Origin: a virus
IMG/VR virus record: IMGVR_UViG_3300017613_000413
Location: 1-31,915 of that record
DNA: 31,915 bases
Strand: one strand, 5' to 3'
How positions within the stretch are numbered: position 1 is the first letter of the stretch; the number at the start of each line of letters is the position of its first letter. Below, in pieces: positions 1-31,915 of the stretch. Under the pieces are notes generated by a model that saw nothing but the letters and a program-made list of their open reading frames with translations, was not told where the DNA came from and did no database searches. The position numbers and the translations under genes are program-made.

Positions 1-255
1 ATCGACCTCTCGGGAAAGCCTACCATTCCAGCATTGGCGGAGTTCATCGTTGACACTACGAGATCTTGCACGATTGCCTGGGACGGAGTGATCGTACAAG
101 CCGTTGAACACGTACTATCAGAACTCTGGGGCATGGGAATCGGTAACTGCCTGATTGAACTAAGCAGTCTCGAACCTCCGGCGCTCGACGGATCTATGCT
201 TGAATTTGCGAAGATGATCCTGCAAAACGAGCGCCACCAGGCCGGAGAGCAATAG
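1..255 (+). CDS. LpxC-like N-terminal half (partial, 5' end outside window)
   Basis: The frame is open from base 1 and ends at TAG 253-255; the first visible start-like codon (TTG at 34) is probably internal. The text resembles the first domain of UDP-3-O-acyl-N-acetylglucosamine deacetylase (LpxC, lipid A synthesis): a T-I-P-A stretch, then V-D-T-T-R, then A-V-E-H-V-L (in LpxC the His of the VEH motif is a zinc ligand), G-I-G-N-C-L-I-E-L, and E-P-P-A-L-D-G-S. LpxC is about 300 residues with two domains. Here the protein stops about 20 residues after DGS, so the second domain, with the other zinc ligands and catalytic residues, is absent. It is the only convincing plus-strand gene and lies next to tRNA-Gly. 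It may be a captured and truncated host gene or a diverged one-domain protein. Deacetylase activity is not expected. Family assignment is by motif reading only. Confidence 0.6.
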   Translation: MDLSGKPTIPALAEFIVDTTRSCTIAWDGVIVQAVEHVLSELWGMGIGNCLIELSSLEPPALDGSMLEFAKMILQNERHQAGEQ

Positions 256-313
256 CCCTCCAGTGGTGTATAACTTGTTGAATATAACTTCCAGAAACTC
301 AATCATAACTCGT

Positions 314-389
314 TGGAGCGGGAGGCAGGGCTTGAACCTGCAACCACCAGTCGGGAAGACCGGCCTCTACCATTTAGAGTTACTCCCGC
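314..389 (-). tRNA. tRNA-Gly (anticodon TCC)
   Basis: On the minus strand a full cloverleaf can be drawn: acceptor GCGGGAG/CTCCCGC (7 bp), D arm ACTC...GAGG, anticodon stem CCGGT/ACTGG (one G-U), loop CTTCCCG with anticodon TCC, T arm GCAGG-TTCAAGC-CCTGC, discriminator T, and an encoded CCA. The GCGGGAG acceptor and U discriminator are typical of bacterial tRNA-Gly. The base after the anticodon is C rather than the usual purine, which is odd. The 5' end overlaps the last codons of the upstream protein gene by 10 nt. Confidence 0.9.
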
Positions 390-856
390 TTGAATCTTAT
401 TAGTCTTACAGGGTCTGCCGGAGAGGGTGTTTCCGCCTTCTCCTCCTCCGGCTCTTTATTACGGCAAACCTCCAGGTGTTTCTTATGCTCGGTGAATACC
501 ATAGTTTGAGCAGTGAAGCTGCCCATCTCCGCCATACGCATTTGGCCTACCTTTAGAAAGATCTCACCGCACGCCATACAAGCAAAGAGGTATTGCTGTG
601 TACGGATATCCCTATCCACTTCCACACCAGGTATCAAAGGCGCAAATCTCCAACGATCTATGCCATCCAAAACAGATCCACCTACCAGGTTACTCATTGC
701 TCGTGACATCTCCTCCATGCTAATGCCGGTTTGACTGGCAGCGTTTGCAATTGATTGCAAAGATTGTGATAGGATATCAGTGTCTACCCTTCGATGCAGC
801 CTCTCGACTGCGGCTTCCAGACCCTCAGTGTCAATCCCATCTACAATAACTTCCAA
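380..856 (-). CDS. Hypothetical protein with C-terminal zinc-finger-like motif and RLIRFK tail
   Basis: Family not recognised. I chose the TTG start at 856 (158 aa): it lies 1 nt after the TGA of the upstream gene and has GGAGTGGGGA just before it. The ATG at 964 would overlap the upstream gene by over 100 nt. The middle has a helical L-Q-S-I-A segment encoded by the palindrome at 744-761. A C-x2-C-G-E motif followed by H-K-K-H-x3-C looks like a zinc finger. The end is acidic and then reads P-V-R-L-I-R-F-K-R-E; the last codons lie inside tRNA-Gly. The tail peptide recurs at the end of the protein encoded at 26864-27301. The gene lies downstream of the terminases in the same operon, so a packaging or virion role is possible, but nothing in the sequence proves it. 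Confidence 0.7.
   Translation of the reverse strand: MEVIVDGIDTEGLEAAVERLHRRVDTDILSQSLQSIANAASQTGISMEEMSRAMSNLVGGSVLDGIDRWRFAPLIPGVEVDRDIRTQQYLFACMACGEIFLKVGQMRMAEMGSFTAQTMVFTEHKKHLEVCRNKEPEEEKAETPSPADPVRLIRFKRE
744..761. repeat. Palindromic site, copy 1 (TTTGCAAT-TG-ATTGCAAA)
   Basis: Perfect 8+2+8 inverted repeat inside the coding sequence of the zinc-finger-like protein. It is one of six copies of the TTGCAATNNATTGCAA family in the window. Size and symmetry suit a dimeric DNA-binding protein. Confidence 0.85.
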
Positions 857-857
857 A

Positions 858-1181
858 TCATCCCCACTCCGCCTCAATGAGTCTCCGTCTTTCTTCCGCC
901 AATCGATTAAACCACACAAACGCCGCCAATAGTGCAATATCTTCTTCAAGATCTTCCCGGTCATACATCCCCGCCTTTACTGTCGCCGCCAACTGTTTCC
1001 TAAGTTCCAGCAAGTTATCGGGGTTGTCCCATCCCGACATGCCAGCATGTAGCTTGGCGTGCGCCTTTGGCAATACTGCATCATTAATGAAGTGTTTCAT
1101 AACTCCATTCAGCATATTCTTTTCTTTTAGATTCGATTTCGTGTGCCGGATCTTAGGTGCGCTCTTTTCTTTAGGAATCAT
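858..1181 (-). CDS. Hypothetical 107-aa helical protein
   Basis: Not recognised. The protein is charged and predicted mostly helical. It has a lysine-rich N-terminus, a central D-N-P-D-N-L-L-E-L-R-K-Q-L stretch and a C-terminal R-L-A-E-E-R-R-R-L-I-E-A-E-W-G. The ATG at 1181 overlaps the stop of the 52-aa gene (ATGA) and has AAGGGAGGATG upstream, so the start is well supported. It sits between the large terminase and the zinc-finger-like protein in one operon. Some phages have small helical proteins in this position, but I cannot assign a role. Confidence 0.75.
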   Translation of the reverse strand: MIPKEKSAPKIRHTKSNLKEKNMLNGVMKHFINDAVLPKAHAKLHAGMSGWDNPDNLLELRKQLAATVKAGMYDREDLEEDIALLAAFVWFNRLAEERRRLIEAEWG

Positions 1182-1336
1182 CTTTGGTCATCCTCCCTTG
1201 TGTCATCTGGGTATCTAAATTCTTTCCTGGTAGCCTTTGAAGGCCACTCCCTTTTCCTGGCCCACTCGAATAGATCATCCAACCATTTGATAGGTGTTCT
1301 CGTGGGCGTTTCATCGGTTACCTTTGGATCACTCAT
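1178..1336 (-). CDS. Small 52-aa hypothetical protein
   Basis: A short frame fills the gap between the large terminase and the 107-aa gene exactly. ATG at 1336 overlaps the terminase TGA (ATGA), and its TGA (1180-1178) overlaps the ATG of the next gene. The product starts M-S-D-P-K-V-T-D-E-T and has an amphipathic W-L-D-D-L-F-E-W-A-R-K-R-E-W core rich in Trp and charge. No family was recognised. The double 4-nt junction is strong evidence that it is translated and coupled to its neighbours. Confidence 0.75.
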   Translation of the reverse strand: MSDPKVTDETPTRTPIKWLDDLFEWARKREWPSKATRKEFRYPDDTREDDQR

Positions 1337-3384
1337 ATCACTCTAATTCTCCTCCGTCTCCCAACCCTAACCTTCCTAACGTCAGGCTCATGGACTGTGT
1401 CCGTCCTGCGGTTACGCCGGGAAGTTCTGCCGTAGTGTGCCTCCTTACGTTGGAGCATGTAGACTGAACCAGCGGCAGCGTCCGAGCAGTCTTTTGATCC
1501 TCCCGAGGGATGGTCCACTTTGTCCTTTTCAGGATCTCGTTCAAGCTCCCTCATCTCCCTTGCCAATACTGGGTGCCGAGGCATAAGTAGTCGTTCGTCC
1601 TTAACTGACTGTTTTAACTCAGCATAAGGTGCAATACTCGTATCGACCGATAGTACTCCTGACCGGATCTTAGCTCTTCTGAAGCCTTGGATAAGCATTG
1701 CCGACTGATAACTATCCATCGTCACCCACTTAATATTCAAAATCCCTTTAAGGTATAAAACGAGATCCCGAACCAACTCCAGATCAACTTCGCCGGAGTG
1801 AGGTGCTTGGATCTGCAACACGCCATCCAGAGTATAGATAGGAGCACGGATATCTCTTATCTCTGTGAAGTCCTGAGTGCGCTCATTATAGACCCGCGCC
1901 ATGGGAAGTAGCTTGTATCCGGTAATTCGAGAGATCACCAGGCCAGCGGCATCCTGCGTGATACCAACGTCGATATGGACCGCAAAGGCAGCCCCAATAT
2001 CGTGTATGCAATCATCGATATACTGTTCACTGATGATATTCTCCCAGTCCGGCGAATTCGCATCAATGACACTTGAAAGCACGCAAGACCCCATTTTGAA
2101 TAACTGCTTAGGACCACTCACTAATTCAAAGCGGACCTGCGATTCTTCGATTAGTTCCCGTTGCGGTATAAATGGATGTTTAGATCCAGTAGCAATGCCG
2201 CCCAGATCTCTTAATGCCGCTTCCAGATCGCGTAGAAACTCCGTTTTATACTCAATTGGTACCTCAATGACATCCTGTTCATCCGCAGCTTCAGATTTCT
2301 CCCCCAGAATGCGAGACCGCTTAACTTCATTGCCCACCTCAACATAAAATACTTCACCGCTGAATCGATCTGGAGGGAGCGCCTCCCATTGTGCATACTT
2401 CATAACGAAGATAGTTTCATCGGTTTCAGATTCTTTGATCTTACGATCCGTGAAGTCTCCAGGATAGTTAGTGGATGAGATCAGCAACAGCTTACCAGGT
2501 AGCTTCCCTTTCTGCATGAAACGAGACTTCATACGCCGGATAAGAGCATGATAGAGCCTCTCCGCTTGGTCATACTCCTCCTCTCCCGAGTAGGCTGTCA
2601 GAGCACTATGGGTGGTTCTCGCCATAAAGTTCATCTCATCAATGATACCGCCGAATACGTTCATACCTATGGCCGCCGTATCGTGCCCTCCGACTGGCAG
2701 TATGTAGATGTTATTCGGGAACCGTAGCTCACTTTTGACTCCAGGATCAAAGGCAAAGTTATTCATAAAGTAAGGACTCAACCTTAACCGTTCCGCAAAC
2801 TGATCAAAGACGACTTTCTTTGCCAGGCGATGAGACTTTGACTGCATAATGAATACAATCGAAGATCCCGGTGCCAGATCATACTCCATCTGCGGATTCC
2901 AATAACACGATAAAGTATAGATCATATATCCTATCGCCATGTCTCCGAAGTAGTTCTTCCCGATACCGATGCCTCCAGTCAATACCGCCTCAACGTAATC
3001 GTCGTTGTCCTCGAATAATTCCAGTAACTTATACTTAATGGCCGGACGGAGATATCCGGCTTGGTTCATGTATTCAGTACTTTCGCAGAACTCCTCGATG
3101 TCCACGATCCGTTCAACCTTCAATCCTCTTTGTTGTCTTAGGAAAGAGGAGTCCCGCGCCGTGATTGCTCTCTGCATGTTATTGATGAATAACCGCAATG
3201 ACGAAGTGAATAGAAACTTATCATCATGGCGGGTTGTCTGAATAGGTACCGACCGAGTCATAGCGTCACACATCTCATACTGATTGGTAGTCAATCCAAA
3301 CTCTTCAGCCATGAGCATACACATATGAATTGCATCGTCCAGCGGGATTGCTCGTCCCTGTGGGTCAGTCGTTGGCAATGGCAT
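1333..3384 (-). CDS. terL: Terminase large subunit (ATPase-nuclease)
   Basis: This is the DNA-packaging motor subunit that cuts concatemeric DNA and translocates it into the prohead. With the ATG at 3384 (AGGAGGATAATAAAG upstream; the longer ATG at 3453 would overlap the small subunit by 88 nt) it is 683 aa. The N-terminal ATPase has a Walker A at about residues 137-144, G-G-I-G-I-G-K-N, with Asn where Ser/Thr is usual, and a Walker B I-I-D-E at about 247-250. The C-terminal RNase H-like nuclease shows H-I-D-V-G-I-T (Asp ~472), V-T-M-D-S (Asp ~557) and the typical D-H-P-S-G-G-S-K-D-C-S-D-A-A-A-G ending (Asp ~632/635). The tail after that is Arg-rich. It overlaps the upstream gene by 20 nt and the downstream 52-aa gene by 4 nt. 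Confidence 0.92.
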   Translation of the reverse strand: MPLPTTDPQGRAIPLDDAIHMCMLMAEEFGLTTNQYEMCDAMTRSVPIQTTRHDDKFLFTSSLRLFINNMQRAITARDSSFLRQQRGLKVERIVDIEEFCESTEYMNQAGYLRPAIKYKLLELFEDNDDYVEAVLTGGIGIGKNYFGDMAIGYMIYTLSCYWNPQMEYDLAPGSSIVFIMQSKSHRLAKKVVFDQFAERLRLSPYFMNNFAFDPGVKSELRFPNNIYILPVGGHDTAAIGMNVFGGIIDEMNFMARTTHSALTAYSGEEEYDQAERLYHALIRRMKSRFMQKGKLPGKLLLISSTNYPGDFTDRKIKESETDETIFVMKYAQWEALPPDRFSGEVFYVEVGNEVKRSRILGEKSEAADEQDVIEVPIEYKTEFLRDLEAALRDLGGIATGSKHPFIPQRELIEESQVRFELVSGPKQLFKMGSCVLSSVIDANSPDWENIISEQYIDDCIHDIGAAFAVHIDVGITQDAAGLVISRITGYKLLPMARVYNERTQDFTEIRDIRAPIYTLDGVLQIQAPHSGEVDLELVRDLVLYLKGILNIKWVTMDSYQSAMLIQGFRRAKIRSGVLSVDTSIAPYAELKQSVKDERLLMPRHPVLAREMRELERDPEKDKVDHPSGGSKDCSDAAAGSVYMLQRKEAHYGRTSRRNRRTDTVHEPDVRKVRVGRRRRIRVI

Positions 3385-4102
3385 CTTTATTATCCTCCTG
3401 GACATACTCAAAGCTGCCGTCCTTATTTTGAACCAGAGCCAGCGATTTCTCATCCACCAGCTCCATGAACCGGTCCAGGGCAGTTACCATTTTCTCCCCG
3501 TCCGGTCCTACTGTATGCTGCATAAGTCCGGCAAACTTGTGCTTGACGTTAAGATTAAATTCAGAGGTAGGAGGCTCTATCAGTCCCAGGTTAATCTTCA
3601 TCTTCGCGTATGCCTCCAGGATCTGGAGATATACCTGGATTGCTTTATCAGTGGCTTGGAATCCCATCTTGGCTAAATCTTCCTTCGTCCTGAATAACTG
3701 TATGCGCTTCTTTTGCTCCATGGCCGTCCAGGCAGTCTCCTCCAGCTCATTAAGGCCATTTGATACTCTGGCCGCTTGAGTCTTTAAATCTTTGGCAGTA
3801 TCCTTATCCTCGGTGGTCTTGATCGGAAGCTTTTGGATCTCCCCGACCATCTTATCTCTCAGTGATCGTACCGCACGAGCAAGCGACTGTGTTTTAGATC
3901 CAGGTTTAATGCCCCACTCCCGCTGAGCAACTGAGGCTATATGATGACAAGCAGTTCCGGCCTGTAGCTGCACAAATACTTCCGCGAGTTTGTTATCATC
4001 CAGGTAACGCAACCAGGTTCCACGCTTGCCTGGCGGAGCAACCGTTTCCCTTAACTTTCTCATTACCGCAATTGGTAGTGTCTCAGCGAATCCCTTAATC
4101 AT
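3365..4102 (-). CDS. terS: Probable terminase small subunit
   Basis: 245 aa, directly upstream of and overlapping the large terminase, the usual place for the DNA-recognition small subunit. The first third has an HTH-like region (L-A-E-V-F-V-Q-L-Q-A-G then I-A-S-V-A-Q-R-E-W-G-I-K). The middle is long and helical, probably coiled coil, with many K/E/Q residues, and the C-terminus is acidic (Y-V-Q-E-D-N-K-D-A-I-A-N-D). This order (DNA-binding N-terminus, oligomerising helices, partner-binding tail) fits TerS, but sequence conservation in this family is low and the call rests mainly on position. ATG at 4102 follows GAGGAGTAATGTT and lies 4 nt after the ParB-like gene. Confidence 0.6.
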   Translation of the reverse strand: MIKGFAETLPIAVMRKLRETVAPPGKRGTWLRYLDDNKLAEVFVQLQAGTACHHIASVAQREWGIKPGSKTQSLARAVRSLRDKMVGEIQKLPIKTTEDKDTAKDLKTQAARVSNGLNELEETAWTAMEQKKRIQLFRTKEDLAKMGFQATDKAIQVYLQILEAYAKMKINLGLIEPPTSEFNLNVKHKFAGLMQHTVGPDGEKMVTALDRFMELVDEKSLALVQNKDGSFEYVQEDNKDAIAND

Positions 4103-4106
4103 AACA

Positions 4107-4931
4107 TTACTCCTCTGCTAATACGTTGTCAATATCAGCCCCTTCCTGTGCGTCTTCAGGTATAGACTCCAATAGATCTCTATGCCTCTCCACCCACTTT
4201 GATACTGGGACCGTAGTTAACAGGTGCGAGAGGAACGAATCGAAAGTAACTCCCTCCGCCATCACGTCCCGTGCTCGCTCCCGAATCTTCGAGAAGTCAC
4301 CCTTTCTCATTCTCACCCATAAGTGATTCTTGCCGCCAAATTCTATCAACATGAAGTTGGCCGGGAGTGTGTCTCCGAACCGCGTGAATAACCTGTTTAG
4401 CAAGTTCGTCAGGTCATCTACCGTCTTGATATCATCCTTTGCTTTGTCAAAGGCTCTTCTTAACTCAGGATCGGTGATTGTCTCCCTGGCCGCCGAGATC
4501 ATTTCCTGCAACTCGTCAGGATCTGTGAAGGCCATTTGTTCAGCTACCTCATCGAAAGAGTACTTGTCCATCAAGCCCTCTACCAGCTTAGTAAAGGATC
4601 TCATATTGAACTTGCCCCTGATACGGTATGTCCGAACCGTCAAAAACTTTCGCCTGTCCTCGTCAATATCTTTGACAATACAGGGCACCTCCGGCACTTC
4701 CAAGATATCCAGTGCAGTCCATCTATGCTCCCCATCTATTACTTCATACTCAAACCCTTTGGCATCATTTTTCAAAGGCCCGACAATTAAAGGCTGAACG
4801 ACTCCAAAGTCTTCAATTGACTTCACCAACTCATTAAAGGTGTCATCTTGAAATTCGTTCGGATTGTAGTCATTGGGTCGAATACTCGACCTCTTTAACA
4901 TCACCACTTCTGGGATTTCAATTTCAGTCAT
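4107..4931 (-). CDS. ParB/Spo0J-like nuclease-domain protein
   Basis: 274 aa. The N-terminal ~110 residues match the ParB N-terminal domain: I-R-P-N-D-Y-N-P-N, then E-L-V-K-S-I-E-D-F-G-V-V-Q-P-L-I-V (residues ~35-50), then the signature V-I-D-G-E-H-R-W-T-A-L (~62-72; the G-E-H-R box binds nucleotide in this fold). A helical HTH-like region follows, with a long helical C-terminus ending G-A-D-I-D-N-V-L-A-E-E. No ParA-like ATPase is in the window, so it may be a phage ParB-like nuclease or CTPase switch rather than a partition protein. It lies directly upstream of the terminases and could act in DNA-end handling or packaging (inference). It is also a candidate reader of the six palindromes. The gene overlaps the upstream gene by 8 nt. 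Confidence 0.8.
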   Translation of the reverse strand: MTEIEIPEVVMLKRSSIRPNDYNPNEFQDDTFNELVKSIEDFGVVQPLIVGPLKNDAKGFEYEVIDGEHRWTALDILEVPEVPCIVKDIDEDRRKFLTVRTYRIRGKFNMRSFTKLVEGLMDKYSFDEVAEQMAFTDPDELQEMISAARETITDPELRRAFDKAKDDIKTVDDLTNLLNRLFTRFGDTLPANFMLIEFGGKNHLWVRMRKGDFSKIRERARDVMAEGVTFDSFLSHLLTTVPVSKWVERHRDLLESIPEDAQEGADIDNVLAEE

Positions 4932-5145
4932 CTTGCCCTCCAGTCAGGTTATGTCCTGTCTCTTTGGAAATTAGAAGGCAAGCGTCTGTCAACTCTATAA
5001 AGTAGTAAAACGCAGCCTTTAAGTTTTTAAATTTAATGATACACCTATCCCGCGATTGAATGTTTAAAGTCACATCGCAACCAGTGCCATCGGACTCTAC
5101 CCAGATTCCAGTAATGAGTACCGGGTTGATCTCTCTGACATCCAT
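4924..5145 (-). CDS. Hypothetical 73-aa protein
   Basis: Not recognised. I chose the ATG at 5145 (preceded by AGGGAGTTTGTG), giving M-D-V-R-E-I-N-P-V-L; the longer frame from 5247 would run into the methyltransferase gene. The protein is predicted alternating beta strands and a helix (I-T-G-I-W-V, C-D-V-T-L-N-I, C-I-I-K-F, then A-A-F-Y-Y-F-I-E-L-T-D-A). It sits in the operon between the methyltransferase and the ParB-like gene. Confidence 0.65.
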   Translation of the reverse strand: MDVREINPVLITGIWVESDGTGCDVTLNIQSRDRCIIKFKNLKAAFYYFIELTDACLLISKETGHNLTGGQDD

Positions 5146-5171
5146 CACAAACTCCCTACTCTTTTCGACCG

Positions 5172-5771
5172 TCAATCCAGCCTCCTGAATAACTCTACCG
5201 TAGCGGCAATGGCCCGAATGCCTCTCTCCAGGTTCAACTCCAACCACTCATCCCTCATGCGATCCCCGACACCATCTACCGGGGCATATCCTCTCTTCTC
5301 AAACTTCTGGAGCCAATACATCATAGGTTGTTGATTGACGTGGCCGACAGCGTGACTACTTTTTCCACCATAGGATGAAAATAATATGGTATCCGAAAAC
5401 TGGACGAGGTTATCAAAGAATATCTCCGTATACTCAGGCTCTATGTGCTCAGCGACCTCAAAGCACAGCGCCAATGACGCCTTCTCCCTAACCTTCTGCG
5501 GTTCCCTCAGATCCAGTTGGATCATCAAAGACTTCCGAATTCTCCGGTACGGGATAGCAGCACTGGACCCTTCAACGCCCCATGACTTTATGCCTCTGAT
5601 CAAGAAACTTTCAACGAGATCCCCAATCCCGCAGCCGATATCTACCAAACTAAGAGGCTTCAACTCCTCGATTATCGTATCACATATTATAGATCCTCTC
5701 CAGCCAATTTCCCTGAACCGATGGGCGAAGAAGTCCATACCATATATTTCTTCTAACTGCTTCAAATTCAT
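5172..5771 (-). CDS. Class I SAM-dependent methyltransferase
   Basis: 199 aa, soluble. Motif I (SAM binding) is L-V-D-I-G-C-G-I-G-D at about residues 42-51. An acidic residue after the next strand (W-G-V-E-G) and a motif-IV-like A-L-C-F-E-V-A-E-H-I are typical of small-molecule, sugar or lipid type class I methyltransferases. No DNA-methylase (D/N)PP(Y/F/W) motif is visible, so it is unlikely to be a DNA adenine or N4-cytosine methylase. It lies 6 nt downstream of a glycosyltransferase gene, and the pair may modify the same target, such as a virion glycan, host surface sugar or hypermodified base (inference). ATG at 5771 follows AGGAAGAA. Confidence 0.8.
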   Translation of the reverse strand: MNLKQLEEIYGMDFFAHRFREIGWRGSIICDTIIEELKPLSLVDIGCGIGDLVESFLIRGIKSWGVEGSSAAIPYRRIRKSLMIQLDLREPQKVREKASLALCFEVAEHIEPEYTEIFFDNLVQFSDTILFSSYGGKSSHAVGHVNQQPMMYWLQKFEKRGYAPVDGVGDRMRDEWLELNLERGIRAIAATVELFRRLD

Positions 5772-5777
5772 TTCTTC

Positions 5778-7259
5778 CTACTTTCTGAGTATCCAAGGTT
5801 TCCCGGTAACTTTCCATCCATCCAGTACTCGAAGTTTAAAATGAGTTCTCCATCTAAACGGCAACCTGTAATAAATCACATTCCAATAGCCCCGCTTCCT
5901 CGTATCGTTGGGGTTCTTAATAGTGTCCAGACCCTTTAAGTGAAGAACGTCTATCTCACGGATATTTCCATTATTCGCTCCCTTGGAAATGGCATCCACT
6001 CCATACGACCAATTAGCTTGCTCCGCTAAATTCGTGAAGTAGTCATTGCATGCAGTTAGAAAATGCTGCTGCCCTCCCGATAGGCTCCTTATCTTCTCCA
6101 GGAAGTGACTCTCGTACCACTCAATCCACTTTTGCCAGGCAGCTTCCCTATTAGAGTAAATCCATTGGATAAGCCCCAGAGCTTGCTTCTCCCCTTTTAT
6201 CAATCCAAAGTAATCTTTGCCGAATAAGTCTACACTCCACTTAGCTTTGTTGACCACTCCCATGACTCCCAAGCAACTCGCCTCTACTGCCCCAGTCGGC
6301 AGACCTTCCTCCAGAGACAAAGACAGAAATACGTTCCCCTTCTTGAGATACGCCCAGAACTCATCCTGCGGCAATCTTTCCATATCAAGGAAGTCCATAT
6401 CTTTCCGATACTTGCGGGGAAGTTTAGCAGAGTTGCTCAGGAATAGCTTAGTCTTAATGTCACTGTCTACTCCCACTTTGGAATGAATAGTTGATAAGAT
6501 TTTGTGGATCTTGCTGTACTGGTGGGGTACTTCAACAAACTTCTGAAGGTAAAACACCATAAACGGTGACGCCGCCATGAAACTTTCTTTAGCCTCTGGA
6601 GTCAAAGGCCACTCTAAGTTAAGATAGTCTTTCGAGTCCAGAGCATGAACTTTCTTGGACAGCTTCTTTACCATCGAAGAACTTAAATACCGTTTTGACT
6701 CTGTGATAATTCCCTTCTGCTCAAATTCTATCGTGGTGTAGATTTTATCGAAGCACATATAATTAGTTATATTACGCATAGCAGTTGAAAACTTGCCAAC
6801 GTCTGATCTCGGCAGCACTACAGAGGTCTTGAAGTCCAGCAACGGATATCTCTCCGACAAAACCATGAACCGGCAAAAGTTATTCCAGCTCCCGGTTACT
6901 TGGCGATAGTATGCTCCCGCGTTTCGGGTAGTCAGTAGGACATCAAAGTCCGAATACTGACCGGCCCACTCTTTTATGTAGTTGTAATGCTCGTCAGTGG
7001 GCAGATATGCTTCCCTGAACCGATCTCCCCGGCAGAATAAGGGAATAGTGATAATCCGCTTATCCTTCTCAATAGGATCGAAATCATGCTCTATTCCGTG
7101 CCCTTTGGGCGGGACGAACCAATAGGCAAACCTATTCTCTCCGTCATCCAGCCACGCCTTAGTCATTCTCCACATTGCCATCGTCGTAGCGCAACGTGAT
7201 ATTTTTCGAGCGGTGTATACTGGATCTACCAGCATAACCAGATTATCTGTTATCTCCAT
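5778..7259 (-). CDS. GT-B-fold glycosyltransferase (GT4-like)
   Basis: 493 aa. The C-terminal half carries the diagnostic donor-binding box of GT4-like enzymes: Y-L-K-K-G-N-V-F-L-S-L-S-L-E-E-G-L-P-T-G (~304-323) then A-V-E-A-S, with an E-x7-E pair at about 318/326. The N-terminal half reads as a Rossmann-like acceptor domain. Catalysis would be transfer of a nucleotide-sugar glycosyl group; the acceptor is unknown. The last ~90 residues are basic and aromatic and outside the core fold. No signal peptide or TM segment is seen, so it is cytoplasmic. It lies upstream of the methyltransferase; together they look like an accessory modification module. RBS AGGACAGAA before ATG 7259; TAG stop. Confidence 0.75.
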   Translation of the reverse strand: MEITDNLVMLVDPVYTARKISRCATTMAMWRMTKAWLDDGENRFAYWFVPPKGHGIEHDFDPIEKDKRIITIPLFCRGDRFREAYLPTDEHYNYIKEWAGQYSDFDVLLTTRNAGAYYRQVTGSWNNFCRFMVLSERYPLLDFKTSVVLPRSDVGKFSTAMRNITNYMCFDKIYTTIEFEQKGIITESKRYLSSSMVKKLSKKVHALDSKDYLNLEWPLTPEAKESFMAASPFMVFYLQKFVEVPHQYSKIHKILSTIHSKVGVDSDIKTKLFLSNSAKLPRKYRKDMDFLDMERLPQDEFWAYLKKGNVFLSLSLEEGLPTGAVEASCLGVMGVVNKAKWSVDLFGKDYFGLIKGEKQALGLIQWIYSNREAAWQKWIEWYESHFLEKIRSLSGGQQHFLTACNDYFTNLAEQANWSYGVDAISKGANNGNIREIDVLHLKGLDTIKNPNDTRKRGYWNVIYYRLPFRWRTHFKLRVLDGWKVTGKPWILRK

Positions 7260-7274
7260 TTCTGTCCTTTTATG

Positions 7275-8240
7275 TTATCCGTTTTCTCTCTTGCGAAGTA
7301 TCCAGTGAACTGCCCCTTTGATATCATCCCGAATTTTAGTCTTCCAGAGATAGGCAGCCCCTTTGGCTGTATAGCCTTTATAGGGTAGTTTAGAGGCAAC
7401 ATACGGCAACCACCACGCAGAATCGAAGGCGGTTAAGTTGCTCGTATCGGTAGGTAGTCTTAATAAGTGTTTGGGAGTCTTAGCACTCTCCATATAAAAC
7501 CATAGGTTCCAGAAATCATCTCGACTGATGTTATACTTCTCAGCCGAATGCTTCATAAATATTCCTAACGCAATCTGACCTGCCTGGGTGTGCTTGTCAA
7601 AGGCATACCATGGCAGCTCAACGGTTCGGACCTTACTCCGTCCGTTATCCTTCTTCCACTTTTTAGCATTTGCCTTTACATCGGCCTTGACTTTCTTCTT
7701 ATCAAGTCCCCGGTAAAATAGCAATACCATAGCAGATACGCAGAAGATACGATCTCCCCGGCCTCCCATCTTTGTTTTCCGTAGGAGAGCATCCGCGCCC
7801 TTCCGCTCATACTCACTGTGCCAAGGATAGACCCTATGCATCTCGTCAGCTAAGCCAATAAAATCCCCGTCCACAGCTCTACTTCTCCACATCTCCATCT
7901 CGTCAAATTCCTTGTGGTCTTTCCGGTACTCGACATCATTATGAACTATTCCCCATAAGCCCACGGCATCCTTCGACTTAGTAGCAAGGCACAATGCATA
8001 AATATGTTTTCTCCACTCCTCTTTATCTTTTGATTTTGATTCTATTAATTCTCCATGCTCGCCTATCAGTTGCCAGGCCTCTTCAGCCACCAGGATCGTT
8101 GACCTCCAAATCAACCAATCCCTCTGCTTCTTTTCTTCCCACAACGTCTCAAAGCAAGTATGCACGAGATCCAAATCTCCCCGGCGAATCGCTTTTTGAA
8201 TACCACTGCGACAGCCATATAAATGATCTTCAGAATTCAT
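7275..8240 (-). CDS. RarA/MgsA C-terminal-domain-like protein, copy 1
   Basis: 321 aa. The N-terminal ~100 residues resemble the C-terminal (collar-like) region of the clamp-loader relative RarA/MgsA: S-G-I-Q-K-A-I-R-R-G-D corresponds to S-x3-K-S-I-R in RarA, W-R-S-T-I-L-V-A-E-E-A-W to A-R-R-x4-A-S-E-D-V-G, and L-C-L-A-T-K-S-K-D-A-V to L-A-x-A-P-K-S-N-A-V. A later L-P-W-Y-A-F-D-K-H-T-Q-A-G segment is shared with the paralogue at 9926-10912. There is no AAA+ module (no Walker A), so this would be a stand-alone collar or tetramerisation domain. A role in replisome or fork handling follows only from the RarA comparison. The two copies are about three quarters identical by eye over the first ~95 residues and diverge more later. 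Confidence 0.6.
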   Translation of the reverse strand: MNSEDHLYGCRSGIQKAIRRGDLDLVHTCFETLWEEKKQRDWLIWRSTILVAEEAWQLIGEHGELIESKSKDKEEWRKHIYALCLATKSKDAVGLWGIVHNDVEYRKDHKEFDEMEMWRSRAVDGDFIGLADEMHRVYPWHSEYERKGADALLRKTKMGGRGDRIFCVSAMVLLFYRGLDKKKVKADVKANAKKWKKDNGRSKVRTVELPWYAFDKHTQAGQIALGIFMKHSAEKYNISRDDFWNLWFYMESAKTPKHLLRLPTDTSNLTAFDSAWWLPYVASKLPYKGYTAKGAAYLWKTKIRDDIKGAVHWILRKRENG

Positions 8241-8254
8241 CCAACTCCGCCCTC

Positions 8255-8488
8255 CTAACTTTCGTCTATAAACTTCCAGGCCAGTGCTCTAAAAGTTAAC
8301 ACTACCCGATTATGGTTTTCTACGTCAAAGGGATCTAACCTATGTATCAAGGTCACAACCTCGTTACTCTTATCTAATCGATAACTCCCCCAGGTCGTCC
8401 CCCAGACTGCCCCGTCCTTCATTGTGTCAATTAATTGTTGCTGCCATAGAACATCGCTAATTGATGGCTGCCATTCTTTTCCCGGCAT
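8255..8488 (-). CDS. Small conserved phage protein (77 aa)
   Basis: Short soluble protein starting M-P-G-K-E-W-Q-P-S with a central M-K-D-G-A-V-W-G-T-T-W-G-S-Y segment and predicted beta strands (E-V-V-T-L-I-H-R-L, R-V-V-L-T-F). I have seen similar W...M..G..W...G.Y proteins in other phages but know no function. The ATG overlaps the TAA of the upstream gene (TAATG), so translation is coupled; GGAGGGGGAAT precedes it. Confidence 0.7.
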   Translation of the reverse strand: MPGKEWQPSISDVLWQQQLIDTMKDGAVWGTTWGSYRLDKSNEVVTLIHRLDPFDVENHNRVVLTFRALAWKFIDES

Positions 8489-8703
8489 TAAAGATTCCCC
8501 CTCCCGCGCCTTTTCTTCTTGCGCCTCTTTTGACTATCCAGGATGGCAACCCTGATATCCTGTATCGTGTTCTTTGCATCTTGCAGACCTACTCGCGTTC
8601 GAGTTCCCGCCGCTGCATTTCCTTGGTCCGCCTTTATCGCCTCCTCTTTGATAATCTCCAAGTCATCAATCAATTCATCTATACTTTGAGCTGCACTGAA
8701 CAT
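8488..8703 (-). CDS. Histone H1-like small DNA-binding protein
   Basis: 71 aa. The pattern L-I-D-D-L-E-I-I-K-E-E-A, then G-N-A-A-A-G-T-R-T-R, then L-Q-D-A-K-N-T-I-Q-D-I-R resembles the helical domain of bacterial histone H1-like proteins, whose hallmark is G-N-K-A-A-G-T-R-x-R. The C-terminus is a basic tail, K-R-R-K-K-K-R-R-G-R-G-N-L, suited to coating DNA. A nucleoid or phage-DNA compaction role is inferred. RBS GGACAAGAGAT. It is one of two H1-like proteins in the window; the other is at 11343-12221. Confidence 0.65.
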   Translation of the reverse strand: MFSAAQSIDELIDDLEIIKEEAIKADQGNAAAGTRTRVGLQDAKNTIQDIRVAILDSQKRRKKKRRGRGNL

Positions 8704-8803
8704 ATCTCTTGTCCTTTCTTTATGGAATAATTGATAAGGGAATTTCTGCCTCTGCCGCTGCCTCTATGTGCTTCGGAACCTCCGCAGCAACTATTATGTT
8801 TAC
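8704..8803 (-). other. Short intergenic stretch with an in-frame continuation after the lipoprotein stop
   Basis: 100 bases without a clear gene. The lipoprotein frame ends at TGA (8806-8804) but stays open for 27 more codons to TAA at 8722-8720, reading V-N-I-I-V-A-A-E-V-P-K-H-I-E-A-A. No ATG, GTG or good TTG opens it in that frame. It could be readthrough product, a decayed gene end, or chance. Confidence 0.35.
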
Positions 8804-8896
8804 TCAATTATCGTTACCCTCCATTAATATTGGAACTTCGTAATGCCGGATGCACGATGTGATTAACAAACAGACTGATATTATAATGACTTTCAT
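8804..8896 (-). CDS. Tiny predicted lipoprotein (30 aa)
   Basis: Starting at ATG 8896 (GAGGGTAAGTAAT upstream, inside the end of the previous gene) the product is M-K-V-I-I-I-S-V-C-L-L-I-T-S-C and then a short polar tail. This is a classic lipoprotein signal peptide: basic residue, hydrophobic core, and lipobox I-T-S-C with the lipidated Cys at 15. The mature part is only about 16 residues. Phage genes of this type include Rz1-like outer-membrane spanins and surface-exclusion lipoproteins, but this mature part is not the proline-rich Rz1 kind and no holin, endolysin or Rz is nearby. A longer upstream start at 9010 would hide the signal peptide, so I reject it. Confidence 0.65.
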   Translation of the reverse strand: MKVIIISVCLLITSCIRHYEVPILMEGNDN

Positions 8897-8897
8897 A

Positions 8898-9116
8898 TTA
8901 CTTACCCTCGTATTTAATCCACTCTTCCTTAATCCATTCTCTTGGTTGTTTAACTTTCGGTTGTTCAACTTTCTGTTGGTAACGTGAATAGCCTCCAGAA
9001 ATAATTCCACACTTGGTACACTTCAGGAATACATAATATCTCGACTCCGTATATCTCTTACCCAAAGGAGCATCACAGAGAAAGCACTTTGTCGGCTGTT
9101 CAGTTTTCTCAGCCAT
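8898..9116 (-). CDS. Zinc-ribbon protein (72 aa)
   Basis: Two CxxC knuckles, C-F-L-C at about 11-14 and C-T-K-C at about 33-36, form a zinc ribbon. The C-terminus has an internal repeat (K-V-E-Q-P, K-V-K-Q-P, E-W-I-K-E, E-W-I-K-Y) mirrored in the DNA by a ~15-bp near repeat around 8940-8975. The palindrome at 9118-9133 sits immediately in front of its ATG, where the ribosome binding site should be, and no good Shine-Dalgarno is visible, so its expression may depend on whatever binds there. Function unknown. Confidence 0.65.
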   Translation of the reverse strand: MAEKTEQPTKCFLCDAPLGKRYTESRYYVFLKCTKCGIISGGYSRYQQKVEQPKVKQPREWIKEEWIKYEGK

Positions 9117-9117
9117 T

Positions 9118-9133
9118 TTGCAATTGATTGCAA
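9118..9133. repeat. Palindromic site, copy 2 (TTGCAATTGATTGCAA)
   Basis: Core identical to copies 1, 4 and 5. It lies between two genes: 1 nt upstream of the zinc-ribbon ATG and 1 nt after the HNH gene stop. It is the copy best placed to act as an operator or translational control element. Confidence 0.85.
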
Positions 9134-9134
9134 T

Positions 9135-9611
9135 TTACGAAGACAGAATATAATGAAGAGTCCCCTTCGATGAAATATTAAATCTCTCCATCGTCTTCTT
9201 GTATGATTTACATTTCCGATGAAACTCACGAATCTCCTCCCTCTCCTTGTCATTGAATCTACGCATGCGGGATGAAGCATGCTTTGCATGAGCCTTTCTG
9301 CTCTCAGGCGTTCGATCCATAATATTCTCGTGGCGAGTTCCTATTAGAATATTCTCATACGAATCGTCAGTTGAATTTCCGTTCCTGTGTCGAACTTCTT
9401 GCCCCTCCTCAAATAAGGCCTCCCCGAATTTTTGATACGCCTGTAACCGAGCAACAGTAATCGTTAGGGTGCGACCTTCGTGCTTTACTCCAAAGGTCCG
9501 ATATCCCTTTGGTCCAATTCGAGCCGACATCTTATTCCCATAATGCGAGAAGACTCTGCCGTCCTCTTTAACCCGATACCCTTTAAGCCAAGCTATCTTT
9601 GCTCTGTCCAT
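9135..9611 (-). CDS. HNH endonuclease with C-terminal helix-turn-helix
   Basis: 158 aa. The N-terminal ~60 residues are a beta-rich NUMOD4-like module (W-L-K-G-Y-R-V-K-E-D-G-R-V-F-S) with a G-P-K-G-Y-R-T-F segment. The HNH core reads E-V-R-H-R-N-G-N-S-T-D-D-S-Y-E-N-I-L-I-G-T-R-H-E-N-I (first His, Asn and second His/Asn in the usual spacing). The C-terminal ~40 residues (E-R-E-E-I-R-E-F-H-R then S-Y-K-K-T-M-E-R-F-N-I-S) look like a DNA-reading helix-turn-helix. This is the structure of free-standing phage homing endonucleases, which cut at sites lacking the element. It sits next to tRNA debris and a tandem repeat, consistent with past mobility. RBS AAAGGAGGTAA before ATG 9611. Confidence 0.8.
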   Translation of the reverse strand: MDRAKIAWLKGYRVKEDGRVFSHYGNKMSARIGPKGYRTFGVKHEGRTLTITVARLQAYQKFGEALFEEGQEVRHRNGNSTDDSYENILIGTRHENIMDRTPESRKAHAKHASSRMRRFNDKEREEIREFHRKCKSYKKTMERFNISSKGTLHYILSS

Positions 9612-9627
9612 TTACCTCCTTTCATGT

Positions 9628-9679
9628 GTCGAGCTGACCTGTCGAGCTGATGTGTTATGCTGATGTGTTATGCTGAACC
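9628..9679. repeat. 13-bp tandem repeat, four units
   Basis: Plus-strand units: GTCGAGCTGACCT, GTCGAGCTGATGT, GTTATGCTGATGT, GTTATGCTGAACC. The core GCTGA is constant, and adjacent units share the variable 5' part (GTCGA or GTTAT) or the 3' part (TGT). The array starts right upstream of the HNH gene's RBS and runs into the broken T-arm of a tRNA-Met fragment. Confidence 0.85.
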
Positions 9680-9729
9680 CGCGACTAACAGGTTATGAGC
9701 CTGTTCTGCTGCCACTGCATCACCCCGCA
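9671..9729 (-). pseudogene. 3'-truncated tRNA-Met (anticodon CAT)
   Basis: The minus strand gives acceptor 5' half TGCGGGG, D arm ATGC-AGTGGCA-GCAG, anticodon stem ACAGG/CCTGT with loop CTCATAA (CAT), variable loop TAGTC, T-stem 5' half GCGGG and T-loop start TTCA. The T-stem 3' half (CCCGC) and acceptor 3' half (CCCCGCA) are missing; instead the 13-bp repeat array begins. It therefore cannot fold as a normal tRNA, though 5/6 of a cloverleaf is intact. The CAT loop does not distinguish Met from lysidine-modified Ile2. Confidence 0.7.
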
Positions 9730-9751
9730 TCATATCTCCTCTTTTTAAATA

Positions 9752-9840
9752 TGGCAAGCCTACCCAATTTCTTCCACTACGGAAGATTCTCCACCCGCAC
9801 AGTCCGTTGCCCTTTGATAGGGAACTCCCTCGGCTTGCCA
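9752..9840 (-). ncRNA. Structured spacer between tRNA-Glu and tRNA-Met fragment
   Basis: A 9-bp perfect outer stem, TGGCAAGCC (minus 9840-9832) with GGCTTGCCA (9760-9752), closes 71 nt. Inside on the minus strand are AGGGA-GT-TCCCT and TCTTCC-GTAGT-GGAAGA. No T-arm consensus is present, so it is not a type II tRNA. It may be a processed spacer of the tRNA transcript, a small RNA, or a decayed RNA gene. A weak open frame through here also spans the tRNA fragment and is not protein-like. Confidence 0.45.
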
Positions 9841-9846
9841 ACTCTT

Positions 9847-9924
9847 TGGTGTCCGCAGTGGGACTCGAACCCACGTTGCGGGAGTGAAAGTCCCGTATCC
9901 TTTGCCTGTTTGGACTATGCGGAC
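9847..9924 (-). tRNA. tRNA-Glu (anticodon TTC)
   Basis: Acceptor GTCCGCA/TGCGGAC (7 bp), D stem GTCC/GGAT (one G-U), anticodon stem CGGGA/TCCCG with loop CTTTCAC (anticodon TTC), T arm GTGGG-TTCGAGT-CCCAC, discriminator A and an encoded CCA. It lies 1 nt after the stop of the second RarA-like gene, so it is probably cut out of the same operon transcript. Confidence 0.93.
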
Positions 9925-9925
9925 A

Positions 9926-10912
9926 TTACTCATTACTTTCTCTCTTTTCCAAGATCCAATTGACCGCCCCTTTAATGTCCTCTCTCACCTGCTCTTTCCA
10001 TAGCCTGGCCGCCTCCTTTGCAGTATGACCGGGGATATTAAGCCTAAATCCCACGTAAGGCAGCCACCAGACCGAATCAAAGGCTGTTAGACTCCATTCA
10101 GTAGGCGGCAACCGGATAAGATGTTTGGGCACCTTCGCGCTCTCCATGAAGAACCATAGAGACCTAAAAGAGAGTTCGTCCAGGCCATACTTCTCGCCTC
10201 CCTGTTTCATAAAGATATTGAAAGCGATCTTTCCGGCTTGAGTATGCATATCAAAGGCATACCAAGGCAGATCCACGATCCGTGGTTTACTCCTCCCGGT
10301 CTCCTTTTTCCACAGCATAGCATTTGCCTTCACGTCTGCGTCTACCTCCTTCTTATCCAAGCCTCGCATGGATAACAGGAGCAGAGAAGTTAAGCAGATC
10401 AATCGATCTCCCATCATGCCGCCCATCTTCGTCCGCCTCAGTAGGACATCCGTTGCCTCTTTTTCGTAATCACTCATTTTCCGTGATCTACGGCAAGTCT
10501 CGTGCAGATCTTCCGCCACAAGCAAATAGGCATCCGGCTTCGTGCCATTGCACATGCCTCGCCAAAGCATTAACTCGTCAAATTCAGGATGTGCCGGATA
10601 CTTCTGCATCTCATCTGCCATGCCCCAGAGACCCACAGCATCTTTCGACTTTGTGGCGAAGCATAACCGGTATATGAATTTCCTCCAGTCCTCTTTGTCT
10701 TTCGATTGTGTTAAAAACAGTTGACCGAGTTCACCGATCATTTGCCAGGCTTCCTCAGTCGCCAAAGTCGTCGCCCTCCAGAATAACCAATTCCTTTGAC
10801 TCTTCTCCGCCCAGAGAGTCTCAAAGCAAGTATGGACTAAATCAAGATCCCCGCGCCTGATTCCTTTTTGGATTCCACTGCGACATCCGTAGACGAAATC
10901 AGTATCATTCAC
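9926..10912 (-). CDS. RarA/MgsA C-terminal-domain-like protein, copy 2
   Basis: 328 aa, GTG start at 10912 with GAGGAGGAGTAAAC upstream. Same architecture as the protein at 7275-8240: S-G-I-Q-K-G-I-R-R-G-D-L-D-L, W-R-A-T-T-L-A-T-E-E-A-W, F-A-T-K-S-K-D-A-V, then P-W-Y-A-F-D-M-H-T-Q-A-G, and a shared ending with W-W-L-P-Y-V and D-I-K-G-A-V-N-W-I-L. It has no Walker A or B, so it is an ATPase-less collar-like domain. The N-terminal third is far better conserved between copies than the middle, so the middle is likely the specialised part. The copies may form a hetero-oligomer or serve different partners (inference). Confidence 0.6.
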   Translation of the reverse strand: MNDTDFVYGCRSGIQKGIRRGDLDLVHTCFETLWAEKSQRNWLFWRATTLATEEAWQMIGELGQLFLTQSKDKEDWRKFIYRLCFATKSKDAVGLWGMADEMQKYPAHPEFDELMLWRGMCNGTKPDAYLLVAEDLHETCRRSRKMSDYEKEATDVLLRRTKMGGMMGDRLICLTSLLLLSMRGLDKKEVDADVKANAMLWKKETGRSKPRIVDLPWYAFDMHTQAGKIAFNIFMKQGGEKYGLDELSFRSLWFFMESAKVPKHLIRLPPTEWSLTAFDSVWWLPYVGFRLNIPGHTAKEAARLWKEQVREDIKGAVNWILEKRESNE

Positions 10913-10914
10913 GT

Positions 10915-11181
10915 TTACTCCTCCTCTTTCTTTGCCTCCTTAAAATTAAGTTCCCCTTCCCTCCAAATTTTGGTTCTGCATCTTTTGATGATCGATTGGC
11001 AATTTTGGACCCACCGGAGGTCAGCGCCCCCGTCCCCGGCGTCTTTAGCAATTGCAAAACTGCTCGTTGGTAAGGTTGCGAGATCCAAATCGCAATCATC
11101 GTTTTCCTCCATATCTAACATGGCCTCCAGATGGTTGTAGGCCAGCTCGGCTATCGTAGCAAGTTCTTCCTCAGTAAACAT
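10915..11181 (-). CDS. Hypothetical acidic 88-aa protein
   Basis: Not recognised. Begins M-F-T-E-E-E-L-A-T-I-A-E-L-A-Y-N-H-L-E-A-M with an acidic middle (D-M-E-E-N-D-D-C-D-L-D-L) and a basic then K/E-rich end. ATG at 11181 is preceded by AGGAGGGGATATA. It is the first gene after the structured intergenic region and the TTGACA element at 11194-11222, so it probably heads a transcription unit that includes the second RarA-like gene and tRNA-Glu. Confidence 0.7.
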   Translation of the reverse strand: MFTEEELATIAELAYNHLEAMLDMEENDDCDLDLATLPTSSFAIAKDAGDGGADLRWVQNCQSIIKRCRTKIWREGELNFKEAKKEEE

Positions 11182-11193
11182 TATATCCCCTCC

Positions 11194-11222
11194 TATGTAT
11201 CACACATTAACGCCTTTGTCAA
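11194..11222 (-). promoter_or_regulatory. TTGACA-N17-TACATA promoter-like element
   Basis: On the minus strand TTGACA, 17 nt, then TACATA preceded by TGA (extended -10 style). Its pattern matches the elements at 13880-13908, 25787-25815 and 30461-30489. The caveat is spacing: the -10 ends 13 nt before the ATG at 11181, so a transcript from the usual +1 would lose the Shine-Dalgarno. Confidence 0.5.
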
Positions 11223-11231
11223 ATAGAATTA

Positions 11232-11333
11232 GCGTGAGCACCGGAGGCACAGGAAGGCGCAAAGCCATTCGAGACTCCCCTTAGAACCGGCACCCACGCC
11301 AGGCCTACGCATATCGGGCAGATATCACAGGCC
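11232..11333 (-). ncRNA. Structured intergenic RNA element
   Basis: On the minus strand two structures follow the H1-like gene: a hairpin GGCCT...AGGCC with inner ATATC-TGCCC-GATAT (11333-11302), then a long stem, GCGTGGGTGCCGG (11299-11287) with CCGGTGCTCACGC (11244-11232). All 13 positions of the long stem pair on the minus strand using three G-U pairs; on the plus strand those three are A-C mismatches. The loop holds a smaller GGC-TTTGC-GCC hairpin. It could be a terminator or 3' processing structure of the AAA+/H1 operon, or a small RNA. Confidence 0.55.
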
Positions 11334-11342
11334 AACTCGTGT

Positions 11343-12221
11343 CTAACTCAGCCCGAGTAAATCATCGATGTCTTGTTCCGGTGGCTCAGTCTTTTTACCG
11401 GTAGCCTTCTTGGCAGGGGTCTTCTTGGCCGTGGTCTTCTTGGCCGGAGTCTTCTTGGCAGGGGTCTTCTTCTCCTCTGCCTTCTCTTCAGTCTCCTCAC
11501 CTTCCGTCTCGGTCTCCCCGCCTTCGGCCATAACCTCCAACTTTACTCCATAGGCCTTCTCCAGAAATGCAATCTTGGACTCCAAGGGAGTTGCCTCGGG
11601 TACCGTGCCCTTGTCTTCTAACCAATCCGAGCAGATCATCTCCAGGGCAACGGTATCGTTGGCGGATTCAGTCAACTTCTTAGCCTCCGATATGGCCTCC
11701 AGGATGGTTCCGGCCTCGTCTTCGTTTGCCTTTAATTGTATGGTAGTCACCACCGGACGGGGATCTTTGCCCTTCTGCTTGGCCCGAATAACCTTGATCT
11801 CGTCAATGAAGTCCCGAGCGTTCATCTTCTTGGCCTTTGTCATTAAGCCCCGATAGTTCCGTTTCGTGATAACGGTGGCAATCTCTTTCATCTTTGTCCA
11901 GCCAACTGCCTGGACATCCTTTATATCAAGCTTATACTCCTCAACTTTATTCCAAATGTCAACGAAGTAATACGCCTTTCTCCAATGGACATCCAACTCG
12001 TCGGAGCAGTACAATTTAAAATCCTCATAACCCCAATCTTCCCAGTACTTGCGGTTGTGTGCCTCCGCTAAAAGTTCCGCCAGAGTCATGTGATCTTTGT
12101 CCACGGCAGTCAAGGTGGCCTTGATCTTTTTACGGACCTCGGTTGCCCGTTTGGTTACGGTCTTTCCCTTTGCCGCAGCAGTTCCCGTCTTAGTAGTCGT
12201 CTTTGTTTTAGCTGTCGCCAT
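11343..12221 (-). CDS. Histone H1-like lysine-rich DNA-associated protein
   Basis: 292 aa. The N-terminal ~30 residues are K/T/A-rich (T-K-T-T-T-K-T-G-T-A-A-A-K). The globular middle (~35-200) is helical, with W-E-D-W-G-Y-E-D-F-K-L-Y-C near 55-70; small proteins with a Y-W-E-x-W-G-Y-x-x-F-x-x-Y segment occur in other phages. An acidic hinge leads to a pentapeptide array (T-P-A-K-K and variants, ~253-277) like eukaryotic and bacterial H1 tails, and finally Q-D-I-D-D-L-L-G-L-S. The basic arms suggest DNA binding, and the acidic tip matches the ssDNA-binding protein tail. It lies 5 nt after the AAA+ ATPase, so the two probably act together. TAG stop; RBS AAGGAGGTAGACTAC. Confidence 0.7.
   Translation of the reverse strand: MATAKTKTTTKTGTAAAKGKTVTKRATEVRKKIKATLTAVDKDHMTLAELLAEAHNRKYWEDWGYEDFKLYCSDELDVHWRKAYYFVDIWNKVEEYKLDIKDVQAVGWTKMKEIATVITKRNYRGLMTKAKKMNARDFIDEIKVIRAKQKGKDPRPVVTTIQLKANEDEAGTILEAISEAKKLTESANDTVALEMICSDWLEDKGTVPEATPLESKIAFLEKAYGVKLEVMAEGGETETEGEETEEKAEEKKTPAKKTPAKKTTAKKTPAKKATGKKTEPPEQDIDDLLGLS
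11388..11465 (-). repeat. 15-bp coding tandem repeat (TPAKK array)
   Basis: About five imperfect 15-bp units encode (T/A)-(P/T)-A/G-K-K in the tail of the H1-like protein. The minus-strand unit is close to ACTCCGGCCAAGAAG. Such arrays expand and contract by slippage, so the tail length may vary between relatives. Confidence 0.8.
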
Positions 12222-12226
12222 GTAGT

Positions 12227-13831
12227 CTACCTCCTTGTCTTCTTCTTTGGTTTAGTATGTAATTTCCTAACCTTTGATTGCTCCGCTTGGGGTGCTGAGC
12301 CGGAGGAGACTCTCCTCGCCCTTGTTTCTACCCACTCCCGGATTGAAATTAATTCTTCAGCATCTCGCTTGGCTTGAGGTACCATTTCCGATATAGATTG
12401 GACGATATGTCTTGTCTCAAATTCAACATCTTGATCAAAGGCCAGGAACATCGCGTCCTCTATACAGCCTTCAATCTCCGCCCCAGTATACTCCTCAGTC
12501 CTCGCCGCGAGTAGCTTCAGGTCATAGTCATCTGGGTCTCGGTCACGTTTCCGAATATGAATAGCAAAGATCTCATTGCGTTCATGCTCTTCCGGTAAAT
12601 CCGTGGCCCATACCTCGTCAAGACGCCCTTTCCGATATACCATGGCCGGAAGTGACGCCACTTCGTTAGCAGTGGCAACCAGCATAACTGGATACCGTGT
12701 CTCCTGTCTCCAGGTCAAAACAGTTGAAACAACCCGACCGGTGACGCCCGAATCTAATTCTCCAGATCCGCGCATACCTGCGAGTCCCTTTTCAACCTCG
12801 TCCATCCATAAGACAACCGGGGAGACTGCCTCCGCTACTTGTAAGGCCATTCTGATTGCCGCTTCTGACTCACCTACCAGGGACCGAAATACTTTTCCCA
12901 TATCGAGACGAAGCAGGGGCAATTTCAGAAAGGCCGCAGTAGCTTTGGCAGCCAACGACTTCCCGGTACCGGCTGGACCTACGATGAGTATACCTTTAGG
13001 CCAAGGCAGCCCATACTCTCGCGCATCATTTGAGAATGCTTTCCTGCGCCTTTCCAACCACTCTTTGAAGTAATCGAACCCTCCAACGTTTTCAATGGAT
13101 TCGTTAATTGGGAAGAACTCCAGCACGTCCGATTTCCTGACTTCCTGCTCCTTCTGTGCTTGGATAACATTGATGTCAACCGTTTCCGAAGTCGCCAGGG
13201 AAAGTGCCATAGCACTTTCGGCCCCTAACTCGTCCAGACCGATCGCAGCCCTCGCCGCCGTGAGAATAAGCTCATCCCGTTCAGCTTTCTTCTTTGGGAG
13301 ATCTATTTCTCTCTCATAAGCCCGAACCAATTTAGTATACTGGCTAACTATCTGCTCTTGAGTAGGCAAGGGAATTTCAACGATGGTAACGATGTTCTTC
13401 AATTCAGGGGGCAAGTCGAGATGCGGACCAACCAGGATGATACAAGATCCGGTTGATCTCGCAGCCAAAGATGCGTCGATAATGCATTGGATGTTTTGGT
13501 AGTGATCCAATAACTTACGCAGGTTGTGAAATATCCCGATGATAGGATTATCAGGACTCCTCTCCTCTACATGCAAAATTGCATCCGTGAGATCATCGCA
13601 GATCTTTTGCCCCGTAGCATTAGTACCTGAATCTGCCCTTCTGACCACGAAGCCGGTCGTAGCTTTCCAGACCCCAACATCCATAGCTTTCATCTCAAGT
13701 TCGTCGAGAGCCTCCATGATCTTGCGCTCCGCGACTTGCGGTTCCACGGTCCGAAGGAATATGCAAGGATAGCTTGACTGGATATAGTCTGCCAATTCCG
13801 GCTGACGGCCATAATGCGTTTTCTGACTCAT
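12227..13831 (-). CDS. Ycf46-like AAA+ ATPase
   Basis: 534 aa. The N-terminal ~240 residues (A-D-Y-I-Q-S-S-Y-P-C-I-F-L-R-T-V-E...) match the non-catalytic N-domain of Ycf46-type ATPases. The AAA+ module has Walker A G-P-A-G-T-G-K-S (285-292), an R-L-D-M-G-K-V-F segment, Walker B V-V-L-W-M-D-E-V-E-K (339-348), sensor 1 A-T-A-N (386-389), arginine-finger candidates in Y-R-K-G-R-L-D-E (399-406) and sensor 2 G-A-E-I-E (450-454). Classic AAA proteins of this type remodel protein complexes. In cyanobacteria and other bacteria Ycf46 relatives co-occur with DUF1257 and DUF2997 proteins, and both have candidates at the right end of this window. The gene has its own promoter-like element and a very strong AAAAAGGAGGTGA site. 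It may process the DI(D/E)DLL-tailed proteins encoded on either side (inference). Confidence 0.85.
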   Translation of the reverse strand: MSQKTHYGRQPELADYIQSSYPCIFLRTVEPQVAERKIMEALDELEMKAMDVGVWKATTGFVVRRADSGTNATGQKICDDLTDAILHVEERSPDNPIIGIFHNLRKLLDHYQNIQCIIDASLAARSTGSCIILVGPHLDLPPELKNIVTIVEIPLPTQEQIVSQYTKLVRAYEREIDLPKKKAERDELILTAARAAIGLDELGAESAMALSLATSETVDINVIQAQKEQEVRKSDVLEFFPINESIENVGGFDYFKEWLERRRKAFSNDAREYGLPWPKGILIVGPAGTGKSLAAKATAAFLKLPLLRLDMGKVFRSLVGESEAAIRMALQVAEAVSPVVLWMDEVEKGLAGMRGSGELDSGVTGRVVSTVLTWRQETRYPVMLVATANEVASLPAMVYRKGRLDEVWATDLPEEHERNEIFAIHIRKRDRDPDDYDLKLLAARTEEYTGAEIEGCIEDAMFLAFDQDVEFETRHIVQSISEMVPQAKRDAEELISIREWVETRARRVSSGSAPQAEQSKVRKLHTKPKKKTRR

Positions 13832-13879
13832 ATTGTTTCACCTCCTTTTTAATATGGATTTTAATCATTGCCCCTTTTA

Positions 13880-13908
13880 AATATCATAGTTAAAAACCAT
13901 TGTCAAGA
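13880..13908 (-). promoter_or_regulatory. Promoter for the AAA+/H1-like operon
   Basis: Minus strand TTGACA, 17-nt spacer, TATTTA with TGA just before it (extended -10). It leaves a leader of about 45 nt holding a strong RBS before the AAA+ ATG at 13831. The surrounding AT-rich gap (13832-13915) is otherwise empty. Confidence 0.75.
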
Positions 13909-13915
13909 ATTAATT

Positions 13916-14236
13916 TCACTCCAGCAAATCCTCAATATCCATATTATACTCAGGCTCACTTGTCTCATTTAGCACCAATCGGTATTCAAATAATCCCCTG
14001 TATCTGCTTATGGTCGGACTTGGTCGCCTCAGTACCGTATTTGATCCGAATCTCTCTTTCCGCAGGTGCCTCAGTTGAGCCGATATGGACGAAACTGGAT
14101 CTCCAGTTGCCTCTCCGATTTCCTCTAACGTTCTCCACTCTCCATCAGCCATAAGAGTACGGACCCGTGCGTGTTGCGTGGTCAATCTCCGCAAATCATA
14201 ATGCGGATCATATTCTGGCCCATCGAAGTGGGGCAT
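13916..14236 (-). CDS. Winged-helix DNA-binding protein
   Basis: 106 aa from ATG 14236 (GAGGAGGGTAAA upstream); a longer start at 14269 would overlap the resolvase gene. The core reads R-L-T-T-Q-H-A-R-V-R-T-L-M, G-E-W-R-T-L-E-E-I-G-E-A-T-G-D-P-V-S-S-I-S-A-Q-L-R-H-L-R-K, then a beta wing ending G-L-F-E-Y-R-L. This HTH with a G-L-F-E-Y wing recurs in phage genomes near RuvC-like resolvases, where its role is not settled. It ends N-M-D-I-E-D-L-L-E, the tail shared with the ssDNA-binding and H1-like proteins. A candidate regulator, and a possible reader of the palindrome 28 nt upstream of its own start. Confidence 0.75.
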   Translation of the reverse strand: MPHFDGPEYDPHYDLRRLTTQHARVRTLMADGEWRTLEEIGEATGDPVSSISAQLRHLRKERFGSNTVLRRPSPTISRYRGLFEYRLVLNETSEPEYNMDIEDLLE

Positions 14237-14237
14237 T

Positions 14238-14840
14238 TTACCCTCCTCTTTGGTTCTGATATTTTGCAAGTGATTGCAATCGGATTTTCAATTCGGGGTG
14301 CTCTTTACGGTATTTCTTGATAACAGCCTCTTCGTACTTTTTAAGTTTTCGGATCTTGCTGGCCTGGAGCACGCACCGCGCAAAGTCACAGATAGCAAGT
14401 GCCGCAGCGTCATCGTGGCCCATGGGTTCAATTTCCAGTTTCTTGTAAACCTCCAGCTTGAAAGACGCCTGGTCCAGATTGCCATTGTTGTTTAGGAATT
14501 TCTTCCACGTCCCAGGTGCCACCACAAACGGTTCGCAGTGAGTGTGCTTCAGCATGATAGCCTTGACAACTCCGCCCAGCTCCCCAAGAGTTGCCAGCCG
14601 GGATTTCTTAGCCGGTACTCCATAAGCGTAGTCCTCGATAAAGAATAAATCCGCCTTCGTGCTCAGCAAGTGGATCTGTCCCGCGATATAGATTGCTCTT
14701 TCCAGATTACTCCCCATCCGAGTATCGGTCCTTATCAAATCGTGGAATAGTGGAATTTCTGGACTGATCCCCCAACGGGCAAACCCTGTCGATGTCAAAG
14801 ACAGATCCAACCCCACGATACCGCTGATATCTAATGCCAT
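14238..14840 (-). CDS. RuvC-like Holliday junction resolvase
   Basis: 200 aa, RNase H-like fold. Motif G-L-D-L-S-L-T-S-T-G (Asp 12), I-E-D-Y-A-Y-G (Glu 69) and G-H-D-D-A-A-A-L-A (Asp 143/144) give the RuvC acidic triad. E. coli RuvC is 173 aa; this copy has an extra basic C-terminus (K-K-Y-R-K-E-H-P-E). It would resolve branched recombination intermediates before packaging, working with RecA, the UvsW-like helicase and the exonucleases in this cluster. RBS AAAGGAGAAACT before ATG 14840. Confidence 0.85.
   Translation of the reverse strand: MALDISGIVGLDLSLTSTGFARWGISPEIPLFHDLIRTDTRMGSNLERAIYIAGQIHLLSTKADLFFIEDYAYGVPAKKSRLATLGELGGVVKAIMLKHTHCEPFVVAPGTWKKFLNNNGNLDQASFKLEVYKKLEIEPMGHDDAAALAICDFARCVLQASKIRKLKKYEEAVIKKYRKEHPELKIRLQSLAKYQNQRGG
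14264..14279. repeat. Palindromic site, copy 3 (TTGCAAGTGATTGCAA)
   Basis: One base off the common core (G for T at the seventh position). It lies in the last codons of the resolvase and 28 nt upstream of the winged-helix gene's ATG, so it could control that gene. Confidence 0.8.
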
Positions 14841-14850
14841 AGTTTCTCCT

Positions 14851-15081
14851 TTATTGTTTATACGGTGAGACCATTATAATGTGCTCAGGCGCAACGCATA
14901 GTGGGTTGTCACACGTTAGCCTCATTATCGTCCCTTCCGGCACACACTCATCCTTATGCTCCTCATTGAAAAGGAAATATGAGATATATCTCGCCTCTGT
15001 CGCAGTCAGAGAATCCATATCCTTATGAAATTTCTTGACAGCCCGATGACAAAACTTTCGGGTCAATACTTTATCAATCAT
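14851..15081 (-). CDS. HNH-like small protein (76 aa), first His missing
   Basis: The C-terminus reads M-R-L-T-C-D-N-P-L-C-V-A-P-E-H-I, the C-D-N-P-x-C-V-x-P-x-H-I signature of HNH_3-type endonucleases. In active members a His directly precedes C-D-N (x-H-x-C-D-N or H-C-D-N); here it is L-T. The N-terminal ~45 residues are helical and basic. It may be an inactive HNH fold or a zinc-binding protein of another use. It lies between the sensor kinase and the resolvase. RBS AGGAGACTAAGTA. Confidence 0.6.
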   Translation of the reverse strand: MIDKVLTRKFCHRAVKKFHKDMDSLTATEARYISYFLFNEEHKDECVPEGTIMRLTCDNPLCVAPEHIIMVSPYKQ

Positions 15082-15095
15082 TACTTAGTCTCCTA

Positions 15096-17780
15096 CTATC
15101 CGAGTAAACCTTTCAATCTCGCCTGTAACTTATCCATGGTATAAGGCTTCTGAAGGAATCCGGCCAGGCCTCTCCCTACAAATTTCTGGGTGGCGTCCTG
15201 CTCATTATAGCCACTGCAAAGAACTATCGGGGTGTTAGGTCTCAAGGATCTAATTTCCTGGAAAACTTCGAGACCGTCCATGCGCGGCATAGTAAGATCC
15301 AGTAGCACACAGACGATATCGTCCATGTTCTCCTTAAATACCTTCACTGCCTCTTTACCATCATAAGCAGTTATACCCTCAAAACCGAGAAGCTCTATCA
15401 TCCGCTTGCCTACCATAGCCACGGCCTTCTCGTCGTCAGCAATTAAGATTAATCCACTACCTTTCCAATCATCTACCCCTTCTTCTTCCTCATGCCTGAT
15501 CATCTCTCTATCGGGCATTACGTTTGCCGGAAAGTAAATTTTAAAGGTAGTGCCTCGATCTACTTCACTGTAGATCTTGATTGCTCCTTGATGCCCTCTC
15601 ACAATGCCAAGAACCGCAGACATGCCTAATCCTCGTCCGGTAAACTTCGTTGTAAAGAAGGGATCAAATATCTTCTCCTTAGTATCTTGACTCATGCCAC
15701 AACCAGTATCTGCCACCTCGACAAAGACATAATCTCCAGGCTTCAAAGGCTCTTCCAGGCTTGCTTTTAAAACTTCATTGACACATTCCAGATATTCGGC
15801 ATCGCAATACATCGACCCCGTTGTCAAAGTAATCACACCAGACTCTTCCAATAATGACTCCGATGCATTGGTGATCAAATTCATAATTACTTGTCGGATC
15901 TGAGTGACATCCCCGTCAAAGGTCGGCGTGTTCTTTTCAAAGTTCCGGCGAAGGGTTGCCTTCTTTGAGATCGAAACCTCAAGTAAATGAGATGTCTCTT
16001 TGATAAGTTCCCCCAGATGAATCGGCTCAACTATGAAGCGCCCCTTCCCCGAGTAGGCAAGCATTTGCTTAGCCAAGTCAGCCGCTCGAACCGAAGCATT
16101 AATTACTTCCTCGATATTACTGCGCGAAGGTGCCAAAGGTGCCAATAATTTTAATGCCAGATCTGCGTTGCCTAAAATTGCCATTAGGATATTATTAAAG
16201 TCGTGTGCTATACCTCCGGCCAGCACTCCCAAACTCTCCAGCTTTTGAGCGTGCAGCATTTGCCTTTCCAAGGTTAACTTTTCCTGCTCTGCCTGTTTTC
16301 TCTCTGTGATATCCCGAATGAGTACCAGGTCCGCTGGCTCGCCCTCATACTGGATCATTGCGGCTGAAGTTTCACAAGGTATGACGCTGCCATCTTTGGC
16401 TATAAGATCAACTTGAAAGTCTTTCGTCATATCCTCTACGCCATTAATCCTATCATCGTATCTCTTTTGTACTTTCGCCTTATCAGCTTCATTGACAAGA
16501 TCGCCAAACATTAACCCACCGACTGCCTCTTCTTGAGTGTATCCGAACAACTTGGTAAACGCCGGACTCACCATCTTATACCCTCCCTCCTGGAGGACCA
16601 CAATGGCGTCAGGACTTAATCCGACAACTTCTCCGTATTTCTCCTCACTTCGATCCAGTTTCTCGCTTATCCGTTTCCGCCGCCCGATGTTAAAATAGAG
16701 CAACGCTATTGCTGTGACCAGCACTGCCCCGACCGCAATGACTCCCGCGATCTCCCATTTATGCTCCCTATACATATTTCTGGGAATGTCACCAATAATA
16801 CTGTCTTCCGGCAACTCGTCAAAGTCAATGCCATATCGTTTCAGTTGCCGATAGTCAAACATATACTTAGCCGTGGTAGTGTCCACAATAGGGATATCTT
16901 CTGGCTTTTCTCCGTCCAAAATGAGAACCGCCATTTCCGCAGCCTTCTTGCCATGATGAAAACCACTCAACAACTTTCCGCCGATCGTGCCGTACTCCAG
17001 AACTTGAGCATGAAAGGTATAGAGAGGTCTCTTACTCTCTTGAGATATCCTGGTAACCCCTTCCTCTAAGGAAACGTACCGGCCCGTACTGTCCCTGTAT
17101 AAAGTCATAAAAACTGCGACCGTGTTCTCCCAGAGACCCCTCATTCTTTCCTCAATCTGCTCCATAGTGAGAGTGTCATCCCACCGGCTAAAGGAAACTC
17201 CACGATTAATATAATCTGTAAGTAATGGCTCTAACTGATTATACTGATAACTGCCCGAAGGGGTTCGATCCGCAATGAGCACAATCTTATTCGTATTCGG
17301 ATGCAAGTCAAGTATCAAATTAAGGGTGCCTCTAAATCCTGAAATCTCCAGGACTCCAGTAACCCGTTTTCTATCTACTTTCGCCTCAGCGTTGAGATCA
17401 TTCACTCCAGCAAATACTACTGGGACGCCCTGGAGCACCTCCTCGTGTTCCTGATGCGAAATAACAAAATCAAGAGCATTGTCGTCGGTAGTAATAATCA
17501 CATCAAATTCTTTGTCGCCATACTTATAGCGATACAGCTCGCAAAGCATCTCCTGATACGCCCTATCGTATTTGACTACCTTAGAATCCATGTACTCTAC
17601 CTGAATGTGAGAATCAATTCCTTCGTCTTTGAAGGTCGCCTCAACGCCTCGTACTATGTTGTCAGTCCACTGAAATCCCTTATGATACGAATTTAAGATA
17701 AGAATATTCTTATCCGCATGCTGGCCCTCACTCCACGAGAACGGGAACAAGAGAATTAATATTATAATCAATAACTTCAA
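15096..17780 (-). CDS. Hybrid sensor histidine kinase (periplasmic-binding, PAS, HisKA, HATPase, receiver)
   Basis: 894 aa, TTG start with AGGAGGTATAAG upstream. Order: signal peptide (1-19), ABC-substrate-binding-like periplasmic domain (~24-330; I-L-I-L-N-S-Y, D-V-I-I-T-T-D-D-N-A, G-V-P-V-V-F-A-G-V-N), TM helix (~343-365), PAS (~376-495, ending I-R-D-I-T-E-R-K), HisKA with G-G-I-A-H-D-F-N-N-I-L (His 526), HATPase with N-box N-L-I-T-N-A-S-E (634-641), G1 D-T-G-C-G-M (691-696) and G-R-G-L-G-M, then a receiver with D-D-E (782-784), Asp 828 as phosphoacceptor, Ser 856 and Lys 878. All catalytic residues are present. Proteins of this layout are common in Desulfobacterota and some other proteobacteria. 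No output domain or partner regulator is nearby. It is co-directional and tightly spaced with phage genes, so it is a cargo gene rather than a flanking host gene. Confidence 0.9.
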   Translation of the reverse strand: MKLLIIILILLFPFSWSEGQHADKNILILNSYHKGFQWTDNIVRGVEATFKDEGIDSHIQVEYMDSKVVKYDRAYQEMLCELYRYKYGDKEFDVIITTDDNALDFVISHQEHEEVLQGVPVVFAGVNDLNAEAKVDRKRVTGVLEISGFRGTLNLILDLHPNTNKIVLIADRTPSGSYQYNQLEPLLTDYINRGVSFSRWDDTLTMEQIEERMRGLWENTVAVFMTLYRDSTGRYVSLEEGVTRISQESKRPLYTFHAQVLEYGTIGGKLLSGFHHGKKAAEMAVLILDGEKPEDIPIVDTTTAKYMFDYRQLKRYGIDFDELPEDSIIGDIPRNMYREHKWEIAGVIAVGAVLVTAIALLYFNIGRRKRISEKLDRSEEKYGEVVGLSPDAIVVLQEGGYKMVSPAFTKLFGYTQEEAVGGLMFGDLVNEADKAKVQKRYDDRINGVEDMTKDFQVDLIAKDGSVIPCETSAAMIQYEGEPADLVLIRDITERKQAEQEKLTLERQMLHAQKLESLGVLAGGIAHDFNNILMAILGNADLALKLLAPLAPSRSNIEEVINASVRAADLAKQMLAYSGKGRFIVEPIHLGELIKETSHLLEVSISKKATLRRNFEKNTPTFDGDVTQIRQVIMNLITNASESLLEESGVITLTTGSMYCDAEYLECVNEVLKASLEEPLKPGDYVFVEVADTGCGMSQDTKEKIFDPFFTTKFTGRGLGMSAVLGIVRGHQGAIKIYSEVDRGTTFKIYFPANVMPDREMIRHEEEEGVDDWKGSGLILIADDEKAVAMVGKRMIELLGFEGITAYDGKEAVKVFKENMDDIVCVLLDLTMPRMDGLEVFQEIRSLRPNTPIVLCSGYNEQDATQKFVGRGLAGFLQKPYTMDKLQARLKGLLG

Positions 17781-17798
17781 CTTATACCTCCTCTCGGG

Positions 17799-17993
17799 TC
17801 AGCTCATTAAGTACCCGACTGCATCATCCACAGCTTCCTCGAAGCCACCGCCCATCGGGAGGTACAAGTCCTTTCTCATATCTTCTGGCAAGCTGAAATA
17901 ACAATTATAGCAGAAGACATAACCTCGCTTCTTGTCTCTATCGCAGTATGGGCATTCTTCACTGGTCAGGATGTCTAAGTACCCTCGATCCAT
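17799..17993 (-). CDS. Zinc-ribbon protein (64 aa)
   Basis: C-P-Y-C at about 14-17 and C-Y-N-C at about 28-31 make a two-knuckle zinc ribbon, followed by S-L-P-E-D-M-R and an acidic end with G-G-G-F-E-E-A-V. Many phages carry near-identical small ribbon proteins of unknown role. Start ATG 17993 (AGGAGAAAAGG), overlapping the upstream gene by 19 nt. Confidence 0.75.
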   Translation of the reverse strand: MDRGYLDILTSEECPYCDRDKKRGYVFCYNCYFSLPEDMRKDLYLPMGGGFEEAVDDAVGYLMS

Positions 17994-18388
17994 CCTTTTC
18001 TCCTAAATCTAATCTTTCGAGTTCCTCGGTCCTTTTCCCTTTCGTCATAAATACGGAGCGTTTCGCCACAATTAGAACAAACTTTAGAATACTCGTTATC
18101 AGAAATCTTAACATCCGAGATCGTATAGAAATTATGTCGGCATGGTACCTTTTCAGCATCGAACTCAGCCAGCATGCTATCCAACCATTCATCTCTTTTA
18201 ATAACCTCCATCTCGTATAAATGCAAGGGAATCCCTTTGTACCTTATCTCTTCCCCAGTAATCGATTTTCCTTCCTCTATGAAGTCAACCGCGTCTCTCA
18301 GCCTGGTATAGTCCCCTTGAATCCAACCACCGGTTGCCAGTTGGAACATTAGCTCGTCAGTGCTCTTCATTCGGTAAGTTTGAATCAT
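17975..18388 (-). CDS. Zinc-binding hypothetical protein (137 aa)
   Basis: A C-R-H (about 83-85) and C-S-N-C-G (about 104-108) motif in the C-terminal half suggests a C-H/C-C zinc site. The N-terminal half has L-R-D-A-V-D-F-I-E-E-G-K and is helical and beta mixed. The end, T-R-K-I-R-F-R-R-K-G-W, weakly resembles the RLIRFK tails elsewhere in the window. The start at 18388 overlaps the upstream stop. No family recognised. Confidence 0.7.
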   Translation of the reverse strand: MIQTYRMKSTDELMFQLATGGWIQGDYTRLRDAVDFIEEGKSITGEEIRYKGIPLHLYEMEVIKRDEWLDSMLAEFDAEKVPCRHNFYTISDVKISDNEYSKVCSNCGETLRIYDEREKDRGTRKIRFRRKGWIEGT

Positions 18389-18735
18389 GCTTCCTTCTTT
18401 TTATTAAACCGAATCACTCGCAGCCCGTCACGCCGTTTGAGATACTCTATCTTCTCCTCAAAAGCCTTCTGCCGGTTTGCCATCCACACCGGCTCCGTCT
18501 CATAGGCCACCTTCTCCCTGCCAGATGTCCCACTCACCACCAGTCTAAAACTGCCCTCTACAGTTATGCCAGTCTCATGCTCCAGTTCCTCATCTTTGAA
18601 ATGCTTTATATGCTTGAACAAGAAATCCGCCCCGTCAATGTCGTAATACCGTGCCTCTTCACCGTATCTCATATCAGGGCATAGAAATTGTACTCGACAG
18701 TTCTTGCCTCGATAGACATTTACCTGATCAGGCAT
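18385..18735 (-). CDS. Hypothetical 116-aa protein with RVIRFN tail
   Basis: Not recognised. One cysteine early (F-L-C-P-D), then Y-Y-D-I-D-G-A-D-F-L-F and a beta-rich middle (G-S-F-R-L-V-V-S-G). The C-terminus is a basic helix ending D-G-L-R-V-I-R-F-N-K-K-K-E-A, close to the V-R-L-I-R-F-K tails of two other proteins. It overlaps both neighbours (ATG within the end of the Cas4-like gene, stop within the next start). Confidence 0.7.
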   Translation of the reverse strand: MPDQVNVYRGKNCRVQFLCPDMRYGEEARYYDIDGADFLFKHIKHFKDEELEHETGITVEGSFRLVVSGTSGREKVAYETEPVWMANRQKAFEEKIEYLKRRDGLRVIRFNKKKEA

Positions 18736-19639
18736 GCTTCAAACACTCCTCTCTACAAGGACACACCTTTGCCTTATAGTTTCTCAGGTTATGACTCGCG
18801 CACTGGGAATCCAGTTCGGGGAGATATTTGGGATAGTCCTCTACTCCTACTCTATAACTCCTGGCCTTTGCCTTTATTGTTCTCAGAATCGCCGCGTTCT
18901 TTTTGATCCGAAACATTTTGAAGGGTAGTGTTTTCGTCCGATACTTCTTCGAGATATAGGTCACATATCCAACTTGAGTGTCTATCTTAATCGGGATGCT
19001 CTTATCCAGGCCACAGCCCCACATATACGTTTGCGTCTGGGCCTCGTGCTCAGCCTTGACTCCTTTTAATTTTTCAAACTCTTCCCCATTAATTGACTTC
19101 AACTCGTTGACTCGAATCAGACCGTTAACATCCAGGAATAAATCAGGGTGCCCACTCATCGGATGTGCTCCGTTCAAGTCCATGTGATGCTCATGGTAGA
19201 CTCCAGCTTCCCTGGCCGCCCCACAGTGGCCGCACGGCTGCTTAGGTGGGAATCCAAAGAACATTACTTTCTGGCATGCCTGGCACTTCCACCATCCAAT
19301 TCTCCGGCGACCGTAAAAGTCTGGCTTGTTCTGAATCCAATAATGATAAGCATTGCCATATCCGAAAAGTACTCGGGACCGCGCCGAGGACCATTCCTTC
19401 TTCTGGATCTTATTTACGGTCCCTATGACATGCATCCGAATGCAGCTTACCAGGATCGAAGACGCCCGAGGCTTGCCGATAGTATAGGCCACATTCTCCA
19501 CTGCTCTCATGTTTATATGAGATGCTGCCAAGGCAGCCGGATCATCGATATCTTCTTCAATCTCCTCCCGGTAGTCATTATCAATATGGACCTTGGTCTT
19601 CTTTTTCAGACCTCGGACGATCTTAGCGAATTTGCTCAT
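18728..19639 (-). CDS. Cas4/AddB-like PD-(D/E)XK exonuclease with Fe-S cysteines
   Basis: 303 aa. Fold markers: A-S-S-I-L-V-S-C (Cys 66), G-H-P-D (Asp 166), V-N-E-L-K-S (Glu 179, Lys 181) followed by a Q-T-Q-T-Y-M motif-IV-like helix, and a C-terminal C-P-C-x3-C (Cys 293, 295, 299). Cys 66 with the C-terminal three is the layout of the Cas4/AddB 4Fe-4S cluster, although Cas4 spacing is usually C-x2-C-x5-C. A second C-x2-C...C-x2-C ribbon (119, 122, 136, 139) is inserted between. Likely role: 5' or 3' resection of DNA ends for recombination by RecA; it is not linked to CRISPR here. It sits just downstream of RecA and another nuclease. Confidence 0.8.
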   Translation of the reverse strand: MSKFAKIVRGLKKKTKVHIDNDYREEIEEDIDDPAALAASHINMRAVENVAYTIGKPRASSILVSCIRMHVIGTVNKIQKKEWSSARSRVLFGYGNAYHYWIQNKPDFYGRRRIGWWKCQACQKVMFFGFPPKQPCGHCGAAREAGVYHEHHMDLNGAHPMSGHPDLFLDVNGLIRVNELKSINGEEFEKLKGVKAEHEAQTQTYMWGCGLDKSIPIKIDTQVGYVTYISKKYRTKTLPFKMFRIKKNAAILRTIKAKARSYRVGVEDYPKYLPELDSQCASHNLRNYKAKVCPCREECLKHA

Positions 19640-20154
19640 CCCAGTATCTCCTTAAATTCCCTGAACTCACTCTCCAGTGTCCATGGCACAACCAGCAACC
19701 GGATCTCCGGCCACACTTCTCTGAAGTCAGCATACTTGGACCGTTGACTCGCTTGCCATTTGCCTTTTACTTCTATGAACGACAGATAACTGGGAAAGTA
19801 TAGATCGGGAGTGTAAATCTTGCGGTTCCAGGTGAACCCGATTTTCTCATACTGAAATTTAAAATCAGAGTCATCTAATACTTCGGCCACGTGCATTTCA
19901 AAGTGGGACCGGAACCACATCTTTAGTCGGTGGGAATATACTTCGTTTGGCCTATCCATGTTGACTATGCCGCAGTGCCTCTCATCTCCAGGATCAATAT
20001 CCAAAGGATCAGACCGATCATCTTCGACATCTATAAGCCAATCAAGTATGCACTGGACTGAGCATACCATGGGACCATCCTTATCTAAGTACTTGTAATC
20101 ACTCTTGGAGTACTTTTGCAATTGATTGCAAACACTACAAATCCGAATAGGCAT
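19636..20154 (-). CDS. PD-(D/E)XK endonuclease with N-terminal zinc finger
   Basis: 172 aa. The N-terminus has C-S-V-C (6-9) and C-S-V-Q-C (31-35), a zinc-binding knuckle pair. The catalytic part shows S-H-F-E (Glu 86), T-P-D-L-Y-F (Asp 117) and F-I-E-V-K-G-K (Glu 128, Lys 130), then Q-R-S-K-Y-A-D-F and a final strand R-L-L-V-V-P-W. This resembles small phage resolvase-like or T7 endonuclease I-like nucleases. The palindrome at 20115-20132 lies in the codons for residues ~8-13, next to the first knuckle. It sits directly after RecA. Confidence 0.75.
   Translation of the reverse strand: MPIRICSVCNQLQKYSKSDYKYLDKDGPMVCSVQCILDWLIDVEDDRSDPLDIDPGDERHCGIVNMDRPNEVYSHRLKMWFRSHFEMHVAEVLDDSDFKFQYEKIGFTWNRKIYTPDLYFPSYLSFIEVKGKWQASQRSKYADFREVWPEIRLLVVPWTLESEFREFKEILG
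20115..20132. repeat. Palindromic site, copy 4 (TTTGCAAT-TG-ATTGCAAA)
   Basis: Identical to copy 1 over all 18 bases. It lies about 25 nt after the start codon of the PD-(D/E)XK gene and 25 nt downstream of the RecA stop. Confidence 0.85.
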
Positions 20155-20156
20155 CT

Positions 20157-21284
20157 CTACGTCTCCTCGCCCTTCAATCTCATTTTCGCTCTGCGAATTA
20201 TTTCAGCCTGTGCCCTATGGTACTCGTCAGGCAACTTCCGCCACATTGACTTGATTTGATCAAGACGTTTAGCCTTGACATTAAATACTTTCCAGCCTTG
20301 ACTTCCGTTCTTCTTTACGATTCCGTACTCTCGTGCATAATTCAGAACCGTGCCGAAGTCGTAAATCTGACCCTTCCGGCAATCAACATCCGCAACGTCC
20401 GTGCGGAGTCTGACAAACTCGCCAGTCCCGGCAAGCGTCAGGCATTTTTCCTTTTTAATAGCGAATGCGTGTCTGGCGGCAAGATCCCCCTTTGTTTCTT
20501 TAAAGATTTTATCTTGATCTGTCAAGGCTTTCTTTATAACCCGAATCAAAAGTGAGAACTCATGCTTTAGTGCGTGACCCCCTGACATGGTTTCTGGAGA
20601 TCCGAATTTCTGACCGATCTTGGATCTCATTTGATTAACCATGATGACGGCGCAGGGGTGCCCCCGTTTCCTTTGCCTAATAAGTTGCTGTTTCAACTTC
20701 CGAACCATCCGCCCAATCAATCTCGCTTGCAAGGCGTAGAAATCATCCTCTGCTGGCTTATCCATTTCCTCTTCAGGTGTGATCGCTGCCAGAGAATCGA
20801 TAACCAGTAGGCCGCAATCGTCAGCTCTCAGGACCGAGTCCGCAATGTTAGCATATTGCTGCCCATAATCTGCCAGAACTACATGGTATCGTTCAGGATT
20901 TGCACCGATATCCGCAACCCAGGATCTGTCTAACGTCCCCTCGGCATCCAACCAAACAGTATCCATTAATAATGACTTTTGACTGCAATCACAATATCTT
21001 AGCAGTTTGAAACATTGCCAGCAAATATTTTGACTGGCTGCCATGGCATTAGCTCCTAAGCTCGACTTGCCGCCGCTTTCTGGACCCCATAAACCGACAC
21101 TGCCCCACTGGGGAACTCCGCCTCCAGTGGCAAAGTCTAAAGAGAAAACCCCGAAGGGTATTCGAGGCGGATCTTTCGGGAGGCCGGACCCTTTGAACAT
21201 AGTCCCGGCTCCACAACTTTTATTTGTAGCATCTACTAAGTCACTCAATAAAGTAGGTGCCTTCTCTTTCTTCTTTTCAGCCAT
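20157..21284 (-). CDS. RecA-like recombinase with zinc-knuckle insertion
   Basis: 375 aa. Walker A G-P-E-S-G-G-K-S-S (67-75), D-A-E-G-T (113-117, catalytic Glu 115), Walker B L-L-V-I-D-S (159-164) and V-N-Q-M-R (216-220, the Gln switch) are all present. The order and the G-G-G-V-P lead-in fit RecA/UvsX recombinases. The unusual part is C-W-Q-C-x6-C-D-C at 88-100, between Walker A and the catalytic Glu, which looks like a zinc-binding insertion. The C-terminal basic domain is shortened relative to E. coli RecA. It would drive strand exchange with the Cas4-like nuclease, UvsW-like helicase and RuvC. Confidence 0.85.
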   Translation of the reverse strand: MAEKKKEKAPTLLSDLVDATNKSCGAGTMFKGSGLPKDPPRIPFGVFSLDFATGGGVPQWGSVGLWGPESGGKSSLGANAMAASQNICWQCFKLLRYCDCSQKSLLMDTVWLDAEGTLDRSWVADIGANPERYHVVLADYGQQYANIADSVLRADDCGLLVIDSLAAITPEEEMDKPAEDDFYALQARLIGRMVRKLKQQLIRQRKRGHPCAVIMVNQMRSKIGQKFGSPETMSGGHALKHEFSLLIRVIKKALTDQDKIFKETKGDLAARHAFAIKKEKCLTLAGTGEFVRLRTDVADVDCRKGQIYDFGTVLNYAREYGIVKKNGSQGWKVFNVKAKRLDQIKSMWRKLPDEYHRAQAEIIRRAKMRLKGEET

Positions 21285-21468
21285 TAACTTTATCCTCCTC
21301 TACACGTACCTTGCCATATTTACTCTTTCGAGGGAGGAACCTGCGTGTCGGATGCAAATCAATTTCACGACCAGCTTTACAGATCCAGCACTGGCATGCT
21401 GCTATGTCCCAATGCTGAGTCATAATTACTTCAACAATTTCAGTTGCCTCCAGTTTATCTTTCGCCAT
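21277..21468 (-). CDS. Small C-x-C-x2-C protein (63 aa)
   Basis: Begins M-A-K-D-K-L-E-A-T-E-I and contains A-C-Q-C-W-I-C-K-A-G-R with three close cysteines, then a basic end with P-R-K-S-K-Y-G-K. It could bind zinc with a partner; the cysteines echo those inserted in RecA next door. The stop overlaps the RecA start by 8 nt. RBS TAGGAGAAGTAA. Confidence 0.6.
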   Translation of the reverse strand: MAKDKLEATEIVEVIMTQHWDIAACQCWICKAGREIDLHPTRRFLPRKSKYGKVRVEEDKVNG

Positions 21469-21485
21469 TTACTTCTCCTATACAC

Positions 21486-21713
21486 TTACAATGGTAGAAG
21501 ATCTTTGAAATCCGCATTTGGTAAATACTCCATTATCAATGCTGCTGCCTTCAGATCAGACATTCTACTGTTGTACTTAGAATTATGTGCCTTAATAGCC
21601 AATCGTGCTCTCTCCAGTGCAAGGTCGCCACTTAGCACACGCCGAGCAATTCCTTGCAGTTCTTTTATATCTTCTTCAACATTCCTCTTAATATCGTTTT
21701 GCTTTGCTGGCAT
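21486..21713 (-). CDS. Hypothetical helical 75-aa protein
   Basis: Predicted all-helical: D-I-K-R-N-V-E-E-D-I-K-E-L-Q-G-I-A-R-R-V-L-S-G-D, then A-R-L-A-I-K-A-H-N. No family recognised. It starts within the end of the upstream gene (26-nt overlap) with GAAAGGAGCTATAAAG before the ATG. Confidence 0.6.
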   Translation of the reverse strand: MPAKQNDIKRNVEEDIKELQGIARRVLSGDLALERARLAIKAHNSKYNSRMSDLKAAALIMEYLPNADFKDLLPL

Positions 21714-22269
21714 CTTTATAGCTCCTTTCTGCGTCTAAAATCGCAATCTTATATTCAATTAAAACATCAACAACTTCCTCACTCACAATACCACTTTTTA
21801 TCACTTCCTTCCAGTTCTTCCATTTCTGCCATGATCTTCTTCTGACAACTATGACCTTTTCTGGATTCGCATCTGCCCACGCCCTTGCTCTTTGTATATA
21901 AACATCTTTGTTAGTTTCGTATTCTTTTCGCTTCCACTCCTTGTCATAACCAGGGTCCTCTATTCTACGCCGAGTTCTTCTGGCAGATATATTTTTCGCA
22001 TGCTTTCTATACTGCTTTCGTTTGTACGAATTCAACTCTTCCGGGGATTCTTCTCGAAGCCTTACCATGTACTCTCTATTTCGTTTGTTTTGAGCACAAC
22101 GAAAACTTGGATCATCCTTCCGTCTTTTCCTTGTATATAATCTTGCATACTCCCTTCGACACTCAACACACTCATTTCTCTTCGTACACAAGCTTTCGCC
22201 TTCCCCAGAAAAGTCATGGCCTCGTTTGCAGAGATTACCTAAGTGATACTTGCTCGGATCAAACTTCAA
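21688..22269 (-). CDS. Zinc-finger, very basic protein (HNH-associated type)
   Basis: 193 aa, TTG start at 22269. The N-terminus reads L-C-K-R-G-H-D-F, then S-L-C-x6-C-V-E-C-R-R-E-Y-A, the C..GH...C...C-x2-C finger found in many phage HNH or homing-endonuclease-related proteins. The rest is long basic helices with repeated R-x-Y and K-R motifs. No complete HNH motif is seen. It likely binds nucleic acid; mobile or host-take-over roles are both possible. Confidence 0.65.
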   Translation of the reverse strand: MKFDPSKYHLGNLCKRGHDFSGEGESLCTKRNECVECRREYARLYTRKRRKDDPSFRCAQNKRNREYMVRLREESPEELNSYKRKQYRKHAKNISARRTRRRIEDPGYDKEWKRKEYETNKDVYIQRARAWADANPEKVIVVRRRSWQKWKNWKEVIKSGIVSEEVVDVLIEYKIAILDAERSYKDASKAKRY

Positions 22270-22574
22270 TCTTCTTCCTCTCCACCTGTGATTCTATCGG
22301 CCTCCCGATCAATAAGTTTATCACATAACTGCCGGACCATTTCATAAGTCTCCACAAGCTCCTCTTTGTAGCATGGCATCGACAGCATAACATCAACCCG
22401 AGCCGAACCATACTCTTGAGTCGGTATGGTTAAGCCATATTTAACTGACACGTTCGCAGTTGCAGTAATGAATGGCCGGACCTTGATCTTCTTATTCCGG
22501 CGCTTTTGATTGCCAATTACTGTACTACTAACTTCCACGAAGCCTTGTCTCTCTGATATATTAGTTTTAGGCAC
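22266..22574 (-). CDS. Conserved beta-rich phage protein (102 aa)
   Basis: GTG start at 22574. Core: P-F-I-T-A-T-A-N-V-S-V-K-Y-G-L-T-I-P-T, then S-A-R-V-D-V-M-L-S-M-P-C, then a helix V-E-T-Y-E-M-V-R-Q-L. A pattern of T-I-P-T-x-E-Y-x2-x-R-V-D-V followed by a helix occurs in other phage replication clusters, but I know no function. Acidic end G-G-E-E-E-D. Confidence 0.6.
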   Translation of the reverse strand: MPKTNISERQGFVEVSSTVIGNQKRRNKKIKVRPFITATANVSVKYGLTIPTQEYGSARVDVMLSMPCYKEELVETYEMVRQLCDKLIDREADRITGGEEED

Positions 22575-23016
22575 ATTTCCTCCATTCTTTCTTAGCGAGT
22601 GCTGTCATTTCTTTGAGTGATATCACTTTATCGTCTACTTCCATGAATAAAGATCCTAATAAGTTCATCTGTTCGATAGTATAGAGACGCCAGCCCCGAG
22701 TGCTAAAGTAGGTGGCCTCCGGCAATACTCCAAGAGCGTGATATCTTTGGATTGTATTTACTTTCCGATTGATTGCGTCAGAGAGATGTGAGATGGAGAA
22801 GTACTTTTTGCCTTTCTCATCGATAACCATAGTGGGATCAGTGGGAATATGCGTTCTCGCCCACCAGTCACGCCATCGTCTTTTGACCTCTTCCCGGTAT
22901 TCAGGATCTTCGGCATATTTCTGTTTACGCCTTTCTCTAATCTCATCCTTATGGCAATCGTAATAAATCTTGTGATACAACCTTCTGTCTTGAGGCTTAG
23001 CCTTTGCCTTTTCCAT
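22567..23016 (-). CDS. MerR-like HTH protein with basic N-terminal arm
   Basis: 149 aa. Residues ~70-125 read F-S-I-S-H-L-S-D-A-I-N-R-K-V-N-T-I-Q-R-Y-H-A-L-G-V-L-P, then R-G-W-R-L-Y-T, the helix-turn-helix and wing of MerR-type or excisionase-like DNA binders. The N-terminal ~60 residues are a basic helical arm (Y-Y-D-C-H-K-D-E-I-R-E-R-R-K-Q-K-Y). No effector domain follows, so it may be an excisionase-like or architectural factor. It sits 1 nt after the UvsW-like gene. Confidence 0.65.
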   Translation of the reverse strand: MEKAKAKPQDRRLYHKIYYDCHKDEIRERRKQKYAEDPEYREEVKRRWRDWWARTHIPTDPTMVIDEKGKKYFSISHLSDAINRKVNTIQRYHALGVLPEATYFSTRGWRLYTIEQMNLLGSLFMEVDDKVISLKEMTALAKKEWRKCA

Positions 23017-24390
23017 TTACTTTACCACCTTTATTTTGAGTTGTTTACGGAAGTAATATCTCTTCCGTGCCTCGGCCCACCCCTTCGCATCTTTGTAGAC
23101 CGTGTCAATGATATCAACAACTACAGGCTGACTCTTGCCCTCCAACATTCGCTCTATTCTACCTTGCGTTTGCTCTACCTGTGATTGGGGCGTTGCGTAA
23201 ACAAGCCCCGCGAGATCCGGTATATCTGTACCAATGCCTACTTTGCCGTAGGTTCCGAAAATAATTTTACAACGGATTGCACTGACCTCCAGCTCGTCTT
23301 TAGATACCTTGCGTTTCTTACCCCCCGGCATTGATATTGAATCGCAGTAGTATCCCATTTCTGGAAGTTTTACTCCTCTCTTATTCATCATCCAGTTCAA
23401 TTTATAAAGCTGAGCTGTCCGATCAGATAACACCAGCGTCCTACGTCCTGACTTATAAATTAAATGGATATACTTGCAGATTAACTGATTTCTCATCGCG
23501 TTCCCTGCCAGCTTTGAAAGCAACATGCCTCTCCGGTTTAACTTCGCGCTGCCTCCCCAGACCTGGCCGGAGTCTCCTCCATGATGCACTATCAATATCT
23601 TCGGGGCCATCCGACCGACATCTTTGCCTCGCAGCCGGACCTCCGATATATGAGCATCGTGGATCTCGTGAAGGCCGTCTTTACGGAATACCGTTGCACT
23701 GGCTCCAACTCGATACTTGACCGGGAATAGACTAAGCACTGGCGAGAAGGTAGCCGGAGGTACACTCCGATCTACCTCGTCAAAAACTGCAACCCCGTAT
23801 AAGTTATGGAATGCATCTTCCTCTGCCATCTGCGCGGCAACCGAGTGTACCAGGGCAACCGTTATCGGTTTCCCCTTATACTCAATAATCTTACCGTTAA
23901 TTATTCCAATCCGATCCTTCGGATAAGTCGAATGCTCAGCTATCCTATCGACCCACTGGTCCACCAGGTTAGATCTCGGAACGATGATAATAGCTGACCT
24001 CCCCAGGATCTCCAGCATTTTAATCAATACTACCGTCTTGCCGAACCCTGGCGGAGCCTCCAGAGTGAACCCACTCTTGCCCCGTTTCAGTTGCTTCTCA
24101 AACTCTTTGATTATAGGTGCCTGGCCTTCCCTCAGTTTGGACTTAAACTTAAACCGGATCTTACTGCCGTCAGTCCGCAAGTCCACAACCTCTTCAGCGA
24201 TCCTACTCCAGTTTTTAAAGTGGTACCTCGGAATCCCGAATACTTTCGGAAGATTCAAGAACATTGGAAATTCCTCGTCCTCGTTAAACTTGGACCGTGC
24301 AGTGAATTTCTTCTTGGCAAACTCCACGTCCATTCTCATTTCATCTTTCGGGATAAATAAGTGAGTCCCCACTGTCACTTTGGAATACAT
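23017..24390 (-). CDS. SF2 DNA helicase (UvsW-like)
   Basis: 457 aa. Motif I A-P-P-G-F-G-K-T (112-119), Ia I-I-I-V-P-R-S-N-L-V-D-Q-W (~134-146), motif II D-E-V-D (204-207), motif III G-A-S-A-T (229-233), and motif VI near the C-terminus E-Q-T-Q-G-R-I-E-R. Motif Q is replaced by the L-R-E-G-Q-A-P-I-I lead-in typical of UvsW/SSL2-like enzymes. These remodel R-loops, D-loops and stalled forks and couple recombination to replication. Its ATG overlaps the TAA of the 36-aa membrane gene (TAATG). Confidence 0.85.
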   Translation of the reverse strand: MYSKVTVGTHLFIPKDEMRMDVEFAKKKFTARSKFNEDEEFPMFLNLPKVFGIPRYHFKNWSRIAEEVVDLRTDGSKIRFKFKSKLREGQAPIIKEFEKQLKRGKSGFTLEAPPGFGKTVVLIKMLEILGRSAIIIVPRSNLVDQWVDRIAEHSTYPKDRIGIINGKIIEYKGKPITVALVHSVAAQMAEEDAFHNLYGVAVFDEVDRSVPPATFSPVLSLFPVKYRVGASATVFRKDGLHEIHDAHISEVRLRGKDVGRMAPKILIVHHGGDSGQVWGGSAKLNRRGMLLSKLAGNAMRNQLICKYIHLIYKSGRRTLVLSDRTAQLYKLNWMMNKRGVKLPEMGYYCDSISMPGGKKRKVSKDELEVSAIRCKIIFGTYGKVGIGTDIPDLAGLVYATPQSQVEQTQGRIERMLEGKSQPVVVDIIDTVYKDAKGWAEARKRYYFRKQLKIKVVK

Positions 24391-24500
24391 TAGATCCCTA
24401 ATCCTTTCTTATACCACGGCCAAATCCAAAGGTGCATTAAGATAAATCCGATTACTATCGAAGCCACTACGACTATCCAGGCCATTACTTTGTCACTCAT
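24390..24500 (-). CDS. 36-aa single-span membrane protein
   Basis: ATG 24500 with TTTGGAGGGAGT upstream; TAA at 24392-24390 overlaps the helicase ATG by one base. The product starts M-S-D-K-V-M-A-W-I-V-V-V-A-S-I-V-I-G, a hydrophobic span of about 20 residues, then H-L-W-I-W-P-W-Y-K-K with an aromatic belt and a basic end. It has a good RBS and a coupled stop, so it is likely real. Possible roles: small membrane regulator or superinfection factor; nothing fixes one. Confidence 0.7.
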   Translation of the reverse strand: MSDKVMAWIVVVASIVIGFILMHLWIWPWYKKGLGI

Positions 24501-24516
24501 ACTCCCTCCAAATTAA

Positions 24517-24777
24517 TGCCTGTGAGAACGGGCAGCCGCCAAGCAGAAGAAACGGCCACCCTTCGATAGTGGTTATGGACACTATCGCTCACAGGCAAGA
24601 TCGACAAGCGGACTTGAGCACTTAAACCATGCATTCACGTTCCGTCCTCCCAGGCAAAACGCCCCAAGTCACCCATTCCCTTCGCTTGCCAAATGGGACG
24701 GGTGGACTCCGCAACTTATACGGCCAGGTCGAAGCTGGCTCCCAGATAAGGTGCCGCAAGCCACTTTACCCGTCCCA
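24517..24777 (-). ncRNA. Novel structured RNA candidate with three domains
   Basis: This gap (24501-24781) has no protein frame of note. Domain B (84 nt, hairpin): TGGGACGGGT (24694-24703) with ACCCGTCCCA (24768-24777), plus inner CTTAT/ATAAG and GCCAG/CTGGC stems. Domain C: CAAGCG/CGCTTG (24605-24610/24683-24688) stacked on GACTTG/CAAGTC (24611-24616/24665-24670) with a 12-nt bulge. Domain A: a 10-bp stem, TGCCTGTGAG/CTCACAGGCA (24517-24526/24588-24597), closing a three-way junction with an 8-bp hairpin CGATAGTG/CACTATCG and a 9-bp hairpin (24530-24538/24553-24561) that needs two G-U pairs only the minus strand can form. CCCATT (24672-24677) can also pair with AATGGG (24692-24697), competing with domain B, so a switch is possible. 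It follows the ssDNA-binding gene. Confidence 0.65.
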
Positions 24778-24781
24778 ATTG

Positions 24782-25735
24782 TTATATTAAATCATCGATA
24801 TCGATGTCTCCTCCATTGTCATCGCCCTTCTCTTCCTCTCCTTGCTCTTCACCTCTGCCTTCCTCGGCCATGGCGTCAATGATCTTGTTAATCAAAGTGG
24901 CATCCTTAGTGCGTTTCGTGAATTTGAGTTCAAGCTCCTCGGCCTCGACATATTTCTCCAATGCCTTCCGACTCTTATCCTCCAACTCCTCTCGCAAGGC
25001 ATCTTCATCAAACTCAGTCCCACCAGTGCCTTCCTCTTCTTCCTCTCCTACATCATCCACAGAAGTTCCGGTATCGTCATCCTCTGCCCCTACCGAGGCC
25101 TCTCCAGATCCATATAACTTCCGAAGCTCCTTGGCTGTCTTAGGTTTGAAGATCTCGCCATAATCAAAAGGCTCCAGCCACTCATCTACATCCTCTCCTG
25201 GAGGGCATAGCCTTTTGACTTGAGCCTTCGTAAACCGTTTCAGGAATACCAGGTCTTCGCCCGTGGCGCATTCATTTTTATTAGAGCCTCGGGCCATCTC
25301 AAATACACAGTAGGTTAGATCGTCATCTTGCTGCTCGATGCGTCGGAGAAGTACTTGCCGAGCCTTGCCTTTGCCTACAAATAACTTCTTCTGGTTCTTA
25401 TGCTTTTTACCGTCCTTGCCTGAATACTCCCGAGTGTCAATTACCGTTCCAATTACTTCATAACTGGAAATGTCTGACATATCATCGCAGGGAGCGCAGT
25501 TGTCATAATCCTTTATACAGGTCTCATTGACAAACTGCTTAGGTCCAACTTTGAGAGTGTGCTCGTGAATGAAGAAGTCAGGATTATCCAGAAATACTAC
25601 TTTAGCAGCTTCATTGTTTCCCATTCTGAATCTCCAGATCCCAGATTGCTCCCTCCTCTGAGCCGCCGCCTCGTCCTCTTGTTTTGACCGTTCCCGGCCT
25701 TTCTTACCTTTTTGGAACCACTTCGGTTGTGCCAT
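24782..25735 (-). CDS. Phage single-stranded DNA-binding protein
   Basis: 317 aa. The core matches the phage SSB type with W-R-F-R-M-G-N-N, V-V-F-L-D-N-P-D-F-F-I-H-E-H, F-V-N-E-T-C and N-C-A-P-C-D, then S-S-Y-E-V-I-G-T-V-I-D-T-R-E-Y and G-K-D-G-K-K; this fits a T4 gp32-like or related OB-fold protein with a Cys pair that may bind zinc. An acidic Gly-rich linker follows, then a SAP/HeH-like helix pair (K-A-L-E-K-Y-V-E-A-E-E-L and A-T-L-I-N-K-I-I), and a very acidic tail ending D-I-D-I-D-D-L-I. The tail probably recruits replication partners. A promoter and a leader of about 45 nt precede it; the structured RNA follows. Confidence 0.75.
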   Translation of the reverse strand: MAQPKWFQKGKKGRERSKQEDEAAAQRREQSGIWRFRMGNNEAAKVVFLDNPDFFIHEHTLKVGPKQFVNETCIKDYDNCAPCDDMSDISSYEVIGTVIDTREYSGKDGKKHKNQKKLFVGKGKARQVLLRRIEQQDDDLTYCVFEMARGSNKNECATGEDLVFLKRFTKAQVKRLCPPGEDVDEWLEPFDYGEIFKPKTAKELRKLYGSGEASVGAEDDDTGTSVDDVGEEEEEGTGGTEFDEDALREELEDKSRKALEKYVEAEELELKFTKRTKDATLINKIIDAMAEEGRGEEQGEEEKGDDNGGDIDIDDLI

Positions 25736-25786
25736 AATTTTATTTCTCCTTTACTGATTTAAAGTTATAATTTTCCTACTACTTTC

Positions 25787-25815
25787 AATATCATAGTAAG
25801 AACCCTTTGTCAAGC
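25787..25815 (-). promoter_or_regulatory. Promoter for the ssDNA-binding gene
   Basis: Minus strand TTGACA, 17 nt, TATTGA with the same preceding TGA as the element at 13880-13908. The -35 overlaps the end of the primase gene; the leader of about 45 nt carries AAAGGAGAAAT before ATG 25735. Confidence 0.75.
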
Positions 25816-26877
25816 CCTTTTATAAATATTTCTCATTACTCTGCGTAATTCCTCTTTACTCTCAAGTTCCCCGGCATCCTTACATTGCAGATCGTCCTTA
25901 TCCTTTCGGAATTTCGGATGCTTACGCCCGATCGTCCAATCAATCTCCTTAACTTTATGATCCTTCCCTACTCTTCCCTTGATTCTCCGATGTGCATGTG
26001 CCCCGGCTCGGTCGCTATCATAACCCAGGATTAAATTAGGAGACAGCATCAGCGTCCGTATCTGCGCCTCAGAGACCGAACTCGTGGCTGAAGCAATAAC
26101 ATTGTAAACTCCCAACGCGGCCAGCCGTAAAACATCAAGCTCAGCCTCCACGGCTATCACTGGTTTTCTCCAGTCTACCAACCACATCCCGAACCATACT
26201 CCGACATCTCTTAACTTTGGAAAGATCAACCGGGGGTATCCGGCCACCTTCGGACTAATCGTCCAGATACTCTTCTTTGCGATTGCCCTGGATCTCAATA
26301 GAAATGTATTTCTCTTCCGATCCGTCAAAGGAAAGACCACCGCGAGACTTTCAGGATCGTACCGGACCTTAAACATATTGACTATATGCTCAGGGATGAG
26401 TCGCTCAAACTCAAACCACCGGATACATCTCCTGGCTACCTCGTCCTTACTATCCTGGAGCAACTCGTATTTCCGCAGGACTTCATAAGGCAAGGGATTA
26501 ATAGCTTCCTCGTCAATTTCCAGATTCTCAAAGTGATCAGGCTTTCGAGGCTTCCTGTGCTCATCGTCTTCATAGTAATGGTTTTCTGTTAGCAGAAACA
26601 TCTTCGCCGCTTGCCATGGATATAGGCCGCCCATGACGAACATATTGTGTAACAAGCGGTCCAGCCGCTGACCCTCCGGCGTGCATCCAAAGCAGTAGTA
26701 ATAAGACAACTCGTCATTACTGACCCGAACCCCGAAGCTTGGTCTCGTATCTGCCCCTCCAGCATGTGTCCACGGAGCCATCGGGCACGGGCAGTTAACC
26801 CACGCCCCAGTTTTAACAATATCCCGGTAGTCAACCCCTAACGCCATTAGAAAACTGACAATGCTACCTTCTTGCAT
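25810..26877 (-). CDS. DNA primase (CHC2 zinc finger plus TOPRIM)
   Basis: 355 aa. Zinc site: Cys 29, Cys 31, His 38, Cys 62, Cys 65 (C-P-C-P...W-T-H...Y-Y-C-F-G-C). The P-S-F-G-V lead to the finger is typical of DnaG-type primases. TOPRIM: V-I-A-V-E-A-E-L-D-V-L (Glu 244/246) and L-I-L-G-Y-D-S-D-R-A-G (Asp 287/289). No helicase domain is fused, unlike T7 gp4; the helicase is the separate DnaB-type gene upstream. It makes lagging-strand RNA primers. The start overlaps the previous gene by 14 nt and the RBS (AGGTTTAAAA) is weak, so it is probably translated by coupling. Confidence 0.85.
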   Translation of the reverse strand: MQEGSIVSFLMALGVDYRDIVKTGAWVNCPCPMAPWTHAGGADTRPSFGVRVSNDELSYYYCFGCTPEGQRLDRLLHNMFVMGGLYPWQAAKMFLLTENHYYEDDEHRKPRKPDHFENLEIDEEAINPLPYEVLRKYELLQDSKDEVARRCIRWFEFERLIPEHIVNMFKVRYDPESLAVVFPLTDRKRNTFLLRSRAIAKKSIWTISPKVAGYPRLIFPKLRDVGVWFGMWLVDWRKPVIAVEAELDVLRLAALGVYNVIASATSSVSEAQIRTLMLSPNLILGYDSDRAGAHAHRRIKGRVGKDHKVKEIDWTIGRKHPKFRKDKDDLQCKDAGELESKEELRRVMRNIYKRA

Positions 26878-27301
26878 TTTTAAACCTAATTAATCTGACC
26901 TTCTGTTTAGGACTCATAGGCACTCTTACAGATTCCGTCTCTTTCTCTTTCGCCAATGCTTGCGTCGGCCAGATAGAAGTGGTGGTTCTGACAACTACCA
27001 GGAACCGATAGATTACTTCTTCTGTATCCGTCACTTTAGCCGTCACCGTCACGGAGTACGGAGACAAGTTAATCAAACCACCTTCGAGAGTAAACAGAAC
27101 TCGTGTCTTCTTTTCAACTGATACTAAACTCGCTCCCACCAACCCCGCTGGATTACCGGCATTGTCTTCAATTTCAACATGGACTCCCTTTGGTTCTATT
27201 TCTCCATAATTTGAAAAGTCAATCGCAATAGGCAGCCTTTCTTCAGGAACTTTGAATATTCTCTGGGAGTGTGTTTCAAGCCGGAACGTTCTGGTTGCCA
27301 T
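26864..27301 (-). CDS. Beta-sandwich-like protein with RLIRFK tail
   Basis: 145 aa from ATG 27301 (AAGGAGGTAACCGCT upstream). Alternating strands (R-T-F-R-L-E-T-H, V-H-V-E-I-E-D, R-V-L-F-T-L-E-G, T-V-T-A-K-V-T-D) suggest an Ig-like or similar beta sandwich; the N-terminal half is close to Big-type domains. A linker leads to P-K-Q-K-V-R-L-I-R-F-K-N-A-R-R. Codons for the tail differ from those of the copy at the end of the 380-856 gene, so the likeness is at protein level. The role between helicase and primase is unknown; a virion-type domain in this place is odd. Confidence 0.6.
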   Translation of the reverse strand: MATRTFRLETHSQRIFKVPEERLPIAIDFSNYGEIEPKGVHVEIEDNAGNPAGLVGASLVSVEKKTRVLFTLEGGLINLSPYSVTVTAKVTDTEEVIYRFLVVVRTTTSIWPTQALAKEKETESVRVPMSPKQKVRLIRFKNARR

Positions 27302-28553
27302 AGCGGTTACCTCCTTCGTCCTCTTTTTCAATCACAGAATCCTGTTCAATGATCATTCGATCCATATCGTAAAGTACTCGTATAGATCCGGTCTCTCCTT
27401 CTCGGCCTTTAAGCAGATCGAAGATCTTGTAATACCGATGCCTCCAGGAAACTTCCGGCTGGTAATTCTTATCATTCTTGATAGCAATCACGATCGAAGC
27501 CAACTGGCCTATAACATCCGAAAAGCCTATGTTGCCCAGGTCTCCCGGTCCCTTTCTATTGAACTGCCATGATCCGATCACAGGCACATTAAAGTCACGT
27601 GCGATCATTTTCTGAAACTCTGCAACCTCCGAGATCCTCTCCCACCGAGAACGGTGCCGACTCCTTGTCTGCATCAAATAAGCGCCATCGATATATACTA
27701 CCGTGGGTTTCAATTCCTGGATTCTCATTGCCAAGTCTTCAACAGTAGATCCCAGTTGGCCTTGCAAGAGATAGTACGGTCGCTCCCTCATTTCTGGGAG
27801 ATCCGAAGTCCTAACCTCCAGGTAATCTCTACCACGTGTAGATAGACGCCCCTTGCGTATCATGTCCGCAGTTATGTTTGACTTCAGCGCCATCGTCCGC
27901 CTGGCCCATTGACTTGTCAGCATCTCCATGGTAACCACCAAAGGCACATCTTCGTGATACAAGTACGAATGCAAGGCAATCATACCCATAATATATGACT
28001 TGCCGACTCCAGGCCGCCCAACCAGGGCAATGGTGTCTCCCGGCTGAGCGCCATCCGAAACTTCATCCAGGTACTCGATGCCAAAGGGAATGCCCTTCAT
28101 CATAGCTGAGTGCTGCCTGATATCGTGATCTTCCAGTACTCCGGCCACACTCGCCCCAAGAGTTGTTATTTGATCTCCGGCAGCTCGCTTCCCGACACTC
28201 ATTGCAATTGATTGCAATTTATCTACCGCGTCCGTCATCTCACCGTCCATTACAGACTTGGATACCTCCTCGTAACCGTCCAGAATCACGGCGGATAAAT
28301 ATCTCGTCTTGAGAGTATCAACCCAGTAACCTATAGGCTCATCCGGCAGACCTCTTATCTTGACATCTAACTCCGCCTCCACGGTACGGACCCGTGGCAT
28401 CCGTCCATGGCTGAGCACGTGATCGGCCATAAATTCATAGACTCGTGTCTCTTCTGGATTGAAGGCTTCCACCGGGATATCATTATCTCCCAGGAAAGAC
28501 ACGGGCCGGTTCTCTTCCATTATCTTTTGCAGTAATCCAAATCCAATGCTCAT
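27276..28553 (-). CDS. DnaB-like replicative DNA helicase
   Basis: 425 aa. The N-terminal ~110 residues are helical as in DnaB. The RecA-like motor has Walker A G-R-P-G-V-G-K-S (179-186), T-M-E-M (208-211, catalytic Glu 210), Walker B V-V-Y-I-D-G (285-290), and a final strand region with S-W-Q-F-N-R-K (328-334). The ring helicase would load at the candidate origin at 30273-30452. The palindrome at 28202-28217 encodes residues ~113-117 (L-Q-S-I-A), at the linker between the two domains. Confidence 0.85.
   Translation of the reverse strand: MSIGFGLLQKIMEENRPVSFLGDNDIPVEAFNPEETRVYEFMADHVLSHGRMPRVRTVEAELDVKIRGLPDEPIGYWVDTLKTRYLSAVILDGYEEVSKSVMDGEMTDAVDKLQSIAMSVGKRAAGDQITTLGASVAGVLEDHDIRQHSAMMKGIPFGIEYLDEVSDGAQPGDTIALVGRPGVGKSYIMGMIALHSYLYHEDVPLVVTMEMLTSQWARRTMALKSNITADMIRKGRLSTRGRDYLEVRTSDLPEMRERPYYLLQGQLGSTVEDLAMRIQELKPTVVYIDGAYLMQTRSRHRSRWERISEVAEFQKMIARDFNVPVIGSWQFNRKGPGDLGNIGFSDVIGQLASIVIAIKNDKNYQPEVSWRHRYYKIFDLLKGREGETGSIRVLYDMDRMIIEQDSVIEKEDEGGNRYGNQNVPA
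28202..28217. repeat. Palindromic site, copy 5 (TTGCAATTGATTGCAA)
   Basis: Core identical to copies 1, 2 and 4, flanked by A and T so that the arms extend to 8 bp (ATTGCAAT each side). In the coding sequence of the helicase linker; peptide L-Q-S-I-A also occurs at copy 1 in an unrelated protein. Confidence 0.85.
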
Positions 28554-29245
28554 GTCTTTGCCTCTCCAAATCTGTCTTTCTTGGCCTTTTTGCCGTAATG
28601 ATAACGCCGGGCCACCGCGTGTTCTTCAATCAAATTACTAACTTTAACACCCAGGCAATCCGAAACTTCCTGGTAAACATTTTCCATATCTTCCGGCTCA
28701 ATCATCTTCCCCTTATAATTGTGAGTAAAGACTGTCGGCCATCTACGCCCTATCCTCTCCCTCAAAAGTGATAGCGACATTCCAGCATACTTGTGAAGTC
28801 CAGGAACCGGATCTGTAACACCCTGCCAGTATAGTAAACCTGAATACTTCACAGTATCTACTATAGTCCTCTCCCCCTCGTCCCATGGATCAAACTTAGG
28901 GGGCACGTTCCGATATATGTTATCCATCAAGTATTGGTTGTCAACACTATAAACTGTAACTTTGTTGGTAAGACACCACGTCACTGGTAGTAACTCTCGA
29001 AGGGCAACGAACAATGTCGAATCATCACTCACCATGAATAACCATGGCATCTCTTTTGCCTTTTTCATTTTATCGATCTTTATAATGGCGTCCCGAGCCG
29101 CATCTATAGTACGGTTATCCGATGTCTTCTTGCCTTCACGTTGTATCCGATATCCTCTTTTATATAAATCACTCATAATGTCTTGCTTATAGGAGACTTT
29201 TCCTCTAAAGTTGTGCTTCATCTCCCAAGGGAAACATATCAACAT
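28550..29245 (-). CDS. Hypothetical 231-aa protein, possible helicase loader
   Basis: Not recognised. Begins M-L-I-C-F-P-W-E-M-K and has R-D-A-I-I-K-I-D-K, W-L-F-M-V-S-D-D-S-T-L-F, and a C-terminal basic helix (R-R-Y-H-Y-G-K-K-A-K-K-D-R). No P-loop, so it is not a DnaC-type AAA+ loader. Its position, between the initiator-like gene and the DnaB helicase with a 4-nt overlap, is where phages often place a loader or helicase-binding protein; that is the only support. RBS GAGAGGAGAGAATTAAA. Confidence 0.65.
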   Translation of the reverse strand: MLICFPWEMKHNFRGKVSYKQDIMSDLYKRGYRIQREGKKTSDNRTIDAARDAIIKIDKMKKAKEMPWLFMVSDDSTLFVALRELLPVTWCLTNKVTVYSVDNQYLMDNIYRNVPPKFDPWDEGERTIVDTVKYSGLLYWQGVTDPVPGLHKYAGMSLSLLRERIGRRWPTVFTHNYKGKMIEPEDMENVYQEVSDCLGVKVSNLIEEHAVARRYHYGKKAKKDRFGEAKT

Positions 29246-29246
29246 T

Positions 29247-30206
29247 TTAATTCTCTCCTCTCTTCCGTCTAAATTCCTCGCCTATTGCCGCCCATTCACT
29301 CTGGCTCTCCGTAACCCTATCCCTATTTGCTTTAATCCAGGCTCCTATTTCGCGCCTGTACTGATAAAATTGCCAGAAGGATACAGTGTCCTTTAAAACA
29401 ATCTGCGTCCGGTTATCACGTAGAATTGCTCCAGATCTGAATGACTTCCAGAATTTGCAGACCTCAAATAAGATCTCTCTGGGATCGTGTCCGGCTCCCT
29501 TACAATAGTTTAGCCAGTTCACCGCCGATTTGGCCTCTTTGCCAGTCCAACCAGGTTCGGCATACTTTACTCCAACCTCCTCGCAATATTCCGTCATTAG
29601 TCTTCTTATCATAAAAGGTCTCAATTCCTTTTGACTCCTTCGTCTCGACTTATATAATTTGCCTTTAGCAGATATCTTCTCCCCGGTTTTGATCGCGTCC
29701 TCAATTTTCATTATTCCTTTCTCCAGATTCTTATCAGTAATGACCTCAAAATCTCCCCTTTCGTACCCTGCCTCTCCAAAGTCATGGACCGACCTTTCAA
29801 GTACTGCCAGGTAATTCTGAACATCCGAATCTTTAATATCGATAAACATCCTACGGAGTAAAGTCCAAACACCGGGAACGTTTATCGTATACTCTACCGC
29901 CCGATTTGGATTTGAGTAGTCTATCTCATAAAATATAAAGTTCCGCCTCTTTACTTGATCTCTAACCTGACGAATATTCCGAGGTCTCCAATCTGGGAAT
30001 CCAGCTATTCCATGCTTTCGGTCCCCGTCTCGAAATTGACCGGCAGAGATCCAAGCCGAATATTGCCCAAATCTCAAACTCTTATCACATAAGAATTGAA
30101 ACATCCGACACTCTGACCCTGAGAGCATGTTACCGAAGTTGGGGACTACCAGTCGAAAATACGCTTGCTGAAGATCCCGCCTCACATTTCCTTCAAGTCT
30201 CTTCAT
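29247..30206 (-). CDS. Winged-helix replication initiator-like protein
   Basis: 319 aa. The first ~130 residues are a winged-helix pattern: M-L-S-G-S-E-C-R-M-F-Q-F-L-C-D-K-S-L-R-F-G, then W-I-S-A-G-Q-F, then I-R-Q-V-R-D-Q-V-K-R-R-N-F-I-F-Y, like the N-domain of phage O-type or replisome-organiser proteins. The C-terminal half is helical and basic and may touch the helicase loader. The gene starts 67 nt left of the candidate origin, as in lambda O or plasmid Rep systems, so it is the best candidate to bind the iterons. RBS GGGAGAAAACGAAAG. Confidence 0.65.
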   Translation of the reverse strand: MKRLEGNVRRDLQQAYFRLVVPNFGNMLSGSECRMFQFLCDKSLRFGQYSAWISAGQFRDGDRKHGIAGFPDWRPRNIRQVRDQVKRRNFIFYEIDYSNPNRAVEYTINVPGVWTLLRRMFIDIKDSDVQNYLAVLERSVHDFGEAGYERGDFEVITDKNLEKGIMKIEDAIKTGEKISAKGKLYKSRRRSQKELRPFMIRRLMTEYCEEVGVKYAEPGWTGKEAKSAVNWLNYCKGAGHDPREILFEVCKFWKSFRSGAILRDNRTQIVLKDTVSFWQFYQYRREIGAWIKANRDRVTESQSEWAAIGEEFRRKRGEN

Positions 30207-30272
30207 CTTTCGTTTTCTCCCTTTCTTTATTCATCTCTGGTTTCCTTTTCTGTTTTAAAATCGAATCCCCCT

Positions 30273-30412
30273 GGCGGCCATTCTGCTTGCCGCCTCTTTT
30301 AGACTATGTTTATATGACTATATTTATAATACTATGTTATAGGGGGCAGGAATCATGCCGCCCAGGGGGCAGGAATCATGCCGGGGGGCGGCAGGAATCA
30401 TGCCGGTACCGG
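30273..30412. other. Candidate replication origin: AT-rich stretch plus three iterons
   Basis: In a 393-bp gap without genes (30207-30599), three direct copies of GGCAGGAATCATGCCG start at 30345, 30368 and 30390, 23 and 22 bp apart (about two helical turns). Each is itself an imperfect inverted repeat (GGCA...TGCC). The first two share a longer 19-bp form with GGGGG in front. A CCGGTACCGG palindrome (30403-30412) ends the array. To the left lies AT-rich DNA (30301-30341) that could melt, then an inverted repeat GGCGG...CCGCC (30274-30295). This matches iteron-type origins beside an initiator gene. Confidence 0.65.
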
Positions 30413-30434
30413 CAGCCCAAGTGCCACCCCTCTT

Positions 30435-30452
30435 TTTGCAATCGATTGCAAA
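30435..30452. repeat. Palindromic site, copy 6 (TTTGCAAT-CG-ATTGCAAA)
   Basis: A perfect 18-bp palindrome, the only copy with a CG centre. It lies between the iterons and the plus-strand TTGACA element, 8 bp upstream of that -35, so it may regulate the promoter or take part in origin control. Confidence 0.85.
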
Positions 30453-30460
30453 CTTTCTGC

Positions 30461-30489
30461 TTGACAAATGGAATTTACTTTGATATCGT
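30461..30489 (+). promoter_or_regulatory. Plus-strand promoter-like element
   Basis: TTGACA, 17 nt, TATCGT with TGA just before it; the same pattern as the two minus-strand promoters. It would transcribe away from the origin towards 30600. No convincing gene follows (only M-A-R-R-I-P-L-S-L... without an RBS), so the product may be a short RNA ending at the hairpin at 30571-30600, possibly a primer or antisense to the 59-aa gene. Confidence 0.55.
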
Positions 30490-30570
30490 GGTAGTTAACA
30501 TGGCGCGGAGAATTCCTCTATCTCTGATCTGGCCTCCAACTTGTCCTGCCAGAACCCATGTGCCGCCAAA

Positions 30571-30600
30571 GATCCCGAGTGATCCGCCATCGCTCGGGAT
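30571..30600. terminator. Hairpin at the end of the 59-aa gene
   Basis: Stem ATCCCGAG / CTCGGGAT (8 bp) around a 13-nt loop. On the minus strand it overlaps the stop of the 59-aa gene and is followed by a weak CTTTG, not a real T-run; on the plus strand it would close the short transcript from 30461. A bidirectional, weak terminator or RNA stabiliser. Confidence 0.5.
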
Positions 30601-30779
30601 TATTCATCTGGACCAAATGAATAACTCTCAATGATCCGATCTTTATACATTTCAGCTATTTCGGGATCTTCGGCACAATCTGTGCAGCATCTGGTGAATC
30701 CTGGCTCCTCTCCGTCCAGGTAGACGCCGCACTGTTCACACATTAACCCGTTTATCATGGCATCTGCTATTTCTCCCAT
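30600..30779 (-). CDS. Small zinc-finger protein (59 aa)
   Basis: ATG 30779 starts 2 nt after the TGA of the upstream gene (TGAGATG), with GAGGAGATATGAG as RBS. Contains L-M-C-E-Q-C-G-V-Y-L and G-E-E-P-G-F-T-R-C-C-T-D-C, a C-x2-C...C-C-x2-C ribbon seen in many phages next to small DNA-metabolism genes. It is the last gene before the origin region. Function unknown. Confidence 0.75.
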   Translation of the reverse strand: MGEIADAMINGLMCEQCGVYLDGEEPGFTRCCTDCAEDPEIAEMYKDRIIESYSFGPDE

Positions 30780-30780
30780 C

Positions 30781-31086
30781 TCATATCTCCTCGAACATTT
30801 CCTCTATAGGCATTCCAGCCGCGAGTATTTCGTTTAGGAATTTAATCTCATAATCTATGGCTTCAGACCGCTGATGGAAGGTCTGATTGATGTTAAAGTC
30901 AACCGTATGATCTTGCGTGTCAGGAACTGGGAGAAGCGTCTTGACTTTCCATCCCTGGCATTTCTCATCCCAGACTACATTACTGGCCCTCTTGAGTTGC
31001 ATGTCTCCGATTTGACGGAGCGGTGAATCGTCATTATAAAGGAAGTAGATGTCTCCCTCTGGTGTGATCTTAACTGTGTACTCCAT
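30781..31086 (-). CDS. Conserved small phage protein (101 aa)
   Basis: Starts M-E-Y-T-V-K-I-T-P-E-G-D-I-Y-F-L-Y-N-D-D, a beginning shared with a widespread phage family (I-T-P-x-G-x-x-x-x-x-Y-D-D, then R-A-S-x-V, then a Trp-rich strand and a C-terminal R-S-E-A helix). I prefer ATG 31086 (GGAGGCATT); an equally good, duplicated RBS/ATG lies nine codons upstream at 31113. Function unknown. It lies between the DUF2997-like gene and the zinc finger. Confidence 0.75.
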   Translation of the reverse strand: MEYTVKITPEGDIYFLYNDDSPLRQIGDMQLKRASNVVWDEKCQGWKVKTLLPVPDTQDHTVDFNINQTFHQRSEAIDYEIKFLNEILAAGMPIEEMFEEI

Positions 31087-31129
31087 AATGCCTCCAAAGT
31101 ATATGCACTCCATGTTGCCTCCAAAGTAT
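31080..31129 (-). repeat. 27-bp-offset duplication of a translation start
   Basis: 31080-31102 and 31107-31129 are 21/23 identical and each holds ATACTTTGGAGGCA followed by an ATG. The offset is 27 nt, so both starts are in frame, giving two possible N-termini (M-E-C-I-Y-F-G-G-I or M-E-Y-T-V-K-I). Confidence 0.8.
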
Positions 31130-31130
31130 A

Positions 31131-31203
31131 AGGGGCAAGCGCCCGGCGCTATAGGAGGTATGGCGGCCTTTTATAGTTTAACCGGGAACTCGCCCCAAAC
31201 TGG
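31131..31203. other. Short intergenic region with two small hairpins
   Basis: Stem AGCGC-CCG-GCGCT (31138-31150) and stem TTAACC/GGTTAA (31178-31183/31202-31207) at the stop of the DUF2997-like gene. No T-run follows either. A weak promoter-like TTGGGG-N17-TATAAA can be read on the minus strand. Nothing else seen. Confidence 0.35.
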
Positions 31204-31392
31204 TTAAGCCCCTACCTTTGTTCCCGCGCCGCCTACACTAAAGAACTCAGGCTTCTTCTTATACTCCATGGTCTCGCCCAACATGCCCATGGTTTTCTTC
31301 ATCAGATCTTCACATTGGCCGCCTGTGAAGCCCTCGGCGTCCATATCAACCTTGGACCCGTCCGGCGAGATTTTAACTGTTACCTCTTGCAT
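31204..31392 (-). CDS. DUF2997-like protein (62 aa)
   Basis: From ATG 31392 (AAGGAGAGATTAACA): M-Q-E-V-T-V-K-I-S-P-D-G-S-K-V-D-M-D-A-E-G-F-T-G-G-Q-C, then a helix L-M-K-K-T-M-G-M-L-G and K-K-P-E-F. This I-S-P-D-G...E-G-F-x-G-x-x-C...L-G layout is that of DUF2997. In many bacteria this family sits with DUF1257 and a Ycf46-like ATPase, as here. The longer frame from 31563 is a shadow. Confidence 0.7.
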   Translation of the reverse strand: MQEVTVKISPDGSKVDMDAEGFTGGQCEDLMKKTMGMLGETMEYKKKPEFFSVGGAGTKVGA

Positions 31393-31394
31393 TG

Positions 31395-31547
31395 TTAATC
31401 TCTCCTTGTATAAGTGTACTCCAAAAAGGGCAGTATTACTATCGCCCCGAAAATAAAGATGACTGACAATAGGAGCAACCACGGCCCCTGCTCTAATGAC
31501 CAATAAAAGGCCATGGCTGCTCCCGCGACAAGTACAAGCTGGAACAT
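31395..31547 (-). CDS. Small two-span membrane protein (50 aa)
   Basis: ATG 31547 overlaps the TAA of the upstream gene (TAATG). Sequence starts M-F-Q-L-V-L-V-A-G-A-A-M-A-F-Y-W, has a short polar hinge (S-L-E-Q-G-P-W) and a second span L-L-L-L-S-V-I-F-I-F-G-A-I-V-I-L, then a basic end E-Y-T-Y-T-R-R-D. Two TM helices, with the coupled start and a gap filled exactly, make it likely real. It may anchor the DUF1257/DUF2997 pair to the membrane (inference). Confidence 0.7.
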   Translation of the reverse strand: MFQLVLVAGAAMAFYWSLEQGPWLLLLSVIFIFGAIVILPFLEYTYTRRD

Positions 31548-31915
31548 TAGCCCACCGCAGCAATTTTCATTACTACTGAACCATCGTCCAGTTCAGTTAT
31601 GCCGTTCACAATGGCACCGCTCCGCATTGCACCCTTACGAACTACGTTGACTGCATAGTCCCGAGTGAGCTTGCTCCCGCAGCGCCTGGCAATGGATGAA
31701 TAACTGGGATCGGTATCCATGACTACCCGATAGCCGCCGCCTTCACGGCACAAGAAAGCAGTCGAACCGCCTTCTTTATCTTTTAGGATAGCATGAACCG
31801 GCATCCCTTGCTGCTGCATGTCTCCCGTAAATTCCTGGTAGTCAATATTCCAGTCTTTACAGGATTGCTTGAAACATCCCAGGTCACTAATTGTGACTCC
31901 TAACTTTGCCCAAAA
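31547..31915 (-). CDS. DUF1257 (Ycf35)-like protein, 5' end outside window
   Basis: 122 codons are open to the window edge; the N-terminus is missing. Visible: L-G-V-T-I-S-D-L near the cut, A-F-L-C-R-E-G-G-G-Y-R-V-V-M-D-T-D, then L-T-R-D-Y-A-V-N-V-V-R-K and a final D-D-G-S-V-V-M-K-I strand. The G-x-R-E-G-G-G-Y-x-x-V-x-D, Y-A-x3-V and D-G-S-I strand order fits DUF1257/Ycf35. Ycf35-type genes co-occur with DUF2997 and Ycf46-like ATPases; the trio is present in this window. Function is not established. Confidence 0.6.
   Translation of the reverse strand, partial: FWAKLGVTISDLGCFKQSCKDWNIDYQEFTGDMQQQGMPVHAILKDKEGGSTAFLCREGGGYRVVMDTDPSYSSIARRCGSKLTRDYAVNVVRKGAMRSGAIVNGITELDDGSVVMKIAAVG

Follow-up and report, generated by a model that had tools for sequence, protein, structure and literature searches.

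The stretch separating the genes for a gp32-like single-stranded DNA-binding protein (SSB) and a UvsW-like helicase in a 31.9-kb IMG/VR virus record (31,915 nucleotides, hereafter the window) is, on sequence comparison, an orphan structured RNA candidate: it belongs to no known family, no relatives of it were found and it appears lineage-specific. Folding models support a structured element, strongly in its 3′ domain (D3), moderately in D1 and weakly in D2. We tentatively read it as a cis-acting structured intercistronic element, i.e., a regulatory RNA of the replication operon mRNA; this is a plausible reading, although we hold it with somewhat less than even confidence.

The minus strand carries almost all genes of the window, and the element sits within a replication module (Table 1) whose core follows a conserved operon order, primase-SSB-helicase-HTH-RecA. 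The annotations of Rhodobacter phage RcDurkin, Agrobacterium phage JP1, Rhizobium phage P11VFA and Stenotrophomonas phage Summit show a closely similar order, and this match in four annotated phages indicates that the module is ordinary among large phages of Proteobacteria. The names that the original prediction gave to the flanking genes were borne out. The tblastn matches of the SSB are annotated SSBs from Rhodobacter and Agrobacterium phages (its relatives in RcDurkin and JP1 carry the annotation ssDNA-binding protein), and its gene encodes a complete acidic C-terminus, DIDIDDLI, with the stop codon at 24784-24782; the second neighbor gave a ResIII/UvsW-like match. Given minus-strand neighbors on both sides and a place inside a conserved operon order, the element very likely belongs to an mRNA. 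From SSB stop to helicase start there are 391 bp. The predicted gap of 281 bp is recovered (24501-24781), provided that a 36-aa ORF between the RNA element and the helicase, which had gone unlisted, is taken as coding.

Table 1. Features of the element and of the replication module around it (positions in the window).
Feature	Positions	Strand	Remarks
DnaB-type helicase	27276-28553		Replication module
Toprim primase	25810-26877		Replication module
gp32-like ssDNA-binding protein (SSB), 317 aa	24782-25735	-	tblastn, PHROG 17226, alignment
Domain D1	24690-24781	-	Closing helix 13/14 bp; two near-equal inner folds
Competing pair CCCATT (24697-24692) / AATGGG (24677-24672)	24672-24697	-	Belongs to alternative fold opening D1 and D2
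Domain D2	24603-24690	-	Helices GGCAAGCG/CGCTTGTC and GACTTG/CAAGTC; purine-rich bulge; support weak
45-aa ORF	ATG 24634 to TGA 24497	-	Spans D2-D3; ATGA overlap with 36-aa ORF; GGAGG upstream
Domain D3	24517-24597	-	Closed three-way junction; 3′ domain of element
Shine-Dalgarno stretch of 36-aa ORF (TTGGAGGGAGT)	24501-24511	-	Partner of D2 3′ arm in minimum-energy fold including start codon
36-aa ORF	24391-24500	-	One hydrophobic membrane-span-like stretch, MSDKVMAWIVVVASIVIGFILMHLWIWPWYKKGLGI
UvsW/RAD25-like superfamily 2 helicase, 457 aa	23017-24390	-	Pfam ResIII 5e-19; PHROG 16
MerR-type HTH protein	22567-23016		Replication module
RecA-like recombinase	20157-21284		Replication module

The evidence for structure begins with two perfect 10-bp stems, which had been predicted and are both present: P1 of D1 (24777-24768 with 24703-24694) and P1 of D3 (24597-24588 with 24526-24517). 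When the 281 nt were dinucleotide-shuffled, a pair of such inverted repeats turned up in 0.02% of cases (P ~0.0002) and at least one in 1.3%. The closing helix of D1 (24781-24768 with 24703-24690) starts at the first base past the SSB stop. D3 consists of the perfect closing stem, an 8-bp hairpin, an AA linker, an 11-bp hairpin with a pyrimidine loop and a GTT linker; it has a folding z of -7.1 on the minus strand (-5.4 on the plus) and pair probabilities of 0.98-0.99, and it folds with or without downstream sequence. When the whole window was scanned in 90-nt windows at a step of 15 (some 2,100 windows on each strand), D3 was the most extreme for stability on either strand.

The remaining domains temper the picture. 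A three-way junction had been predicted; it is closed in D3, but in D1 it is not unique, a three-way form at -38.8 kcal/mol competing with a rod at -37.4 kcal/mol. The predicted bulged stem does exist, as D2, whose z lies near background (-1.7 minus, -1.4 plus). What stands of the three-domain structured RNA originally proposed is thus a structured element with D3 as its strongest part; D2 is near background, and D1 and D2 refold equally stably. The label “three-domain ncRNA” overreaches the evidence, whereas D3, going by the folding models, deserves that of structured RNA candidate.

The sole real structural evidence on strand is hairpin 2 of D3, and it agrees with gene direction. This hairpin was expected to pair on the minus strand only, through two G-U pairs; it is complete (11 pairs) only there, but the G-U pairs number four. 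On the plus strand they become A-C mismatches, so the hairpin is weakened rather than absent (3+4 pairs flanking a 2x2 internal loop). This completeness on one strand speaks against the element working as DNA, for instance as a replication origin or a single-strand structure, or being an insertion structured by chance, a reading that we consider very improbable. Its position among replication genes would suit a DNA-level role, and so would the statistics of the whole element, as unusual on both strands (z -3.2 minus, -3.1 plus), and of D1, which folds equally on the plus strand (-3.4, against -2.8 on the minus). However, a better origin-like region exists at 30290-30405, where three direct repeats lie beside an AT-rich stretch, and both the shuffles and the window scan make chance structure improbable for D3.

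In that other part of the window, the non-coding gap at 30207-30599 contains three 20-nt direct repeats at 30341-30405 (spacing 23 and 22; core GGCATGATTCCTGCC on the minus strand), adjoined by the AT-rich stretch at ~30290-30340, and from its sequence it looks like an origin or operator region.

The short ORF overlooked by the original prediction is central to the cis-acting reading. Its codon score (0.14 per codon) is within the coding range, no homologue of it was found, and its stop codon shares bases with the helicase ATG (TAATG). A strong Shine-Dalgarno with a GGAGGG core (TTGGAGGGAGTATG) precedes it, and D3 ends just 5′ of this site. With such an ORF lying between the RNA and the helicase, a cis-acting leader is at least as likely as a discrete RNA.

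When the start region of this ORF is added to the folded sequence, the minimum-energy fold switches: CCCAUU/AAUGGG forms and D1 and D2 open. The competing pair that had been pointed out is real, as part of a near-isoenergetic alternative fold in which the Shine-Dalgarno and AUG (24508-24495) are bound by the 3′ arm of D2 (24619-24606). The two folds, one leaving the Shine-Dalgarno free and the other pairing it, are about 2-5 kcal/mol apart, a difference over which energy models give no reliable ranking in 280 nt. The predicted unpaired probability of the Shine-Dalgarno is 0.04, versus 0.41 +/- 0.20 with D1 and D2 shuffled; 4% of these shuffles are as low (P ~0.04, for one of several features examined). 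The modeling is thus suggestive of Shine-Dalgarno occlusion by the alternative fold. Two other pairings were discounted. A kissing pair between the D3 loop UUCUUCU and GGAGGGA (-6.9 kcal/mol) is matched by 11% of random 13-mers, and the 10-bp match that links D3 hairpin 1 to the 36-aa ORF is of a kind too common within the window.

We picture the cis-acting control as follows. A ribosome leaving the SSB stop would run into a stably folded block, and the coupling of the helicase would have moved, via TAATG, to the new 36-aa ORF, which brings a Shine-Dalgarno of its own. With D1 and D2 closed, that Shine-Dalgarno would be free; formation of CCCAUU/AAUGGG would open both domains and allow the D2 3′ arm to mask the Shine-Dalgarno and AUG, and translation of the 36-aa ORF and the helicase would then be reduced. 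D3 would act as a constant folded module lying between switch and start. We infer that both folds would be used, and the trigger could be temperature, the passage of a ribosome or a protein, for instance SSB. Several observations run against the cis-acting reading: sequestration of the Shine-Dalgarno is only marginal, D2, central to the switch, barely beats its shuffles, so stable a domain as D3 has no obvious need in a regulatory leader, and the lack of homologues found means that covariation is lacking too.

The same stretch might instead code for protein, through the 45-aa ORF or another short gene, its structure being incidental; we regard this as very improbable. An ATGA overlap and an upstream GGAGG are typical features of phage genes. 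Nevertheless, the codon score of the 45-aa ORF (-0.06 per codon) is below the 5th percentile of the true genes of the window (-0.03) and within the off-frame range (mean -0.19, 95th percentile 0.00), the ORF has no homologue in the relatives, and the stability of D3 is unexpected for a coding stretch.

Family searches agreed with the original prediction that no named RNA family applies. Rfam 15, whose models include GOLLD, ROOL, HEARO, tRNAs, introns, ribozymes and riboswitches, gave no match in the element at gathering or relaxed thresholds: at the former only two tRNAs appeared, both elsewhere in the window, and at E<=5 only the TMV 3′UTR pseudoknot model (12.6 bits against 34 required, E 1.8). 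ARAGORN reported no tRNA or tmRNA in the element, which had likewise been described as unlike a tRNA. Blastn of the element, whole and in pieces, against phage and plasmid records returned only chance matches of 18-27 nt, and a covariance model built from the single sequence had no match in 12 related phage records or related loci. A scan of viral contigs with a D3 pattern found none, a weak negative given the strictness of the pattern (21 fixed bases). Relaxing it yielded a lone match in 84,980 bacterial genomes, in Nocardia, which we take as chance: it is a long hairpin, G+C-rich and terminator-like, and the similarity goes no further.

The protein neighbors allowed the locus to be followed further. 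Seven protein scans of viral contigs recovered distant relatives only, with helicase identities no higher than 51%, and none of these relatives carries the element. The four nearest contigs (L013, L012, L015 and L001; helicase identities 51%, 49%, 43% and 42%) have the SSB stop directly against the helicase start or overlapping it, with neither the RNA nor the 36-aa ORF between them, and this direct adjacency makes translational coupling probable there. Since both the C-terminal tail of the SSB and the N-terminus of the helicase are intact in the window, some 390 bp would have been inserted exactly between two genes. Judged by these alignments, RNA and 36-aa ORF together are a lineage-specific insertion of ~390 bp after the SSB stop; the element would have been gained after the split from the four relatives or lost in all four. 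In two more distant phages protein genes occupy the SSB-helicase gap, and the gap proteins resemble the insert in none of its frames. The module has a second insertion site in L013, where a 352-aa gene (1090-2148) lies between primase and SSB.

A stand-alone phage ncRNA, transcribed from its own promoter over the SSB stop or cut from the operon mRNA and acting in trans or bound to protein, seems to us rather unlikely, even though part of the evidence fits it. D3 is exceptionally stable irrespective of the downstream ORF, the G+C content of the element is above that of the window (0.55 vs 0.47), and a TATAAC at 24786-24781 with a -35-like GAGACA box 18 nt upstream would place a start at ~24776-24774, where P1 of D1 begins. 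ICP1 supplies a precedent for abundant phage ncRNAs without assigned role (PMC7567579). However, the promoter match (9/12 positions) is at background level: a scan gave 8 sites where 7.2 were expected, and the TATAAC site is not among them. No terminator follows D3, no homologue appeared across the collections searched, and cis elements directly 5′ of a Shine-Dalgarno would look alike. Antisense action has a model in the P1/P4-type leader RNAs, also short phage RNAs that can potentially pair with gene leaders (PMC7567579), but unlike them the element showed no outstanding complementarity when 37 gene leaders of the window were compared (best z -2.9).

Other known RNAs resemble the element in part. 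Large phage-borne ncRNAs such as GOLLD and ROOL are likewise structured, non-coding, without assigned role and found in phages, but they are much longer (PMC7567579 sets them beside an ~800-nt ICP1 transcript) and often near tRNAs, and they gave no Rfam match here. HEARO/omega and RAGATH-18-derived IscB/TnpB guide RNAs are also structured, a few hundred nt long and carried on mobile DNA; in contrast to HEARO, omega and reRNA guide RNAs, the element has SSB, the 36-aa ORF and the helicase as neighbors and no Rfam match, and the window proteins that were scanned include no IscB or TnpB. We think it decidedly unlikely that the element represents a new RNA class, a stand-alone RNA machine of ~260-280 nt from the SSB-helicase junction that might, e.g., bind SSB or a host factor and would have been gained recently together with the 36-aa membrane protein.

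The cis-acting reading has a precedent in the T4 gene 32 operator, a folded RNA through which gp32 represses its own mRNA (PMC535899). It is a ~28-nt pseudoknot with UUAAA/UAAA repeats in the 5′ leader, upstream of the SSB gene (PMC535899). Both lie in a replication operon beside the SSB gene and upstream of a ribosome binding site; unlike the operator, the element is 281 nt long and 3′ of the SSB stop, and a position downstream of SSB means that it is not the T4 gp32 operator. By analogy, SSB is a possible ligand of the element.

SSB is usually required in large amounts and a helicase in small, and this difference in demand would suit an mRNA processing and stability boundary: the folded block would shield the 3′ end of the abundant SSB message and set apart a low-level helicase message. 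The start of D1 at the first base past the SSB stop would fit, and a domain as stable as D3 could stop exonucleases. T4 offers a precedent: its gene 32 message combines exceptional stability with RNase E cleavage close to the stop codon (PMC3014915). We judge such a boundary unlikely nonetheless: one hairpin would be enough, so that 281 nt and three domains exceed the need, and the relatives do without the element.

Some features elsewhere in the window are recorded here in their own right. An 894-aa hybrid sensor kinase (15096-17780; ABC_sub_bind, PAS, HisKA, HATPase and response regulator) lies in the phage early region, and no phage record matches it over 80% of its length. Two clear paralogues of unassigned family (7275-8240 and 9926-10912), which share CRSGIQK, GLWG and WWLPY, flank the genes for an HNH homing endonuclease (9135-9611) and tRNA-Glu (9847-9924). 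An AAA+ ATPase at 12227-13831 matches the defence protein model IetA (PADLOC 1e-23) and PHROG 8638 (1e-121).

Finally, what the element would mean depends on the form in which it acts. As a discrete ncRNA, it would found a new family. As a regulatory RNA, the reading that we favor, it would indicate that this phage traded direct coupling of the SSB and helicase genes for RNA-based control via a single insertion, and it would add to the few cases beyond T4 of phage replication genes controlled by RNA.
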